From contig JAJTEE010000002.1 of the NCBI GenBank assembly GCA_021298215.1, positions 124,001-188,000 of the forward strand: a DNA stretch of 64,000 nucleotides. The letters are read 5' to 3'. The stretch comes from Alphaproteobacteria bacterium. GTDB taxonomy: Bacteria; Pseudomonadota; Alphaproteobacteria; Paracaedibacterales; CAITNM01. Position numbers and translations under genes: made by a program. Shown here piece after piece: positions 1 through 64,000 of this stretch; the first letter of the stretch is position 1; each line of letters starts with the position of its first letter. Under the pieces are notes generated by a model, which searched no databases, had not been told where the DNA came from, and worked only from the letters and a program-made list of their open reading frames with translations.

Positions 1-271
1 TTACTCCCACCAAGTTACTGATAGCTTGTCCGTTCTTAAATAGAATCATGGTAGGAATGCTACGTACGCCTAATTTGCTCGCTGTTTGTTGGTTTTGATC
101 AATATTAACTTTTACGATTTTTGCTTTATTAGCAATTTCTGGCGCTAATTCTTCTAAAATTGGCGTCAGCATCCGGCACGGACCACACCATTCAGCCCAA
201 AAATCCACAACAACTGGCTCTGAAGAGTTTAAAACTTCTTGATCAAAAGTTCCGTCGGTAACTGCTAACAT
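1..271 (-). CDS. trxA: Thioredoxin (3' end cut by window edge)
   Basis: General cytoplasmic disulfide reductase. About 90 residues are visible and the usual length is about 105, so the C-terminus lies outside the window. The redox motif WCGPC is at residues 28-32 after the VVVDFWAEW strand, and the cis-proline segment SIPTM is near residue 73. The ATG at 271 follows an AGGAG ribosome binding site. A good promoter lies just upstream (314-342). Arginase ends about 100 bp upstream on the same strand, but the promoter between them suggests separate transcription. Family assignment is secure. Confidence 0.95.
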
Positions 272-313
272 GCATATTCTCCTAAAAATAATACTTTATA
301 ATTATAGACGTTT

Positions 314-342
314 TTTATAGCTTTTACGAGGACTTTTGACAA
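314..342 (-). promoter_or_regulatory. Predicted sigma-70 promoter of trxA
   Basis: On the minus strand a -35 TTGTCA (337-342) and a -10 TATAAA (314-319) are 17 bp apart, in the gap between the arginase stop and the thioredoxin start. Predicted from sequence only. Confidence 0.5.
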
Positions 343-372
343 TACTTTAATTCTACCGCGCTATAAGGATTA

Positions 373-1260
373 TTACGTTTTTATAATATCAATAATTTTC
401 TTCATTGCTTCAAAAGTGAAATTATTTTGATCTAATGTGGGATTATATTCAACAATTTCTAATCCGATACATTTGGAATTAAATATTACTCCCTTTAAAA
501 ACTCTGTAACGTCATCCAGCTCTAAACCTCTTCCTTCTGGAGTTCCTGTTCCTGGGCAATATGCAGGATCTATACCATCAATATCAAGACTTATTCCAAA
601 AGAAGGATTCGATTTTAATAAATGCTCCCGGCTTTTTAAAAAATTCTCATAACCGTTATAAGCTTCACGTTCTTTATGATAACCAACCTCCACCCCCAAA
701 TGCTTAAGAAGCATTTCTTCTTCAATCTCATAACTTCGAATGCCTGTTTGTATCAAAGCATTTGGCTTTAAAACCGGCGGATTTCGAGCAAGATGTACAA
801 AATCATGATCTCCCTTACCCAGCAATACTGCAGCAGGCATACCATGTGGATTATTTGATACAGTTGTTTCATAAGTGTGTGCATCCATATGAGCATCGAT
901 CCAGAGTAAACCAAAATCACAATTTGCATCCTTCACCCCGCTCCAGGTAGCCATTGCAATCGAATGATCACCACCTATAACCAAAAGAAAATTTCCTTGT
1001 TGAATGGTCCTTTCTGCTATGTTATGTATCCAACGCCCTACTTGTAGGACGTGATTTCTTCGCTGTTGAATAGGGTAGTCTTGGCTATTTTGACAAGAAT
1101 TAAAATGCCAATTGGCAAAATATACCTCTCCTTGAATTCTATGATCATTTAATAAATTATTGAGAAGCTGTTTTTGCAAAACGGTCATTGCTCCATCAGC
1201 TGTCCCAAATTTTCCTGCACCCCATCCTGACGCTGCTAGAATAATAGTTATGTTGCGCAT
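373..1260 (-). CDS. rocF: Arginase-family ureohydrolase
   Basis: Probably hydrolyses arginine to ornithine and urea with a binuclear manganese centre. All metal-binding signatures are visible: GGDHS at residues 96-100, DAHMDAH at 122-128, the substrate loop NNPHGMP at 136-142, and SLDIDGIDP at 224-232. The 295-aa length fits bacterial arginase. The start overlaps the end of gltX by 13 bp, so the two are probably co-transcribed. An agmatinase or formiminoglutamase cannot be excluded from motifs alone, but the loop after DAHMDAH looks arginase-like. Confidence 0.85.
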   Translation of the reverse strand: MRNITIILAASGWGAGKFGTADGAMTVLQKQLLNNLLNDHRIQGEVYFANWHFNSCQNSQDYPIQQRRNHVLQVGRWIHNIAERTIQQGNFLLVIGGDHSIAMATWSGVKDANCDFGLLWIDAHMDAHTYETTVSNNPHGMPAAVLLGKGDHDFVHLARNPPVLKPNALIQTGIRSYEIEEEMLLKHLGVEVGYHKEREAYNGYENFLKSREHLLKSNPSFGISLDIDGIDPAYCPGTGTPEGRGLELDDVTEFLKGVIFNSKCIGLEIVEYNPTLDQNNFTFEAMKKIIDIIKT

Positions 1261-2588
1261 AATCTTTCTTTAACTTTGTCACTTCCTATTAATGGTAATA
1301 GCATTTTCATTTCTGGACCATGATCCATTGCTGTTAAGGCTTGACGAAGAGGCATAAATAAATCTTTTCCCTTGCGTCCCGTTTTTTCTTTAATGCTTTG
1401 CGTCCAAATTCCCCATGTTTCTTCTGCCCATGAACCTGCTGGCAATAAATCTAGAGCTATTTTCAAGAAATCATTGTCTGAGCAGGTCCCTCTAATTTTA
1501 CCAAAAAATATACTCTCCCAAGGCTCAAGATCTTCAATTTTTTCAATATTATCATGCACTGCGCGCCAATGATTCTCACTAAACTTCTCAAAGCCATTTG
1601 TTTTTAAACGCTCTTGAATTTGCGAAAATGGCATTAAATGATAGAGCTTATGATTTAGTGCCCATAAATCTTTTTCGCTAAATCTTGGGGGAGTACGACT
1701 GAAAGTGGATAAGTCAAAAGAGCTCGCCAATTCATTTAAAGTTAATAAAGGTTCAATAGGTAGAGATGTTCCAAGTCTTGCTAATAAGCAGGCAATAGCC
1801 ATTGGCTCGACACCAGAATCACGCATTTGACCTAAGCTTAAACTGCCCAAACGTTTTGAAAGTGGAGCACCATCCTCATCCATCAATAGCGTTGTATGAG
1901 CAAACGTTACAGGAAAATCCTTTCCATCATTCACAGCTTTAAAGAGCTGAATTTGTGTTGCTGTATTTGTAACGTGGTCTTCACCACGAATAATATGACT
2001 AATAGAATAGTCAATATCGTCAATTACGGAGCATAAACTATAAAGAAAAACTCCATCAGCTCTGATTAAAACCGGATCACTAAGCTGTGCCCCATTATAT
2101 TTTACTTCACCACGTATTATATCTTGCCAAACAATTGGTTCATGATCTAATTTAAAGCGCCAATGTGGTTTTCGACCATCTTTTTCAAAAGCGTCCTTTT
2201 CAAGATCTGTCAAAAGAAGAGAAGATCTGTCATAAATAGGAGGCTGACCTTTCGCAAGCTGGCGTTTCCTCTTAAAATCAAGCTCTTCGGTAGTTTCATA
2301 ACACGGATACAATTTACCATTTTTAATCAGCTCTTCTTTAATCTGGTGATATCGTTCAAAACGCTCTGATTGACGGAATGTCTCGCTATATTTAACACCA
2401 AGCCATTCAAAATCTTGATAAATTGCTTTTTCATATTCAGGCTTTGAACGCTCTAGGTCAGTATCATCTATTCTTAAAATAAAATCTCCCCCATAACGTA
2501 ATGCATATAAATAATTAATTAGAGCTGCCCTAGCATTACCTATATGCAAATATCCGGTGGGAGAAGGAGCAAAACGAACACGAACCAT
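1248..2588 (-). CDS. gltX: Glutamate--tRNA ligase
   Basis: Class I aminoacyl-tRNA synthetase that charges tRNA-Glu, and possibly also tRNA-Gln for later amidation. The HIGH-type motif appears as HIGN at residues 15-18 in the context APSPTGYLHIGN. The KMSKS-type motif appears as LSKR near residue 245. The 446-aa length is usual. Many alphaproteobacteria carry two gltX genes, and the LSKRLGSLS version here resembles one of those two forms; which one cannot be decided from this window. Its 3' end overlaps the arginase start. Confidence 0.93.
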   Translation of the reverse strand: MVRVRFAPSPTGYLHIGNARAALINYLYALRYGGDFILRIDDTDLERSKPEYEKAIYQDFEWLGVKYSETFRQSERFERYHQIKEELIKNGKLYPCYETTEELDFKRKRQLAKGQPPIYDRSSLLLTDLEKDAFEKDGRKPHWRFKLDHEPIVWQDIIRGEVKYNGAQLSDPVLIRADGVFLYSLCSVIDDIDYSISHIIRGEDHVTNTATQIQLFKAVNDGKDFPVTFAHTTLLMDEDGAPLSKRLGSLSLGQMRDSGVEPMAIACLLARLGTSLPIEPLLTLNELASSFDLSTFSRTPPRFSEKDLWALNHKLYHLMPFSQIQERLKTNGFEKFSENHWRAVHDNIEKIEDLEPWESIFFGKIRGTCSDNDFLKIALDLLPAGSWAEETWGIWTQSIKEKTGRKGKDLFMPLRQALTAMDHGPEMKMLLPLIGSDKVKERLCAT

Positions 2589-2654
2589 AGAAAAATAAAA
2601 ACCATATCAATTTTTTCAGATGCCATATTAGCGAATAATACCAATGATGGCTAC

Positions 2655-3305
2655 TTAACGATAATTTGGTTGATTGGTTGCAATCTGCCTTTCCACATAG
2701 GAAGAAGGACGCCTTCTATTTTGATCAACCTTTACACCACCCTGGTATTGATAAGCCTGCGGCGCCGCATAAGCAATGCCAGCACCCATATTCACCATTC
2801 TTTCTGGATGACCTTGCATAGTAGCTGTCTCTGTTGGGATATGCTGACTACTAACTTCATCCGCTTTTTGATGTCCGCTATGAACACTTGTCGCAACAAA
2901 AAAGCCACTCAAGAAAAATATGCACCCAAGGAACATGAATGAAAATATAAGGGTAAAAAGTGTGGACTTACTCATAGTAAAAGCTATCACCTCAGTAATG
3001 TATATACGTTTAAATTCTTCCCAAAATGTCTCTCTAAGTTTTTTTCTTGGTAAATATGTCATTTTAGTCAAAGTTCTGGAAGGCATTTGGAAAGGTAAAT
3101 TTGCGCCCCTCAAAGACTGAGCATATGGAGAATAATAATATCCCCCTCCATCTAATACTCTATTTGCCACTCTTTGTGGCTGACTTATGAAATTTGAAAA
3201 AGTTCGTGTAGCTAACAAAGATCGTCTTTTTAAGGGAAAATCCCATTGTGTTGTTGCCGATGGCTCTTGAAAATGCTCAAAACGTTTATAAGAACGAACC
3301 ACCAA
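2655..3305 (-). CDS. Single-pass membrane protein of unknown function
   Basis: I do not recognise this 216-aa protein. A basic N-terminal half (about 110 residues) is followed by one strongly hydrophobic segment at about residues 114-138, then a Gln/Tyr/Ala-rich tail ending in an Arg-rich stretch. The first codon is TTG, with GTG next to it behind GGAAG. An internal ATG (residue 111, position 2975) directly before the hydrophobic segment is an alternative start that would make it a short anchored protein with the tail outside. It lies between lptB and gltX on the same strand. Confidence 0.55.
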   Translation of the reverse strand: MVVRSYKRFEHFQEPSATTQWDFPLKRRSLLATRTFSNFISQPQRVANRVLDGGGYYYSPYAQSLRGANLPFQMPSRTLTKMTYLPRKKLRETFWEEFKRIYITEVIAFTMSKSTLFTLIFSFMFLGCIFFLSGFFVATSVHSGHQKADEVSSQHIPTETATMQGHPERMVNMGAGIAYAAPQAYQYQGGVKVDQNRRRPSSYVERQIATNQPNYR

Positions 3306-3415
3306 ATGCTTCCAGTGATATTTTATTTAATTTTAACACAAATTTTATGCATTATAGTAGTAAAAATTTTCCTATTATCTCTAAACAAATTAAAAATGCT
3401 TACAACCCACCATAA

Positions 3416-4090
3416 TCATAAAGAAAAATTTTCACCTAAGTACACACGCCTAACATCAGGATGACTGATAATATGCGCTGAATCACCTTGTGTTAATACT
3501 TTGCCTTCCGCAATAATATAAGCCCTGTCAATAATATCGAGAGTCTCTCGCACGTTATGATCGGTAATAAGAATGCCAATATTGTGATTTTTCAATTTTG
3601 TAATGATGTCCTTTACATCCTGCACAGCTATAGGATCAATACCTGCTAATGGTTCATCTAAAAATAAGAAGTCTGGTTTAATGGCAAGAGAACGAGCTAT
3701 CTCAACACGACGCCTTTCTCCACCAGACAAAGCAACAGAAGGCGCTTCTCGAAGATGAGTAATACCAAATTCATCGAGCAATTCCTCTAGACGCTCTTGC
3801 TGACGATCCGGATCTGACTCCACTCGTTCAAGCGCCGCAAGAATATTATCCTCAACATCCAGCCCTCTAAAAATCGAAGCATCTTGAGGTAAATAGCTAA
3901 TACCCATTCGTGCTCGCTCATACATTGGGAGGTCAGTGATATTCTCGTCATCCAAAAAAATTGTGCCTGAATCAGGCATGATTAATCCCGTGATGACAGA
4001 AAAGCAGGTTGTTTTTCCTGCACCATTTGGACCAAGCAGCCCAACAGCCTCACCTGAATGCACAGATAAATCAATACCTTTCAGCACCAT
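3416..4090 (-). CDS. lptB: LPS export ABC transporter ATPase LptB
   Basis: ATPase of the LptBFGC complex that pulls lipopolysaccharide from the inner membrane to the LptA bridge. Visible motifs: Walker A GPNGAGKT (20-27), Q-loop YLPQ (66-69), signature LSGGERR (121-127), Walker B FLFLDEP (141-147) and H-loop TDHNVRE (176-182). It directly follows lptA, as in other proteobacteria. The coordinates begin at the first ATG, but that removes the first beta strand normal for the family. The frame is open upstream to about 4138 and encodes a typical N-terminus (LKAQKLTKTFQKR), so the true start is probably a non-AUG codon near 4136-4138. Confidence 0.93.
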   Translation of the reverse strand: MVLKGIDLSVHSGEAVGLLGPNGAGKTTCFSVITGLIMPDSGTIFLDDENITDLPMYERARMGISYLPQDASIFRGLDVEDNILAALERVESDPDRQQERLEELLDEFGITHLREAPSVALSGGERRRVEIARSLAIKPDFLFLDEPLAGIDPIAVQDVKDIITKLKNHNIGILITDHNVRETLDIIDRAYIIAEGKVLTQGDSAHIISHPDVRRVYLGENFSL

Positions 4091-4142
4091 GCGTTTTTGA
4101 AAAGTTTTAGTAAGTTTTTGAGCCTTGAGAGTCCTTATTTTA

Positions 4143-4625
4143 TTATTCCTTATTTGGATAAATTATACAGCTTACTTGTTCTTGCTGATCTGTTTGCATT
4201 GTAAAAACATGCCTCTGAATGTCAAGAGTAGCTTCCTTACCATGCAACTCATTTTTATCTTGCAATAATTTAACATCATCTCCAGTGCAAATAGCAGTAT
4301 TTTGATCAAAATTATGAATGCATCTTGCAGCATAAAGCCTTGTATTTTTGTAATTTATTTCCACAGCTCCTTCCGCAATAGCTTTTATTAGATTTCCGTG
4401 GTCATCGAAGATTACATGCAAATTATCCGCTTTTAAAATTACTTGCGCTCCCTTGACTATATAGCGCAAAACCACACTGCCTTTTGCATCTGCTTCTTTC
4501 TGCGATGTGCTATACTCCATATTTTCAGCATTGATCTGAATGTTATCTGCTATATCATTTTTGCTTACCATTTCTTCGCAAAAACAAGAAGCCATACAAA
4601 GAATTACAAGGAAAGCTCTCTTCAT
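4143..4625 (-). CDS. lptA: Periplasmic LPS transport protein LptA (OstA-like)
   Basis: Periplasmic bridge protein that carries lipopolysaccharide to the outer membrane. It has a short N-terminal signal peptide (MKRAFLVILCMASCF) and an OstA-type beta-jellyroll pattern (INAENMEYS, then AKGSVVLRY, KADNLHVIF, AEGAVEINY and ELHGKEATLDI). At 160 aa it is in the normal range. It ends five bases before the probable non-AUG start of lptB. No lptC gene is recognisable immediately upstream; a TonB-like gene is there instead. Confidence 0.85.
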   Translation of the reverse strand: MKRAFLVILCMASCFCEEMVSKNDIADNIQINAENMEYSTSQKEADAKGSVVLRYIVKGAQVILKADNLHVIFDDHGNLIKAIAEGAVEINYKNTRLYAARCIHNFDQNTAICTGDDVKLLQDKNELHGKEATLDIQRHVFTMQTDQQEQVSCIIYPNKE

Positions 4626-4665
4626 TAATCTTGCATTATATATTTATTTTTCCAGTGTACCTAAT

Positions 4666-5175
4666 TTATGAATCAAGTTGAAATGAAATAGGTACTTCAA
4701 AGGAAGTCTTTTTATCTGCAGAGGTAAATTTCCAAGTTTTAAGCGCTACAATAATTGCTTCTTCAAATATTTCTTTTTGACCTTTCAGGGTACTAATTTC
4801 AATTAATTCAACCACTCCGTTTTCATTCACCAACATTTTTACGAGAAAAAAACCTTCTATTCCTTCACTTTTCGCTTGAGCAGGATAAGCAGGTGCCGGA
4901 TTATAAATAATTTTTGCTACATCGACATTCGAATCCGTTACACTAGAGCTTGCCACTTCTTTAATTTTTTTGTGATCAGACCTTTGCAACAAAGAGCTAT
5001 TTTCAGTAATAGCGAACTTTTGTTGGTCTGCTGGCTTATTTTGAGAATCTATCCATTTAATAGAAAAACTGTTTGGCTCTGAGTATTTTGAACCTGTTAT
5101 GTATTGACTAATTGAAATAGCCAACAACCCATGCAGCAGAATAGATCCAAGGAATATAAATCGCATTTTTACCAT
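4666..5175 (-). CDS. tonB: TonB-like energy transducer, short
   Basis: A single N-terminal membrane anchor (about residues 4-24) is followed by a linker and a TonB C-terminal domain: YPAQAKSEGIEGFFLVKM near residues 97-114 and the matching strand AIIVALKTWKF. At 169 aa it is shorter than E. coli TonB and lacks a long Pro-rich spacer. The start overlaps the end of the BtuB-like receptor gene by 7 bp, so it is almost certainly translated from the same riboswitch-controlled message and may be dedicated to that receptor. ExbB and ExbD are not in the window. Confidence 0.8.
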   Translation of the reverse strand: MVKMRFIFLGSILLHGLLAISISQYITGSKYSEPNSFSIKWIDSQNKPADQQKFAITENSSLLQRSDHKKIKEVASSSVTDSNVDVAKIIYNPAPAYPAQAKSEGIEGFFLVKMLVNENGVVELIEISTLKGQKEIFEEAIIVALKTWKFTSADKKTSFEVPISFQLDS

Positions 5176-6950
5176 GTAATACTCACTCCTGTATTAATTT
5201 GGAATCCAGGGTTTCTGTATCCAATTGGATTTTCAATTTTTCTATTAAATGCATTTTCAATATTCACAAACCATGTGGCATGTTCTTTGAATTTATATTG
5301 AATATCTCCAAAGCAAACAGGATATCCTCCTCGCTTAATTCCAACTGTGTATTGTTCGAAATCTGGTTGAACTTGTGTTCCTGTATAACGACAACCAAAT
5401 CCTACTGTTAGATCATCTTGCTCATAAATAATTTTACCATTTGCGGAAGTTCTAGGGACATTTAGAAGTCGCCTTTTAGGATTCAAGCTCACGGAATCTA
5501 CATACATACCCGATAATTCCATCATCCATGCCTTATTAATCTTTTTTTTCCATCCTATTTCAAAACCTTCTTGCCTAGATTTATTGATATTTTGATATTT
5601 TTGATTTTGCTGAACTATTTGATGTTTATAGTTCGTTTTAAAAACAAGCACACTAAATGTTCCTAAAATTGTATGCTGAGAAATCCCTAAATTCCCACCA
5701 TAAGCCGATTCGTGTTTTAGGTTTTTGTTGCCATGCTTCTTATCATTTAACTTATACAAATCCGGTATATTAAATCCTGTGCCAAAATGAGCAGATAATT
5801 CAGTATCATTATAATTTTTCAATACACTTGAGCTTATAGCATAAATGGTATCATAATGATTTGCTTTGTGAGCACGAACCCAATTTTTCCATTTAAAAGT
5901 ATCCTTATCTAGATGAATGCCCTGAACAAATGCGTACTCGTCATTTTTTTTCTGATTAACACCTGAAGTATTCCAAACATTATGATGATATTCAAGAAGA
6001 GGCTCAAAAAGCAGTATATCCCTTTTTATTTTTACACCAGTTTTTATTTTGCTATTTTCAGGACCATATGTGCTTGCGCTATTACCATTTTGGTAAGGTG
6101 AAAAATCTTGAGAGATAAGTTTCGTTTTTAAGATTTTTAAAAAAGGTTGAGCCTTCTCATTTATTCCTTCTAAATCAAGAGCATAAATCTGTAATGTTCT
6201 TTTTGAACGAGAATCACAAAAAGTAAATAGATTTGAATGAGAAATATTACTTCCTGTGGAGGTCGATTTAAGTAATCCAATTTGCAATTTTCCTTTTGCG
6301 TGGTGATTTTGAAAACTAAGTTGATTTAAAAAATATCCCTTATCTGTTTCAGAACTTTTTACGGTTGAATACTTTCCTTGATACCTTTTAGGAATGGTAT
6401 TTTTACCATGAAATATATTTTTTTCTAAATGTTGTTGCAAAGAAAAACCATCTTTTGTTTTTTGGCGCCACCAAAGATGTCCCGATTGTATATAATTGCC
6501 ACCACTTAATTTTAGGCCACCTTCTTGCTCTTCAGGCATTGAAAAAGGAAGTATATTAACAACACCACCTATTGCTATATTTCCATATTCAGCACAATGC
6601 ACCCCTTTTATCACTTCAACTTTTCCTGTTGAGAAAGGAATTAAAGATGCATCAACCATCGATTCACTCAGGCTTAACCCATTCCATAACACTCTATTGT
6701 AATCTGTAGGTGCCCCTTGAATCTTAATAGATGTCAATTGCCCAGGATTACCTGTTGTCGTTGTATTAACACCTGAAATACTTTGGAGTTGCTGTTCTTC
6801 AAATCCTGGTATTGTCGCCTGATCAGTTGTTAATGTTTCAATGAATTTCCAAGTAGATACATCTTTTTTTGCACTTACAATAATTGGAGATAAAGAAACA
6901 GTCGCGGCAGTCACAGATGCTGTCAGCACCTTAAACAATAAAAAGCGCAT
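5169..6950 (-). CDS. btuB: TonB-dependent outer-membrane receptor, BtuB-like (cobalamin)
   Basis: 593-aa outer-membrane receptor. A signal peptide precedes a plug domain whose motifs are visible: IPGFEEQQLQSISGV, then IQGAPTDYNRVLWNGLSL, then GKVEVIKGVHCAEYGNIAIGG. The rest is barrel-like strands ending in a terminal Trp, as BAM substrates usually do. The length matches E. coli BtuB. A cobalamin riboswitch with its own promoter lies in the leader, which is the main reason to assign vitamin B12 or another corrinoid as substrate. A TonB-like gene overlaps its end. Substrate is inferred from regulation, not from binding residues. Confidence 0.88.
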   Translation of the reverse strand: MRFLLFKVLTASVTAATVSLSPIIVSAKKDVSTWKFIETLTTDQATIPGFEEQQLQSISGVNTTTTGNPGQLTSIKIQGAPTDYNRVLWNGLSLSESMVDASLIPFSTGKVEVIKGVHCAEYGNIAIGGVVNILPFSMPEEQEGGLKLSGGNYIQSGHLWWRQKTKDGFSLQQHLEKNIFHGKNTIPKRYQGKYSTVKSSETDKGYFLNQLSFQNHHAKGKLQIGLLKSTSTGSNISHSNLFTFCDSRSKRTLQIYALDLEGINEKAQPFLKILKTKLISQDFSPYQNGNSASTYGPENSKIKTGVKIKRDILLFEPLLEYHHNVWNTSGVNQKKNDEYAFVQGIHLDKDTFKWKNWVRAHKANHYDTIYAISSSVLKNYNDTELSAHFGTGFNIPDLYKLNDKKHGNKNLKHESAYGGNLGISQHTILGTFSVLVFKTNYKHQIVQQNQKYQNINKSRQEGFEIGWKKKINKAWMMELSGMYVDSVSLNPKRRLLNVPRTSANGKIIYEQDDLTVGFGCRYTGTQVQPDFEQYTVGIKRGGYPVCFGDIQYKFKEHATWFVNIENAFNRKIENPIGYRNPGFQINTGVSITW

Positions 6951-7040
6951 AAATTACCCTTTAGGTTAGCGTTCACATAGCGCATCACCCGTAGGGCTTC
7001 CCTTCTTGACCAACCGCGCGGATCCAGAAAAAGTGATACT

Positions 7041-7177
7041 CTTTTTGCAGGTTTCCTGGCTTGTTGATCGTTGCTAACACTTAACCTTCCCAGATTGCTC
7101 CAGTGGTATTTAAAGCGCGCTCCCAACGTACAGTTGCGGCGGACAGCTTGGGATTTTAACCCAATTCCCTAACACAA
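7041..7177 (-). ncRNA. Cobalamin riboswitch aptamer in the btuB leader
   Basis: On the minus strand the B12 box GCCAGGAAACCTGC is at 7047-7060. Upstream are the other conserved blocks in order: TTAGGGAA, the GGTTAAAATCC hairpin, AGCTGTCCGCCGCAACTGTA, CCACTGG and GGGAAGG. The closing P1 helix is visible as CTTTTTG (7171-7177) pairing with CAAAAAG (7041-7047). In this family, cobalamin binding represses the downstream gene. The roughly 90 nt between aptamer and btuB start would be the expression platform. A short open frame across this region is not a gene. Confidence 0.95.
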
Positions 7178-7188
7178 AAAGTTCTTAA

Positions 7189-7217
7189 AACCTAAAATGA
7201 AAAAACGTGACTGTCAA
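7189..7217 (-). promoter_or_regulatory. Promoter of the riboswitch-btuB-tonB transcript
   Basis: A perfect -35 TTGACA (7212-7217) and a -10 TAGGTT (7189-7194) are 17 bp apart on the minus strand. The predicted transcript start falls a few bases before the aptamer's P1 helix, so promoter and riboswitch positions support each other. Confidence 0.65.
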
Positions 7218-7225
7218 GCAGCCAC

Positions 7226-8413
7226 CTAACAATATTGCCCAGCAACATATCCTGATGACCAAGCCCACTGAAAATTATAACCGCCAAGCCATCCTGTTAC
7301 ATCAACCACTTCGCCAATAAAAAACAACCCTGGAATTTTTTTACTTTCCATTGTTTTTGAGGATAATTCATCTGTATCGATGCCTCCTATAGTGACCTCA
7401 GCTTTTTGATAGCCCTCACTTCCATTAATTGGCACTCTAAACTGATGAAGTGAATCAGCAATGTTTAACAAGATACTATTTTTAAGATCTGTAATGCTCC
7501 GATCAAAATCAGCTGTAGCCATAGCTTCCACCAAACGGCTTGGCAAATAATTTTTCAAAAAATTCGCGACTGTTTGTTTGCTATTCTTATGCGTTATGAA
7601 TTCTTGTTTTAAATCCATATCAGGCAACAGATTAATCAGGATTTCTGTTTGTGAGAATTTTTCTAAATACGATGAAATTTGCAAAATTGCAGGGCCACTT
7701 AATCCACGGTGCGTAAATAAAATATTCTCTCGAAACTGTGCCCCTTTATAGGTGACTAATGAATCTTGTGAAACACCACTAAGTTTTGCGCACATTACAA
7801 GCTTTGGATTATCGACCTTTAATGGCACCAAGGCTGGCTGTGTGGCTAAAACTTTCATACCAAATTGCCGTGCAATCTTATAACCAAAATCAGATGCCCC
7901 AATTTGTGGAATAGAAAGCCCACCTGTTGCAATAACTACAGAATTTGCCTCAATAATTCCATCTGAAGTTGCAAGCACAAATCGATCATTTTTCTCAATT
8001 GATTCTACAGAACAATTTGGACGAACATCCACTTGGCCTTTTTGGCATTCACTCAACATCATGTTGATAATTTGCTTCGATGATCCATCGCAAAACAATT
8101 GCCCTAATGTCTTTTCGTGATAGGCAATGTCATATGATTCAACGAGCTTAATAAAATCATGCTGTGTATAACGCGCCAGTGCGGATTTTATAAAATGCTT
8201 GTTGTTGCAAATATAGTTTTTAGGTGATGCAAATAAATTTGTGAAATTACATCGTCCTCCACCAGATATACGAATTTTTTCTCCAATTTTGGAAGTATGT
8301 TCAATAAGTATAACACGTCTACCTCGTTTACTAGCAGCTACTGCCGCCATCAATCCAGCCGCACCTCCCCCAATGACAACAACATCACATGATACTTTTG
8401 AAGAAGAGCTCAA
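7226..8413 (-). CDS. HI0933-family NAD(P)/FAD-dependent oxidoreductase
   Basis: Flavoprotein of the YhiN/HI0933 family, cytoplasmic, substrate unknown. The N-terminus has the dinucleotide motif GGGAAGLMAA (residues 16-25) and the family signature GEKIRISGGGRCNFTN near 45-60. A second FAD-binding segment (PGLFFIGEVVDVTGWLGGYN) lies near the C-terminus. The 395-aa length is normal. It overlaps the CYTH-domain gene upstream by 4 bp, so the two are likely co-translated. Family assignment is firm; function in the family is largely unsettled. Confidence 0.88.
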   Translation of the reverse strand: MSSSSKVSCDVVVIGGGAAGLMAAVAASKRGRRVILIEHTSKIGEKIRISGGGRCNFTNLFASPKNYICNNKHFIKSALARYTQHDFIKLVESYDIAYHEKTLGQLFCDGSSKQIINMMLSECQKGQVDVRPNCSVESIEKNDRFVLATSDGIIEANSVVIATGGLSIPQIGASDFGYKIARQFGMKVLATQPALVPLKVDNPKLVMCAKLSGVSQDSLVTYKGAQFRENILFTHRGLSGPAILQISSYLEKFSQTEILINLLPDMDLKQEFITHKNSKQTVANFLKNYLPSRLVEAMATADFDRSITDLKNSILLNIADSLHQFRVPINGSEGYQKAEVTIGGIDTDELSSKTMESKKIPGLFFIGEVVDVTGWLGGYNFQWAWSSGYVAGQYC

Positions 8414-9057
8414 GCAACAACCTTCTCTTCTTCATCTATTAAATATTTCCCTTTTAAATAAAGAGATTCATTGATTTCACGCAATCTCAATTCGAAGTAT
8501 CCAGAATTTAGTGGCTTTAAATGCAGACCTTTTGTAATTGCCACAAGCTCTTTAAAAAATGAATCGCTTGACATAAATTTTTTTGCTTCAAATTCAACAA
8601 AGGTACCTAGATCCGAAAACTTATCAACCGCAACAATAAATGTTTCATCTTCATAAATATCACGTATTTTTTGCAGCACCATAAGTGATTGCAGATTATT
8701 TGCTCTCAAAAATTCTTCAAACGTATATGGATGAGGGCATTTGATGGATATTATCTTTTGCAGGGTTTCAATAATAGAAATAGTAGAGCTTTCAAACGGA
8801 AGTTCAATATTATATTCATGACAACTAGCACCATATTCCACATTATGTGAGCCTAGATGTTCAGGATTAAATTTAAAATCAAGCGATTTTCCATTTCGCA
8901 CACGTATATAAATTCCATCTTGATAGAATAAACCATCGGGCGTGTCTAAATACTCATCACTAATAACTTTTGAAGAAGTAAACTTTTTGCTTACCAAAAA
9001 ATCTTTTAAATCTTCCAACACATAAAATCGCTTTTCTATTTCAACCGGATTATCCAT
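8410..9057 (-). CDS. CYTH-domain protein
   Basis: A 215-aa protein with the N-terminal EIEKRFYV motif at residues 7-14, which matches the ExExK pattern of the CYTH fold (class IV adenylyl cyclases, thiamine-triphosphatase and other triphosphate-tunnel enzymes). Alternating acidic/basic strands follow (IYIRVRNGKSLDFKFN, HEYNIELPF, FIVAVDKFSDLGTFVEFEAK), as in the tunnel. It would bind a triphosphorylated substrate and a divalent metal. Whether it is a cyclase or a phosphatase cannot be read from sequence. It overlaps the flavoprotein gene downstream. Confidence 0.7.
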   Translation of the reverse strand: MDNPVEIEKRFYVLEDLKDFLVSKKFTSSKVISDEYLDTPDGLFYQDGIYIRVRNGKSLDFKFNPEHLGSHNVEYGASCHEYNIELPFESSTISIIETLQKIISIKCPHPYTFEEFLRANNLQSLMVLQKIRDIYEDETFIVAVDKFSDLGTFVEFEAKKFMSSDSFFKELVAITKGLHLKPLNSGYFELRLREINESLYLKGKYLIDEEEKVVA

Positions 9058-9073
9058 TTCAATCCTTCGCTCT

Positions 9074-9104
9074 AATAAAAAAGCAGCCGAAATAATCCGG
9101 CTGC
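9074..9104 (-). terminator. Rho-independent terminator after the rhodanese gene
   Basis: On the minus strand GCAGCCG (9098-9104) and CGGCTGC (9083-9089) form a 7-bp GC-rich stem with an 8-nt loop, followed at once by a run of T. It closes the rhodanese transcript, so the CYTH-flavoprotein pair probably needs its own promoter. Confidence 0.85.
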
Positions 9105-9124
9105 TAAAGCAAAGTTATTCTTAC

Positions 9125-9559
9125 TTATTCGTGTTCGTCAACAGGCTTATTGTTTTCGGTCCATTCCTCAATACCACCTGCATAATGGCCAATATTTGTA
9201 TAGCCAAGCCCAACTAAACGTTCTGCCAATGTCATACTTGCTGGACATTTTACATTCCCGCAATACACAATAATTGCAGCATTCTTATCTTTTAAGGTCT
9301 TTTTTATTTCTTTATCATCTGCATTCGCTGCTATAAAGATGGCGCCTTTAATTTTCTTTTTACCATTACCACGCGCGTCAATAATAATAGATTTTCCAAG
9401 CACTTGCTCAACTTCGTCCATTGTTTTCTCAGAAATGGTTGGCGAAGCTTTTTCACTGCTTGCTACTTTTGTATCAGCTGCTGCAGAAAGATCAGCCCCA
9501 ACAATTGCAGCCACTACCAAACCAATTACAGAAAGTAAACGAATCATCATTGCACTCAT
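9125..9559 (-). CDS. Exported rhodanese-like protein
   Basis: A 144-aa periplasmic protein with a signal peptide (MSAMMIRLLSVIGLVVAAIVG) and one rhodanese domain. The active-site loop is YCGNVKCPAS, with Cys in the CGNxKC form common in exported single-domain rhodaneses, followed by AERLVGLGYTNIGHYAGGIEEW. The start at 9559 is chosen because GAGGAG lies 5 bases before it; an upstream in-frame ATG at 9598 has no such site. Possible sulfur-transfer or thiol-redox role; substrate unknown. It ends in a strong terminator and is divergent from gpmI. Confidence 0.85.
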   Translation of the reverse strand: MSAMMIRLLSVIGLVVAAIVGADLSAAADTKVASSEKASPTISEKTMDEVEQVLGKSIIIDARGNGKKKIKGAIFIAANADDKEIKKTLKDKNAAIIVYCGNVKCPASMTLAERLVGLGYTNIGHYAGGIEEWTENNKPVDEHE

Positions 9560-9655
9560 AAAAACTCCTCTAAAGATAAATGCGACTTTCCATAGCATTA
9601 AAAGACAAAATCAGGCTAAAATCAATCAAATAAAGATTAGCAATCAGTAAAGTTA

Positions 9656-11170
9656 GTGAACCGTAAAGTTGTTTTATGTATTCTTGATGGCTGGGGTATT
9701 AGCTCAGACAATTCTTATAATGGAATTAAAGCAGCAAAATATTGGCCGAGCATTTTAAGAAAATATCCTAACACTCAGCTACAGGCATCTGACCATTACG
9801 TTGGCCTCCCCGATGGACAAATGGGTAATAGCGAGGTAGGGCACATGACAATTGGTTTAGGGCGTGTCGTGATGCAAGATTTACCAAAAATTGATCATGC
9901 AATCGCTGAGAAAAACTTTGAACAAAATTCAATAGTTCAAAATGCTATTAAGCAACTAAAAAAAACTCAAAAGCCTTGCCATGTAATGGGTTTACTATCA
10001 CCAGGTGGCGTGCATTCGCACATGAATCATATGATTTATGTTGTAAAGCTTTTAAGTGAGGCCGGCATTTTTGTTCATGTACATGGATTCCTAGATGGCC
10101 GAGATACATCACCCAAAAGCGCTAAAAAGTATATAAAGCAATTTTTAGATGCCACTAAAAATTATCCGGATATTCATTTGTCCTCCTTATGTGGTCGTTA
10201 TTTTTCAATGGACCGTGATAACAGATGGGAGAGAACAGAGCTTGCTTATCAAGGAATTGTGCAGGCAAAAGCCCCAAGATTTTCCTCTCCTCTTGAAGCT
10301 ATTCAAAGTAATTATGAACAAAACATAACAGACGAATTCATCACGCCTATAATTTCAGAATCATACGTTGGCATGCAAGATGGTGATGGCCTTTGGATGA
10401 TTAATTTCCGATCAGATCGAGTTCGACAAATTTTACGCAGTTTATTGTCTGTTGATTTTGACAAATTCAAGAGAGAAAAAATTGTTCATTTTGGCACTAC
10501 TTTAGCGATGAATGAGTATGCTCTAGATCTTACGCCTTTGATCCCTTCAATATTCGAAAAAAGTACCGTCAATCAAAGCCTAGGCGAGATAATTTCAAAT
10601 TTGGGCTTAAAACAATTACGCATTGCAGAAACCGAGAAATATGCTCATGTGACATTCTTTTTAAACGGTGGCCAAGAATCTCCTTTTAAAAATGAGGAAC
10701 GTATCCTTATACCTTCTCCCGAAGTTTCCACATACGATTTAAAACCCGAGATGTCAGCTCAGGAAGTGACGCATGCCGTTACAAGCGCAATGGAACGAGA
10801 AGATCTTAGCTTAATTGTAGTCAATTATGCTAATGCAGATATGGTAGGACATACAGGAAACATAGAGGCTGTAGATCATGCAATAGAATGTATTGATGAA
10901 TGCTTAAAATCGCTAGAAGAAAAAGCTTTCAAAAATAACTGGGCACTTGTTGTAACCGCAGATCATGGTAATGCAGAATGCATGCGAGAAGAAGATGAGT
11001 TAACAATGCACACAGCACATACTTGCAATCCCGTGCCGTTTGTAATGATTAATTCAAATGAAACAGGATTCTTAAAACCTGGATCGCTTGCTGATATAGC
11101 TCCTACCATTTTAAAAATTATGAATATTGAACAGCCAAAAGAGATGACTGGAAAATCGCTATTATGCTGA
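9656..11170 (+). CDS. gpmI: 2,3-bisphosphoglycerate-independent phosphoglycerate mutase
   Basis: Interconverts 3- and 2-phosphoglycerate in glycolysis/gluconeogenesis with two manganese ions. Metal-site motifs are visible: CILDGWG near residues 8-14, the phosphoserine region GNSEVGHMTIG, GFLDGRDTSP, the basic substrate loop NFRSDRVRQ, NYANADMVGHTG, and VVTADHGNAE near the C-terminus. The 504-aa length is normal. Start is GTG. It overlaps the EnvC-like gene by 7 bp, the first of a gpmI-envC-ctpA run whose order is kept in many proteobacteria. Confidence 0.97.
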   Translation: MNRKVVLCILDGWGISSDNSYNGIKAAKYWPSILRKYPNTQLQASDHYVGLPDGQMGNSEVGHMTIGLGRVVMQDLPKIDHAIAEKNFEQNSIVQNAIKQLKKTQKPCHVMGLLSPGGVHSHMNHMIYVVKLLSEAGIFVHVHGFLDGRDTSPKSAKKYIKQFLDATKNYPDIHLSSLCGRYFSMDRDNRWERTELAYQGIVQAKAPRFSSPLEAIQSNYEQNITDEFITPIISESYVGMQDGDGLWMINFRSDRVRQILRSLLSVDFDKFKREKIVHFGTTLAMNEYALDLTPLIPSIFEKSTVNQSLGEIISNLGLKQLRIAETEKYAHVTFFLNGGQESPFKNEERILIPSPEVSTYDLKPEMSAQEVTHAVTSAMEREDLSLIVVNYANADMVGHTGNIEAVDHAIECIDECLKSLEEKAFKNNWALVVTADHGNAECMREEDELTMHTAHTCNPVPFVMINSNETGFLKPGSLADIAPTILKIMNIEQPKEMTGKSLLC

Positions 11171-12060
11171 GAATCTTCTTCATTTTTATTATATTTTCCT
11201 CCCTGCACTCTCAGATCAATAACGATACAAATATACGAGCGCAAAATTGGCATTACATCCAACAACAAATTGTTAGCATTCAACAGGAATATACTAACTT
11301 TCAAAATGATAAGACAATAAATAATCAAGAGTTTTTTAATACTCAACAGCAACTAGGTGCTCTATATTTTTCACAAAGAAGGTATAATCTAGGTTTTGGC
11401 ACATCTTTGCTTCCTTCAGAATGTGCTGTGCATAATTATGTAAGAAAAAAAACCTTTCTAATTTTAAAACTCAAAGAATTAATGCCTATCTATAAAAAGT
11501 ATGCAGAGAAATACAAAGAAAAATACGCAAAGTTAAATACGAGCAGCAATCGAAAAAAAATCAAGGAATTAGAGAAACTTAACGATCTATATTTGAAGTC
11601 TTTCGACGATTTCAAATTAATGAACAGAAACCCAATAAATATAATGACAGCTGAAAAAATCTCTTCCCTTCAAAAATCGATAAAAAATCAGCCTTTTCGT
11701 ACTATTAAAAAATCTTCTAGCTTACTTAGCTGGATAACGCCTGTAGCAGGAATCAAGCAATCACAAGATTTCACTATTTGGTCCCCATTAGAGAACGCTG
11801 TTATTCTTTGTCCGGATTCAGGTATTGTTACATTAATTGGAGTTTTAGGTAATTCACTTGTTGTGTTTATTAAGCAAAACCATTTCACGTATATCATTAC
11901 TGGCATTAATGAGTGCTACATTAAAAAAGGAGATATGGTAAAACAAGGAGATATATTGGGATTTTGCGCAAAGAAAAATCCAGCTTTAGTTGAATTACAA
12001 TTATGGCGCGATGACACTCTCTTAGATCCATCTCCTTATCACAAAGCAATCCAACTATGA
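11164..12060 (+). CDS. envC: EnvC-like murein hydrolase activator (degenerate LytM domain)
   Basis: A 298-aa exported protein: signal peptide, then a Gln/Lys-rich helical region to about residue 180 that is likely coiled coil, then a C-terminal M23/LytM-type fold (FTIWSPLENAVILCPDSGIV, KKGDMVKQGDILGFC, ALVELQLWRDDTLLDP). The histidine and aspartate zinc ligands of active M23 enzymes are missing at the expected places. This fits EnvC, which activates cell-wall amidases at division rather than cutting itself. It overlaps ctpA by 4 bp. Identity rests on fold pattern and gene order, since overall similarity looks low. Confidence 0.72.
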   Translation: MLRIFFIFIIFSSLHSQINNDTNIRAQNWHYIQQQIVSIQQEYTNFQNDKTINNQEFFNTQQQLGALYFSQRRYNLGFGTSLLPSECAVHNYVRKKTFLILKLKELMPIYKKYAEKYKEKYAKLNTSSNRKKIKELEKLNDLYLKSFDDFKLMNRNPINIMTAEKISSLQKSIKNQPFRTIKKSSSLLSWITPVAGIKQSQDFTIWSPLENAVILCPDSGIVTLIGVLGNSLVVFIKQNHFTYIITGINECYIKKGDMVKQGDILGFCAKKNPALVELQLWRDDTLLDPSPYHKAIQL

Positions 12061-13166
12061 AAAAACTCTCGCATTTACTTTTTTTGCTTACAAGCTGCAC
12101 AAATCCTTATCAAAAATTACATCATAGTTTAGATGAAACTTTATCTATTATTGAAGAATTTTATCCAGAACAACCCCCCATAGAAAAACTTCGCCAGGGA
12201 ATGCTTCAAGGATTAATTCAAGGCGTAGATGGACACGGCTCATACCTTAGCGAGGAACAATTAAGATCGTTAGTTGAAAAAGTTGAAGGAGGAAAACTAA
12301 AATTAGGAATAGTTTTAGCAAAACATAAAGACGGCTTAATTGTTAGAAAAGTTTATGAAAATTCAGCAGGGTATTTAGCTGACATTAAAGAGAGCGATAT
12401 TTTTACAAGACTTGATGAAATATCTTTGAATAGTATCAATTTAAATGATTTTCCTCGTCTCATAAAAGAAGAGAGGCCTTACTCAATTACCCTTCTAAGA
12501 AAAAATAAATGCCTGACAAAGTCCATAACACCTGGATTTTTTGTGCCCCCCTCCACAGAATTGAAATGGCTCAAAAAAATTGCGCATTTGAAATTCGATT
12601 GTATTAGCAAAGAAGGAGCAAAAGAAGTCGAAAATCAATTACATAAAATTAAATCCGCGCCAGGATTAAAAGGATTAATACTTGATCTTCGTGATTGTCC
12701 AGGAGGTAGCTTTGAAGCAGCTGTAGGTATAGCAAGCCAATTTTTAGATGGACATGTAGTAATTGAAATGCAGAAGAAGAAGGAGTTGTCAAAATTTTCT
12801 TCTGCATCTTCAGATACTTTAAATAAATTACCTATAGTAATATTGCAAAATAAAAATACGTGCTCTGCCGGAGAAATCATAGCCGCCGCTCTCAAAGCAC
12901 ATAAACGTGCTATACTCATCGGAACTACTACTGGTGGAAACGCTACAGCTAAAGAAATTTTCCATTATCCTAACCGTAGTGACGGGCTAATCTTAACCAT
13001 TGCATTTTTAAATGACCCTCTTGGAAAAAGAATAAATAACGAAGGTATAGAACCACACATGAAAATTGAAGAGTCACCATTGGGACATCAAAAAAGCAAA
13101 GATATTTATATTAATAAGGCATTAGAAATTTTACAGAAAAATCCTCAACCAGGTAAAACTGATTGA
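12057..13166 (+). CDS. ctpA: S41-family C-terminal processing peptidase-like lipoprotein
   Basis: 369 aa with a short signal ending in a lipobox-like LTSC (Cys14), so probably an envelope lipoprotein. A PDZ-like domain (about residues 80-150) precedes the S41 domain: LILDLRDCPGGSFEAAVGIA, and the nucleophile serine in NTCSAGEI. The catalytic lysine expected in the GxxTFGKG block is replaced: the matching stretch reads GTTTGGNATAK, with Asn at that place. It may be inactive or use a shifted residue. It is last in the gpmI-envC-ctpA operon. Confidence 0.82.
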   Translation: MKKLSHLLFLLTSCTNPYQKLHHSLDETLSIIEEFYPEQPPIEKLRQGMLQGLIQGVDGHGSYLSEEQLRSLVEKVEGGKLKLGIVLAKHKDGLIVRKVYENSAGYLADIKESDIFTRLDEISLNSINLNDFPRLIKEERPYSITLLRKNKCLTKSITPGFFVPPSTELKWLKKIAHLKFDCISKEGAKEVENQLHKIKSAPGLKGLILDLRDCPGGSFEAAVGIASQFLDGHVVIEMQKKKELSKFSSASSDTLNKLPIVILQNKNTCSAGEIIAAALKAHKRAILIGTTTGGNATAKEIFHYPNRSDGLILTIAFLNDPLGKRINNEGIEPHMKIEESPLGHQKSKDIYINKALEILQKNPQPGKTD

Positions 13167-13171
13167 GGATT
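13140..13171. terminator. Inverted repeat between convergent ctpA and the exported protein gene
   Basis: AATCCTCAA (13140-13148) and TTGAGGATT (13163-13171) form a perfect 9-bp stem around a 14-nt loop spanning the ctpA stop codon. There is only a short T run on the minus side, so bidirectional termination is plausible but not strong. Confidence 0.45.
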
Positions 13172-13177
13172 AAACCT

Positions 13178-14779
13178 TTAACTGTATTCCACTGTAGGAT
13201 TCAAGACCATACCCGGAATTTTTGGAGCCGGAGCTTTTGCTATAGAATCAGTTGTTGTTAACACATTAGCTGAATTTGTAAATGATTTTACGGCTGGTAA
13301 TGTATAGTCTGGTGTTCTATAAAGTTTTACCGTACAGCTATCCGCGCCTATTCCTGCCGCAGCTGTCTCTTCGCTGATATTAAATAAGTTAGAATCTTTG
13401 ATAAACACTGCCTCGTAAGCGCCACGAAGTTTTATTTGAGCTACTTCACCAGGGAAATTCGTAGTTTCCGTTAATGTGATACATGCTTTATCAACATCAC
13501 TACTTGAATTTCCTAGTTCTGGGTGTTTCTGTATAGAGAATGGTTGTGAACCGATAAGATCTCCAGCAACGCCTCGATTAAATGTTATTGGGGATCCAAT
13601 CACCATATAACCGCCACCCGCTCTTGGCAAGACACTTCTAATGAATGGATCTGCACTTCCTGGTTCTACAAATACGCCACAGTCTCTTGGTAAATCCCCT
13701 TGGAACCAACCCAAAGGATCGCTCTCTGGAGATTTTGTGAAAGCAAAACGAATTCTTGTTCCTATACCAGGTTTTGGTAACGCAAACTGAAGGCCACCTT
13801 TCACCATTATATCGTAGCCAGTTGGATCACCAGTTAACCAAACCTCTTTTACGTGATGTGGCAGATATGATATTTCTCCTGAACCATCATAACTGTTTGT
13901 AAGAACTGTGTTCTGCTCGGCCGGAGTCCCTGTTTGTATGAAATTAATAAAGAGAACTTCACACCATTCTTCAGGCGTTTCGAAACCTGAAAATCCAGCT
14001 GTACTACCAACCGCGATAATGTCGTGGCGTTGATTCTTATTCACTGGTTTACCGGAAGTATAAGAGGTAGGGGTAGGACTCACATAAGTTGTGCCACCGC
14101 TCACTACTAGGTAATAGTTCTCGGCATCCTTTTGATGGGTTAGCACAACATCTGCGTGATTCATATTAATAAGGGAAATAAAATCCCCTAGAATACCTCC
14201 GGGCTCTCTACCTCTAATAATAGGGAAACGAACTCCGCCATGATCATAATCTCCGGGTGCAACGTAAACAGCTAAATTTCCTGATAAATTCGCAGATTCA
14301 ACATCAAAGAAGTCACACAACCCATCTGGAAAAACTTTTACCGACAATATAGATGTCGTAGGTGATGTTTGAGAAAAGCTTTCTAATCTTAATGAATGAG
14401 GAACAGCACCATCTACAGCACTTGTTTGTAAATTTCCTCCATTATATACGATCTGTGCCTGTGTTGAGCTTCTATATATAGCACCAGCTTTTACCGTCAA
14501 AGAACGATTTAAAATTCCTTTATTATCTATAGTTCTTTCTGAAACTATTGTATCGCCTGTCACTACTACTGTGCTATTCCATTTTAGAAGCCCTGCCCCA
14601 ATTTTATTAGGATTTCTTTCCAATAGCCCCCCCATTGTGCTCTCTTCCCCTTCATCAACCCTAATATTAAAAATTGATTCACTCGAAGGGTAAAGAAAGC
14701 AGGTACATACCCATATCAAAAGAAACCTATAAATTCTTTCGCTTATCTTTGGTAGAAACAGCTTGTTTAAATTAACCAT
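13178..14779 (-). CDS. Exported protein with autotransporter passenger-like N-terminal half
   Basis: A 533-aa exported protein. The start at 14779 has GGGGAG five bases upstream. A signal-like hydrophobic segment lies near residues 16-32. Residues about 45-120 look like a passenger-associated repeat (GAGLLKWNSTVVVTG, ILNRSLTVKAGAIYR). Residues about 130-220 match the stretch that precedes the barrel in type V autotransporters (FFDVESANLSGNLAVYVAPG, PIIRGREPGGILGDF), and SGEISYLPHHV recalls the LSGE linker. The last roughly 250 residues show no clear barrel strands and no terminal Phe/Trp. Substrate and role unknown; convergent with ctpA. Confidence 0.7.
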   Translation of the reverse strand: MVNLNKLFLPKISERIYRFLLIWVCTCFLYPSSESIFNIRVDEGEESTMGGLLERNPNKIGAGLLKWNSTVVVTGDTIVSERTIDNKGILNRSLTVKAGAIYRSSTQAQIVYNGGNLQTSAVDGAVPHSLRLESFSQTSPTTSILSVKVFPDGLCDFFDVESANLSGNLAVYVAPGDYDHGGVRFPIIRGREPGGILGDFISLINMNHADVVLTHQKDAENYYLVVSGGTTYVSPTPTSYTSGKPVNKNQRHDIIAVGSTAGFSGFETPEEWCEVLFINFIQTGTPAEQNTVLTNSYDGSGEISYLPHHVKEVWLTGDPTGYDIMVKGGLQFALPKPGIGTRIRFAFTKSPESDPLGWFQGDLPRDCGVFVEPGSADPFIRSVLPRAGGGYMVIGSPITFNRGVAGDLIGSQPFSIQKHPELGNSSSDVDKACITLTETTNFPGEVAQIKLRGAYEAVFIKDSNLFNISEETAAAGIGADSCTVKLYRTPDYTLPAVKSFTNSANVLTTTDSIAKAPAPKIPGMVLNPTVEYS

Positions 14780-14802
14780 AACAACTCCCCTAAAACTAGG
14801 AG

Positions 14803-14840
14803 AAGTACCCTGCTGTACCCGCATTTACCAAACGGTACTT
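14803..14840 (-). promoter_or_regulatory. Leader hairpin upstream of the autotransporter-like gene
   Basis: In the minus-strand leader, AAGTACC (14834-14840) can pair with GGTACTT (14803-14809) around a 24-nt loop that holds another GTACCC. Just downstream, CTCC can pair with the GGAG of the ribosome binding site (14784-14800 region), which could hide it. Suggests translational control; prediction only. Confidence 0.35.
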
Positions 14841-14909
14841 ACCCCTTATTTCTCTTTGAAGGATGCCCTTCTACTGCTAAGATTAGTTAGCAAGGGTAAA
14901 CAAACAGTT

Positions 14910-14935
14910 AATTTAATTAAAATTTTAATTAAATT
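14910..14935. repeat. Perfect 26-bp AT-only palindrome
   Basis: The 26 bases at 14910-14935 are their own reverse complement, centred on AAAATTTT. It lies in the 260-bp divergent gap between the autotransporter-like gene (minus) and mutS (plus). It could be a regulator or nucleoid-protein site, or chance in very AT-rich DNA. The rest of the gap holds leader sequence for both genes, including a possible extended -10 (TGCTATAAG, 15003-15011) for mutS. Confidence 0.6.
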
Positions 14936-15039
14936 TTATATATATAGGCTATCTGCTGCTTAGAATATTATTTTATGACTTAAGGACATTTCTAAAAAAT
15001 TTTGCTATAAGGTAACCTAACGTCTCTTCTTAAAAATTT

Positions 15040-17628
15040 ATGACTTTCCAAACTCCTATGATGAAGCAATATGCAGAAATTAAGGAACAGCATAAAGATT
15101 GCTTGCTGTTTTATCGCATGGGTGACTTCTATGAACTTTTTTTTGAAGATGCAATTCAAGCTTCTTCTGCTCTTGATATTGCTTTGACAAAAAGAGGACA
15201 AAATGCTGGAGAACCCATTCCTATGGCAGGAGTGCCTGTACATTCGCATGAAATGTATTTATTAAAGCTTATAGAAAAAGGATTTCGCGTTGCCATTTGT
15301 GAGCAAACAGAAACTCCTGAGCAAGCCAAAGAAAAAGGAAAAAAGGGGCCATTAGAGCGTGGTGTCGTGCGTATCGTTACGCCAGGAACACTTACTGAAG
15401 ATAGCTTATTAACACCAAAAAAAGCAAATTTTTTAGTTTCAGTAAGTCCTATGGATAAAAAAACCTTACATAGTGGAGTAGCGTGGGCGGATGTTTCAAC
15501 AGGAGCGTTTTACGTAACGAGCATAGTAACCGAATCATTAATTGATACCCTATCTCAACTAAACCCAGCCGAAATACTTATGGCTGAAAGCATTTGGAAA
15601 TCCCTTGATCCTGATATTTTTAATGAATTTAAAAAAATTATTCAGCCTCTGGCAGACACTCGTTTTAATTTGAATAATACACAACAAATACTTTTACAAT
15701 CGTTTAATGTAATCAGCCCCGAAGTATTAGGCCTCCACGAGAAAACTCTTGTCCAAGCCGCAGGTATGTTATGCGATTATTTATATTTAACTCAACAAGT
15801 ACAACTTCAACACTTGCGCGCCCCAAAGCTTATCAGTAAAAATAAAGCTGTTAAAGTTGATTCTCAATCTTGCAAAAATCTTGAAATCATACGCAGTCTT
15901 AAAGGCACTTTTGAAGGCTCTCTTCTTCATACAATAGATAATACCAAAACAGCTGCAGGCGGACGACTCCTTTTTGAATATTTAACCAACCCCACCACAG
16001 ATAAAGAAGGCCTTAATCAACGCTTAGATAAAATCAACTGGTTTAAAGGAAACAACCATGAAAGGTCTAACGCGCTGGATAATCTAAAGCATTGTCCTGA
16101 TATTGAGCGTTCTTTGATTCGAATAGCACTAGATAGAACCTTACCAAGAGATTTAAAAGCCATCTCTCAAGCCTTACGCGTAGCAAAAACTATAGATCAC
16201 CTTCTTGCTCAGCAATTCTTTTGGAAGCTAGATGTCCCCACAAAATTAATGCAACAATTAGAAAATACTCTCGAAGAAAATCTTCCTGCTGTTATGCATG
16301 ATGGTGGATTGATTAAAGCTAATGTTGATTCTGTGCTTGATGAACTACGCTATACTCGCGATCATGGACACCAGCAACTAAAACAGTTAGAGCAACGCTA
16401 TCAAGAAGAAACGAATATCCCAAATTTAAAAATTAAAACCAATAATTTAATTGGCTATTATATAGAGATCAGTAGCAGTCATCTTCATAAAGTTCCTCCA
16501 ACATTTTTTCACCGGCAAGCAATCAGTAATGGCGCTCGGTATATGACTCAAGAATTACATGACCTTGCTTCAAAACTTGAACATGCTGCAATGTCTACCA
16601 TTTCAAGAGAAATTGCGATCTTTAGAGAGTTATGCGCAGAAATTTTAAATCATAAAAATCAATTAGAAAATCTTGCCTCTCTGTTAGCAGAAATTGATGT
16701 AGCAAGTAGCATGGCAAATCTAGCTTCTGCCAAAAATTTTTGCCGTCCTATTTTCACAGACGCTCAGGTTTTAAACATTCAAAATGGTCGCCACCCTATT
16801 GTAGAAGCATTTACGTCAAACCCTTTTACTCCTAATAATTGCTATCTTTCTGATCAGCCCTTTGCGCTTTTAACTGGCCCAAACATGGCAGGGAAAAGTA
16901 CATATCTCAGGCAAAATGCATTAATTACTTGGATGGCACATTGCGGACTCTTTGTCCCTGCCTCTCACGCAGAAATTGGACTTGTGGACCAATTATTCTC
17001 TCGTATAGGAGCTGCCGATGATTTAGCAGCGGGTCGCTCTACTTTTATGGTGGAAATGGTAGAAACAGCAAGTATTCTGCACCAAGCAACTAGTCGTTCA
17101 TTTATTATTCTCGATGAAATTGGCCGCGGCACATCCACACAAGATGGATTAGCCATTGCAACAGCAGTTAGTGAACACCTTATTCATACCATCAATGCTC
17201 GCTGTATCTTTGCAACGCACTATCACGAATTAGTTGATCTCGCCAGTAATTATCCTGTTAAACTTTTAACAATGAAAATTGTCGAACACGATAACAACGT
17301 TGTTTTTTTGCATGAAGTTATTGAAGGCGCTGCCGACAAATCGTACGGCATTCACGTGGCTGAACTTGCTGGACTTCCGCAAAAAGTTATTGAAAGAGCC
17401 AAAGAATCTTTAAAGAAAGAAGCCTCCCAGCAAACAAAGGGCAAGCAATTAGCAGACATACCATGTGAAGAATCAAATTTGTTAAAATTTTTGCGAAGCA
17501 TTAAGCCCGATGATTTGTCACCACGGCAAGCCTTACAAGCGTTATATGAATTGAAGGAATATGCAAATAAAGGGCAAAATCGTAATACAAAACCTGATCA
17601 AGCAAAGGCTTCATTGTTTGGAAAATAA
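15040..17628 (+). CDS. mutS: DNA mismatch repair protein MutS
   Basis: Recognises mismatches and recruits MutL. The 862-aa length is full size. The N-terminal mismatch-binding motif is intact ([20 protein letters not shown], with the Phe-X-Glu type contact region). Connector, lever and clamp regions follow, then the ATPase with Walker [10 protein letters not shown] at residues 613-621, the Walker B region [12 protein letters not shown], and the signature histidine in FATHYHEL. The extreme C-terminus has the usual helix region. It is preceded by a long AT-rich divergent gap and followed by the DacA-like gene. Confidence 0.98.
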
Positions 17629-17706
17629 GAAAATTTTCTTCTGCTTCCCTTTCGATTTAAGATTTTTTTTGATATTCTAATACCTAAGTTGGTTGCGGAG
17701 AAATAC

Positions 17707-18846
17707 GTGATAAGATTTTTTAATTATATTTTTGCTGCTTTATTTATAGTTTTATATCAATCTGCTATTCATGCTAACAATTTTGCATATCTAATTGTGG
17801 ATGGTAATTCAGGAAGAATTATGGAAAGCCATCGAGCAGATGAAATTCGCCCCCCTGCATCATTAACAAAAAAGATGACCCTATATTTAATTTTTGAAGC
17901 TTTGCGCAATGGAAAAATAACGCTTCAAACGCGATTTCATGTGTCAAAGCTCGCAAACTCCCAAGAGCCAAGCAACTTGTGGGTTAGAGTAGGAGAAACA
18001 ATTAGCGTTGAAAATATTATCTACGCACTAGTTACAAGATCAGCTAACGATATGTCTGTAGTGGCTGCTGAAGGATTAAGTGGAAGCATTGAAAACTTTG
18101 CAATCCTTATGAACAAAAAAGCACAAGAACTAGGAATGACGCGCACAAAATTTTATAATCCAACTGGCCTCCCTAATAAAAAGCAAATCACTACTGCCCG
18201 CGATATGATGACACTTGCACGCGCTCTTTATAATAATTTTCCCAATGAATTTAAATACTTTAAAGCAAAAAAATTCTTATATAACGGTAAACCCGTACTT
18301 AATCATAATAAAATGTTGAATTCCTTTTCTGGTGCCGATGGCATTAAAACTGGCTTTACTTGTGCTTCTCGTTTTAATATCAGTGTTTCAGCGCAACGCA
18401 TTGGTATTGACGGAAAGCCCATTCGTGTCTTTGCCGTCGTACTTGGAGGACAAACATCCTTTTCACGCGATAAAAAGGCTGCCGAGCTTATGGAAAAAGC
18501 ATTTAAAAAATTAAATGCAACCCCTAGAATGCAAACGGTAGCAGCCACTTTACCTGTTGCTAGAGAAATGCCAGATGAAATCGATGATTTAATTGTCAAT
18601 GAAAAGACGATTGAAAATATTGGGCATTCAACAGAAGCATCTATCATAAAAACAGCGACAGCAAAACAAAGAAAAAAAACTAAAAAGACAAAAAAACCTA
18701 CGCCACAAAAAGAGGTTAAAACCATTCAAACATCAATAACGAAAGACCCCATCGATGAAATTCTAAGCACTTCAGCCCGCGTAAATATAAGTGATAATCT
18801 GCCTGCAGGTTGGGTAAAACCTAAGCCTCTGCTTAAAAAGTCATAA
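17707..18846 (+). CDS. dacA: D-alanyl-D-alanine carboxypeptidase (penicillin-binding protein 5/6 type)
   Basis: Trims the terminal D-Ala from peptidoglycan pentapeptides in the periplasm. A signal peptide (MIRFFNYIFAALFIVLY) is followed by the three active-site motifs: SLTK at residues 52-55, SAN at 112-114 and KTG at 214-216. After the transpeptidase-like domain (to about residue 270) comes a long tail with a very Lys-rich stretch near 320-335 instead of a clear PBP5 C-terminal domain and amphipathic anchor. The GTG at 17707 is chosen because GGAG lies 6 bases upstream; an in-frame TTG at 17689 lacks one. Confidence 0.9.
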   Translation: MIRFFNYIFAALFIVLYQSAIHANNFAYLIVDGNSGRIMESHRADEIRPPASLTKKMTLYLIFEALRNGKITLQTRFHVSKLANSQEPSNLWVRVGETISVENIIYALVTRSANDMSVVAAEGLSGSIENFAILMNKKAQELGMTRTKFYNPTGLPNKKQITTARDMMTLARALYNNFPNEFKYFKAKKFLYNGKPVLNHNKMLNSFSGADGIKTGFTCASRFNISVSAQRIGIDGKPIRVFAVVLGGQTSFSRDKKAAELMEKAFKKLNATPRMQTVAATLPVAREMPDEIDDLIVNEKTIENIGHSTEASIIKTATAKQRKKTKKTKKPTPQKEVKTIQTSITKDPIDEILSTSARVNISDNLPAGWVKPKPLLKKS

Positions 18847-18863
18847 TTTACTAAGGCATTGGA

Positions 18864-19081
18864 CTATCTAGGACAGTCCCTTAAATTTTTAATAACATCA
18901 GAAGGATTTTGGCAATCATCCAAACCAGCAGAAGCTCCAATTATGATTGTATCTACCCTTGTTGAGCCTACTTCTAAACAACGATATACTGTGTTGCAGC
19001 CCCTGAGAGCCAGCTAAAAATAAAGAAACCAACCAAAATAAATAGATACGCATATTGAAAGACTTTCACGTTACCCATCAT
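18864..19081 (-). pseudogene. Small putative lipoprotein, frameshifted at a G run
   Basis: On the minus strand an ATG at 19081 opens a signal-like peptide (NVKVFQYAYLFILVGFFIFSW) followed by LSG. The frame then stops. In another frame, directly after a run of four G, the sequence continues as CNTVYRCLEVGSTRVD and on through GASAGLDDCQNPSDV to a stop at 18864. Joining the two frames gives an LSG(G)C lipobox and a roughly 70-aa Cys-rich lipoprotein. Either a frameshift mutation, a read error, or chance. This fills most of the 310-bp gap between dacA and the next gene. Confidence 0.45.
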
Positions 19082-19156
19082 GTATTGATACTCATTAAAT
19101 AAATATTAATATTTTTTACGTATTCTAAGGAATAACGAATAATCTTTGAGGTTGTG

Positions 19157-19609
19157 ATGAAGGCGTTGTTTTTTGGGTTGATGATGTTTTTATGTGTGTC
19201 AGCAGCAGATGAGCTGGATGGCTTTCTTATGAAATATGTTCAAAGCTTAGTACAACCTCACACGAACCAAAAGCCCAGCGAAAAAGAAAAGCATGGCTTA
19301 GAGCATGCAGACTCAGCGCCAGTTATAGCATCTGAAGCTGAAGTTCTAGAAGGTCCAGCACAAGATCCACAGGAATCTTTAAAAAATAAAAGCCCTATAT
19401 TAGCGAGCGCTGATGTTCCAAATCCAGCAAAAAAAGAACTAAAAGAGCAAGAAGAAAAGCAAGATTTGAAATACGGTCCAATGCAAGGTAAAAATTCTCT
19501 TGAAGATGAATCTCATCATCTCATTGATTTAGATTTGGGACTTTTGAATTCGAATCCAGAGGGAACAAGCGCTGTTCGTAATGCAGCACCGACTGCTGCC
19601 GGCGCTTAA
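19157..19609 (+). CDS. Acidic exported protein of unknown function
   Basis: A 150-aa protein I do not recognise. A signal peptide (MKALFFGLMMFLCVSAADE) leads into a hydrophilic, Glu/Lys/Ser/Pro-rich chain with no hydrophobic core, so probably disordered, ending in an Ala-rich tail. The ATG at 19157 follows GAGG by 5 bases; a GTG directly in front is also possible. Its stop overlaps the end of the convergent fabF by 4 bp. Low complexity makes homology hard to detect. Confidence 0.6.
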   Translation: MKALFFGLMMFLCVSAADELDGFLMKYVQSLVQPHTNQKPSEKEKHGLEHADSAPVIASEAEVLEGPAQDPQESLKNKSPILASADVPNPAKKELKEQEEKQDLKYGPMQGKNSLEDESHHLIDLDLGLLNSNPEGTSAVRNAAPTAAGA

Positions 19610-20880
19610 GGAGCTCTTCCAAAAATCAACGAAGCATTTGTTCCACCAAACCCAAAAGAGTTTGACATAACATAGTCGAGATTCTTTTCTTGGGCCTTGT
19701 GTGGAACAAGATTAAGATCGCAACCTTCTGATGGATTATCAAGGTTAAGTGTTGGCGGCACAATCCCATCCTGCATAGCAAAAATAGAAAAGATTGATTC
19801 AACTGCGCCCGCCGCGCCTAAAAGATGACCTATTGCTGACTTTGTAGAGGAAATAGCCAGATTTTTAGCATGATCCCCAAACAAACGTTTCATCGCCGTT
19901 ACTTCAATAGCATCTCCAGCAGGTGTCGACGTACCATGAGCATTAATGTACCCAATATCTTCTAGTGAAAGTTTTGAATTCTTTAATGCTGCTCTCATCG
20001 CGCGGTAAGCACCACCACCATCTTCGGCAGGCGACGTTATATGGTGTGCGTCACCTGACATACCATACCCCAAAACTTCAGCATAAATTTTTGCGCCGCG
20101 TTTTTTTGCATGCTCATATTCTTCTAGAACAACAATCCCAGATCCTTCACCCATCACAAAACCATCGCGATCTTTATCCCAAGGACGCGAAGCTTTTGTC
20201 GGACTGTCATTAAATGAAGTTGAAAGTGCACGTGCCGCAGCAAATCCCGCAACACCAGCGCGACAAACAGCAGCTTCTGCACCACCAGCGATCATCACAT
20301 CCGCATCATCAAGCATAATCATGCGTGCTGCATCACCTATGGAATGAGCACCAGTTGCACAAGCTGTCACAACCGCATGGTTTGGACCTTGGAATCCATG
20401 ACGGATAGAAACTTGTCCTGCTGCCAAGTTAATAAGACTTGCTGGAATAAAGAAAGGACTAACACGACGCGCACCTTGCTGCAACAATGTAACAGAGGTA
20501 TCGTAGATCCATGACAGACCACCAATACCAGCACCAATTGTTACACCGGTACGTTCACGATCTTCTTGATTAGTTGGTTGCCAACCGGAATCTTTGACTG
20601 CCTCATCAGCCGCTGCTATAGCGTACAAAATAAAACGATCAATTTTTCTTTGTTCTTTAGGCTCTAAATAATCTGAAGCATCAAAAAGCCCTGGTTGCTT
20701 TGGCGTGTCCGCAAGCTGAAGAGGCACCATTCCTGCAATTTTCGCTGCAAGATCAGAAACATCAAAAGCTTCAATCGTGCCAATGCCTGATTGACTAGCG
20801 ATCAGTCTTTCCCACGTTAATGCAGCGCCATTCGCCAAAGGCGTAATCGCGCCAACGCCAGTAACAACAACTCTTCTCAT
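19606..20880 (-). CDS. fabF: Beta-ketoacyl-ACP synthase II
   Basis: Elongating condensing enzyme of type II fatty acid synthesis. The Cys-His-His triad is visible: Cys174 in VVTACATGAH, His315 in NAHGTSTPAGD and His352 in KSAIGHLLGAAG. The 424-aa length is normal. It lies 12 bp after acpP on the same strand, the standard acpP-fabF order, and supplies acyl chains for membrane and lipid A synthesis. Confidence 0.97.
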   Translation of the reverse strand: MRRVVVTGVGAITPLANGAALTWERLIASQSGIGTIEAFDVSDLAAKIAGMVPLQLADTPKQPGLFDASDYLEPKEQRKIDRFILYAIAAADEAVKDSGWQPTNQEDRERTGVTIGAGIGGLSWIYDTSVTLLQQGARRVSPFFIPASLINLAAGQVSIRHGFQGPNHAVVTACATGAHSIGDAARMIMLDDADVMIAGGAEAAVCRAGVAGFAAARALSTSFNDSPTKASRPWDKDRDGFVMGEGSGIVVLEEYEHAKKRGAKIYAEVLGYGMSGDAHHITSPAEDGGGAYRAMRAALKNSKLSLEDIGYINAHGTSTPAGDAIEVTAMKRLFGDHAKNLAISSTKSAIGHLLGAAGAVESIFSIFAMQDGIVPPTLNLDNPSEGCDLNLVPHKAQEKNLDYVMSNSFGFGGTNASLIFGRAP

Positions 20881-20892
20881 CGTTATGGAATC

Positions 20893-21129
20893 TTAATTAG
20901 TTTTTTCCTGAAGGAATTCGATTGCTTTAACAACAGTTGTTAGTGTTTGAGCAGCATCATCAGGAATTTCGCACTTAAATTCTTCTTCGAACTTCATTAC
21001 AAGTTCAACTTGATCAAGACTATCTGCGCCAAGATCGTCAACAAAATTTGCGCCATCAACAACTTTAGATGCATCTACACCAAGGTGATCAACTACAATT
21101 TGCTTTACGCGTGCGGTAATATCAGACAT
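20893..21129 (-). CDS. acpP: Acyl carrier protein
   Basis: A 78-aa acidic carrier protein. The phosphopantetheine attachment serine is Ser37 in [13 protein letters not shown]. The arm is added by holo-ACP synthase, whose gene acpS is at 61495. A GAAGG ribosome binding site lies 4 bases before the start. It is the first gene of acpP-fabF, and the 146-bp gap upstream is likely to hold its promoter. Confidence 0.98.
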
Positions 21130-21275
21130 GAAACCTTCACTAAGTTAAAAAGTTTAATAGTTGTTAAGATTTAGCCATGTTTTTTGAAAAATTCAAGAAC
21201 AAAAAGTAATGATAATGCATAAACAAGTATTTAGCAGAGGGAATTTCTACAAAAATTTCACGCATCTCAAAATAT

Positions 21276-22376
21276 TTAGACATTAAATCTAAAATGAAAA
21301 ATATCACCATCTTGCACTAGATAATCTCTGCCTTCCTGGCGAAGTTTACCAATATTTTTTGCTCCTTGTTCACCACCAGCATCAACATAATCCTGATAAG
21401 AAATCGTTTCAGCACAAATAAAACCACGTTCAAAATCAGTATGAATTACCCCTGCCGCCTGCGGTGCTTTAGCTCCTTTATGCACTGTCCATGCTCGAGC
21501 TTCTTTTGGACCAATCGTAAAAAAGGTCAATAAATCTAAAAGTCCATAACCAGCTTTAATAACCTGACGTAAACCCGTTTCTTTTAAACCTAGGGCCTGC
21601 AAAAATTCCTGCTGTTCTGCTGGATCATTAAGACTAGATACTTCTGCTTCAATAGCGGCAGAAATAATAACCGATGAATCTCCGCGGCTTTTTGCATATT
21701 CAATAACTTTTGCCGCGAAAGCATTACCAGTAGCAGCCTCTTGCTCGGAAACGTTGCACACATAAAGAATGGGTTTTGATGTTAAAAGCTGTAGCTGATC
21801 AAATGTACCCTTTTCTGTAGCATCTATTTTGGCAATCTTTGCTGGCTTGCCGTCTTGCAACAAAGGAAGAACCTTTTGAATAACGTCTAAATGCTCTTTT
21901 GCCTCCTTATCATTACCACGTGCTCGTTTCTCTAAATTAGGAATACGCTTTTCCAACGATTCAAGATCCGCTAATAACAGCTCTGTTTCAATGGTTGTAA
22001 GATCACGAATCGGATCCACTGATCCATCTACATGGGTAATATCATCATCCTCAAAACAACGCAACACGTGCAAGATCGCATCAACACTTCTAATATGCCC
22101 TAAGAACTGATTGCCAAGACCTTCACCCTTGCTAGCGCCACGCACAAGTCCGGCAATATCAACAAACTCCAATTGTGTTGCGATAATTTTTTGAGAATTT
22201 GCAAGCTTTGCCAAGATATCTAGGCGATCATCCGGCACCCCAACGCGGCCGACATTAGGCTCAATAGTACAAAATGGATAATTTGCAGCCTGTGCTGCAG
22301 CTGTTGCTGTGAGAGCATTAAATAAAGTTGATTTACCAACATTAGGAAGACCAACAATTCCGCAATTAAATCCCAT
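21276..22376 (-). CDS. ychF: Redox-regulated ATPase/GTPase YchF (Obg family)
   Basis: Obg-family P-loop ATPase that binds ribosomes. It starts [17 protein letters not shown] with the P-loop at residues 9-17, followed by the switch region [21 protein letters not shown] and the NxxE-type specificity region (VCNVSEQE). The C-terminal TGS domain ends in HFRFNV, as is normal. The start at 22376 is chosen because the family begins exactly there and an AGAG lies in front; an upstream in-frame ATG at 22445 would add an atypical extension. Divergent from the Sel1-repeat gene. Confidence 0.95.
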
Positions 22377-22589
22377 TTTAATCTCTATATATTTTTGATG
22401 CTTAATGTGACGAATTTTGAACAAAATCGCAAGATCTCTAAACAAGAGTAACCAAAATTACTTTGTTAAATATTTATTAACTTTTTAGAAAATACGCTGA
22501 AGATATTCTCGATTGCTCAGGTTTGGCAGCATGAAGATCCTATTGCTGGATTCACGTATGATCACCAATCTTTAACTAAACTTGCAGAA

Positions 22590-24032
22590 ATGAGACCATC
22601 ACAATGGGTTGATGCATTAGAAACAGAGCGCGACAAAGCAGATGCTGTAGGAGTTTTTGAAGCTTTCAAATATTACACCAAAGAAATATCTACAACCCTT
22701 GCAGGTAAATATGGTGAGGTAGAAATGTCTCCCGTAAAACTTGTTTATTCGGTTATACGTACGCGTCACAAATTTTCGGGCAAGCGTAATATGCTTACAG
22801 ATTTTTATGGAGTAACTGAAACAGCAACTATTACTCCACAACAAACCACCATTTTAGTTGTTGATGCAATGATAGCAAAATCCATGAACAACGATGATGA
22901 GGCTTTTGATGCACAATGGGCAACTGTTAATGCAGAAAATCCACCTTCTTCAGAATTTATCGAAGCCCTTAAACAATATGCACAAACATACGAACAGAAA
23001 TCTTGGAATCCAACTTTAGCTGAGTCCTTAGAACAGTTTTTAGCAGCAAACCAATCAACAATAACCCTCACAAAAAAAATCTTTGATATTTTTGCACCTA
23101 AACTTACTTTGAATAAAATTTACGGAGAAATGGCCGTTGGCACTACCTACAAAGGATGGACCATACATGGTGCGATTGCTTATCCTATAGTCCTTACAGC
23201 TGAAGAAAAATCAAACTATGGATGGCTAGAAGCCGCCCTTAATAAAAAAGTTTTTGAACTCATAGGCACAGGCATACCTGTTGATACTTATTGTCGTTCT
23301 GCAATGGCAGATTTTGCTTCAGAAAGAATGATTTCTCAACTTGGCCTTATTCCCAACACAGTGATTCTATCATATATATATGATCCAGCGACTTCAGAAA
23401 TGACCGAAGCTCATGTTAGTAGTATGGGTATTTTACGTTTATTTTTCACAAGAGAAGCCGATCCCGAACTAGCAGAGATTTTAGGAAGACCTTTTGCTAA
23501 ATCTTCCGAAAATGAAGTTAGCAAAATCTATACAATGACGATGAGAGAAGCAACTAAACGCAGACCTCAACAAGCATCTTCTGAAGAAGTAACTTTCTTA
23601 AAAAATATTGGAAATCCTATAATGCTAAAACATATTTCAGCGTGGCATTTTCAAGCAAAACATAGATTTAAAGCAAGCATGCCAAAAGCAATAGAATTTT
23701 GCAGAGAAGCAGCTGATTTAGGCAATAAAGAAGCAGAACACAATCTTCCCATTATGCTTTATAAATATGCATCACAGCTTTATACTGGTAAATTCGTTAT
23801 AAAAAACGAACAGCAAGGAATAAACTTTTGCGAAGAAGCAGTAATACTTGGGAATGCGGAGGCCAAAACCAACCTTCCAATCATGCTGTATAACTTTGCT
23901 GTAGCTCTTTTGCAAAAACAACCACAAACCGCTTCTTTAAAAGACCAAGCTATTGGATTACTCAGAAGAGCTGCCGATTTAGGTCATGTTGGCTCTATCC
24001 AAATTATTTCTTCTTTGCCTAAAAATTCTTAA
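22590..24032 (+). CDS. Sel1-repeat protein of unknown function, probably 5'-incomplete
   Basis: The C-terminus has about three Sel1-like repeats (AIEFCREAADLGNKEAEHNL, GINFCEEAVILGNAEAKTNL, AIGLLRRAADLGHVGS), which form helical solenoids for protein binding. The N-terminal 350 residues match nothing I recognise. The ATG at 22590 has no ribosome binding site, and the same frame stays open and protein-like upstream to about 22470 without any ATG, GTG or TTG. The real N-terminus may be lost, or start at another codon. No signal peptide is visible in what remains. Confidence 0.6.
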   Translation: MRPSQWVDALETERDKADAVGVFEAFKYYTKEISTTLAGKYGEVEMSPVKLVYSVIRTRHKFSGKRNMLTDFYGVTETATITPQQTTILVVDAMIAKSMNNDDEAFDAQWATVNAENPPSSEFIEALKQYAQTYEQKSWNPTLAESLEQFLAANQSTITLTKKIFDIFAPKLTLNKIYGEMAVGTTYKGWTIHGAIAYPIVLTAEEKSNYGWLEAALNKKVFELIGTGIPVDTYCRSAMADFASERMISQLGLIPNTVILSYIYDPATSEMTEAHVSSMGILRLFFTREADPELAEILGRPFAKSSENEVSKIYTMTMREATKRRPQQASSEEVTFLKNIGNPIMLKHISAWHFQAKHRFKASMPKAIEFCREAADLGNKEAEHNLPIMLYKYASQLYTGKFVIKNEQQGINFCEEAVILGNAEAKTNLPIMLYNFAVALLQKQPQTASLKDQAIGLLRRAADLGHVGSIQIISSLPKNS

Positions 24033-24043
24033 AAGCTTAATCT

Positions 24044-24082
24044 TTTAAAGTAGCCCCTCTATACGCAGGGCATTACTTTAAA
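24044..24082. repeat. Imperfect inverted repeat after the Sel1-repeat gene
   Basis: TTTAAAGTAGCCC (24044-24056) pairs with GGGCATTACTTTAAA (24068-24082) with a 2-base bulge. It could terminate the Sel1-repeat transcript, although no T run follows. It sits just before the tRNA-Arg promoter. Confidence 0.5.
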
Positions 24083-24092
24083 GCTATTCATC

Positions 24093-24121
24093 TAGACAAC
24101 CTACTTATGAAAAGCTAATAT
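24093..24121 (+). promoter_or_regulatory. Promoter of tRNA-Arg
   Basis: A -35 TAGACA (24093-24098) and a -10 TAATAT (24116-24121) are 17 bp apart, placing the transcript start 2-3 bases before the tRNA 5' end. Confidence 0.55.
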
Positions 24122-24129
24122 TTCCTGTG

Positions 24130-24206
24130 GTTCCCGTAGCTCAGCAGGATAGAGCGCAAGATTCCTAATCTTGAGGCCATGGGTTCGAATCCCGTCGGGA
24201 ACGCCA
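24130..24206 (+). tRNA. tRNA-Arg (anticodon CCT)
   Basis: A 77-nt cloverleaf. The acceptor stem GTTCCCG/CGGGAAC is perfect. The anticodon stem CAAGA/TCTTG encloses the loop TTCCTAA, giving anticodon CCT. The T loop is GGTTCGAATCC, and CCA is encoded. It reads AGG arginine codons. The antiporter gene begins only 2-14 bases later on the same strand. Confidence 0.97.
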
Positions 24207-24208
24207 TA

Positions 24209-25537
24209 ATGGAGGAATACTTGTATTCGATATCTGATGCTTTTCCATACATTACATTGATGCTTGCATTGGCATTGTGCCCTTTATTGCTTCCAAAAAT
24301 TTGGCACACACTTGAAAAATACGTTCTAACGGCTATTGGAGTTTGGGCGCTTGTCGTCATGATTCAAACTGAAGGAATGCATCAAGCCATTCGTAGCTTT
24401 AGCCATATGTTTATTCATGAATATATTGCATTTCTAGCTATATTATTTGCGTTGTTTATAGTGGCAGGCGGCATTCATGTGCAACTCAACATATCTGATA
24501 GTCTAAAAAATAATATTTTAATTTTAAGTGCAGGTGCCATTCTAGCAAATTTTATAGGTACGACTGGCGCTTCAATGGTTCTTATTCGTCCATTCCTAAA
24601 ACTTAATCACAACCGCCCATATAAAACACATTTAGTTATTTTCTTTATTTTTATCATCGCAAATATTGGAGGTAGCTTGACCCCTCTCGGCGACCCTCCT
24701 CTTTTCATGGGATATCTTACTGGAGTTAATTTTTCATGGACACTATTGCATGGCTGGAAACCCTTTATTTTTGTAATCACTGCTTGTTTATGCACTTTTG
24801 CCATTATCGATCGCACCAAAAATAAACACACTGTATCACAGCGCCACGATGTTGGAATTACTATCGATGGAAAAGGTAATTTTTTACTGATGATAGCTAT
24901 TGTTATCGCTACACTTTTTGCCCCCACACTCAGTGACAATCCTATTTTCACAATTGTAGATACGCCCATTTGTATGCAAGATATTGTGCGTGATATCGGC
25001 TATATTTGCATCGGTTGCCTGTCATGGTGGTTAACACCCAAACATATTCATCAGCAGCAACACTTTAATTTTGAGCCACTAAAAGAAGTCGCTCGAGTTT
25101 TTCTTATAATCTTTTTAAGCCTAATCCCTATTTCCACCATGCTAAAATTGGGAGCCGATGGCCCATTCCATGCATTATTTAATTTTGCACATAACCAAGG
25201 CGCACCTATTGATACTCGCTATTTTTGGGCAACAGGAATTCTATCGGCATTTTTAGACAATGCACCAACTTATTTGTTATTCTTCAAAATGGCAGGAGGA
25301 GACGCTAAAACATTAATGGCTCAAATGCCTTCTACTTTACTCGCCATATCTCTTGGATCCGTATACATGGGCGCTATGAGCTATATTGGAAACGCACCCA
25401 ATTTTATGGTTAGAAATATTGCAAAACAAAGTAACGTTGAAACACCAAGTTTCTTAGGGTACATGACTTGGGCATGCATCATTTTACTGCCTATCTTTTT
25501 TACCATAAGCTTCTTCTTGAAATATTTTAGCGAATAG
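24209..25537 (+). CDS. NhaD/CitMHS-like sodium:proton antiporter, ion-transporter superfamily
   Basis: A polytopic inner-membrane protein of about 440 aa and 11-12 hydrophobic segments. Family-type motifs are visible: GTTGASMVLIRPFLKLN, NIGGSLTPLGDPPLFMGYL, and FLDNAPTYLLFF in the second half, the two-fold repeat expected of the ion-transporter superfamily. Probably exchanges Na+ for H+; a carboxylate substrate is an alternative. The gene starts right after tRNA-Arg. The ATG at 24209 has no leader, while an in-frame TTG at 24221 is preceded by GGAGG at 5 bases and may be the true start. Confidence 0.82.
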   Translation: MEEYLYSISDAFPYITLMLALALCPLLLPKIWHTLEKYVLTAIGVWALVVMIQTEGMHQAIRSFSHMFIHEYIAFLAILFALFIVAGGIHVQLNISDSLKNNILILSAGAILANFIGTTGASMVLIRPFLKLNHNRPYKTHLVIFFIFIIANIGGSLTPLGDPPLFMGYLTGVNFSWTLLHGWKPFIFVITACLCTFAIIDRTKNKHTVSQRHDVGITIDGKGNFLLMIAIVIATLFAPTLSDNPIFTIVDTPICMQDIVRDIGYICIGCLSWWLTPKHIHQQQHFNFEPLKEVARVFLIIFLSLIPISTMLKLGADGPFHALFNFAHNQGAPIDTRYFWATGILSAFLDNAPTYLLFFKMAGGDAKTLMAQMPSTLLAISLGSVYMGAMSYIGNAPNFMVRNIAKQSNVETPSFLGYMTWACIILLPIFFTISFFLKYFSE

Positions 25538-25540
25538 CAA

Positions 25541-25990
25541 CTAGTTCAAAGATAGCTTATCTAAAATCTGCAACAAATTTTTGTGCTCAAGCGCAGACAT
25601 TTCTTGAAAAAATTTTTGATCAATATCTTCAACAATAGGAATAATCTCCTCTAAGAGTTTCTTTCCTTTATTTGTAAGCGTTATTTTCTTTGCACGCACA
25701 TCTTTATCATGCTCAGTTTTAATAACTAACCCTAAATCTACCAATTTTCTCAATGCCTTTGAAATTGTCATTTTATCGAGCTTAGACCAATCAGCTATAA
25801 GCACCTGCTTTGCACTACAGTTATTCACCTCAAACCATAAGGCAAGCGCCATAATAACAAATTGAGAATGTGAAATACCATATACATCAAGAGCTTTTTT
25901 TATGTAGCGCTGCCATATTGTCGACGTTTGCCACAATAAAAATCCTGGACTATCTTTCGGCTTCTCAAAACCAAAGGGCAATTTTGCCAT
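25541..25990 (-). CDS. MarR-family transcriptional regulator
   Basis: 149 aa with a winged helix-turn-helix of MarR type: the recognition region LIADWSKLDKMTISKALRKLVDLGLVIK (in part, residues about 63-90), then the wing DKDVRAKKITLTNKGK. Terminal helices would form the dimer. It follows a frameshifted SRPBCC gene by only 2 bases on the same strand, a common pairing in which the regulator controls its partner gene. An inverted repeat upstream of the pair (26426-26458) is a candidate operator. Ligand unknown. Confidence 0.88.
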   Translation of the reverse strand: MAKLPFGFEKPKDSPGFLLWQTSTIWQRYIKKALDVYGISHSQFVIMALALWFEVNNCSAKQVLIADWSKLDKMTISKALRKLVDLGLVIKTEHDKDVRAKKITLTNKGKKLLEEIIPIVEDIDQKFFQEMSALEHKNLLQILDKLSLN

Positions 25991-25992
25991 GA

Positions 25993-26408
25993 TTATTTCC
26001 TTACCAATTTTACAAGAGCTTCCATTTCTTCTGGCACTGTTGCTGCAACATTTTTAGCCACCAACATAATCCACAGCCATTTCAATGGCCCAGTCACAAC
26101 TAATTTATTGCTGAGCTCTATACCACCAGAGACTTCCTTTAAAGAGTGTGTATCATACATTTTTGCACCAAAGAATTTGTGTAATCCGTAAAGCTTTGTT
26201 CCTTTTTCACTTCAGTGAGTACAATTTTAACGGGGCGAACAGCTTTAGGCTTTAAGAAAAAATGATTTCCAACCTTAAATTCACCTTCAAATTTGCAATA
26301 ATCAAGATCTCCATGCCAGGTTGGCCAATTATTAATATCTGTCCAGATATGCCATATGTCTGTTTTATTGATATTTTTAAAAGTTTTCTTATAGGTTTTT
26401 ACCCACAT
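25993..26408 (-). pseudogene. SRPBCC-family protein, interrupted by a one-base frameshift
   Basis: The first part (from ATG at 26408) reads as an SRPBCC/polyketide-cyclase-like protein: TDIWHIWTDINNWPTWHGDLDY and GNHFFLKPKAVRPVKIVLTEV. It then stops at 26139. A second frame carries the rest, FFGAKMYDTHSLKEVSGGIE, then VTGPLKWLWIMLVAKNVAAT, to a stop at 25993. Restoring one A in the run near 26176 joins both halves into a normal 139-aa protein. Members bind small hydrophobic ligands. Either a real pseudogene or a sequencing error at an A run. Confidence 0.8.
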
Positions 26409-26425
26409 ACAACTTATTTTTCATA

Positions 26426-26458
26426 TAGTAAACTTGTATATTGTATTCCTATTTACTA
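26426..26458 (-). promoter_or_regulatory. Candidate operator upstream of the SRPBCC-marR pair
   Basis: TAGTAAA (26426-26432) and TTTACTA (26452-26458) form an inverted repeat with a 19-bp spacer. The first arm extends to TAGTAAACTTG, repeated directly with one mismatch at 26454-26464. It overlaps the likely promoter of the minus-strand pair and could bind MarR. Confidence 0.35.
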
Positions 26459-26543
26459 AACTTGCAACCCCTCTTAATTAATTAGGGTTTCAAAATCAGC
26501 AAAAACCGTTTAAAAATATGGAATCAAATGAAAAAGTTTTAGT

Positions 26544-29333
26544 ATGACGAAGGATTATAAAGACACTGTTTTTCTACCAAACACCTCCTTTTCCATGAAA
26601 GCTAATTTGGCAATTAGAGAAAAAGATTTTTTAGCATACTGGCAAAAAATTGATCTTTATAAAACTTTACGAGAGCAGTCAAAAGGCAAAAAAAAATTTA
26701 TTTTACATTGGGGTCCACCTTATGCAAATGGTCACTTGCACTGCGGACACGCTTTTTCTTATATACTAAAGGACATAGTCAATAAAAGCTATCAAATGGC
26801 TGGGTATGATGCGCCATTTGTTCCTGGCTGGGACTGTCATGGCTTACCTATTGAGCTGAAAGTTGAAGAACAATATAAAGCTAAAGGGCAAAAAAAAGAA
26901 GATGTAAGCATTTTAGAATACATCGAGTCTTGTCGCGCTTACGCAACTAAGTGGATTAATACTCAATCTGAGGAATTTCAACGCTTTGGCATAGTCGCTG
27001 ATTGGAAAAATCCATACATTACAATGGATTTTAAGAGCGAAGCTCAAATTACAGCAGAAGTTGGAAAATTTCTAATGAATGGAGGTCTGTATCGCGGACT
27101 AAAACCTGTCATGTGGTCAGTTGTTGAAAAAACAGCTTTAGCCGAAGCAGAAGTTGAATATCACAATCATACTAGCGATGCTATTTTTGTAGCTTTTCCA
27201 ATTAAAAAAGCTTGCCACGAAATTTTACAAAATGCTTATGCTGTTATTTGGACCACAACACCTTGGACACTTCCTGGCAACAGAGCCATCGCTTATGGGA
27301 AAGAACACGCGTATTCAATTATTGAAGTGATAGAAGGCGCTGATCTAATACCCACTGGAATGAAACTATTACTTGCAAAAGATTTGGTTACTGAGGTAGT
27401 AACCACTTTAGGAATTGCAAATTATGGTATTGTTGGAAGCATAAACGGCGAACAATTAAATGGCATTATTTGTGAACACCCGTGGCGCGGTAAGGGCTAT
27501 GACTTTGATGTTCCATTGCTTCCAGGAGTGCATGTAACAACAGATGCAGGAACTGGTCTTGTACATACAGCACCAGGACACAGCATTGAAGATTTTGCCG
27601 TTGGTCAAGAATTTGGGCTAGAAGTTCCAGAAACTGTACAGCACGATGGTGTGTATTATGCACATGTTCCACTATTTGCTGGCAAACATATTTTTAAAGT
27701 TGGCCCAGACGTTTTAGAGGCTCTCAAAGAGGTAGGAGCTCTTCTTCATGCAAATAAACTTGTGCATAGTTACCCTCATTCTTGGCGATCAAAAACCCCA
27801 TTAATTTATCGCGCGACATCTCAATGGTTTATCTCGATGGATAAAAATGATCTACGTAAAAAAGCCATGAATGAAATTAACAAGGTTGAGTGGTTTCCTG
27901 CACAAGGGAAAAATCGTATTTCTGCTATGATCACCAATAGGCCTGATTGGTGTTTATCACGTCAACGCATGTGGGGGGTGCCAATTGCTGTATTTATTAA
28001 CAAAGCTACAGGCGAAGTATTACGCGATGAAACTGTTCATCAACGCGTCGTTGATGCAATTGAAAAAGAAGGTATTGCGGCTTGGCATAAATATGATAAC
28101 GCCTATTTCTTAGGCAGTTCCTATAATGCAGATAATTTTGAAAAAGTTCACGACATACTAGACGTCTGGTTTGATAGTGCGTGCACACATACTTTTGTTT
28201 TGGAAAATAATCCCAACATGCACTGGCCTGCCGACATGTATTTTGAAGGTTCTGATCAGCACCGTGGATGGTTCCAAACATCATTACTACAATCATGCGG
28301 AACACGTTCTCAAGCTCCATTTCGTCAAGTTCTAACACACGGATTTGTACTAGATGAAAGGGGCTACAAAATGTCCAAATCTCTTGGAAATGGCGTAGAG
28401 CCTCAACAAGTAATTAATTCTATGGGTGCCGACATGTTGCGATTATGGGCAGCAAGCTCTGACTATTCAGATGATGTGCGTATTGGAAAAGAAATTCTTA
28501 AACATCATGAAGATGTATACCGTCGTTTCCGCAATACATTACGGTATTTGCTTGGCGCACTTTCAGAATATTCTTATCAAGAAATACCCTATGAAGAATT
28601 ACCAGACCTTGAACAATGGGTATTACACCGCTTAAGCGAACTACAAAAAAGTCATCAAAAATTATTTAAAAATTATGATTTTGCTGCATTCTACAGTGAA
28701 CTTCATTCATTTTGCGCAACAGATTTATCTGCCTTTTATTTTGATATTCGCAAAGATAGCTTGTACTGCGATGCATTAAATGCAAAAAAACGCTTGGCAA
28801 CGTTATATGTTATGCACCACGTATTCTTACATTTATCGCACTGGCTTGCTCCAGTTTTAAGTTTTACGGCAGAAGAAGCATGGCAGGCTTACCATGGTGA
28901 TGATTCCAGCAGTATTCACTTACAGATTTTTCCAGAGGCGTCCAGACAATGGGATAATCCTTCGCTTGCAGCGAAATGGGAAGATTTGCGGAACATTCGA
29001 AAAGTTCTAACCGGTGCACTTGAATTAGAACGCGCAGCAAAAACCATAGGCTCTAGCTTGCAAGCAAATGTTATTATGTACATCAATGCTGAATGGTCTG
29101 ATCGCTTAGATGGCATTGATTGGGCAGAACTTGCTATTGCATCACAATTTCAAATAGTGCATGCACAGATACCAGCAACCGCATTTACTCTAGAAGAAGT
29201 AAGGGGAATAGGTGTTGCGGTTGAAATTGCAGAAGGACAAAAATGTTCTCGTTGCTGGAAGATACTCCCAGAAGTTGGCTCACAAAAAGAACCAGACTTA
29301 TGCGTACGTTGTGATAAGGTTACCACATGCTAA
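26544..29333 (+). CDS. ileS: Isoleucine--tRNA ligase
   Basis: Class I synthetase of 929 aa. The HIGH motif is HLHCGH at residues 64-69 and KMSKS is at 609-613. The CP1 editing domain is present (TTPWTLPGNRAIAYG, and the GTGLVHTAPGHSIED region with its editing Asp). The C-terminus carries the zinc knuckle CSRCW and CVRC. This is the bacterial (mupirocin-sensitive-type) form. It overlaps lspA by 7 bp; ileS-lspA is a conserved order. Confidence 0.98.
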   Translation: MTKDYKDTVFLPNTSFSMKANLAIREKDFLAYWQKIDLYKTLREQSKGKKKFILHWGPPYANGHLHCGHAFSYILKDIVNKSYQMAGYDAPFVPGWDCHGLPIELKVEEQYKAKGQKKEDVSILEYIESCRAYATKWINTQSEEFQRFGIVADWKNPYITMDFKSEAQITAEVGKFLMNGGLYRGLKPVMWSVVEKTALAEAEVEYHNHTSDAIFVAFPIKKACHEILQNAYAVIWTTTPWTLPGNRAIAYGKEHAYSIIEVIEGADLIPTGMKLLLAKDLVTEVVTTLGIANYGIVGSINGEQLNGIICEHPWRGKGYDFDVPLLPGVHVTTDAGTGLVHTAPGHSIEDFAVGQEFGLEVPETVQHDGVYYAHVPLFAGKHIFKVGPDVLEALKEVGALLHANKLVHSYPHSWRSKTPLIYRATSQWFISMDKNDLRKKAMNEINKVEWFPAQGKNRISAMITNRPDWCLSRQRMWGVPIAVFINKATGEVLRDETVHQRVVDAIEKEGIAAWHKYDNAYFLGSSYNADNFEKVHDILDVWFDSACTHTFVLENNPNMHWPADMYFEGSDQHRGWFQTSLLQSCGTRSQAPFRQVLTHGFVLDERGYKMSKSLGNGVEPQQVINSMGADMLRLWAASSDYSDDVRIGKEILKHHEDVYRRFRNTLRYLLGALSEYSYQEIPYEELPDLEQWVLHRLSELQKSHQKLFKNYDFAAFYSELHSFCATDLSAFYFDIRKDSLYCDALNAKKRLATLYVMHHVFLHLSHWLAPVLSFTAEEAWQAYHGDDSSSIHLQIFPEASRQWDNPSLAAKWEDLRNIRKVLTGALELERAAKTIGSSLQANVIMYINAEWSDRLDGIDWAELAIASQFQIVHAQIPATAFTLEEVRGIGVAVEIAEGQKCSRCWKILPEVGSQKEPDLCVRCDKVTTC

Positions 29334-29809
29334 CTTCAAATACTCTTTCAAAAGCAGGAAGCATTATTATTGGTGCTATTGTTCTTTTGTGCGATCAATT
29401 TTCAAAACTGTGGGCACTAAAAAATATTAGCAGCCATGATGTTTTGTCAATTTCCCCTCACTTAAATCTTATTTTGACATTTAATCCTGGAGTTACTTTT
29501 GGCCTTTTACACGCACACTCAACTCTGCATTATATTATGTTAGTGCTAGGCGCATGTGTTCTTTTATGCATCGTTTGCAGTTGGTGGTGGAAAGCTGAAA
29601 ATATTTTACAGCGCTATTCTACGAGCATTATTATTTTTGGCGCTATAGGAAATTTAGCTGATCGTATACGTTTTCGTGCTGTTGTTGATTTTATTGATTT
29701 TTATATTGCTGATTGGCATTGGTATACGTTCAATTTAGCTGATTCAGCAATCGTTTTGGGTGTAAGTCTTTTATTTTTAGACACCTTCCTCAATAATAAA
29801 ACACATTAG
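29327..29809 (+). CDS. lspA: Lipoprotein signal peptidase (SPase II)
   Basis: Cleaves prolipoproteins before the lipid-modified Cys. 160 aa with four membrane segments. Catalytic aspartates are Asp112 in GNLADRI and Asp139 in FNLADS; the N-terminal KLWAL and NPGVTFGLL motifs are present. It overlaps ileS upstream and the convergent rsmE by 4 bp. Predicted lipoprotein substrates in this window include the CtpA-like protein. Confidence 0.96.
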   Translation: MLTSNTLSKAGSIIIGAIVLLCDQFSKLWALKNISSHDVLSISPHLNLILTFNPGVTFGLLHAHSTLHYIMLVLGACVLLCIVCSWWWKAENILQRYSTSIIIFGAIGNLADRIRFRAVVDFIDFYIADWHWYTFNLADSAIVLGVSLLFLDTFLNNKTH

Positions 29810-30474
29810 GCCGACCAAATTCTAGAACTCAAACAAGCCAAAGCAGCAGTTTCTGCACGTAAGACATTTGAACCTAATGATATTAAATTAGCGTATTTTT
29901 TTAATATTGATCGCTCTTGTGGCGACCAACCTCCCTCTGGACCAACAATAAATCCAGCTGGATATTTGATTTTCTCAATAGCTATACTCTCTCTTTCTAG
30001 AGCAACATACCAATTCACTTCTTTGGGCAATCCTTGCAAAAAATTTTGCAATTTTATTGGAGCATGTACTGCTGGGACATCAAATCGCTCACATTGTTGA
30101 GCTGCTTCTATAACATTTTTCTCTAGCCGATGAATATTTAATCGATGTGTATTCGTGCGATCACAAACAATAGGCTGCAAATCAGTAACACCCAGCTCTG
30201 TTGCTTTTTCAATGAGAAAATTCATCGGATCATGCTTAAGAGGTGAAAAAGCTAGCCAACATACTTCTGTTTCAAGAGGTTTCCGTACTCGTGCAACACA
30301 TTGATATTGGGCATTTTGGAAAATGATTTTCCACTCACCATCTTTCTCATTAAATCCCAAAAAACAATCATCTTGCTTAAAGCGTAAAACTCTCTCCAAA
30401 TAATGTCGTTTATCTTTGTCCAACTCAACAATTTGTGCTTCTTTAAGATTCTGAGTAAGATATATCCTTGTCAT
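29806..30474 (-). CDS. rsmE: 16S rRNA m3U1498 methyltransferase RsmE
   Basis: SPOUT-class methyltransferase of 222 aa. The knotted SAM-binding region shows FIVGPEGGWSPQE and LGSNVLRAETAALACLS; the N-terminal PUA-like domain includes HYLERVLRFK. It begins at 30474 and its start codon shares two base pairs with the start codon of the divergent ubiA, so neither gene has room for its own leader in between. Confidence 0.95.
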   Translation of the reverse strand: MTRIYLTQNLKEAQIVELDKDKRHYLERVLRFKQDDCFLGFNEKDGEWKIIFQNAQYQCVARVRKPLETEVCWLAFSPLKHDPMNFLIEKATELGVTDLQPIVCDRTNTHRLNIHRLEKNVIEAAQQCERFDVPAVHAPIKLQNFLQGLPKEVNWYVALERESIAIEKIKYPAGFIVGPEGGWSPQERSILKKYANLISLGSNVLRAETAALACLSSRIWSA

Positions 30475-31321
30475 GCTTTTAAATTTTTCTAAATCTATTC
30501 AGTTTCTACCATATATCCATCTTGCACGTCTTCATAGGCCCATTGGAATTTGGTTGCTACTCTGGCCATGCTTTATAGGTCTTGCAATTTGTCGAGGATC
30601 TTTCTTTGATTATCTTTTATTTTTTCTTGGAGCCATCATTACTCGAAGCGCTGGCTGCGTTATCAACGATATCATTGATGTAGATTTTGATAAAAAAGTT
30701 ATTAGAACCAAATCTCGACCGCTTGCTTCTAATCAAATTACAAAGAAACAAGCTTATATCGAAGCTTTTTTATTGCTGACATTAAGTGGCTGTCTGTGGA
30801 TATTCCTAAACAAATCTGCCAAATTTCTAAGTCTTATTGCCTTATGTATGCTTGCCATCTATCCATTCATGAAGCGTTTCACATATTTGCCGCAAGTATT
30901 TTTAGGATTCACTTTCAATATAGGCTTACCCATTGCCATTATGCATACTTCAAATCTTACTTTTTCTTGGCGCCTTATAAATTTGTTTTTCAGCTTAATT
31001 TTATGGACGATTTTTTATGATTCCATTTATGCTTTTGCCGATCTAAAAGATGATTTCAAAATTGGCATCAAATCAACCGCAATAATTATGCGTAAATCAC
31101 CAAAGCTGTGGCTAAGTCTAATAAATATACTGCTCCATATGCTTTTATTTACATCTAATGGTTTTTTCGCTGCCTTTGTTGGTGCATGTTTTTTGCAGAC
31201 ACTTTTAATTCAGTGGAACCCACATGATCTAGATAACTGCATCAAAACATTTACCTATTGTCATTTTTGGGGACTAATGGAATGGCTTTGGCTGGAGTTT
31301 GTAAGGATCATCACCCCATAA
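30473..31321 (+). CDS. ubiA: 4-hydroxybenzoate polyprenyltransferase
   Basis: Integral membrane prenyltransferase of ubiquinone synthesis. 282 aa, about eight membrane segments. Both Asp-rich diphosphate-binding motifs are present: NDIIDVDFD (65-73) and YAFADLKDD near 186-194, with RLHRPIGIWLLLWPC at the N-terminus. The start overlaps that of rsmE on the other strand, and the 3' end overlaps the convergent L,D-transpeptidase gene by 48 bp. Confidence 0.95.
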   Translation: MLLNFSKSIQFLPYIHLARLHRPIGIWLLLWPCFIGLAICRGSFFDYLLFFLGAIITRSAGCVINDIIDVDFDKKVIRTKSRPLASNQITKKQAYIEAFLLLTLSGCLWIFLNKSAKFLSLIALCMLAIYPFMKRFTYLPQVFLGFTFNIGLPIAIMHTSNLTFSWRLINLFFSLILWTIFYDSIYAFADLKDDFKIGIKSTAIIMRKSPKLWLSLINILLHMLLFTSNGFFAAFVGACFLQTLLIQWNPHDLDNCIKTFTYCHFWGLMEWLWLEFVRIITP

Positions 31322-32449
31322 CACTTTTCCATCCCCAAATTCTTCATCAATCCAAACCGGGATATACGTGATATAAACAATAAGAGGAGCTTTTAATTTT
31401 TTTGTTTTTGTATCACCGATATCAAGTTCAGACTTAACTTCATCTTTATCCATGCCTAAAAGCCAAGAGGCTAATTTTCCAGGTTGCTCAATTCTTATAC
31501 ATCCTGAAGATAAAGCACGCATATGTTTTTTAAACGACTCTTGGTGAGACGTATCATGCATATAAATTTCTTGGTTATCTCTTAGGTTAAATTTTATCAA
31601 ACCTAACTCATTCTCTTTTCCTGGGTTTTGCTTGAAGACATAAGGAAAATCATTCACATCAACATCTGTCCAATCTACTTCTGTAGGATTTACCTCATGA
31701 CCATTTCGATCAAAAACTTTCATATCATTCTTCCTAAAGAATTCTGAATCTTCTTGAATTTTTGGAAGTTCATCCTCAAAAAGAACAGTATGCGGCACTA
31801 TCCAAACAGGATTGAACTCAACATCATCAATATAGCTTGTTATCAAAGATGTTGGGTGAGCAGAACTACCAACTATAGCCTTCATACTCATAACTAGTTT
31901 TTGTTTATCATAGGCATACAATGAATATGTTGGAATGTTAACAATGACTGCTGAATCAGAGAGCAGCAACCTCTTTATTTTTTCGATACTATCTTTTACC
32001 ATTTGCAAACGTTTTGCAAAGGGCCAATTAATTTTTTCCTTCATTTCATCACTAATTACACCATCTGTTTCTAAACAATGACCAGCTTGGAATGCCTTAA
32101 CAGCTTTTTCCAGCTCCATATCAAAAAAAGGAGAGTCTGTAACTTTTTCCAAATATCCCAACGCTTGTAAAATCTGGCGAAGGATTAAAATACTATCGTC
32201 CTTATCTCCAGATCGCAAAGCTTTTGTCGGCGAAAATTCAGGAAACGTTACGTCTGCTTTTTCCTTCAAAATGCTTTCTAAGCGTTGCAAAAGAATTAAA
32301 ATTTTCATATTGCCAGGCGCTATCTCTGCAGTACTTTTATTAGCACTAGCTATAGGCTGATCTTTGGTATCGCCTAGATTTTCCTTATTTAAGGAAGCAT
32401 CTCCAGCCCACAAAAATGAGATCAAAAAAAGTGTGAAAAAATATTTCAT
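31274..32449 (-). CDS. L,D-transpeptidase (YkuD domain) with peptidoglycan-binding domain
   Basis: A 391-aa periplasmic enzyme that forms 3-3 cross-links or attaches proteins to peptidoglycan. Signal peptide (KYFFTLFLISFLWAGDA), then a PG-binding domain (residues about 85-135, ILRQILQALGYL and AVKAFQAGHCLETDGVI), then the YkuD domain with EFNPVWIVP, the HDTS histidine, and the catalytic Cys317 in SSGCIRIEQ. The architecture resembles E. coli YcbB/LdtD but is shorter. It overlaps ubiA tail to tail. Confidence 0.92.
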   Translation of the reverse strand: MKYFFTLFLISFLWAGDASLNKENLGDTKDQPIASANKSTAEIAPGNMKILILLQRLESILKEKADVTFPEFSPTKALRSGDKDDSILILRQILQALGYLEKVTDSPFFDMELEKAVKAFQAGHCLETDGVISDEMKEKINWPFAKRLQMVKDSIEKIKRLLLSDSAVIVNIPTYSLYAYDKQKLVMSMKAIVGSSAHPTSLITSYIDDVEFNPVWIVPHTVLFEDELPKIQEDSEFFRKNDMKVFDRNGHEVNPTEVDWTDVDVNDFPYVFKQNPGKENELGLIKFNLRDNQEIYMHDTSHQESFKKHMRALSSGCIRIEQPGKLASWLLGMDKDEVKSELDIGDTKTKKLKAPLIVYITYIPVWIDEEFGDGKVLWGDDPYKLQPKPFH

Positions 32450-32574
32450 AAGGTTTATATTTGTATTCTTCTTATTTTATTAAACTGTACAAAATGTTAA
32501 GCAAAAGTAAATAAGGAAAATCTTCTAGTATTCTTTTTTGGAGTCTTTACAACATTTATATGACGACTAACTGT

Positions 32575-33471
32575 TTAAGCCTGCCACTCAAAGCAGCCAA
32601 AAAGGGCTAACACCTGAAAACCCAGGCGCTCGTAAATTCGATACGCTGAATCGCTAGAAGCTAACAAAGAAATATGTTTCGCGCCGCTTTTGTATGCATC
32701 ATACATTAAATATTTCATCATTTGAGTTCCATAGCCGCGCCCACGCTTATTCTCTTGTGTAATCAAATTAAAAATTCCGGCAACATTATCTTCTACATAC
32801 AAGCTCGAAATAACAACGGGCGTATCGTCTTCATAACCAACAAATGATTCCTCAGACCCCTTTAACATTCTTTCATCCTGTAACCTGCTATAAAAAGTGC
32901 GCGCAGCTACATCGTAAGGTTCAATAACTTGGATGAAATGTTCTAATTGATTAAGAGTTGCAACTCGCTTAATTACCATATTATTCGAACTCACTGATAA
33001 TTTATCAAATTTCGCAAGGTCATACACCATCGCATATTCAGTGCTTGGCTTTTCGAAACCATTCTCACATAAAATATCTCCAAGCCATTTTGGATCACAT
33101 GACGGTCCAACCCACCATGCAAATGGTTGGCCATTAAAATGTGTGATAACCTCTTTAATTTTTTGCGCAACAAAATCTTCACCATAATGAGAACGCGCTA
33201 AGAGTGCTTCCGCATACGCATCTGGAAACACTTGATTCCATGGCAACTTTGCCTCTTCTTCTCGAAAAGCATTTTCCACGAGGTTCGCATTTTGCTGGTG
33301 CTTTGCCCACTCTTCTAAATGCGTATTACACACAATATTAAACATTGATGAATGAAGGCCACTATTAACAATAGTAAATCCAGCTTTTTCTACCACTTCA
33401 AATCCAAGCACTTTTGGAAAACATTTGAAATGACCAACAATATTTTTTTCTATTTCTTCAATAATATTCAT
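32575..33471 (-). CDS. GNAT-family N-acetyltransferase, two-part
   Basis: 298 aa. The C-terminal half is a GNAT domain with acetyl-CoA loop ENKRGRGYGTQMM and the following YRIYERLGF motif. The N-terminal half (WAKHQQNANLVENAFREEE, FAWWVGPSCDPKW) looks like a second, diverged GNAT-like lobe. Substrate unknown. It stands alone between divergent gaps, and the 160 bp to the HIT gene probably holds promoters for both. Confidence 0.82.
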   Translation of the reverse strand: MNIIEEIEKNIVGHFKCFPKVLGFEVVEKAGFTIVNSGLHSSMFNIVCNTHLEEWAKHQQNANLVENAFREEEAKLPWNQVFPDAYAEALLARSHYGEDFVAQKIKEVITHFNGQPFAWWVGPSCDPKWLGDILCENGFEKPSTEYAMVYDLAKFDKLSVSSNNMVIKRVATLNQLEHFIQVIEPYDVAARTFYSRLQDERMLKGSEESFVGYEDDTPVVISSLYVEDNVAGIFNLITQENKRGRGYGTQMMKYLMYDAYKSGAKHISLLASSDSAYRIYERLGFQVLALFGCFEWQA

Positions 33472-33631
33472 TCTTTTAAATCTAATATATATTTAAAGCA
33501 AATCATTATGATTAATATTTTCCACCTAAATCAATAGCTCTCAAAATAAAAACTTATTTTAAATTCAATACCAACATATTGTTTCTATTTCCAGAGAATG
33601 CTAGCTTAACTCAGGTAGATTAGGTGGTCTT

Positions 33632-33991
33632 ATGTACGATATAAATAATATCTTTGCAAAAATTCTTCGCGCAGAAATCCCCTGCAACAAGATTGAAGAA
33701 GATCTATATTTTTTGAGCTTTCATGATATTAACCCTAAGGCTTCCATTCATGCGCTAGTTATACCAAAGGGATCTTATGAAAACGCTCATGATTTTGCAG
33801 ATAAGGCAACAATTCAAGAAATAGCTGGCTTTTGGAATGGCGTAAACATGACGTTAGCAAAACTTAATTTGATACAAAATGGTTACAGACTTATTACAAA
33901 CTCAGGACTACATGGCCATCAGGAAGTTCCACATTTTCATGTGCACATACTAGGCGGACAAGATCTAGGTTCTAAAATGGTGATGACGTGA
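33632..33991 (+). CDS. hinT: HIT-family nucleotide-binding protein
   Basis: A 119-aa member of the histidine-triad family, probably a nucleoside phosphoramidase of HinT type. The triad HFHVHIL is at residues 101-107, and the N-terminal FAKILRAEIPCNKI is typical. AGGTGG lies 6 bases before the start. It is the first gene of a packed operon; its stop overlaps the GTG start of the AtpC-like gene (GTGA). Confidence 0.93.
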   Translation: MYDINNIFAKILRAEIPCNKIEEDLYFLSFHDINPKASIHALVIPKGSYENAHDFADKATIQEIAGFWNGVNMTLAKLNLIQNGYRLITNSGLHGHQEVPHFHVHILGGQDLGSKMVMT

Positions 33992-34224
33992 ATGTAACGA
34001 TCCGTACTATTGATACCGTAATTTTCTCAGATTTTGCACAAGAAATAAATTTACCAGGACTACATGGGAATGTTGGCATACGCCCCCATCATGCATCTAT
34101 GTCAGTAATTCTCACTGAAGGAAAAATTCATATATCAATAAATCAACATGAAAAAAGAGACATTGATGTTAAAAATGGGATAGCCCAAATTGGCAACAAT
34201 TCCATTGATGTGTTGCTATTGTAG
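33988..34224 (+). CDS. atpC: ATP synthase epsilon subunit, beta-domain only
   Basis: 78 aa matching only the N-terminal beta-sandwich of F1 epsilon: IDTVIFSDFAQEINLPGLHGNVGIRPHHASM corresponds in pattern to the family's VPGTEGEFGVLPGHA region. The C-terminal helical hairpin that inhibits ATP hydrolysis is absent, and the stop lies 8 bases before holC, so no room remains for it. Start is GTG overlapping the HIT stop. No other atp genes are nearby. A stand-alone jellyroll protein is possible, but epsilon is the best fit. Confidence 0.75.
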   Translation: MNVTIRTIDTVIFSDFAQEINLPGLHGNVGIRPHHASMSVILTEGKIHISINQHEKRDIDVKNGIAQIGNNSIDVLLL

Positions 34225-34232
34225 GATTTTCT

Positions 34233-34682
34233 ATGCAAGTTACTTTTTATGGACTTATAGCAACATCTTTAGAAAAAACACTGCCAAAAATTCTTGAAAA
34301 AGTTTACGAGAGCAACATGAAAGCTGTTGTGCGCATAGAAAGCGAAGAACGATTAAAATCAATTGATTCATGCATGTGGACTTACACAACCATGGGCTTT
34401 TTGCCGCACGGATCAAATACTGACCCAAAAGAATTTCATCAGCATCAGCCCATTTGGCTTACGACAAATAATGATAACCCAATTAATGCAACAGTATTAG
34501 TGATCACCACGCAAGAATATGCTACAGATAGCAACTATGAGCGAATTCTCGATATCTATGATGGAAATGATTCGACAAGTGTAGCAAAAGCAAAAGAGAG
34601 AATAGAAAAATATCAACATGCTGGCAATACAATTACTGCGTGGAAACAAAACTTAAAAGGCGCCTGGGAAAAAGGAATGTAA
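34233..34682 (+). CDS. holC: DNA polymerase III subunit chi
   Basis: 149 aa. Chi links the clamp loader (through psi) to SSB. Family pattern: VTFYGLIATSLEKTLPKILEKVY, then RIESEERLKSIDSCMWTY, then FLPHG and QPIWLTT, as in other HolC proteins. It lies between the short atpC and pheS with single-digit spacing, so it is part of the HIT-atpC-holC-pheST operon. Confidence 0.9.
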   Translation: MQVTFYGLIATSLEKTLPKILEKVYESNMKAVVRIESEERLKSIDSCMWTYTTMGFLPHGSNTDPKEFHQHQPIWLTTNNDNPINATVLVITTQEYATDSNYERILDIYDGNDSTSVAKAKERIEKYQHAGNTITAWKQNLKGAWEKGM

Positions 34683-34686
34683 ATCT

Positions 34687-35673
34687 ATGCAAGAACAATG
34701 GTTACAGCAAATTCAAACAGCTTCTAACTTAGCTGAACTTGATGATTTGCGTGTGCATCTTTTAGGAAAGAATGGCGTTATTACACAACAACTCAAAACC
34801 CTAGGCACTCTATCACCTGAAGAACGAAAAACTAAAGGCGCTGAAATTAATGCTTTGAAAGATGAGATTGTATTAGCTATTGATAAACAAAAAGAAACGC
34901 TTGAAAATCAAGCTCTTGAACAGCGTTTAAGTAGTGAAAAAATCGATATCTCTTTATCGGCAAGGCCTGAACCTGTTGGAAAAATTCATCTTATTTCAAA
35001 GGTTATTCAAGATATTACACAATACTTTTCTCAATTAGGTTTTCAAATTTTTGATGGGCCACATATTGAAACACAAGAATTAAATTTTGATGCACTGAAT
35101 ATCCCAGCACATCATCCCGCACGCCAAAGTCATGATACATTTTATGTAAAAGAATCTGATGATATTTTACGTACACAAACCTCTCCAGTGCAAATACGTA
35201 CACTTCGCGAGCATAAGCCCCCGATTCGCTTTCTCGCCCCAGGACGGGTTTTTCGAAGTGATGATCTAGATGCAACACATACTCCGATGTTTCACCAAAT
35301 TGAAGGGGTTGTTATTGAGGAAGGTATTCATTTTGGACATCTCAAAGGCACACTTATTGATTTTTGTAGGTGGTTTTTTGAAAAGCCAGATATGAATTTA
35401 CGCTTTCGTCCCAGTTTTTTTCCTTTCACAGAACCATCTGCTGAAGTTGATATTTCATGGAAAAATGATAAATGGCTAGAAGTTTTAGGATGCGGCATGA
35501 TTCACCCCACTGTTTTACGTAACTGCGGCATTGATCCAGATCAATTCCAAGGTTTTGCCTTTGGTATGGGCGTAGACCGATTCACCATGCTGAAGTATGG
35601 AATCGATGACATCCGATCTTTTTACAACGGCGACACACGTTGGCTTGATCTTTATGGATTTGGAGCACTTTAG
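34687..35673 (+). CDS. pheS: Phenylalanine--tRNA ligase alpha subunit
   Basis: Class II synthetase catalytic subunit of the alpha2beta2 enzyme. 328 aa with an N-terminal coiled-coil arm, motif 2 (FLAPGRVFRSDDLDATHTPMFHQIEG in part) and motif 3 (GFAFGMGVDRFTMLKYGI). Full length. Two bases separate it from pheT. Confidence 0.98.
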   Translation: MQEQWLQQIQTASNLAELDDLRVHLLGKNGVITQQLKTLGTLSPEERKTKGAEINALKDEIVLAIDKQKETLENQALEQRLSSEKIDISLSARPEPVGKIHLISKVIQDITQYFSQLGFQIFDGPHIETQELNFDALNIPAHHPARQSHDTFYVKESDDILRTQTSPVQIRTLREHKPPIRFLAPGRVFRSDDLDATHTPMFHQIEGVVIEEGIHFGHLKGTLIDFCRWFFEKPDMNLRFRPSFFPFTEPSAEVDISWKNDKWLEVLGCGMIHPTVLRNCGIDPDQFQGFAFGMGVDRFTMLKYGIDDIRSFYNGDTRWLDLYGFGAL

Positions 35674-35675
35674 AA

Positions 35676-38012
35676 ATGAAATTTTCTCACAAATGGCTAA
35701 AAAAATATTTAGAAACAACTGCTACACCTGCTGAAATTTCCGAAAGGCTTATAGGACTTGGCCTAGAAGTTGAATCATTAGATGATCCATCAAAAAATCT
35801 GAAAGGTTTTGTATACGCGCAGGTCGTGGAAAGGGAAAAACATCCTAATGCTGACCGATTATCTTTGTGCAAAGTTGATGCGGGAACTGGCGAACTCATT
35901 CAAGTTGTTTGCGGAGCCTCAAATGTAAAAGCAAACATGGGAGTTGCTTTTGCCCCCGTTGGCACGGTGATTCCTATAACAAAAGAAGCGTTGAAAAAGG
36001 GAAACATTCGTAACGTCGATAGTTTTGGCATGCTGTGCTCATCTAAAGAACTATTATTAGACGAAGAAGCCGAAGGTATTATGGATTTAGGCCTTGAACA
36101 TAAACCAGGCACTCCACTTACTGAGGTTATTGAATATGACGCGGTATTTGATATTTCCATTACTCCCAATCGCGGAGATTGTTTTTCGGTATATGGAATC
36201 GCTCGAGATTTAGCAGCCGTAAATTTTGGCACACTCAAAAAGTTAGCTTTTACAGATATTGCGAGAAATGATGATACACCACCTGTAGAAAAAGATACTG
36301 ATCTTTGCACTCAATTTTCTTTATGCCACATAAAAGACGTAAAAAATACATCATCACCTATATGGTTACAAAATTTACTTAATCGTGCTGGCCAAAAATC
36401 TATTAGCGCACTAGTTGATATTACGAATTATTTTTGCATTGGATTAGGTCGACCTATGCACGTATTTGACGCAGATAAAATTCAAGGAAGCATCGTTGTT
36501 CGTAAAGCTAAAAAAGGGGAAATTCTTAAAGCCCTGAATGATCAAGATTATTCTTTGGAAGAAGGCATGATTGTTATTGCTGATGATCGTAGCATCATTT
36601 CTCTTGCTGGCATTATGGGCAGCCGGGAAACTGCCGTTGATGAAAAAACCACTAATGTGTTACTTGAGTCTGCGTATTTTGATCCTGTATCCATTGCTAT
36701 CACAGGTCAGCACCTTAACTTAATTTCGGACTCTCGCATGCGTTTTGAGCGGGGGGTTGATTGTGCATTAATTTCTCCTTGCCTGGATATGGCAACTGCA
36801 ATGATTTTAGAAATTTGCGGAGGAAAAGCTGCTAATCCTTATCATGCAGGAGCTCACGTATTAAAATCTATTTCCATAACCTTACAACCAAAACAGGTAG
36901 AACGGCGTTTAGGTTTAAAAGTTGATGCAGATGAAATTTCGCATATTTTGCAGCAATTAGGATGCTCCATAGAAAAAGATTCATCTCTTATCAAAATTAT
37001 TCCCCCTTCTTGGAGACACGACTTAGTGATTACAGAAGATCTCATTGAAGAAATTGCTCGAATGAAAGGTTATAAAGAAATCCATGCACAGTCTTTGCCT
37101 TTAAAACCGGTTCACAATTTTAGCTCTCGTGAAACATTAACGCGAAAACACTTGTGTAATCGAGGATTCCTTGAAACTATTAATTGGTCATTTATTGATA
37201 AAAAAAGTGCTGAAAAATTCACTGAGAAACAAGAACTTTTAGTGCATCTTAAAAATCCAATTACTGAAGATTTTGCTGTGATGCGACCTTCCTTGCTATG
37301 TTCTCTTCTTGAAGTCGCGAAATTTAATTCGGCAAATGCCAGACCCAATGGCTCACTTTTTGAAATAGCACCAATTTATGGAACGCATTTTCCAAACAAA
37401 CAAGAAACTTCTATCGCGGGCTTACGCTTTGGAAACACACATGAACGCCATTGGCTAGCTCAATCACGAAACGTTGATGTATTTGATGTAAAAGCTGATG
37501 TTTTAGAAACGCTTAGAATTTTAGGTGTAAGTGAGACATCTGTACAACTTAATGATGAAGGTCCATCATATTATCATCCAGGAAGAAAAGGCACATTCAA
37601 ACAAGGAAACCGCATACTTGCGCATTTTGGCGAAATACATCCGGGAATAACTAGCGAATTAAATGCTATTGGTTTTGAAGTTTTCCTAAATCAAATACAT
37701 CAAACTAAAGCAAAAAAAGTTCAAACTATATTGTCTGATCTTATGCCAGTTCGCCGCGATTTTGCTTTTGTGTTAGAAACAAATACATCCGCCCAAACCT
37801 TGGTAAAAGCCGTTGAAAAAGCCAGTGACCTCATAATAAAAGTAGATGTATTTGATTGTTATCAAGGTCCTCATCTTGAGAAAGATAAGAAGTCCATAGC
37901 GCTTTCTGTGACTTTGCAACCCACAGAGAAAACGTTAGATGAAGCTGCTTTTTCTCACATCCACAAAACTATTATAGAAGCCGCATCTAAAATAAATGCC
38001 CATCTACGCTAA
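35676..38012 (+). CDS. pheT: Phenylalanine--tRNA ligase beta subunit
   Basis: 778 aa, full length. The tRNA-binding OB domain is near residues 39-150 (VVEREKHPNADRLSLCKVDAG), followed by the B3/B4 editing domain (NRGDCFSVYGIARDLAAV, then LGRPMHVFDADKI), B5, the catalytic-like core, and the C-terminal FDX-ACB anticodon domain (RRDFAFVLE). It forms the synthetase with PheS. Its stop overlaps the convergent exported-protein gene by 4 bp. Confidence 0.98.
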   Translation: MKFSHKWLKKYLETTATPAEISERLIGLGLEVESLDDPSKNLKGFVYAQVVEREKHPNADRLSLCKVDAGTGELIQVVCGASNVKANMGVAFAPVGTVIPITKEALKKGNIRNVDSFGMLCSSKELLLDEEAEGIMDLGLEHKPGTPLTEVIEYDAVFDISITPNRGDCFSVYGIARDLAAVNFGTLKKLAFTDIARNDDTPPVEKDTDLCTQFSLCHIKDVKNTSSPIWLQNLLNRAGQKSISALVDITNYFCIGLGRPMHVFDADKIQGSIVVRKAKKGEILKALNDQDYSLEEGMIVIADDRSIISLAGIMGSRETAVDEKTTNVLLESAYFDPVSIAITGQHLNLISDSRMRFERGVDCALISPCLDMATAMILEICGGKAANPYHAGAHVLKSISITLQPKQVERRLGLKVDADEISHILQQLGCSIEKDSSLIKIIPPSWRHDLVITEDLIEEIARMKGYKEIHAQSLPLKPVHNFSSRETLTRKHLCNRGFLETINWSFIDKKSAEKFTEKQELLVHLKNPITEDFAVMRPSLLCSLLEVAKFNSANARPNGSLFEIAPIYGTHFPNKQETSIAGLRFGNTHERHWLAQSRNVDVFDVKADVLETLRILGVSETSVQLNDEGPSYYHPGRKGTFKQGNRILAHFGEIHPGITSELNAIGFEVFLNQIHQTKAKKVQTILSDLMPVRRDFAFVLETNTSAQTLVKAVEKASDLIIKVDVFDCYQGPHLEKDKKSIALSVTLQPTEKTLDEAAFSHIHKTIIEAASKINAHLR

Positions 38013-38560
38013 TTATTAGTATCTTCTTCAATAGTAGGTATAATTGGGACCACATGAATATTTACTTTAGCAGCTAATAAATCCAGTTGTTTCTCCCTTT
38101 CCGCTTCTTCTCGCGCACTACATTTTGCAAATCCAATACAAGTAAAATGAATAGCAAAACATGTAGCGCCTGCGAAAAGTAAGATATTAGAAAGATACCC
38201 TGCTTTTACAAGACTCGTACTTGCTGCCAAAATTGTTGCGCCCCTACCAATATACGTGAGTGCATTCCCAGAAATTTCTGAAATATTCGCTATTTTTCTA
38301 AGAACTCGTCTAGTACAAGTTAAATCTTCCACATTTTTTTTATAGTCTTGACTAAGAAGATCATGAACTTCAGTTACTATCTTTTTTCTTATGCCAGTTT
38401 CGTCTGCAATTCCTTGCGAATCTCCACTTTCCCCACTTAAATTTGTCCCTGCACGAGTCAGACCTCCCAAACCTATCTCAACATCCATATCATTATCAAA
38501 GGAACCATAAGCGTTCTTAAACATTAGAATAAACAAAAGTGCTACTATATGTATTTTCAT
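38009..38560 (-). CDS. Exported/membrane protein of unknown function
   Basis: 183 aa, not recognised. A signal peptide (MKIHIVALLFILMFKNAYG) is followed by a polar region and two adjacent hydrophobic stretches (about residues 98-118 and 120-140), which could form a hairpin in a membrane. The tail is charged. Its end overlaps pheT. The AT-rich gap upstream includes a 14-bp palindrome at 38608-38621. Confidence 0.55.
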   Translation of the reverse strand: MKIHIVALLFILMFKNAYGSFDNDMDVEIGLGGLTRAGTNLSGESGDSQGIADETGIRKKIVTEVHDLLSQDYKKNVEDLTCTRRVLRKIANISEISGNALTYIGRGATILAASTSLVKAGYLSNILLFAGATCFAIHFTCIGFAKCSAREEAEREKQLDLLAAKVNIHVVPIIPTIEEDTNN

Positions 38561-38671
38561 AATGGAAACTAAATATTAAATATTGATAATAAAATATTAA
38601 TATATAGCAATTAATTAATTGTTAATGATTTTTAAATTTTTAATAAGATTCTATTTCAAATTAATGAACAC

Positions 38672-39136
38672 CTATGAACTTGCCTCTGTCAAAAGTCCTT
38701 GCGTTTGAATTTCGTCATCAAAATATTTAATAAAAAAGAACTTTGTCAGCTTGGGATTTATTGCGTTTTCTCTCACAAATTCTAGCTCAAAACCGCATTT
38801 CTTATAAAATTCCGATGCATTAAAAGCATTTGTTACTAAATTGATATTATTAAAGCCCTTCCCCCTAAAACGATTCTCAAGATCATCTAAAAGCTTTCTT
38901 CCGTAACCCTTTCCACGAAATTTTGAATCTACCCACATGTCTTGTATATAAATTTCTGCAAATGCAGTAAAAGCATTTAATACCCCAATCGTATTATTCT
39001 CATTATCCGATAGCACCAAAGCGAACTGTTTATAATTAACGTCAATCCCATGACTACTTTCATATTGTACAAAGCCTTCACGCATTTTCGCTTCGATTTC
39101 ATCGCTAAGCTTATCGACTAATTTTATTGCAGTCAT
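38672..39136 (-). CDS. GNAT-family N-acetyltransferase
   Basis: 154 aa, single GNAT domain. The acetyl-CoA binding loop is DSKFRGKGYGRKLLDDLE and the following segment has NAFNASEFYKKCGFELEF, both standard. Substrate unknown. Its start overlaps the stop of the split GrpB-GNAT gene by 4 bp, so it was probably the second gene of that operon. Confidence 0.88.
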   Translation of the reverse strand: MTAIKLVDKLSDEIEAKMREGFVQYESSHGIDVNYKQFALVLSDNENNTIGVLNAFTAFAEIYIQDMWVDSKFRGKGYGRKLLDDLENRFRGKGFNNINLVTNAFNASEFYKKCGFELEFVRENAINPKLTKFFFIKYFDDEIQTQGLLTEASS

Positions 39137-39753
39137 AATATCTTTCCTAACTGGATATCTTCAGAATCGCTTGGGTAGTTTCCAGGATCATTAAAAGGCA
39201 TATCTACATATTCAAAATGTCTATAAAACGTCTCAGCTTCAGGAGAAGCTTCTATATGTATGCTTTTTATACCTTGCATTCGCAGCCACTTTTCACACTG
39301 TTCCAATAAATAGCTTCCAAATCCTTTACCACGATTATCTTCATTTATAACAATAATGCGCATAGCAGCACGGCATTTTGGCCATTTTTGTAAATGTGCA
39401 TAACCAATAATTTCAGATCCTTTATACAATACGAAATGCACATGATCGGAGTGATTAAAAGTCCACGTATATGGATCAGCAATTGCCACCTTGTCAAAGA
39501 AATATTTTTGACGAAATATTTTCGCTGCCTCCCATTCTGTATAATGCGTACAATGCATTAGCCGTAATCTATCAAAGCCTAATTGCTGCAAAATTTTTCG
39601 AATAAAATCATTTTTTCCCAATGTGTAATGTGAAAACATTGGTGGTGCATCCTTATAGTGTTTTTGCTCATCAGAAAGTTTTTGTTTTAGCTGCTTTTCC
39701 CAATGTGTAATGTGAAAACATTGGTGGTGCATCCTTATAGTGTTTTTGCTCAT
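39133..39753 (-). pseudogene. GNAT half of a split GrpB-GNAT fusion gene
   Basis: The downstream fragment reads as a GNAT acetyltransferase with acetyl-CoA loop VINEDNRGKGFGSYLLEQCE and AETFYRHFEY. Its first 47 codons are an artefact: an out-of-frame copy, then the in-frame copy, of an 82-bp duplication. Removing one copy puts it in the same frame as the GrpB domain upstream, giving one protein of 313 aa, an architecture known for GrpB/GNAT bifunctional proteins. The fragment might still be translated from its own ATG, so residual GNAT activity is possible. Confidence 0.85.
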
Positions 39754-39776
39754 CAGAAAGTTTTTGTTTTAGCTGC
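39613..39776. repeat. Perfect 82-bp tandem duplication
   Basis: Positions 39613-39694 and 39695-39776 are identical over all 82 bases, and the match stops exactly at both ends. Since 82 is not a multiple of three, the second copy shifts the reading frame and splits the GrpB-GNAT gene. Perfect identity indicates a very recent event, or an assembly artefact. Confidence 0.97.
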
Positions 39777-40156
39777 ATATAATCAAGGCAAGCGTCTAAA
39801 TGCGAACGGAGATAATCGCGAAACATTAAATTCAGCTGAACTTCGGGGCTATCCGGCATATACATATGCAAATGAAATCCAGGCCTACTAAAATAAAAGC
39901 GAAAGGGAATATTGAGCTCACCCTTATATTCATAACCGAGAGATTCTAGTTGTTGAATTGAAGCAGATGGATTGCTAGATACAACAATTATATCAATAAT
40001 TGGCTTACCACTTAATCCAACTACAGATGTAGAACCTATATGGTGTATATCCATACAATTATCGCCTAAAGCTTTTTTAATAACAGCAGCCTCCTCTTCA
40101 AATTGAATTGGCCAGTCATTATCATAACGAGCAATTTCTATTAATTTAGATACCAT
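39671..40156 (-). pseudogene. GrpB half of a split GrpB-GNAT fusion gene
   Basis: The upstream fragment carries a complete GrpB (UPF0157, nucleotidyltransferase-like) domain: IEIARYDNDWPIQFEEEAAVI, IHHIGSTSVVGLSGKPIIDIIV with the GS and DxxV residues of the fold, and PGFHLHMYMP. It runs through the first duplicated copy, then ends 6 codons into the shifted frame. The ATG at 40156 is preferred to a GTG at 40174. The GrpB domain itself is intact and may fold alone. Divergent from uvrB. Confidence 0.85.
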
Positions 40157-40223
40157 AAAAATCTTTTCTTGCACCGCAGCGTTAGTTTATCAATAATACA
40201 GAACTTATCCAACGTATCTAGTC

Positions 40224-42245
40224 ATGGCTGCTATTGTTCCTCTCTTATATAATGAATGCAGCAAAGCAAATTCTGCATTTGCTCTTGAATCACCCTTTAA
40301 ACCATCAGGTGACCAACCAGAAGCCATAAGACAAATTGTTGAAGGTTTTATAAAAGGCGAACGTGACCAAGTATTAATGGGCGTTACTGGATCTGGCAAA
40401 ACATTCACTATGGCGCAGGTCATTCAACACCTTCAGCGCCCATCGCTTGTAATGGCACCAAATAAAATCCTAGCTGCTCAGTTGTATTCTGAGATGAAAG
40501 AATTTTTTCCTCACAACGCTGTTGAGTATTTCGTTTCTTATTACGATTATTATCAACCAGAAGCTTATGTTCCACGCACTGATACATTTATTGAAAAAAC
40601 AGCATCCATCAATGAGCAAATAGATCGTATGCGACATTCTGCCACCCGCTCGATGCTTGAAAGACGTGATGTTGTAGTGGTAGCCAGTGTTTCCTGCATT
40701 TATGGTATTGGGGGGGTTAACACGTATAGCGAAATGACTATCCCACTTAAAGTGGGACAAATACTGGATAAGCAAAAACTCATGCAAGACTTAGTGCAGT
40801 TGCAATACAAACGAAATGATTTAGCATTTGTTAGAGGTACATTCCGTAGCCGAGGCGATATACTTGACATTTTTCCAAGTCATTTCGCAGACCATTCGTG
40901 GCGAATTAGTTTTTTTGGAGATGAGATTGAAACAATAACAGAGATTGATTCACTAACTGGTGAGAAATTTGCACCACTTGAAGAAGTGCGAGTTTTTGCA
41001 AATAGTCACTATGTAACCCCAGGCCCTACTATTCAGCAAGCAATAAAACAAATTCAAGCAGACCTTGTAATTCGCGTTGCTGAACTCGAAGATGCTGGAA
41101 AATTACTGGAAGCACAGCGTCTTTCGCAACGCACAAAATTTGACGTAGAGATGATGCAAGCAACTGGTACATGCGCAAGCATTGAAAACTATTCCAGGTA
41201 TTTAACCGGCCGTAATCCTGGCGAACCTCCCCCTACGCTGTTTGAGTATCTTCCCAAAGATGCGCTTTTATTTGTCGATGAGAGTCACGTAAGTGTTCCA
41301 CAAATTGGAGGTATGTTTAAAGGAGATCGCGCTCGCAAAGAAACGTTATCTGAACATGGATTTAGGCTACCATCCTGTAAAGATAATCGTCCCTTAATGT
41401 TTGAAGAATGGAATGATTTCAGGCCACAAACATTATTTATTTCAGCAACTCCGGGACCATGGGAACTAGAACAAACACAAGGTGTATTTGTTGAACAGCT
41501 CATTCGCCCAACAGGATTGGTTGACCCTATTTGTATAGTGAAACCCTGCGATCATCAAGTCGACGATCTTATGGAAGAATGCCGCCAAGTAACGTCGAAA
41601 GGATTCCGTGTTCTTGTTACCACCCTCACAAAAAAAATGGCTGAAGCATTAACCGAGTACTTGAGTGAAGCCAATATGCGCGTTCGCTATTTGCATTCAG
41701 ATATTGAAACGCTGGAGCGTATTGAAATTATTCGAGGTCTTCGCGCAGGAGAGTTTGATATTTTGGTAGGAATTAACCTTTTACGTGAAGGCTTAGATAT
41801 TCCAGAGTGCGGCCTTGTAGCCATTTTAGATGCCGATAAAGAGGGCTTCTTGCGCTCAAAAACTTCGCTCATTCAAACGATAGGTCGTGCAGCCCGGAAC
41901 GCAGAAGGAAAAGTCGTGCTTTATGCAGATAAGCTTACAGGATCATTAAAAGGCGCTTTAGATGAAACAGATCGTCGCCGCCAAAAGCAATTGAAACATA
42001 ACAAAGAACATGGCATTACACCTGAAACTATTAAAAAGGTTATTTCCTCAGCTCTTGATTTACGAGAAAAACAAACACCTAAAAATTTTGCTACTACCGT
42101 TTTGACACCAAAAGAACTAGAAAAGAAAAAAGCTCAACTGTTGAAAGCTATGCGAGAAGCTGCAGACAATTTAGAATTTGAAAAAGCTGCCATGTTGCGT
42201 GATGAATTGCATGCTTTAGAAGATATGGAAATTCAATTTTCCTAA
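40224..42245 (+). CDS. uvrB: UvrABC system protein B
   Basis: Nucleotide excision repair helicase, 673 aa. Walker A GVTGSGKT at residues 53-60; the beta-hairpin [12 protein letters not shown] near 109-120; helicase motifs ([36 protein letters not shown]); and the C-terminal UVR domain ([19 protein letters not shown]) that binds UvrC. It has about 20 extra residues at the N-terminus compared with E. coli. No strong ribosome binding site is visible. Confidence 0.98.
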
Positions 42246-42255
42246 AACACTGCCA

Positions 42256-42284
42256 TTGCAGCAAAATTTATGCGATGGTATAAA
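42256..42284 (+). promoter_or_regulatory. Promoter of tRNA-Val
   Basis: A -35 TTGCAG (42256-42261) and a -10 TATAAA (42279-42284) are 17 bp apart, with the tRNA beginning 10 bases after the -10. Good fit to sigma-70. Confidence 0.65.
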
Positions 42285-42293
42285 CATTAGACT

Positions 42294-42368
42294 GGTCGCA
42301 TAGCTCAGCGGTAGAGCACTACATTGACATTGTAGGGGTCACAGGTTCAATCCCTGTTGCGACCACCA
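42294..42368 (+). tRNA. tRNA-Val (anticodon GAC)
   Basis: A 75-nt cloverleaf. Acceptor stem GGTCGCA/TGCGACC, anticodon stem CTACA/TGTAG with loop TTGACAT (anticodon GAC), T loop GGTTCAATCCC, encoded CCA. mltG starts 12 bases after the CCA on the same strand. Confidence 0.97.
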
Positions 42369-42380
42369 TTTTTCGGTGAC

Positions 42381-43355
42381 ATGCGTTATATTATTTCTAT
42401 TTTTTTAGTGCTTTGTATTATTGGCGGTTTTCTCAGCTATGGGCCTGGTGGTCTTTTACGTCAACTGCACGTGCCGCAACATTTTTCTTTTATTATTCAA
42501 AAAGGTGATTCAACGCAAACAATTGCAAAAAATTTAAAATCACAAAAAATCATCCCCCATATTATTGGATTTCTCACAGGAGCAGTAGCAACAAAAGTAA
42601 TGCGAAAACCGCTTAAACATGGGGAATACCTAATAGAACCTAAAATTACATTATGGCAAATTATACAGAAAATCATAAAAGGTAATGTTGTTGTGCATTA
42701 TGTGACCATTCCTGAAGGTCTCACTGTCTATGAAATCTCTCAAAAACTTGAAAGTATTCCAATTCTAACGGGATCTGTTGAGCTGCCTCCAGAAGGAACT
42801 GCCTTACCTCAAACATATGATTATTACTGGGGTGAACCTAGACAACAAGTACTACAACGTATGATTAAAGCAATGGAGTCTTTAAAAAGCAAAGTTTGGC
42901 CTATTTATATGAAGAGTTCAGCTTTAAAAAATTGGGAAGAGATCCTCACTCTTGCTTCTATAGTTGAAAAAGAGACAGGCATTTCAGATGAACGTAGTTT
43001 GGTTGCATCAGTATATTTTAATCGCTTGTTAATAGGCATGCCCCTGCAAGCTGATCCCACCGTTATTTATGCTATAACTAACGGAAAAACGTCGTTCTAT
43101 CGCCCAATCTTTAAAACTGACCTTTCCAGTGATTCTCCTTATAATACCTATATAAAAAGAGGGTTACCACCTACACCTATTGCTTGTCCAGGAGAAGCAA
43201 GTATTATGGCTGTATTGCAACCAGCTCAAACTGATTACTTATATTTTGTAGCAAACGAGACAGGTGGACATGCATTCAGCACAAATCTAAAGGCACATAA
43301 CCAAAATGTACAAGTACTTAGAAAAATCGAGAAACAGAGGAACATCCAGCTATGA
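42381..43355 (+). CDS. mltG: Endolytic transglycosylase MltG (YceG-like)
   Basis: Inner-membrane enzyme that cuts nascent glycan strands and helps set their length. 324 aa: N-terminal membrane anchor (residues 3-22), LysM-like segment (TIPEGLTVYEISQKL) and catalytic domain with the active-site Glu198 in SIVEKETG, then SVYFNRLLIGMPLQADPTVIYA. The ATG at 42381 is chosen over frames reaching into the tRNA. It overlaps gmk by 4 bp. Confidence 0.95.
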   Translation: MRYIISIFLVLCIIGGFLSYGPGGLLRQLHVPQHFSFIIQKGDSTQTIAKNLKSQKIIPHIIGFLTGAVATKVMRKPLKHGEYLIEPKITLWQIIQKIIKGNVVVHYVTIPEGLTVYEISQKLESIPILTGSVELPPEGTALPQTYDYYWGEPRQQVLQRMIKAMESLKSKVWPIYMKSSALKNWEEILTLASIVEKETGISDERSLVASVYFNRLLIGMPLQADPTVIYAITNGKTSFYRPIFKTDLSSDSPYNTYIKRGLPPTPIACPGEASIMAVLQPAQTDYLYFVANETGGHAFSTNLKAHNQNVQVLRKIEKQRNIQL

Positions 43356-44056
43356 ACATTAAAAGGCGAGGAGTAATGCTTGTTCTTTCATCACCATCTG
43401 GAGCTGGTAAAACCTCAATTGCTCGAGCTCTGTTAGCGCAAGATAATAATTTAAAAAATTCTATTTCAGTTACGACCCGTCCAAAACGACCTTCTGAAAC
43501 ACATGGAGAAGATTATTTTTTCATCACAGAAAATCAATTCTATAAAATGTGCAAAAAAAATGAATTGTTGGAACATGCAGAAGTATTTGGAAATCTCTAC
43601 GGAACTCCCAGAGACTTTGTTTTCGATCAATTAGAAAAAGGCATCGACGTTATTTTTGATATTGATTGGCAAGGAACCCAACAAATTGCTCAAATAGCAC
43701 CAAACGATCTAGTAACCGTTTTTATCCTGCCCCCTAATTTACAAGCACTACATGAACGCTTACGTAGCAGAGGACAAGATACTGAAGAAACCATTACCAA
43801 AAGAATGAGTGAAGCAGCAGCAGAAATAAGCCACTGGGCCGAGTATCAGTATGTCATTGTGAATAATCATTTTGAAGAAAGCTTATCTCAAATTTCAGCC
43901 ATATTAAATGCTGAACGCACTAATCGCAAGCGCCAAACGGGACTTGCAGAGTTTATTAATCAATTCAGACAAGGCCATGCAATAAAAAGTAACCTATCCT
44001 CATCTTCCTCAAAAAATAGATTTGTTAAATTTCTGCGTAATTTACTCCATAAATGA
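43352..44056 (+). CDS. gmk: Guanylate kinase
   Basis: Phosphorylates GMP to GDP. 234 aa, slightly longer than usual because of a Ser/Lys-rich C-terminal tail. P-loop SPSGAGKT at residues 14-21, GMP-binding segment SVTTRPKRPSETHGEDYFF, and the lid region RLRSRGQDTEETITKRM. Overlaps mltG, so the two are co-translated. Confidence 0.97.
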   Translation: MNIKRRGVMLVLSSPSGAGKTSIARALLAQDNNLKNSISVTTRPKRPSETHGEDYFFITENQFYKMCKKNELLEHAEVFGNLYGTPRDFVFDQLEKGIDVIFDIDWQGTQQIAQIAPNDLVTVFILPPNLQALHERLRSRGQDTEETITKRMSEAAAEISHWAEYQYVIVNNHFEESLSQISAILNAERTNRKRQTGLAEFINQFRQGHAIKSNLSSSSSKNRFVKFLRNLLHK

Positions 44057-44095
44057 AGAGTTACGTATTATTTTTTATTCACTTCTTCAATTAAA

Positions 44096-44581
44096 TTAAT
44101 ACCATTCGCCGCGCTCTTTTTGAACTTTTTTATACTGCCACGCATTCACGCCAATCGTACCAAGTGCATAATTAACGCTGTACCCTAAAAGGTATTCTAC
44201 CGAACGCTCTCTCGCATCCGCATCAGCTTGCGGAGAACGTTTCAGTTTAAAAAGTTTAAGATAAGGATTTTTTAAAACAAGAACTTGCTTAAGAATCTTT
44301 ATTGCCGCCTCTAAGCAAGAATAATCTGTAGAACCAAAATCTATTGGCGTTACAATAGGTTTACAAAAGAGCTCCATACCTTTTTCCACCGTTTCCTTAA
44401 CACTCACATCTACCTCGTCTAAATTAGCTAAAACTACTTGCAGTGCTTGCCTATATGTTAATGAGGGATTTTCATCAGTCATGCAATACGCACAAGAATC
44501 ATCCAAATCTCGAACAGCACTGGCTGAACTCAAAAAATTAAATATCCATGAAATACTTATCAATGCTATCGCTAATTTCAT
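44096..44581 (-). CDS. Exported protein of unknown function
   Basis: 161 aa, not recognised. Signal peptide (MKLAIALISISWIFNFLSSASA) followed by a mature region with four Cys (CAYC near residue 31, then two single Cys), mostly helical in pattern. The ATG at 44581 follows GAGGA by 5 bases, better than the ATG at 44593. Convergent with gmk. The Cys pairs suggest disulfides in the periplasm. Confidence 0.6.
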   Translation of the reverse strand: MKLAIALISISWIFNFLSSASAVRDLDDSCAYCMTDENPSLTYRQALQVVLANLDEVDVSVKETVEKGMELFCKPIVTPIDFGSTDYSCLEAAIKILKQVLVLKNPYLKLFKLKRSPQADADARERSVEYLLGYSVNYALGTIGVNAWQYKKVQKERGEWY

Positions 44582-44656
44582 AAAAATCCTCAAAAAACGT
44601 TCTTTTTTAAGGATGCAATATATGCATTAACAACTGCTTAATTGGCAAATGACTGA

Positions 44657-45676
44657 TCAGACTTTAATTTTTCTGGAATCAAACGCGTCTCGTACAGCTT
44701 CACCTATAAAAATTAATAAGCTTAAAAGAATAGATATAGAGAAAAAGGCTGTTAATCCTAACCAAGGTGCTTGAATATTATTTTTTGCCTGCGTAATTAA
44801 TTCACCCAGCGACGCTGACCCTGGAGGGAGTCCAAAACCTAAAAAATCTAAAGAGGTTAAGGTGGCGATTGAACCATTTAATATAAATGGCAAATAGGTA
44901 ATAACAGCAACCATCGCATTAGGAAGCATATGTTTCCAGATAACGCGAGAGCTAGGTACACCAAGTGCTTCTGCTGCTCTTACATAATCAAGAGTGCGTG
45001 TGCGGAAGAATTCTGCTCTTACAACGCTTACAAGCGTCATCCACGAAAATGTGAGCATAATTGTCAGTAACCACCAAAAATTTGGCTCAATCATACTCGA
45101 AAGAATAATCAACAAATATAAGACTGGAAGATTACTCCATATTTCTATAAAGCGTTGCATAATTAAATCAAATCGTCCTCCAAAATAGCCTTGAAGCGCG
45201 CCTGTAAAAATCCCAATTAACGATGCGCCCAGTGTAAGAGCTAAACCAAATAATATTGAAATTCGAAAACCATAAAGTAAACGTGTTAAAACATCACGTC
45301 CTTGATCGTCAGTTCCCAATACATTTTCAAAAGAAGGTGGTGCAGGTGCTGGAACCCTTAAAGTGTAGTTAACAGTATTAATGCCAAAAGGAACAGGCGC
45401 ACATATCATATACCCCTGTGAATTTATAAGATTTTTTACATATGGATCTCGATAGTTTGCGGTTGTTTCAAATGTTCCTCCAAAGGTTGTTTCTGGATAG
45501 TTTTTAAACACAGGGAAATAGAAATCCCCCTTATAACGAACAACTAAAGGCCTATCGTTAGCTATAAACTCAGCAAATAACGTTATGAAAAAAATACCCA
45601 AAAAAATTAGAAATGAATAATAACCTCTTTTATTGGACTTAAATTGATATAAGCGCCTCTGCGTAATTGGATTCAT
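44657..45676 (-). CDS. yejE: Microcin C/oligopeptide ABC transporter permease YejE
   Basis: 339-aa inner-membrane permease. An N-terminal membrane segment is followed by the YejE-type periplasmic region (RPLVVRYKGDFYFPVFKNYPETTFGG), then FENVLGTDDQGRDVLTRLLYGFRIS and the EAA loop AAEALGVPSSRVIWKHMLPNA. In most genomes it follows yejB directly; here it is on the other strand about 4 kb away, behind tsaB-rimI. yejF, the ATPase, is not in the window. Confidence 0.93.
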   Translation of the reverse strand: MNPITQRRLYQFKSNKRGYYSFLIFLGIFFITLFAEFIANDRPLVVRYKGDFYFPVFKNYPETTFGGTFETTANYRDPYVKNLINSQGYMICAPVPFGINTVNYTLRVPAPAPPSFENVLGTDDQGRDVLTRLLYGFRISILFGLALTLGASLIGIFTGALQGYFGGRFDLIMQRFIEIWSNLPVLYLLIILSSMIEPNFWWLLTIMLTFSWMTLVSVVRAEFFRTRTLDYVRAAEALGVPSSRVIWKHMLPNAMVAVITYLPFILNGSIATLTSLDFLGFGLPPGSASLGELITQAKNNIQAPWLGLTAFFSISILLSLLIFIGEAVRDAFDSRKIKV

Positions 45677-45720
45677 GAAAAAATAAAATCAAATAATTTG
45701 GGCCATCATAGCAAGAAGAC

Positions 45721-46155
45721 TCATTTTTGATAAGTCATCACATATGCATCAAGAGCAGGACCCGATGACTGAGGGTAGTAACCCTTGCGAATTGAAATTA
45801 GATCAAATCCTATTTTTTTATATAAACTAATTGCAGCGTTATTTTCACACTCAACTTCTAAAAAAAATTTTTGTGCTTTTGGCGCTTTCGTAATGATCCA
45901 TTTAAGAAAAAATTCACCAACTCCCCTCCTCCGTTGGTGAGGATGCACACCAATGGTTAGTAAATCTGTATAATCCTCAACCGTATATGTAAAAATGAAT
46001 GCTTGCTTATTAAGATGAAAGGCCTCGTATTTTGTCTTCCCTAAATGCTGCATCCAGGGATTATCCCGACAAAAGCATGATTTAAAAAGTGTTTGGAACC
46101 ACTCAATATCACTTTCGATTATAGGTTCGGGTCTTATATTCTGGTGTTCTAACAT
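45721..46155 (-). CDS. rimI: Ribosomal protein S18 alanine N-acetyltransferase-like (RimI)
   Basis: 144-aa GNAT enzyme. The acetyl-CoA loop is GVHPHQRRRGVGEFFLKWII, followed by LEVECENNAAISLYKKIGFDL, the RimI-type segment in which Glu-Asn acts near the active site. It overlaps tsaB by 47 bp; the tsaB-rimI pairing is widespread and supports this identity over a generic GNAT. Confidence 0.88.
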   Translation of the reverse strand: MLEHQNIRPEPIIESDIEWFQTLFKSCFCRDNPWMQHLGKTKYEAFHLNKQAFIFTYTVEDYTDLLTIGVHPHQRRRGVGEFFLKWIITKAPKAQKFFLEVECENNAAISLYKKIGFDLISIRKGYYPQSSGPALDAYVMTYQK

Positions 46156-46672
46156 AATAAGGCTCAGGCTTATTTAAAATATCGGGATCTTTATACGACA
46201 AATAGTATTTTAGTAAATAAATAGCAAGGTTTTCTGGTGTCCATCCTAAGTCTCCACAAAAAGACTTATGTTCACGTTTAAGTGTATCTATTTCTTTTGT
46301 GGTAATGCATCTTACTACACCATCAAGTTTCGTGAAATAATCACCTCGAAAACTATCAAGAACTGGGATTGATCCATTTGATGCCCATTCCAGAAGATCT
46401 AGAGTATTTGGGCAAAAAAGTTTTGCTCTATACCCTATTTTAAGTCCAATTGCTGCCGCTAATTGGACACGAATACTGGTAAAAGATCCGGGACCTGTTG
46501 TCGTAACAATGATTTCCGGTGACATTGGCAAAAATTCTTTGATCTGTGACAAAAGGATACCTGCATGCGTTTGCCCTGAATGCAAAGACAACACTTTTTC
46601 CTTTATCTCATCATTATGGTGCCATGCCAACTGACAAGCATCAGGCAATAATAAAAAACCAAGAATAGCCAT
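46109..46672 (-). CDS. tsaB: tRNA threonylcarbamoyladenosine synthesis protein TsaB, atypical N-terminus
   Basis: Partner of TsaD in making t6A37 of tRNA. The family motif GPGSFTSIRVQLAAAIGLK is clear. At the start, MAILGFLLLPDACQLAW aligns with the usual ILAIDTS...ACSVAL but the DTS phosphate-loop residues are gone. TsaB does not itself bind ATP productively, so this may be tolerated. The ATG at 46672 is chosen because it gives the family N-terminus; an upstream ATG at 46714 would add a hydrophobic extension ending 9 bases from the glmU start. Confidence 0.83.
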   Translation of the reverse strand: MAILGFLLLPDACQLAWHHNDEIKEKVLSLHSGQTHAGILLSQIKEFLPMSPEIIVTTTGPGSFTSIRVQLAAAIGLKIGYRAKLFCPNTLDLLEWASNGSIPVLDSFRGDYFTKLDGVVRCITTKEIDTLKREHKSFCGDLGWTPENLAIYLLKYYLSYKDPDILNKPEPYYVRTPEYKTRTYNRK

Positions 46673-46723
46673 TAGAATAAACACGTGGTATTGTATTGAA
46701 GCAAACTTTAGCATAAAGCAACA

Positions 46724-48031
46724 ATGAAAGCTGTAATCATTTTGAGTGCAGGACATGGCAAACGCATGAAAAGCCCTTTACCAAAAGTGCTGCATAAAGT
46801 TGCCGGCAAATCTATGTTGCAATGGGTTATAGATGCAGCCAAAACATTAAACCCTGATCAAATTATCACTGTAATATCGCCTGAGCTTAAAACTCACGAA
46901 ACTTTAAAAAGCACAGATATTGTGGTTCAAGAAGTGCCACAAGGCACTGGAGATGCACTTAAACTTGCCACACAAAAATTACAACAAAACATTGAGAAAG
47001 TTTTTCTTCTGTGCGCAGACACCCCTCTTTTGCAAGCAGAAGACTTGAAAAACCTAGAAAATACCACCGCAGATTTAACCTTAATTGGAATGAAAATTGA
47101 TGACTTAAGTAAATCATACGGAAGAATTCAGCTCAATGAAAAGTGTTACCCCGTTGCTATTAGAGAAACAAAACACGACCCTGAAGCTAAAAAAATTTCT
47201 ATTGCAAACACCGGGGTGTATGCGTTTAACGCAAAAATGCTGAAATCTTTACTTCCAAAATTAGAAATTCACCCTGACTCGAATGAATTCTATGCAACCG
47301 ACCTTCTAGAATTAGCTGTATGTGAAGGATATTCATCAGAACTATTTTTAGCAAAGGAAGAAAATTTTCTAGGAGTAAATACACTTGTTGATCTCTCTGA
47401 GGCTGAAAAAATCATGCAATGTCGTCTTAAAGCAAACCACATGCTAAATGGTGTGCACTTTTCGCTTCCGGAAACTAGTTATGTTCACTATGATGCAGAA
47501 ATCGGATCAGGAACGATTATTGAGCAATCTGTGCATATCGGTGAAAATGTTAAAATTGCCAATAACGTAACCGTATTTGGTTTTTCATATCTTTCAAATT
47601 GCACCATCAAAAGTGGTGTAACTATTGGCCCTTTTAGCCATTTACGAAATAACGCGATCATTGAAGAACATGCATCTATTGGAAATTTTGTGGAAGTAAA
47701 AGGATCAACCATAGGAAAATCCGCTAAAGCAAAGCACCTTAGTTACATTGGCGATGCGGTAATTGGAGAGAAAACCAATATTGGAGCGGGTACTATAACT
47801 TGTAACTATAATGGTTTTGAAAAATTCAAAACACATATTGAGAAAAATGTTATGATTGGCGCCAATACAACCCTTGTGGCGCCTGTATGTATAGGAGAAA
47901 GCGCATATATTGCAGCGGGAAGCGTCATCACAAAAGATGTAGGCGCCAACAATCTTGGAATTACAAGAACAGAACAGCAGGAGAAAAGTGAATGGGCGAC
48001 CAATTTTCGCACAAAATATATAAAAATCTAG
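46724..48031 (+). CDS. glmU: Bifunctional UDP-N-acetylglucosamine pyrophosphorylase/glucosamine-1-phosphate acetyltransferase
   Basis: Makes UDP-GlcNAc for peptidoglycan and lipid A. 435 aa. The N-terminal uridyltransferase has LSAGHGKRMKSPLPKVLHKV, with the AGxGxRM nucleotide loop at residues 9-15. The C-terminal acetyltransferase is a left-handed beta-helix of hexapeptide repeats, with HLSYIGDAVIGEKTNIGAGT and YNGFEK containing the catalytic His region. Slightly shorter than E. coli GlmU at the C-terminus. It overlaps yejA by 40 bp. Confidence 0.97.
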   Translation: MKAVIILSAGHGKRMKSPLPKVLHKVAGKSMLQWVIDAAKTLNPDQIITVISPELKTHETLKSTDIVVQEVPQGTGDALKLATQKLQQNIEKVFLLCADTPLLQAEDLKNLENTTADLTLIGMKIDDLSKSYGRIQLNEKCYPVAIRETKHDPEAKKISIANTGVYAFNAKMLKSLLPKLEIHPDSNEFYATDLLELAVCEGYSSELFLAKEENFLGVNTLVDLSEAEKIMQCRLKANHMLNGVHFSLPETSYVHYDAEIGSGTIIEQSVHIGENVKIANNVTVFGFSYLSNCTIKSGVTIGPFSHLRNNAIIEEHASIGNFVEVKGSTIGKSAKAKHLSYIGDAVIGEKTNIGAGTITCNYNGFEKFKTHIEKNVMIGANTTLVAPVCIGESAYIAAGSVITKDVGANNLGITRTEQQEKSEWATNFRTKYIKI

Positions 48032-49863
48032 TATCCTTTCTCTTTTGTTTTCTGTCTTGTTTATACGCTAAATCCACACCCTATTTTAGTGTTTACAATA
48101 CACCACCAAAATACGATATCAATACTAAGCATTTTGATCATGTTAATCCGAATGCACCAAAAAAAGGAGCTTTAAAATTAGCAGTCATTGGGACTTTTGA
48201 TGGACTAAATCCTTTTTGCATAATGGGAAATTCACCCATGCATATTGCTGTATTTTGTTTTGCAAGGTTACTCGATGAGTCTAGAGATGAGATTGGCGTT
48301 AGCTACCCATACCTTGCTAAGAGCCTAAAAATAAGTAGCGACAAGAAAACCATTACATATTTCTTGCGAGAAGAAGCTGCATTTTCTGATGGCACACCAA
48401 TAACCGCAAAAGACGTAGTATGGAGCTTTAATTTTCTCATTAAAATTAATCCAATGATGAAGCAATATTACAAAGATGTTTCAAAGATCGAAGCCATTGA
48501 CCGACACACTGTTAAATTTCACAGCAAAAATCCTAAGAATAAAGAACTTCCTGGCATATTAGGACAAATATATATATACCCAAGTGAATTTTTCCAAGCA
48601 CACATGACTGAGAATGGAATCATAACTAAACCGTTTCCTACGAGTGGCCCTTATAAAATAAGCGCAGCTGATCTTGGCCGCACACTTATTTTTGAGCGTA
48701 TAAAAAATTGGTGGGGAGAGAAAATCCCTACCAATGTTGGATTGTATAATTTTGATACAATTGAGCTGCAATATTTCAGGGATCAAAATGCTGCATTTCA
48801 AGGATTTTTGACAGGAAATTCTAATCTATGGATTGAGGCCTCAGCCAATAAATGGCACACAGCATATGATATTTCAGCCATAAAAGATGGAAAAATTATT
48901 AAAAAAATTGTACCAGATGGTAATCATCAAGCTACAAAAGGATTTGCCTTTAACCTAAGACGAGAAAAATTTAAAGATATCCGAGTCAGAAAAGCCATTT
49001 CTTTGCTATTTAACTTTGAGAGCTTAAACAAAGCAATGTTCTATAATGAGTATTATCGTTTAAATAGTTATTATGGAAACGCAGAGCTTGCTCATAATGG
49101 CGAACCAAACAGAGAAGAACTCGAAATTCTATTGCCTTACAAAGAGAGATTGCCACCAGAGGTATTTGGGCCTTCATTTAAAAATCCTGTCTACAGAGAA
49201 GATTTTATACCCAGAGAAACTTTGCAGAATGTTTTGCAATTATTAAAAGAAGCTGGCTGGGAATTAAAGGACCAGAAACTCACAAATTCAAAAGGAGAAA
49301 TTTTTGAAATTACTTTTCTTTATGCTAATACCGCTCTTGAAAAAATCATTTTTCATATGCAACGTAACTTAGCCGTGGCTGGTATTAATTTAAAACCAAA
49401 ACAAGTAGACGCAAGTACCTACACAGAAATGATTGACCAGTTTGATTTTGATATAACTATGATCGGCATTGCACAAAGCCATTCTTTAGGTAACGAACAA
49501 CGTGAATTTTTTGGAAGCAAGTCAGCACACGTGAAAGGCTCCAAAAATTTAGCAGGCATTGAAAATCCAATCGTTGATGAGTTAATTGAGAAGTTAATTG
49601 TTGCGAAGGACTATCAATCAATGCTCGATCATACACATGCAATTGATCGTATTTTATGCTGGAACTATTACATCGTAATGTATTGGGATTTTTCAGGAAT
49701 ACGAACTGCGTACTGGAATGAATTTGCAATGCCAGAGGAATCGCCAAAATACACTCCTTTCCCTATTTTGACTTGGTGGACTAAAGATATAGATCAAAAC
49801 ACGCCCCAGGAACAAAGCCTATTCTCTAAAATATCTCAAATTATCAAAGGCTGGTTTTTATAA
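47992..49863 (+). CDS. yejA: Peptide/microcin C ABC transporter substrate-binding protein YejA
   Basis: 623-aa periplasmic binding protein of family 5. Signal peptide near residues 12-27, then YNTPPKYDINTKHFDHVNPN and KKGALKLAVIGTFDGLNPF, typical YejA start motifs, then AFSDGTPITAKDVVWSFNFL. Start chosen from AGGAG 8 bases upstream, inside the end of glmU. yejB follows directly. Likely captures peptides from the host or medium. Confidence 0.94.
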   Translation: MGDQFSHKIYKNLVSFLFCFLSCLYAKSTPYFSVYNTPPKYDINTKHFDHVNPNAPKKGALKLAVIGTFDGLNPFCIMGNSPMHIAVFCFARLLDESRDEIGVSYPYLAKSLKISSDKKTITYFLREEAAFSDGTPITAKDVVWSFNFLIKINPMMKQYYKDVSKIEAIDRHTVKFHSKNPKNKELPGILGQIYIYPSEFFQAHMTENGIITKPFPTSGPYKISAADLGRTLIFERIKNWWGEKIPTNVGLYNFDTIELQYFRDQNAAFQGFLTGNSNLWIEASANKWHTAYDISAIKDGKIIKKIVPDGNHQATKGFAFNLRREKFKDIRVRKAISLLFNFESLNKAMFYNEYYRLNSYYGNAELAHNGEPNREELEILLPYKERLPPEVFGPSFKNPVYREDFIPRETLQNVLQLLKEAGWELKDQKLTNSKGEIFEITFLYANTALEKIIFHMQRNLAVAGINLKPKQVDASTYTEMIDQFDFDITMIGIAQSHSLGNEQREFFGSKSAHVKGSKNLAGIENPIVDELIEKLIVAKDYQSMLDHTHAIDRILCWNYYIVMYWDFSGIRTAYWNEFAMPEESPKYTPFPILTWWTKDIDQNTPQEQSLFSKISQIIKGWFL

Positions 49864-50964
49864 ATGATAGGATATATGGCTCGCAGATTACTTCTTATTA
49901 TCCCGACACTTTTGGGGATTATGCTTTTAAATTTTATCATTATTCAAGCAGCCCCTGGTGGACCAATTCAACAAATCATCAGCCAAATGCGAGGAGAGGC
50001 AAGCGATCTCGATGCACGCCTTGGAGGTGGAGATCAATTTCAGCGAGAACAAACTTTTGGAGCTGATCATAACTATCGGGGTGCGCAAGGTATTGATCCC
50101 GAATTTATCAAACAGTTAGAAAAGCAATTTGGGTTTGATAAGCCTCCACATGAACGATTTTTGCTAATGTTAAAAAATTACGCGCATTTTGATTTTGGGA
50201 AAAGCTATTTTCGTGACAAATCTGTTATTGATGTTATTAAAGCTAAGTTACCCGTTTCCATATCTCTAGGACTATGGACAACGCTACTTGTATATTTAAT
50301 CTCCATACCTCTCGGTATTCGTAAAGCTGTATGTGATGGTAGTCGTTTTGACATCGCAACAAGTGCAATCGTTGTTATTGCTTATGCTGTCCCAAGCTTC
50401 TTATTCGCTCTCTTTTTAATTATCCTTTTTGCAGGAGGCAGCTTCTTCCAGCTTTTCCCTTTGAGGGGATTATTTTCTGACAACTGGACACATTTAAGCT
50501 TAGTAGGGAAAATAACTGATTATTTTTGGCATCTCTTCTTGCCCTTACTTGCTATGGTTATTTCGGGGTTTGCTAAGTTAACACTACTTACTAAAAATTC
50601 ATTTTTAGAGGAAATTAATAAGCAATACGTCATTACAGCACGTGCAAAAGGCTTAGAAGAAAAGAAAATTTTGTACGGTCATATTTTTAGAAACGCGATG
50701 CTTATAGTCATCGCAGGATTTCCAGCTGCATTCGTTCATATACTCTTCACATCAAGCCTTCTAATAGAAGTTCTATTTTCTCTAGATGGATTGGGTCTTC
50801 TTGGATTTGAAGCAGCAATGAGTCGTGATTATCCGGTAATGTTTGGCTGCTTATATATGTTTACATTACTTGGAATGTTTTTGCATCTTATTGGTGATAT
50901 AATGTACATGATTGTCGATCGCAGAATTGACTTGAATGCAAGTCGTGAAATACAAACTCAGTAA
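49864..50964 (+). CDS. yejB: Microcin C/oligopeptide ABC transporter permease YejB
   Basis: 366-aa permease with six membrane segments. It has the YejB N-terminus ([22 protein letters not shown]) and the long insert [17 protein letters not shown] typical of this subfamily, plus the EAA loop [22 protein letters not shown]. It follows yejA immediately and overlaps the S1 protease gene by 29 bp. Its partner yejE lies on the opposite strand at 44657. Confidence 0.95.
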
Positions 50965-51994
50965 AATCTTATACTATTTTTTCTTTAATACTTCTCTGTT
51001 TTGCATGGCAGGGTCACACACTACTGCTGACCATATGCTACTCGCATACAGTACAAATTATCATGAAACAGCTGCACTTATTGTAGATAAAAATTTGGGC
51101 TTCAGCCAATCAGGCATCCTAGTTCGCAACAACATAGTTATAACAGCTGCGCATGGTATGAAGCTTTTATTAGATACAGAATATCCCACAAAAGATTTTG
51201 GATCATACATTCTAATAATTCCAAAAATGCTAACTGTTACTTTTAACAAGACTCCATATGACTCTATTACATATGAGGTGGAATATGTGCTTCTTGATAG
51301 TCGTTATATTCGCTTTGAACCAGGAGATCAGCATAAATTCGATATTGCTTTTTTAAAGTTATCAAAACCTGTTGCTCATATTGTGCCTATTCACATAGAA
51401 GAAGAAATAACTCTGAGTCCTGATGAACCAATGTTGATAACAACATGGGGGAATTCTGATATTTCTTCTTTCCAATTAAAACGTAGCTTTTATCTATTTG
51501 AGTGGAGACTATTCTTTCCTAACATTGATGAAGATGCTTTAACAAATTATAGAACGGTGATGTTAAGTTCTATTTTCTTTGATCCCGCTAGTCAATTACC
51601 CCAAAAACCTCATCCTAACGCAGCAGAAAGCATACAACGTCGTTACTTCGCCTTGAAGAGTTGGATTGGAGATAGAAGGCCTTATGGTTTAGCGCTTCCA
51701 GGGACCAGTGGAGCTCCAGTTTTTATTGAGAAAACTTTTTTAGGAATTAAGCAATTGAGTTTTTTTGGACTAGTGATGGGTTATGCCAGCCTAGGTGAAG
51801 AAATGACATTACTTTCAAAAAATTTAAGCAAGAATAAGGAAACTATTTACAATAAATACCAAACTATTATTACAACTCCTTTTCGTTTGAATACGCAGCC
51901 AAAAGCCAACACGACTGAAACAAAAAATTTTATTTTTGATAAACGCTATCTAAAAATAATTGATGAATTATCAAATGGTTCTATAAAGCTATGA
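50936..51994 (+). CDS. Exported trypsin-like (S1) serine protease
   Basis: 352 aa. A hydrophobic N-terminus suggests export. The triad is complete: His73 in VITAAHG, Asp136 in FDIAFLKL, Ser258 in [10 protein letters not shown]. The oxyanion loop reads GTSGAP rather than GDSGGP, seen in other bacterial S1 proteases. No PDZ domain follows, so it is not DegP. The start overlaps yejB; GTG at 50945 is an alternative. With YejAB upstream, it could feed peptide uptake, but that is inference. Confidence 0.82.
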
Positions 51995-52212
51995 GCATTG
52001 TCGCTGGGATAGTTTCTTTCTTATGCATATGGTGGGTAGTTTTTTTCATGACAATTTCTCAAAAAATAAATCAAAAACCATTAACTAGAAATTCTCCTGA
52101 AAGCTTTTCTTTTAAACAGCATTTTTTTAGAGTTACCAAAATCACTTGCATGCTTTACATTATATTAGACTTGCTAGTACGTCACGATTGTTTGTTATGG
52201 ATGCTGAACTAA
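51991..52212 (+). CDS. DUF1467-family small membrane protein
   Basis: 73 aa with two membrane segments: [20 protein letters not shown], and a second near residues 50-65, separated by a short loop with Pro and Ser. The IWWVVFF core and layout match DUF1467 proteins, which are found in alphaproteobacteria. Function unknown. It overlaps the protease gene by 4 bp and extends into the start of rsmI. Confidence 0.75.
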   Translation: MSIVAGIVSFLCIWWVVFFMTISQKINQKPLTRNSPESFSFKQHFFRVTKITCMLYIILDLLVRHDCLLWMLN

Positions 52213-53018
52213 AACCAGGACTTTATATCATTCCAACTCCTATTGGAAATCTTAAAGACATAACTTTGAGAGCTTTAGAGTACTTAAAAGCTTGTGATGT
52301 AATCTATTGTGAAGACACGCGCGTTAGCAATAAATTGCTGCAAGTTTATGGGATTAAAAAAACGCTTTTGACCTATCATGAGCATAACGCATCAACAGCT
52401 CGTAATCAAATTATTGAAAAACTTCAACAAGGTGCAAAAATATGCTTAGTCAGCGATGCAGGTATGCCTCTTATTTCCGACCCCGGATATAAACTTATAA
52501 GAGAAATTCAAATAAAAGGGTTCTATTATACAGCTCTTCCAGGGGCGTGCGCAGCTATTTCTGGCTTATGTTTATCGGGGATGCCTACCAACCAATTTTT
52601 CTTTGCTGGATTTTTTGATTCAAAAACGACTAAAAAATTTCAGGAAATACCTTCTACTTTAATTTTTTATGAATCTGCTCGAAGGCTTTTAAAAACACTA
52701 AACCTGATGTCTTCTGTTTTTAATGATAGGCAGGTTTCTATCGTCCGAGAAATTTCAAAGATATATGAAGAATCCATTCATGGATCTTTTGAAGAAGTTA
52801 TTGATAATTTCTCCAAAAGAAGTTCCATACTTGGTGAAATCATTATTGTTTTAGGCCCACCTGCAGAAAAAGAAATTTCTTTTAAAGATATTCAGACTCA
52901 AATTCAAATGTTATTAGAAAACCATTCTATTAAAGATATCTCTAGCATTTTAAGCAGAACTCACAAGATTTCAAAAAAGCAAGTTTATGACTTGGCACTT
53001 AAGGTTAAAGATGCCTAA
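52197..53018 (+). CDS. rsmI: 16S rRNA 2'-O-ribose C1402 methyltransferase RsmI
   Basis: Tetrapyrrole-methylase-fold enzyme of 273 aa. Motifs: LYIIPTPIGNLKDITLRALE, CEDTRVSNKLL, LVSDAGMPLISDPGYKL, and PGACAAISGLCLSG. The start at 52197 places the family motif 8 residues in; the upstream in-frame ATG at 52146 lies inside the DUF1467 gene. Confidence 0.95.
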   Translation: MDAELKPGLYIIPTPIGNLKDITLRALEYLKACDVIYCEDTRVSNKLLQVYGIKKTLLTYHEHNASTARNQIIEKLQQGAKICLVSDAGMPLISDPGYKLIREIQIKGFYYTALPGACAAISGLCLSGMPTNQFFFAGFFDSKTTKKFQEIPSTLIFYESARRLLKTLNLMSSVFNDRQVSIVREISKIYEESIHGSFEEVIDNFSKRSSILGEIIIVLGPPAEKEISFKDIQTQIQMLLENHSIKDISSILSRTHKISKKQVYDLALKVKDA

Positions 53019-53027
53019 ACTACAGAT

Positions 53028-54215
53028 ATGCATTTCTATCAATTTGACGCCTTAAAAACTAGCGGAGGGAAAACCCAAGGTGTAATTCCTGCTTATAGTC
53101 GCGACCAAGCTCTCCAAGACTTAAAACAAAAGGGTCTGCACCCAATTCGATTGCGGCAAAAATATCTGAGATTTTCAAACACAGGCAGTCTATTTTGGAC
53201 TATCAATTGGGCCCGCGATATGAGTTTTTTTCTAAAACAAGGACTTTCTCTGATAGAAAGCTTGAATCTCAGTAAATTAAGCCTTAATAAGAATCAAAAA
53301 CAATTTATTGATATCATCATTAACAAACTCCATGCAGGACTAACTCTTTCACAAATTTTCACCAACTATCCTATTTTTCCAAAATTATTTACTGCTCTTC
53401 TCAGCATTTCAGAAGCGACGGGTCAGTATGCACAAGCTTTTGAAGATTATTCTCTAATAAAACAAGAAGAAATAGATTTTTTAAAGAAACTAAGAACAAG
53501 CCTACAATATCCGTTCATTTTGTCTCTTAGTCTTTTAATAATGCTTCTTTTATTTAACGAATTCCTTCTGCCAGTTACTTTAGATTTCTTTGCAAAAAAT
53601 AATTTTGAACAACATTCTGCAACACGTCTATTTATTCAATTTGCAGCGTTTTTAAAAAGCGCCCTTTTCTTCGTCTCAAATATTTCCTCATTATTAATCT
53701 TTTTCTCTGGCATTTACTTAATTTCAAGAATCAAAAAAGTAAGATATTTACTATCTTGGCTCTCAACTAGATATCCCATAATTGGACCTATTTATCTTAT
53801 GTCTTTGCAGTATTTTTATTTAAAAAGTTTTTCTATGCTATTAAAAAAAGGACATCATGTTATTCAAGCAGCCGATTATTGTTCAGAAGCTCTTCAAAAC
53901 ACTTATTTAAAAAGCAAGACACAAAAAATTGGCTATCATATCAAGCTTGACGGAAAAATTAGCAAAGCCTTAACAAAGGAACTTAAGCTATCTACAACTA
54001 TAGAACATTTATTATTAACGGGAGAAAATACTTCTCAATTACCCTTGTATAGTGATATAGGAGCGCAAACATTAAAAAACATTTATCAATTCAAGCTACA
54101 AAAAATAATAGCCTGGACTGGACCAATTTTGATATCTATCATGGGAATAATAATGATATGGATGGTTATTGCTTTTGTCTTACCACTTTATGATCAAGTT
54201 GCCAGGATGGAATAA
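53028..54215 (+). CDS. gspF: Type II secretion/type IV pilus inner-membrane protein GspF-like
   Basis: 395 aa with two F-domains and three membrane regions (about residues 160-185, 215-240 and 360-390). Typical F motifs: WARDMSFFLKQGLSLIESLNL, LFTALLSISEATGQYAQAFEDY, and in the second half FYLKSFSMLLKKGHHVIQAA and LLLTGENTSQLP. In T2SS and T4P this platform protein meets the assembly ATPase. No ATPase, secretin or pseudopilin is in the window. First of four overlapping genes. Confidence 0.9.
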   Translation: MHFYQFDALKTSGGKTQGVIPAYSRDQALQDLKQKGLHPIRLRQKYLRFSNTGSLFWTINWARDMSFFLKQGLSLIESLNLSKLSLNKNQKQFIDIIINKLHAGLTLSQIFTNYPIFPKLFTALLSISEATGQYAQAFEDYSLIKQEEIDFLKKLRTSLQYPFILSLSLLIMLLLFNEFLLPVTLDFFAKNNFEQHSATRLFIQFAAFLKSALFFVSNISSLLIFFSGIYLISRIKKVRYLLSWLSTRYPIIGPIYLMSLQYFYLKSFSMLLKKGHHVIQAADYCSEALQNTYLKSKTQKIGYHIKLDGKISKALTKELKLSTTIEHLLLTGENTSQLPLYSDIGAQTLKNIYQFKLQKIIAWTGPILISIMGIIMIWMVIAFVLPLYDQVARME

Positions 54216-55596
54216 AAAAGCGGAAGTATCTCAAACTCATAAACAAAACAACAAAAATTTTTGGCACGAATCTCAATCTTATATTTTTTCTATTTGGAAA
54301 AGAATTGCTAACTGGAAAGTCTATCCTCTTGATTATATTCATTTGCATGAACTTTTTGGACTTTATACCCTCTATCATTTTCAAAATAATACCCTGATAC
54401 ATACTCAACAAATTTCTCTTGAAGATACATCCTGGAGGGAATATATAACCAGGCACTCCAATACACCTATTTGTTTTATTGTTCAGGCACAAGATTGTGA
54501 ATTTCGTACATTACCTACGAACAAAATAAAAATGTGGGATCGGGTTTTTCTCCTTAATCAAATTAAAACAAATGAATTTAGGCCTGATGACTTAATAGGT
54601 CATTATCGAATCAAGCACTTTTCTGAAAGAACAGATACTTTTGTATCCATAAGATCTACTGAAGAGATTTTACAAGTTTTCAAAACACTTGCTTCATTTG
54701 AAAATCCTATCAGCGGCATTCTTTCATGGGACCTTGAATTAAGCTTAATAATTAAAAAGCATGCAAGTATTACACATCCTCTTCGAGCTTGGGTAGTTAC
54801 TATCATACCTGCCGATGCAGCTAATTTTACAATATTAATTTTCTTTCAAGAAAAAATTTTACTACAGCGCGTTATCTTTACTAAGAATACCGATGACTTA
54901 GAAAAAGAGTTATGCTCTACTCTTCGATTTCTACAACGACACGGGTATAAAGATGGACAAGCCGTTTCTGTTTTAATGCCTGAAGAGAACAGTACAAATG
55001 GATTTTCTAATGCCGCACTTGAAATTATTGCTATCCCACAGAAAATTTTAGGAAAGGAGAACTTCAAACCCAATAAGTCCTTCCTAAATTTCTCACCTAA
55101 AATCCTTTTTCAGGCAAGATTAGCGCACGAATTTCCAAGATTATGCATCAAATTCTTAATTCCTTTAAGCTTCATTTTCTTAATTCTTTGGGCTTCGGTT
55201 CAGATTAAGTCATTTTTCCAAGATTATGAATATAAATGGATAAAGGCGAAATATGAGAAAATTCACAATAAAATCCCTGAAGATTTTGAATACCAATTAC
55301 ATTTGAGTAACCTCTTTCCTTTGTATTTAGATAACAGCAAAAAAAGCTCTTTTAAACTTATTAGCTCAATTCAGAAATTACTCAAAGACAAAGTGCGCGT
55401 CTCCCTAATTTCTTGGGATTTTTCGGAGCAGAATTTTAAATTATATTTACGATTTACTCAGCTTACAAAACCTCTTCATGAATTTAAAAAATATATCAAT
55501 AACAATGCAGAGCGCTTTTTTGGAAAAGTTATTTTAACTTGGTCAGAACAAGATAAGGATACAACGCTTCTTATTCAACAAAGAGATAAATCATGA
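54190..55596 (+). CDS. GspL/PilMN-like inner-membrane assembly protein
   Basis: 468 aa: a long cytoplasmic N-terminal region with the strand/helix pattern of the actin-like GspL/PilM fold, one membrane segment at about 318-340 (CIKFLIPLSFIFLILWASVQ), then a periplasmic ferredoxin-like C-terminal part. No single signature motif is strong; identity rests on this layout and on its place after gspF. Start at ATG 54190, overlapping gspF by 26 bp; an upstream TTG-led frame is less likely. Confidence 0.6.
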   Translation: MIKLPGWNKKAEVSQTHKQNNKNFWHESQSYIFSIWKRIANWKVYPLDYIHLHELFGLYTLYHFQNNTLIHTQQISLEDTSWREYITRHSNTPICFIVQAQDCEFRTLPTNKIKMWDRVFLLNQIKTNEFRPDDLIGHYRIKHFSERTDTFVSIRSTEEILQVFKTLASFENPISGILSWDLELSLIIKKHASITHPLRAWVVTIIPADAANFTILIFFQEKILLQRVIFTKNTDDLEKELCSTLRFLQRHGYKDGQAVSVLMPEENSTNGFSNAALEIIAIPQKILGKENFKPNKSFLNFSPKILFQARLAHEFPRLCIKFLIPLSFIFLILWASVQIKSFFQDYEYKWIKAKYEKIHNKIPEDFEYQLHLSNLFPLYLDNSKKSSFKLISSIQKLLKDKVRVSLISWDFSEQNFKLYLRFTQLTKPLHEFKKYINNNAERFFGKVILTWSEQDKDTTLLIQQRDKS

Positions 55597-56222
55597 TTAT
55601 TAATTGGAAAATATGGATTAAAGCTGAAATCGGTGGCGTTATTCTTTCCCTTTTTATTTTGTTGGGATTTTTCTTTTTTATTCTTGTGAAGTCTATAAAT
55701 CATTACCAAATAACGCATGAAAAGGCACAAACAATAAATGAACAGACTAATATCCTAATAACCCAAATTGACACGATTGAATCATACGAAAAGCTTATTA
55801 AACAAGAACCACAAAAATTCCGAACGTTTAAGAAAAAAAAATGGACATCTACATTAACCCTTAATGACATTAATGAGATACTTTATACACTGCAGAAAAA
55901 ATCAAACATCTTATTCATTTTCATTCAGCCAAAAAATATTTCTAATGCTAATAACATTTCAAAAGCAGAATTTTCATTGAATATACAAGTTTTACGTGAT
56001 CAGCATTTTTTTAATTTTTTGCAAAAACTCGAATTAGAGTTACCAGGAATTGTGAAAATAAAAAAATATGAATTGAAGCGAGTAAAAGAATTAAATCAAC
56101 AAGTGGCGAAGAAAATTCATGAAGGTGAGAAAATGTATCTTTTTGAAGGAACCATAGATTTTGAAATTGAATACATACAGCCGCAAGAAAAACACCTAAC
56201 AAAACAGTCTAAATGTCATTAA
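55593..56222 (+). CDS. GspM/PilO-like inner-membrane protein
   Basis: 209 aa with one N-terminal membrane segment (residues about 12-34), a coiled-coil-like stretch (about 35-70), and a C-terminal alpha/beta region that could be ferredoxin-like. This is the layout of GspM and PilO, partners of GspL/PilN. It overlaps the previous gene by 4 bp and the next by 10 bp. Assignment is by topology and position. Confidence 0.55.
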   Translation: MIINWKIWIKAEIGGVILSLFILLGFFFFILVKSINHYQITHEKAQTINEQTNILITQIDTIESYEKLIKQEPQKFRTFKKKKWTSTLTLNDINEILYTLQKKSNILFIFIQPKNISNANNISKAEFSLNIQVLRDQHFFNFLQKLELELPGIVKIKKYELKRVKELNQQVAKKIHEGEKMYLFEGTIDFEIEYIQPQEKHLTKQSKCH

Positions 56223-56656
56223 AAAATTCTTTAATCATAGCTATCTTTTTTAGTTTCTTACAGCTAAGAGCTTCTTTGATGATGTCGATTGATGAGTTAA
56301 ATCAGCTCGATCAAATTGCTCCCCTAGAAGAAATAGACATACCAAAGGACAACTCAATAAACATTTCAGATTTTTCTATTTCCTCAACAAATAACATTCT
56401 ATTTCTAAGTGCAATCTTATATTTTTCCCCATCACGTTGGACTGTTTGGGTCAATGACAAGACTTATACAGCGGACGATACAGAAGATGCAACAATAAAA
56501 ATCACAAAAGTTCAAAACCATTATATAGTCTTCACATTGAAAAATGCAGCAAATAAATCTTTCAAACTTCGAGCAAACCAAAGCTTAATTGTTGGAGAGC
56601 AAAATATAATCGAAGGAGATGCCCGCCAGAAGAAATCTGGGTCAGCACAACTTTAG
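56213..56656 (+). CDS. PilP/GspC-like periplasmic protein
   Basis: 147 aa. Signal peptide (SLKNSLIIAIFFSFLQLRAS), a linker, then a small all-beta domain: LSAILYFSPSRWTVWVNDKT, then TIKITKVQNHYIVFTLK and LIVGEQNIIEG. The WTVWVN strand and following turns resemble PilP or GspC HR domains, which dock onto a secretin. Last gene of the cluster; convergent overlap with the glycosyltransferase gene. Confidence 0.5.
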   Translation: MSLKNSLIIAIFFSFLQLRASLMMSIDELNQLDQIAPLEEIDIPKDNSINISDFSISSTNNILFLSAILYFSPSRWTVWVNDKTYTADDTEDATIKITKVQNHYIVFTLKNAANKSFKLRANQSLIVGEQNIIEGDARQKKSGSAQL

Positions 56657-57750
56657 AAAAAGCTCTCATATAATCTTAAGTGTGATTCTATTAAAATGTC
56701 GACATTATATAATTTGACTGCATGAGCTCTATTTGCTGCCCCTATATGTTCTTTCTTATCTGACTGCAAAAGTAAAGCGTGATCAATTTTTCTCGTAAAA
56801 TCTTCCGTACTATTATGATCAAATATCCAGCGTTTATCTGTAACAATTTCTTTCGAGGCTCCAAGATCATTGACTATTACTACATTACCCATGCTCATCG
56901 CCTCGACCGTAACTCTGCCAAAAGCTTCTGGCTTTATAGTGGGAACAACGACAACATCTGCCAAACTAAAAAATGCCCGAAGATCACTTTCATCTAGATG
57001 CACATACAACTGAACATTATAATTTTTGGCTTTCCTTCTCAAATCATGGACCAATCTTGGGTTTTTACTATCACCAACAAAAATTACTTTGATTCGATTC
57101 TTAAGAGAGCTATCTTTAATCGCTTGTAACAATTGATAATGCCCCTTAATAGGCGTAAAACGACCTAGTAGTAAAACAATTTTAGTATCTTCTTTTATAT
57201 CCCAAAAATCTCTTAATTCTTGAACTTTTTGTTGTTGAACATGTTCTTTAGAAAAAAATTGCGTATTAATACCTGAAGCAATTTGAACACATCTCGCATT
57301 TGGATAGTGTTGCTTAACGTGGCTTTCCATATAGGAAGAAGTAACAATAACCATCTCACCGAATGCCATAACTTGATTGTAATACCATTTAAAAAAATTC
57401 TGGCTATAAGCTCCGTGATAAGTCGTTAAAAAATGCGCCTTTGTTGCGCGTGAAGCTAGATAAGCACTCCAGGCTGGCGCTCTCGAGCGGGCATGAACAA
57501 TATCAATAGAATAACTTTCTATAATTCTCCTCAGTTTCTTCGTATTTTTTAAAATAATAAACGGATTTTTAGAGCTTAATGGCATTTCGATATGAATAAC
57601 TCCAGGATGCAATTTTCTCGTCAGAATTCCTCCTGAACTAACGATAAAACTTCTAACACCTTTCGCTGCTAATGCATTAGCGATAAGAAGCGTTGTCTGT
57701 TCAACGCCTCCAGTATGAAAGCTGGGTAAGACCTGAAGTACGGCATTCAT
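56653..57750 (-). CDS. Glycosyltransferase family 4 (GT-B fold)
   Basis: 365 aa. N-terminal NAVLQVLPSFHTGGVEQTTLL with the glycine loop, middle IVLLLGRFTPIKGHYQLLQAI, and the donor-binding segment VVVPTIKPEAFGRVTVEAMSMGNVV containing the ExxxxxxxE motif. Cytoplasmic, probably adds a sugar to lipid A core or another envelope glycan. Start at ATG 57750; an in-frame TTG six codons upstream is possible. Confidence 0.9.
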   Translation of the reverse strand: MNAVLQVLPSFHTGGVEQTTLLIANALAAKGVRSFIVSSGGILTRKLHPGVIHIEMPLSSKNPFIILKNTKKLRRIIESYSIDIVHARSRAPAWSAYLASRATKAHFLTTYHGAYSQNFFKWYYNQVMAFGEMVIVTSSYMESHVKQHYPNARCVQIASGINTQFFSKEHVQQQKVQELRDFWDIKEDTKIVLLLGRFTPIKGHYQLLQAIKDSSLKNRIKVIFVGDSKNPRLVHDLRRKAKNYNVQLYVHLDESDLRAFFSLADVVVVPTIKPEAFGRVTVEAMSMGNVVIVNDLGASKEIVTDKRWIFDHNSTEDFTRKIDHALLLQSDKKEHIGAANRAHAVKLYNVDILIESHLRLYESFF

Positions 57751-57832
57751 AGGATTTTCAAGTATCAATTCTTCATTAACTTTTATATAATAGACTTAAA
57801 ATAAAAAAATTTTTATCATATTTTAAATCATA

Positions 57833-58855
57833 ATGAGATTAGTTCTATATTTTTCCATTTTCCTTATTTCTCTCGTCTCCGATAATGCATTTGGACGAAA
57901 GCCAAAAGAGCTTTCTGATAATGCATTCATTCGAGAACAGCCAAAAGATTCTTCTGCCAGACCAAAGGCGAGTCCAGAGGCTCTTAATAAATCTTTTGAT
58001 AAACCCTCAATCTTTGTGACTTTAAATAATCAAAATACTTGCAAAGTTCATATAGCAGCATGGCTTTCCCCTAGTTGTTCTCATTGTGCCGAATATTTCA
58101 GCGAAGATATTCCAAAAATAACTTCTTTGCCAGGATTCTGCCTAGATTTTCATCTAGTGCCTTATCTATACTTGTTAGACAAACCTGTTGCTATTTTAAT
58201 TGCTAGTCAAGGACCAGAAAACATATTTAAAAATGCAGCTATCTTCTTTAAACATCAAAATGATTGGCTTGAAAAATCAGCATCGCGTGAAAAAAAGGAA
58301 GATAGAGAAAAAGATCTTCAAGATTTTTTAAACTCTATTCAAAAAAATACGATGGATTTCAATGAAATTAGGGAGTATTTAGAAGCTGATGATAAATTCT
58401 TGTATGTAAAAATGTTTGCGCTGCAATTTTTTAGTATAAAACATTTAAAAAAGTACTTACCCAAAGGAGATGAGGAGCTCATCAATGAGATCAGCATTGC
58501 CTTAATAAGCAATCTACCGAAAAAAGATGATGATATTGTAAAATTTTCACCCTTTTTTACAGACTTAGCGGGTCAATTAATTCCAGATGAGCATCTACAC
58601 AACGGCATACTAACTCCTAGCGTTGCTGAAGATATGTTAAAAATAGTAACATCAACGATAAATCCTTCAGCTAAAATCGCAACGAGAGCTAATAATATTA
58701 GCGATGAAGATGACATGGATATACAGGATGCCGACGAAGACGTCTCAGATATATACGATGTTGATGAAGGCAATGCATATGATGCAGAAGAAGATCCTGA
58801 GCTTTCCCACAAGCTAAACGATATCCTGCAAGAGATAGAGACAGGCGTCAGCTAA
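57833..58855 (+). CDS. Exported thioredoxin-fold (DsbA-like) protein with acidic tail
   Basis: 340 aa. Signal peptide to about residue 20, then an imperfect 12-13-residue tandem repeat ([12 protein letters not shown] / [13 protein letters not shown]), then a thioredoxin-like domain with [12 protein letters not shown], a CxxC (CSHC) motif, in the pattern of DsbA/DsbG or protein-disulfide oxidoreductases, with a helical insert. The C-terminal 60 residues are very acidic ([19 protein letters not shown]). Partner unknown. Confidence 0.75.
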
Positions 58856-58926
58856 AGCGTTATACAATAAAAATCTTGCATAAATCGAAAATTTTTAATA
58901 TTATTACTGCACTCAAGGGAGGTTTT

Positions 58927-59289
58927 ATGGCTCGAGTTACTGTTGAAGATTGTATTGAAAAAGTTTCCAATCGTTTTGAATTGGTTGCATATGCTGCAAA
59001 AAGAGCACGTGAAATTTCTGCAGGCGCAAGCATTACAGTTTCTCGCGATAATGATAAAAACCCTGTAATTGCCCTACGTGAAATAGCCGAAGGAAACCTG
59101 AATCTTGAGAATATAGAGGAAAGCATTGTTAAGGCATTACAACGCGCAGTGCTAACAGATGAGCTTGATGTCGAAGTTGATGATGATTTGCTTGAAGTCA
59201 TGCAAGACGCTAGTCAATGGCATAAAGACGAACCAACTCAAAAAATTAAAGAAATTGACGATTTAGACGACGAAGCCCTCGAAGATTAA
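58927..59289 (+). CDS. rpoZ: RNA polymerase omega subunit
   Basis: 120 aa. The N-terminus [20 protein letters not shown] is diagnostic of omega. It helps assemble beta' and forms part of a ppGpp site. An AGGGAGG ribosome binding site before 58927 decides the start; an upstream in-frame ATG at 58876 is rejected. The acidic C-terminal extension is common in alphaproteobacteria. A relA/spoT gene follows. Confidence 0.97.
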
Positions 59290-59335
59290 TTAAAAACTCG
59301 CTAGATTAAAAAAAGTAATAATTTAGGTGTGCACT

Positions 59336-61498
59336 GTGAAAGCAGTTACGCGTAAGCCTATCATTCGGCAATATGAGCTTGTTGAGAAACTAAAAAAGCA
59401 TAATCCTAATACAGATGAGGATTTAGTCAACAAGGCTTATGTGTTTTGCATGAAAGTACATGGGCAGCAATTTAGAGAATCGGGCGATCCATATTTTCAT
59501 CATCCATTAGAGGTAGCAAATATTCTTGCCGACATGCGGCTAGATCATTATTACATAGTAACGGCATTACTCCATGACACAATAGAAGATACTCTTACAA
59601 CTTATGAAGAAATTGAAAATCTTTTTGGGACTGAGATTGCTACGTTAGTTAATGGAGTGACCAAGCTTTCACAGCTTGAACTGCAGTCCTCTGCTTCTCC
59701 TCAAGCAGAGAATTTTCGCAAGTTATTTTTAGCGATGTCGAATGATTTGCGTGTTCTCCTTGTAAAATTAGCTGATCGCGTACACAACATGCGCACTCTT
59801 CACTTTGTCAAAGATACAGAAAAACGGTTACGCATAGCCCAAGAGACTTTAGAAATCTATGCACCGCTGGCAAGCAGAATAGGTATCACAAAATTCCGAG
59901 ATGAACTCCAAAATTATGCTTTTGAACATTTACATCCTGAAGATTATGAAAATGTAGTTATGCAACTGGCAAATATGCCACAAACACAACAATTAATTGA
60001 AAATATAAACGCTGACATAACGAAAGTTCTAGAAAATGGTGGCTTAAAAGTTCAGGTGTTTGGACGAGAAAAGACACCGTATTCTATATGGAAGAAAATT
60101 CAAAAGCGTAATATCACATTTGAACAGTTATCCGATTTAATGGCTTTTCGAATTATTGTAACAAATCTACAGGAATGCTACCAAGCCCTTGGTCTAATTC
60201 ATAGTTCTTATATCATGGTCCCCGGTCGCTTTAAGGATTATATTAGCACCCCCAAAGCAAATGGTTATCAATCTCTACACACAACTCTTATTGGGCCGTA
60301 CAATCAGAAAATTGAAATCCAAATTCGCACACAAAAAATGCATGAAATCTGCGAATTTGGAGTCGCAGCACATTGGCACTACAAACAAAAAGTTTCTAGT
60401 AAGAATTCAATTAATCTCCACGAAGGAAAACAATACAGTTGGGTTAGAAATATTTTAGAGATTTTGGAGCATGCAGATAACCCCGATGAATTTTTGGAGC
60501 ACACAAAACTCGAGATGTTCAATGATCAAGTATTTTGCTTCACCCCAAAAGGAGAAGTTATAGCCCTACCTAAACATGCTAGTGTTCTCGACTTTGCTTA
60601 TGCTATTCATGGCGAAATTGGCAACAAAGCAGTAAGTGCAAAAATAAATGGCAAGCAAGTGCCCCTGCGCACCGAGCTATATAATGGAGACCAAATTGAA
60701 ATAATAACCTCTAAGCAGCAAGAGCCCTCCCCAAGCTGGGAAAAATATGTCATTACCGGCAAAGCCAAAGCCCAAATTCGTAAATTCATTCGCACAAAAA
60801 AAAGCGATCAATTTCTCGAATTAGGAAGAACACTTCTAACAAGAGCCCTACAAAAGGAAGATTGTATTTTTAATGAAAAAACTATCACCCAAAACCTTAG
60901 AGGAAGTCATTATAACAGCTATGAAGATATTTTGATTAGCATCGGCGAAGGTACTCTTAATGTCAGAGATGTTATCAAATATTTTAAGCCACAACCTACC
61001 GCTACAAACGATGATAAAATCATCAAAATAAAACCTCTAAAAGCGGTGGAGAATTTTGAAAATGTACCTATTCAGGGTTTAATACCCGGCATGAAAATCC
61101 ATTACGCGGGCTGCTGTCATCCTATACCTGGCGATAGAATTAATGGAGTGATCAATACAGGAAAGGGTATCACCATTCATATGCAAAACTGTAAACAGCT
61201 AGCTAGTATCAACAAAGATGGCGAATTTATTAATCTCATTTGGAATAACAACGATTCAAATAATGTATTTACCAGTCGTCTACAAATCACTTTCAACAAC
61301 AAACAAGGAGCTCTCGCATTGATCACAAGCACAATTAGTAAATGTAAAGCTGATATAAATAATTTAAAAATTGTCACCAGAAATTCAGACTTTTGGGAAA
61401 TTTTAACAGATATCGGTGTGCATGACCGAGACCAATTGCGCAATATACAAGCACATCTTCGTTCATTAAATATTGTATGTCAGGTGAACAGACAATGA
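59336..61498 (+). CDS. relA: Bifunctional (p)ppGpp synthetase/hydrolase (RelA/SpoT)
   Basis: 720 aa with all domains: HD hydrolase (YFHHPLEVANILADM, LLHDTIEDT, LADRVHNMRTL), synthetase (GRFKDYISTPKANGYQSLHTT, IQIRTQKMHEICEFGVAAHW), TGS (VFCFTPKGEVIALP), zinc finger-like and C-terminal ACT. Both HD and synthetase residues look intact, so it can probably make and break (p)ppGpp. GTG at 59336 follows AGGTG; another GTG lies at 59327. It overlaps acpS by 4 bp. Confidence 0.97.
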   Translation: MKAVTRKPIIRQYELVEKLKKHNPNTDEDLVNKAYVFCMKVHGQQFRESGDPYFHHPLEVANILADMRLDHYYIVTALLHDTIEDTLTTYEEIENLFGTEIATLVNGVTKLSQLELQSSASPQAENFRKLFLAMSNDLRVLLVKLADRVHNMRTLHFVKDTEKRLRIAQETLEIYAPLASRIGITKFRDELQNYAFEHLHPEDYENVVMQLANMPQTQQLIENINADITKVLENGGLKVQVFGREKTPYSIWKKIQKRNITFEQLSDLMAFRIIVTNLQECYQALGLIHSSYIMVPGRFKDYISTPKANGYQSLHTTLIGPYNQKIEIQIRTQKMHEICEFGVAAHWHYKQKVSSKNSINLHEGKQYSWVRNILEILEHADNPDEFLEHTKLEMFNDQVFCFTPKGEVIALPKHASVLDFAYAIHGEIGNKAVSAKINGKQVPLRTELYNGDQIEIITSKQQEPSPSWEKYVITGKAKAQIRKFIRTKKSDQFLELGRTLLTRALQKEDCIFNEKTITQNLRGSHYNSYEDILISIGEGTLNVRDVIKYFKPQPTATNDDKIIKIKPLKAVENFENVPIQGLIPGMKIHYAGCCHPIPGDRINGVINTGKGITIHMQNCKQLASINKDGEFINLIWNNNDSNNVFTSRLQITFNNKQGALALITSTISKCKADINNLKIVTRNSDFWEILTDIGVHDRDQLRNIQAHLRSLNIVCQVNRQ

Positions 61499-61875
61499 TC
61501 TTAGGAATTGGATGTGATATTTGCGATATACGTCGTATTGAAAAACTAATAAGTGCAGATGAAAAATTTTTAAAACGAGTTTTTACCTCATCAGAAATAG
61601 AGCGCCTCAAAAAAAGAAATAATGCAGCGAGCGGATTTGCAAAAGTATTCGCAGCAAAAGAAGCTGTTGTTAAGGCACTTGGGGAAACAGCAAATATTTC
61701 TTGGCAAGACATAGAAGTTGTTAAAAATACTAATGGCCGACCGGAAATTATTTTACACGCTGAAGCTCATAAAACAGCTAATTTTCTTGCTAATGGCTCA
61801 TATGATTTATACTTAAGCCTAAGCGATGAAATACCGTATGCATTGGCATATGTTATTTTTTGCAAACGTGTTTGA
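61495..61875 (+). CDS. acpS: Holo-ACP synthase
   Basis: 126 aa. Transfers phosphopantetheine from CoA to AcpP (gene at 20893). Motifs IGCDICDIRRIEKLI at the start and FAAKEAVVKALG near residue 55 are diagnostic, including the magnesium-binding Asp and Glu. The ATG overlaps the relA stop (ATGA). Confidence 0.97.
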   Translation: MILGIGCDICDIRRIEKLISADEKFLKRVFTSSEIERLKKRNNAASGFAKVFAAKEAVVKALGETANISWQDIEVVKNTNGRPEIILHAEAHKTANFLANGSYDLYLSLSDEIPYALAYVIFCKRV

Positions 61876-61892
61876 TCCTTTTCTTTATTATG

Positions 61893-62053
61893 TTAAGTTG
61901 AGCTGGCTGCAGTGCGCGTGAGAGTTATATCCCTTGGCTCAGTTTATATCCTTGGGAGCCGTCTCTGACAAAGTCGTGGCTTTGTTATATGGCACCCACC
62001 TGGCGTTTTAGCCACGAGAGGATCACCGACTCCACGGCTCTGTGGCTTTTTTT
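61893..62053 (+). ncRNA. ssrS: 6S RNA
   Basis: A structured region between acpS and the enoyl-CoA hydratase-like gene with no coding frame. It holds segments I associate with alphaproteobacterial 6S RNA: CCTTGGGAGCCGTCTCTGAC, a hairpin ACAAAG/CTTTGT, GGCACCCACCTGG, and GAGAGGATCACCGACTCCA. GGCTC can pair with GAGCC in the region of the central bubble. A short hairpin (CCACG/TGTGG) and T7 at 62032-62053 end it. 6S binds sigma-70 RNA polymerase and restrains it in stationary phase. Ends are approximate. Confidence 0.75.
62032..62053 (+). terminator. Terminator of the 6S RNA gene
   Basis: CCACG (62032-62036) pairs with TGTGG (62041-62045) and a run of seven T follows from 62047. The stem is short, but its place at the end of the structured RNA fits. 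Confidence 0.55.
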
Positions 62054-62068
62054 CTTCAGGAGCCTCAT

Positions 62069-63085
62069 GTGACAATTATCACCAAACTTCAAAATAATAC
62101 CGCAATCATTCTTTTAAATAGACATGATAGATATAACGCTATGGATCTTAGAACCATACAGGAAATATCATCCTTTTTATCTGTTTGTGTAGCAAATGAT
62201 AAAATACAAAAAATTATTATCACTTCCGATCATCCCAAAGCATTTTGCGCTGGTGGTGATATTCGAATGGCATATGAAGCAATGCTAAATAACGATCGAT
62301 CTCTTGCTTCCACATTTTTTAAGGAAGAATATAACCTTATTTACAAACTCGCAACTTGCTCAAAGCCTGTAATATCTATCGTAAATGGCCTTTGTTTTGG
62401 TGGAGGGATGGGATTATCCATGCACAATCAAATAAGAATTATCACAGAGAACGCAATCTTAGGAATGCCTGAAACGATTATTGGTTTCTTCCCAGACGTA
62501 GCAGCTAGTTTTCGCTTTGCACAATTTCCAAAGGCTTGGGGTAACTTCTATGGATTTACAGGCGCAAATATCTCCATTAATCATGCTTTAAAATGGAATA
62601 TGGCAGATCATTTTATTCCATCACACGCTCTCTCAGACTTCATAAATGACTTAACAAATACCGATAATACTCAACAAGTTATTAATCAATTTAGTCAGCC
62701 AGTTCCCGTATCTTCCTCATTCGGAGATCAATGGGTTAATGAAGTTTTTTCTCAAGAGTTAAAAAATATTTTTATTGAATTAAAAAATCATCAACATCCC
62801 GAAACTAAAAAAATACTAAATGATCTTCTAACAAGGTCACCGCTTAGCTTATTAATTACTGATAGGCTGCTGAAATTATCGCCTTGTCTTGATTTGAAGC
62901 AAGCATTAGAGCTTGATTATCATATCTCTTTCAATTTTTTAATTAATTCCGATTTTCAAGAAGGCATTCGCGCACAAATCATTGATAAAGATAGAAGCCC
63001 CCAATGGACTTATACTTTAGAAAATGTAAACGATAATATGATTGAGCAATTTTTCAAACCAGCGCAGGATCTTGTGATTATATAG
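62069..63085 (+). CDS. Enoyl-CoA hydratase/isomerase family, 3-hydroxyisobutyryl-CoA hydrolase-like
   Basis: 338 aa, crotonase fold. The oxyanion loops AFCAGGDIRMAYEA and NGLCFGGGMGLSMHN and the segment LGMPETIIGFFPDVAASF match HIBCH-type enzymes of valine breakdown, as does the C-terminal DFQEGIRAQIIDKDRSPQW. The GTG at 62069 follows GGAG by about 7 bases; upstream codons lie inside the 6S terminator. Whether other valine catabolic genes exist cannot be seen here. Confidence 0.85.
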   Translation: MTIITKLQNNTAIILLNRHDRYNAMDLRTIQEISSFLSVCVANDKIQKIIITSDHPKAFCAGGDIRMAYEAMLNNDRSLASTFFKEEYNLIYKLATCSKPVISIVNGLCFGGGMGLSMHNQIRIITENAILGMPETIIGFFPDVAASFRFAQFPKAWGNFYGFTGANISINHALKWNMADHFIPSHALSDFINDLTNTDNTQQVINQFSQPVPVSSSFGDQWVNEVFSQELKNIFIELKNHQHPETKKILNDLLTRSPLSLLITDRLLKLSPCLDLKQALELDYHISFNFLINSDFQEGIRAQIIDKDRSPQWTYTLENVNDNMIEQFFKPAQDLVII

Positions 63086-63175
63086 AAACCGATATACAAT
63101 TAATCAGTTGATATTTATTTTTTACTAGCAGTGGTACTTATTAGTTGTATTATTTTTTGTCGCACAACAACCATC

Positions 63176-63191
63176 ACCGGTTTAAACCGGT
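63176..63191. repeat. 16-bp perfect palindrome before the symporter gene
   Basis: ACCGGTTTAAACCGGT is its own reverse complement, GC-rich at both ends in an AT-rich gap, about 60 bp before the symporter start. A candidate operator or the stem of a hairpin. Confidence 0.6.
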
Positions 63192-63249
63192 AGAGCTTAC
63201 ATTTCCTTATACCTGAGTTTCTAAATTTAATAATTCCTAGGAGGAATGT

Positions 63250-64000
63250 ATGTTTCGCAAAATGCCATTTATTTTAGCCGCAGTCATTGGGCTCATCACA
63301 CTTTTATATCCTTTTATACCATTAGTCATTAAAGAAGGGTTATACGCGATCAGCTTAAGCATTAAAGAAATTATTGTTTTATTCCTGCCCTTTATTATTT
63401 TTGGACTTTTATTTAAGGCTGCTGTAACCCTCGCAAACAATGCAACAAAAATAATTTTGATGATTTTAGTTTTATTATGCTGCTCAAACTTTATTTCTAC
63501 CTTCTTGAGCCATTACGTTGGTGCATGGATATATAATTTCGATCTATCATTAGTTTCACCTCAAAAAATTATAGAACTAAAACCTTTATGGTCATGGAAA
63601 GCGCCAACATTGGTTGAAAATTATATCCCTATGCTTGCAGGCATTATCCTCGGAATCCTTTCATCACTATTGTTCCCTACACAAGCTCAAAAGATTGCAA
63701 CCAAAATTGATGAATATGTGCACCTGGTTCTTCAAGGAATTGTTTATGTCATTCCTTTCTTTGTTGCTGGTTTTGTAATTAATCTTGAATATGACGGAAT
63801 CGTTAATATAATCCTAAAAGATTATTCCATAGTTTTTGCTATCATTGCCCTAGCCCAATTCAGTTACATCTTATTTGTCTATTTTTTATTAAACAATGCA
63901 AATGGAAAAGAATTCATTGCCAGCATCAAGAATATGTTTCCAGCAGCGGTGAGTGGATTTAGCACAATGTCAAGCGCTGCAAGCATGCCTTTGACTATCA
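63250..64000 (+). CDS. Dicarboxylate/amino acid:cation symporter (DAACS family), 3' end cut
   Basis: About 250 residues are visible before the window ends. Membrane-spanning throughout: KMPFILAAVIGLITLLYPF, then IKEIIVLFLPFIIFGLLFKA, then MLAGIILGILSSLLFP and LQGIVYVIPFFVAGFVINL. The last visible part, FPAAVSGFSTMSSAASMPLT, is the serine-rich re-entrant loop of sodium:dicarboxylate symporters. AGGAGG lies 5 bases before the ATG. It would import glutamate, aspartate or C4-dicarboxylates; substrate is not decided. Confidence 0.85.
   Translation, partial: MFRKMPFILAAVIGLITLLYPFIPLVIKEGLYAISLSIKEIIVLFLPFIIFGLLFKAAVTLANNATKIILMILVLLCCSNFISTFLSHYVGAWIYNFDLSLVSPQKIIELKPLWSWKAPTLVENYIPMLAGIILGILSSLLFPTQAQKIATKIDEYVHLVLQGIVYVIPFFVAGFVINLEYDGIVNIILKDYSIVFAIIALAQFSYILFVYFLLNNANGKEFIASIKNMFPAAVSGFSTMSSAASMPLTI

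Follow-up and report, generated by a model that had tools for sequence, protein, structure and literature searches.

The stretch of DNA analysed here (64,000 nucleotides, referred to below as the window) contains an 82-bp segment that is present twice, head to tail, on the minus strand, where a GrpB-encoding half and a GNAT-encoding half of a gene meet (Table 1). In gene direction the unit reads GCAGCTAAAACAAAAACTTTCTGATGAGC...CATTGGGAAAA. Direct comparison of the two copies gave 0 differences, and Tandem Repeats Finder, run on the whole window, returned no array other than this segment (39613-39776, period 82, 2.0 copies, 100% match). The two adjacent identical copies described in an earlier note on this DNA were thus confirmed by both approaches. 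No other perfect tandem duplication with a unit of at least 10 bp is present in the window, and an exact tandem copy of 82 bp cannot have arisen by chance. Identity at a distance of 82 runs for exactly 82 bases and extends 0 bp beyond either end, therefore microhomology is absent at the copy ends.

Table 1. Positions of the duplicated unit, of the reading frames around it (window coordinates) and of the other perfect tandem duplications in the genome (contig coordinates)
Feature	Position	Strand	Remarks
Copy 1 of the 82-bp unit (gene direction), GCAGCTAAAAC...TTGGGAAAA	39695-39776	-	GrpB frame maintained
Copy 2 of the 82-bp unit, identical to copy 1	39613-39694	-	GNAT-half frame maintained
GrpB half, 161 aa, ending ...HYTLGKAAKTKTF and stop	39671-40156	-	Pfam GrpB PF04229, profile positions 2-150 of 159
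GNAT half, longest ORF, 206 aa	39133-39753	-	Acetyltransf_1 and Acetyltransf_7
GNAT half, likelier product (inferred start), 168 aa from ATG 39639	39133-39639	-	TAAGGA ~10 nt upstream
Second, separate GNAT gene	38672-39136	-	ATG overlaps the fusion-gene TGA by 4 bp (ATGA)
49-bp perfect tandem duplication	G000 contig C36 (L116) 11067-11165		Splits purH into ORFs of 357 and 189 aa
36-bp perfect tandem duplication	G000 contig C27 (L107) 17154-17225		Duplicates the ribosome-binding site and initial codons of a Tim44-like gene
33-bp perfect tandem duplication	G000 contig C4 (L073) 1836-1901		Between ribosomal protein L28-like and dUTPase-like genes

Reading frames and domains

With both copies in place, a TGA at 39673-39671 ends the GrpB frame after 161 aa, and the GNAT part is read in a different frame. 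The 5' part of the longest GNAT ORF crosses copy 1 in a non-native frame, and the stop codon of the GNAT half is unaltered by the duplication. When one copy is removed, 942 nt remain that are divisible by 3 and open, and they encode 313 aa on the minus strand from ATG 40156 to TGA 39133. The earlier note had predicted that deleting one copy fuses GrpB and GNAT into a 313-aa frame, and its arithmetic is exact. The GrpB-GNAT fusion protein of Holosporales relatives was defined as one ORF of about 310-318 aa with GrpB followed by GNAT; the genomes of 25 relatives and the one-copy frame have this form, whereas the assembled sequence does not.

Both domain assignments are above the curated Pfam cut-offs. 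The GrpB half scores 129.1 bits against a cut-off of 25.5 for PF04229, and the GNAT part scores 45.7 bits for Acetyltransf_1 (cut-off 20.7) and 44.6 bits for Acetyltransf_7 (cut-off 27). The N-terminal half resembles the GrpB family and 2NRK, the solved structure of a hypothetical GrpB protein, with 129 bits for the family and an E value of 5e-24 for 2NRK. However, 2NRK is a stand-alone GrpB protein, whereas the GrpB domains of the relatives are fused to GNAT and the one encoded here is truncated by 9-10 residues. The CoaE-GrpB dephospho-CoA kinase (6N39; NCBIfam NF002879) likewise has GrpB within a fusion protein, but its partner is an N-terminal kinase and the partner here is a C-terminal GNAT domain. 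The literature that was searched contained no description of a GrpB-GNAT protein.

The GrpB half is missing only its last helix, which is conserved, can be seen when the protein is aligned with 2NRK, and is now carried by the GNAT half. The earlier account of the split was right about the frame break; it overlooked an internal GNAT start in copy 2 that has a good Shine-Dalgarno sequence. This start, ATG 39639, is located 32 nt past the GrpB stop, and the TAAGGA preceding it has a predicted pairing energy of -6.0 kcal/mol with the 16S tail. This ATG may be used, and the 168-aa product would span the whole GNAT domain. Given such a start the split need not silence both domains, and both may still be produced. 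As far as the evidence goes, the 168-aa product would be a chance outcome of conserved codons (Tyr-Lys-Asp ... Met). Since the second GNAT gene starts inside the stop codon of the fusion gene, it is probably coupled translationally to the GNAT half. The second GNAT gene is the same neighbour in G004 and G001, and the ATGA overlap is likewise seen in G004.

The fused gene among relatives

Of 58 genomes, 38 (the query genome counted) have a match to the one-copy 313-aa protein. A full-length GrpB-GNAT protein, counted as an uninterrupted ORF of at least 305 aa, is encoded in the genomes of 25 relatives. The junction corresponds to residues 140-165 of the joined protein ('...KHYKDAPPMFSHYTLGKNDFIRKILQQ...'), where members of the genus align without gaps; more distant relatives have merely small length differences, which lie ahead of the junction. 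None of the aligned relatives has a second copy at the junction. Because 25 relatives carry one uninterrupted fusion ORF without a second copy, the fused one-copy gene is ancestral and the two-copy state is derived in the present genome, in line with the earlier proposal. In view of these fused relatives, a natural state with GrpB and GNAT as separate genes was rejected, and the two halves were found as neighbouring genes in no relative. Programmed frameshifting was also set aside; the relatives have no frame break at the junction and therefore there is nothing conserved to programme. In two genomes, G029 (L013) and G026 (L019), the open GrpB-GNAT frame extends to 612 and 652 aa, respectively, and a longer protein or an upstream fusion is possible. 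The nearest named relative found is the metagenome-assembled 'Candidatus Finniella inopinata', whose genus comprises endosymbionts of cercozoans and ciliates (PMC11909080).

The fusion gene is absent from three of the 11 genomes of the same genus. No match to the one-copy protein was found in G010, and G003 has just a remote GNAT match. In G005 the order of the neighbours is the same (pheT, p183, second GNAT, uvrB) and a NUDIX-like ORF fills the slot of the fusion gene; this ORF is located at L045 5426-5749, between uvrB and the second GNAT gene. Within the genus the fusion adjoins uvrB in G009, G004, G002 and G008 and is located elsewhere in G001 and G006. In another genus, the GrpB domain of G038 contains an independent frameshift at about residue 46 (L056 2674-2820). 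From these absences, the NUDIX replacement and the G038 frameshift it follows that loss of the fusion gene is not unusual, and the gene is judged accessory or dispensable from its distribution. Searching four proteins with defence-system models gave 0 matches.

Assembly error or mutation

The second copy could have been introduced by the assembly if contig pieces overlapping by 82 bp were joined unmerged, and the true genome would then have one copy and an intact 313-aa gene. The earlier note regarded an artefact as the main alternative and it has kept that place: the draft is contaminated, it contains further perfect duplications, and purH is split on contig C36. The genome is a 36-contig draft of 1.53 Mb with 98.18% completeness and 2.44% estimated contamination. 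A scan that covered nearly all of it found four perfect tandem duplications with a unit of at least 30 bp (33, 36, 49 and 82 bp). The 49-bp duplication splits the housekeeping gene purH on C36, while purH is whole on the sister contig C28 (L108); the two contigs share about 84-88% identity, with ~88% in the purH region. No purH was found in the other 10 genomes of the genus, and for this reason C36 is considered a contaminant; C36 and C28 both derive from another organism, of which they represent two related strains. That organism otherwise makes purines and has an intact purD next to the broken purH, which raises the suspicion of assembly error there and, by extension, at the 82-bp copy. The purH split has the appearance of an artefact produced by the same assembly. 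The exact identity of the copies and the zero microhomology also point to an artefact, as zero microhomology would result if two overlapping contigs had been joined end to end. In ~0.52 Mb of unmasked sequence from three relatives 0 perfect duplications of this kind (unit at least 30 bp) were found, but this control is too short and the 4-versus-0 comparison is not significant (chance ~0.3).

Against an artefact, the unit lengths of the four duplications vary, which a fixed k-mer overlap would not do, and the junction is without Ns. Short de Bruijn assemblies are also more prone to merge repeats of this type into one than to generate them. Of the four duplications, those of 36 and 33 bp are in harmless places, the pattern expected if real mutations had passed through selection. 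The contig with the 36-bp duplication at the start of the Tim44-like gene belongs to the present organism, and the segment is single-copy in eight relatives of the same genus; this derived duplication means that such events do occur in this assembly at harmless places. Counting against a real duplication, a Ku gene, for blunt end-joining, was not found, so non-homologous end-joining was set aside as the source of a microhomology-free duplication. Weighing both sides, we place the probability that the duplication is present in the organism itself at somewhat over one half, and that of an artefact at somewhat under two fifths.

Fate of the two-domain gene

The reading favoured here, with a probability of roughly 0.5, is that a recent frame-breaking 82-bp duplication has turned an accessory GrpB-GNAT gene into an incipient pseudogene. 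This reading is conditional on the duplication being real, and the most likely explanation is an ordinary one: either a dispensable gene has recently had its frame broken by a duplication, or the assembly is in error. The ancestral gene encoded two domains, a GrpB nucleotidyltransferase-like domain followed by an N-acetyltransferase, and a recent head-to-tail duplication of 82 bp would have occurred inside the interdomain linker. As 82 is not a multiple of 3, the GrpB frame would be lost in copy 2, where ribosomes would stop 22 nt into the copy. The full-length protein would no longer be made, its function would be lost, and the gene would be an incipient pseudogene in the present lineage. As a by-product a nearly complete GrpB domain would remain, and the GNAT domain could come from ATG 39639.

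The same arrangement could act as a reversible phase-variation switch through gain and loss of the 82-bp copy, as the earlier note had suggested. Perfect direct repeats of such size are good substrates for deletion, these repeats lie in a coding frame, and recA is present. The copies are identical, and their length of 82 bp (82 mod 3 = 1) shifts the frame; loss of one copy, easy in principle, would restore the gene. A precedent exists in the pneumococcal capsule genes cap3A, cap8E/wchA and tts, in which reversible frame-shifting tandem duplications are reported (Waite et al. 2001, 2003, as cited in PMC4022640 and PMC4243769). In those genes, as here, the ORF is interrupted by a perfect tandem duplication within it and would be reopened if one copy were lost. 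However, the capsule genes are reported to revert in culture and capsule variants are selected, whereas the present case is one draft assembly and an accessory enzyme gene. A switch needs a return step and both forms in one population. The copy ends have no homology that could regenerate a lost duplication, and the two-copy or a mixed state was seen in no relative. The product is presumably a cytosolic enzyme and not a surface structure, and the gene is accessory and has been repeatedly lost or broken. The switch is therefore left as very improbable and the earlier suggestion is not upheld.

Gene fission, in which both halves are made and work as two proteins, each with its own copy of the linker, is improbable as well. 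It would be consistent with the extent of the Pfam profile covered by the GrpB half (Table 1) and with the ATG and upstream TAAGGA past the GrpB stop, from which the whole GNAT domain would be covered. However, the last GrpB helix has been displaced onto the GNAT half, and no relative has the halves side by side. The Shine-Dalgarno sequence derives from the conserved Tyr-Lys-Asp codons and therefore need not have been selected. In a further form of this proposal, which is very improbable, the frame-shifting linker duplication would have made two separately translated proteins from a two-domain enzyme in one step, because it supplies each half with a copy of the linker, together with an ATG and a ribosome-binding site that could be used.

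If the duplication is real, the incipient pseudogene would be an accessory gene that has only just been broken and has not yet decayed further, in a genus of small-genome Alphaproteobacteria with protist endosymbionts among its relatives; it would also be a clear case of tandem duplication without microhomology. If it is an artefact, it warns against giving a biological meaning to duplications that split genes in this assembly. General understanding is unchanged under either reading.

The earlier note had also described the event as recent, and this agrees with the state of the gene. The break is considered recent because the copies are identical, the one-copy frame is otherwise free of lesions, with no further stop or shift, and the joined protein differs at 3 of 63 near-invariant positions, similar to the 1-4 differences in intact orthologues of the genus. 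Because of this similarity, the possibility that the gene was decaying before the duplication was rejected. The start region reads GGAGATTTTTATG in three relatives of the genus and AAAGATTTTTATG in the present genome, a weak hint of an older change.
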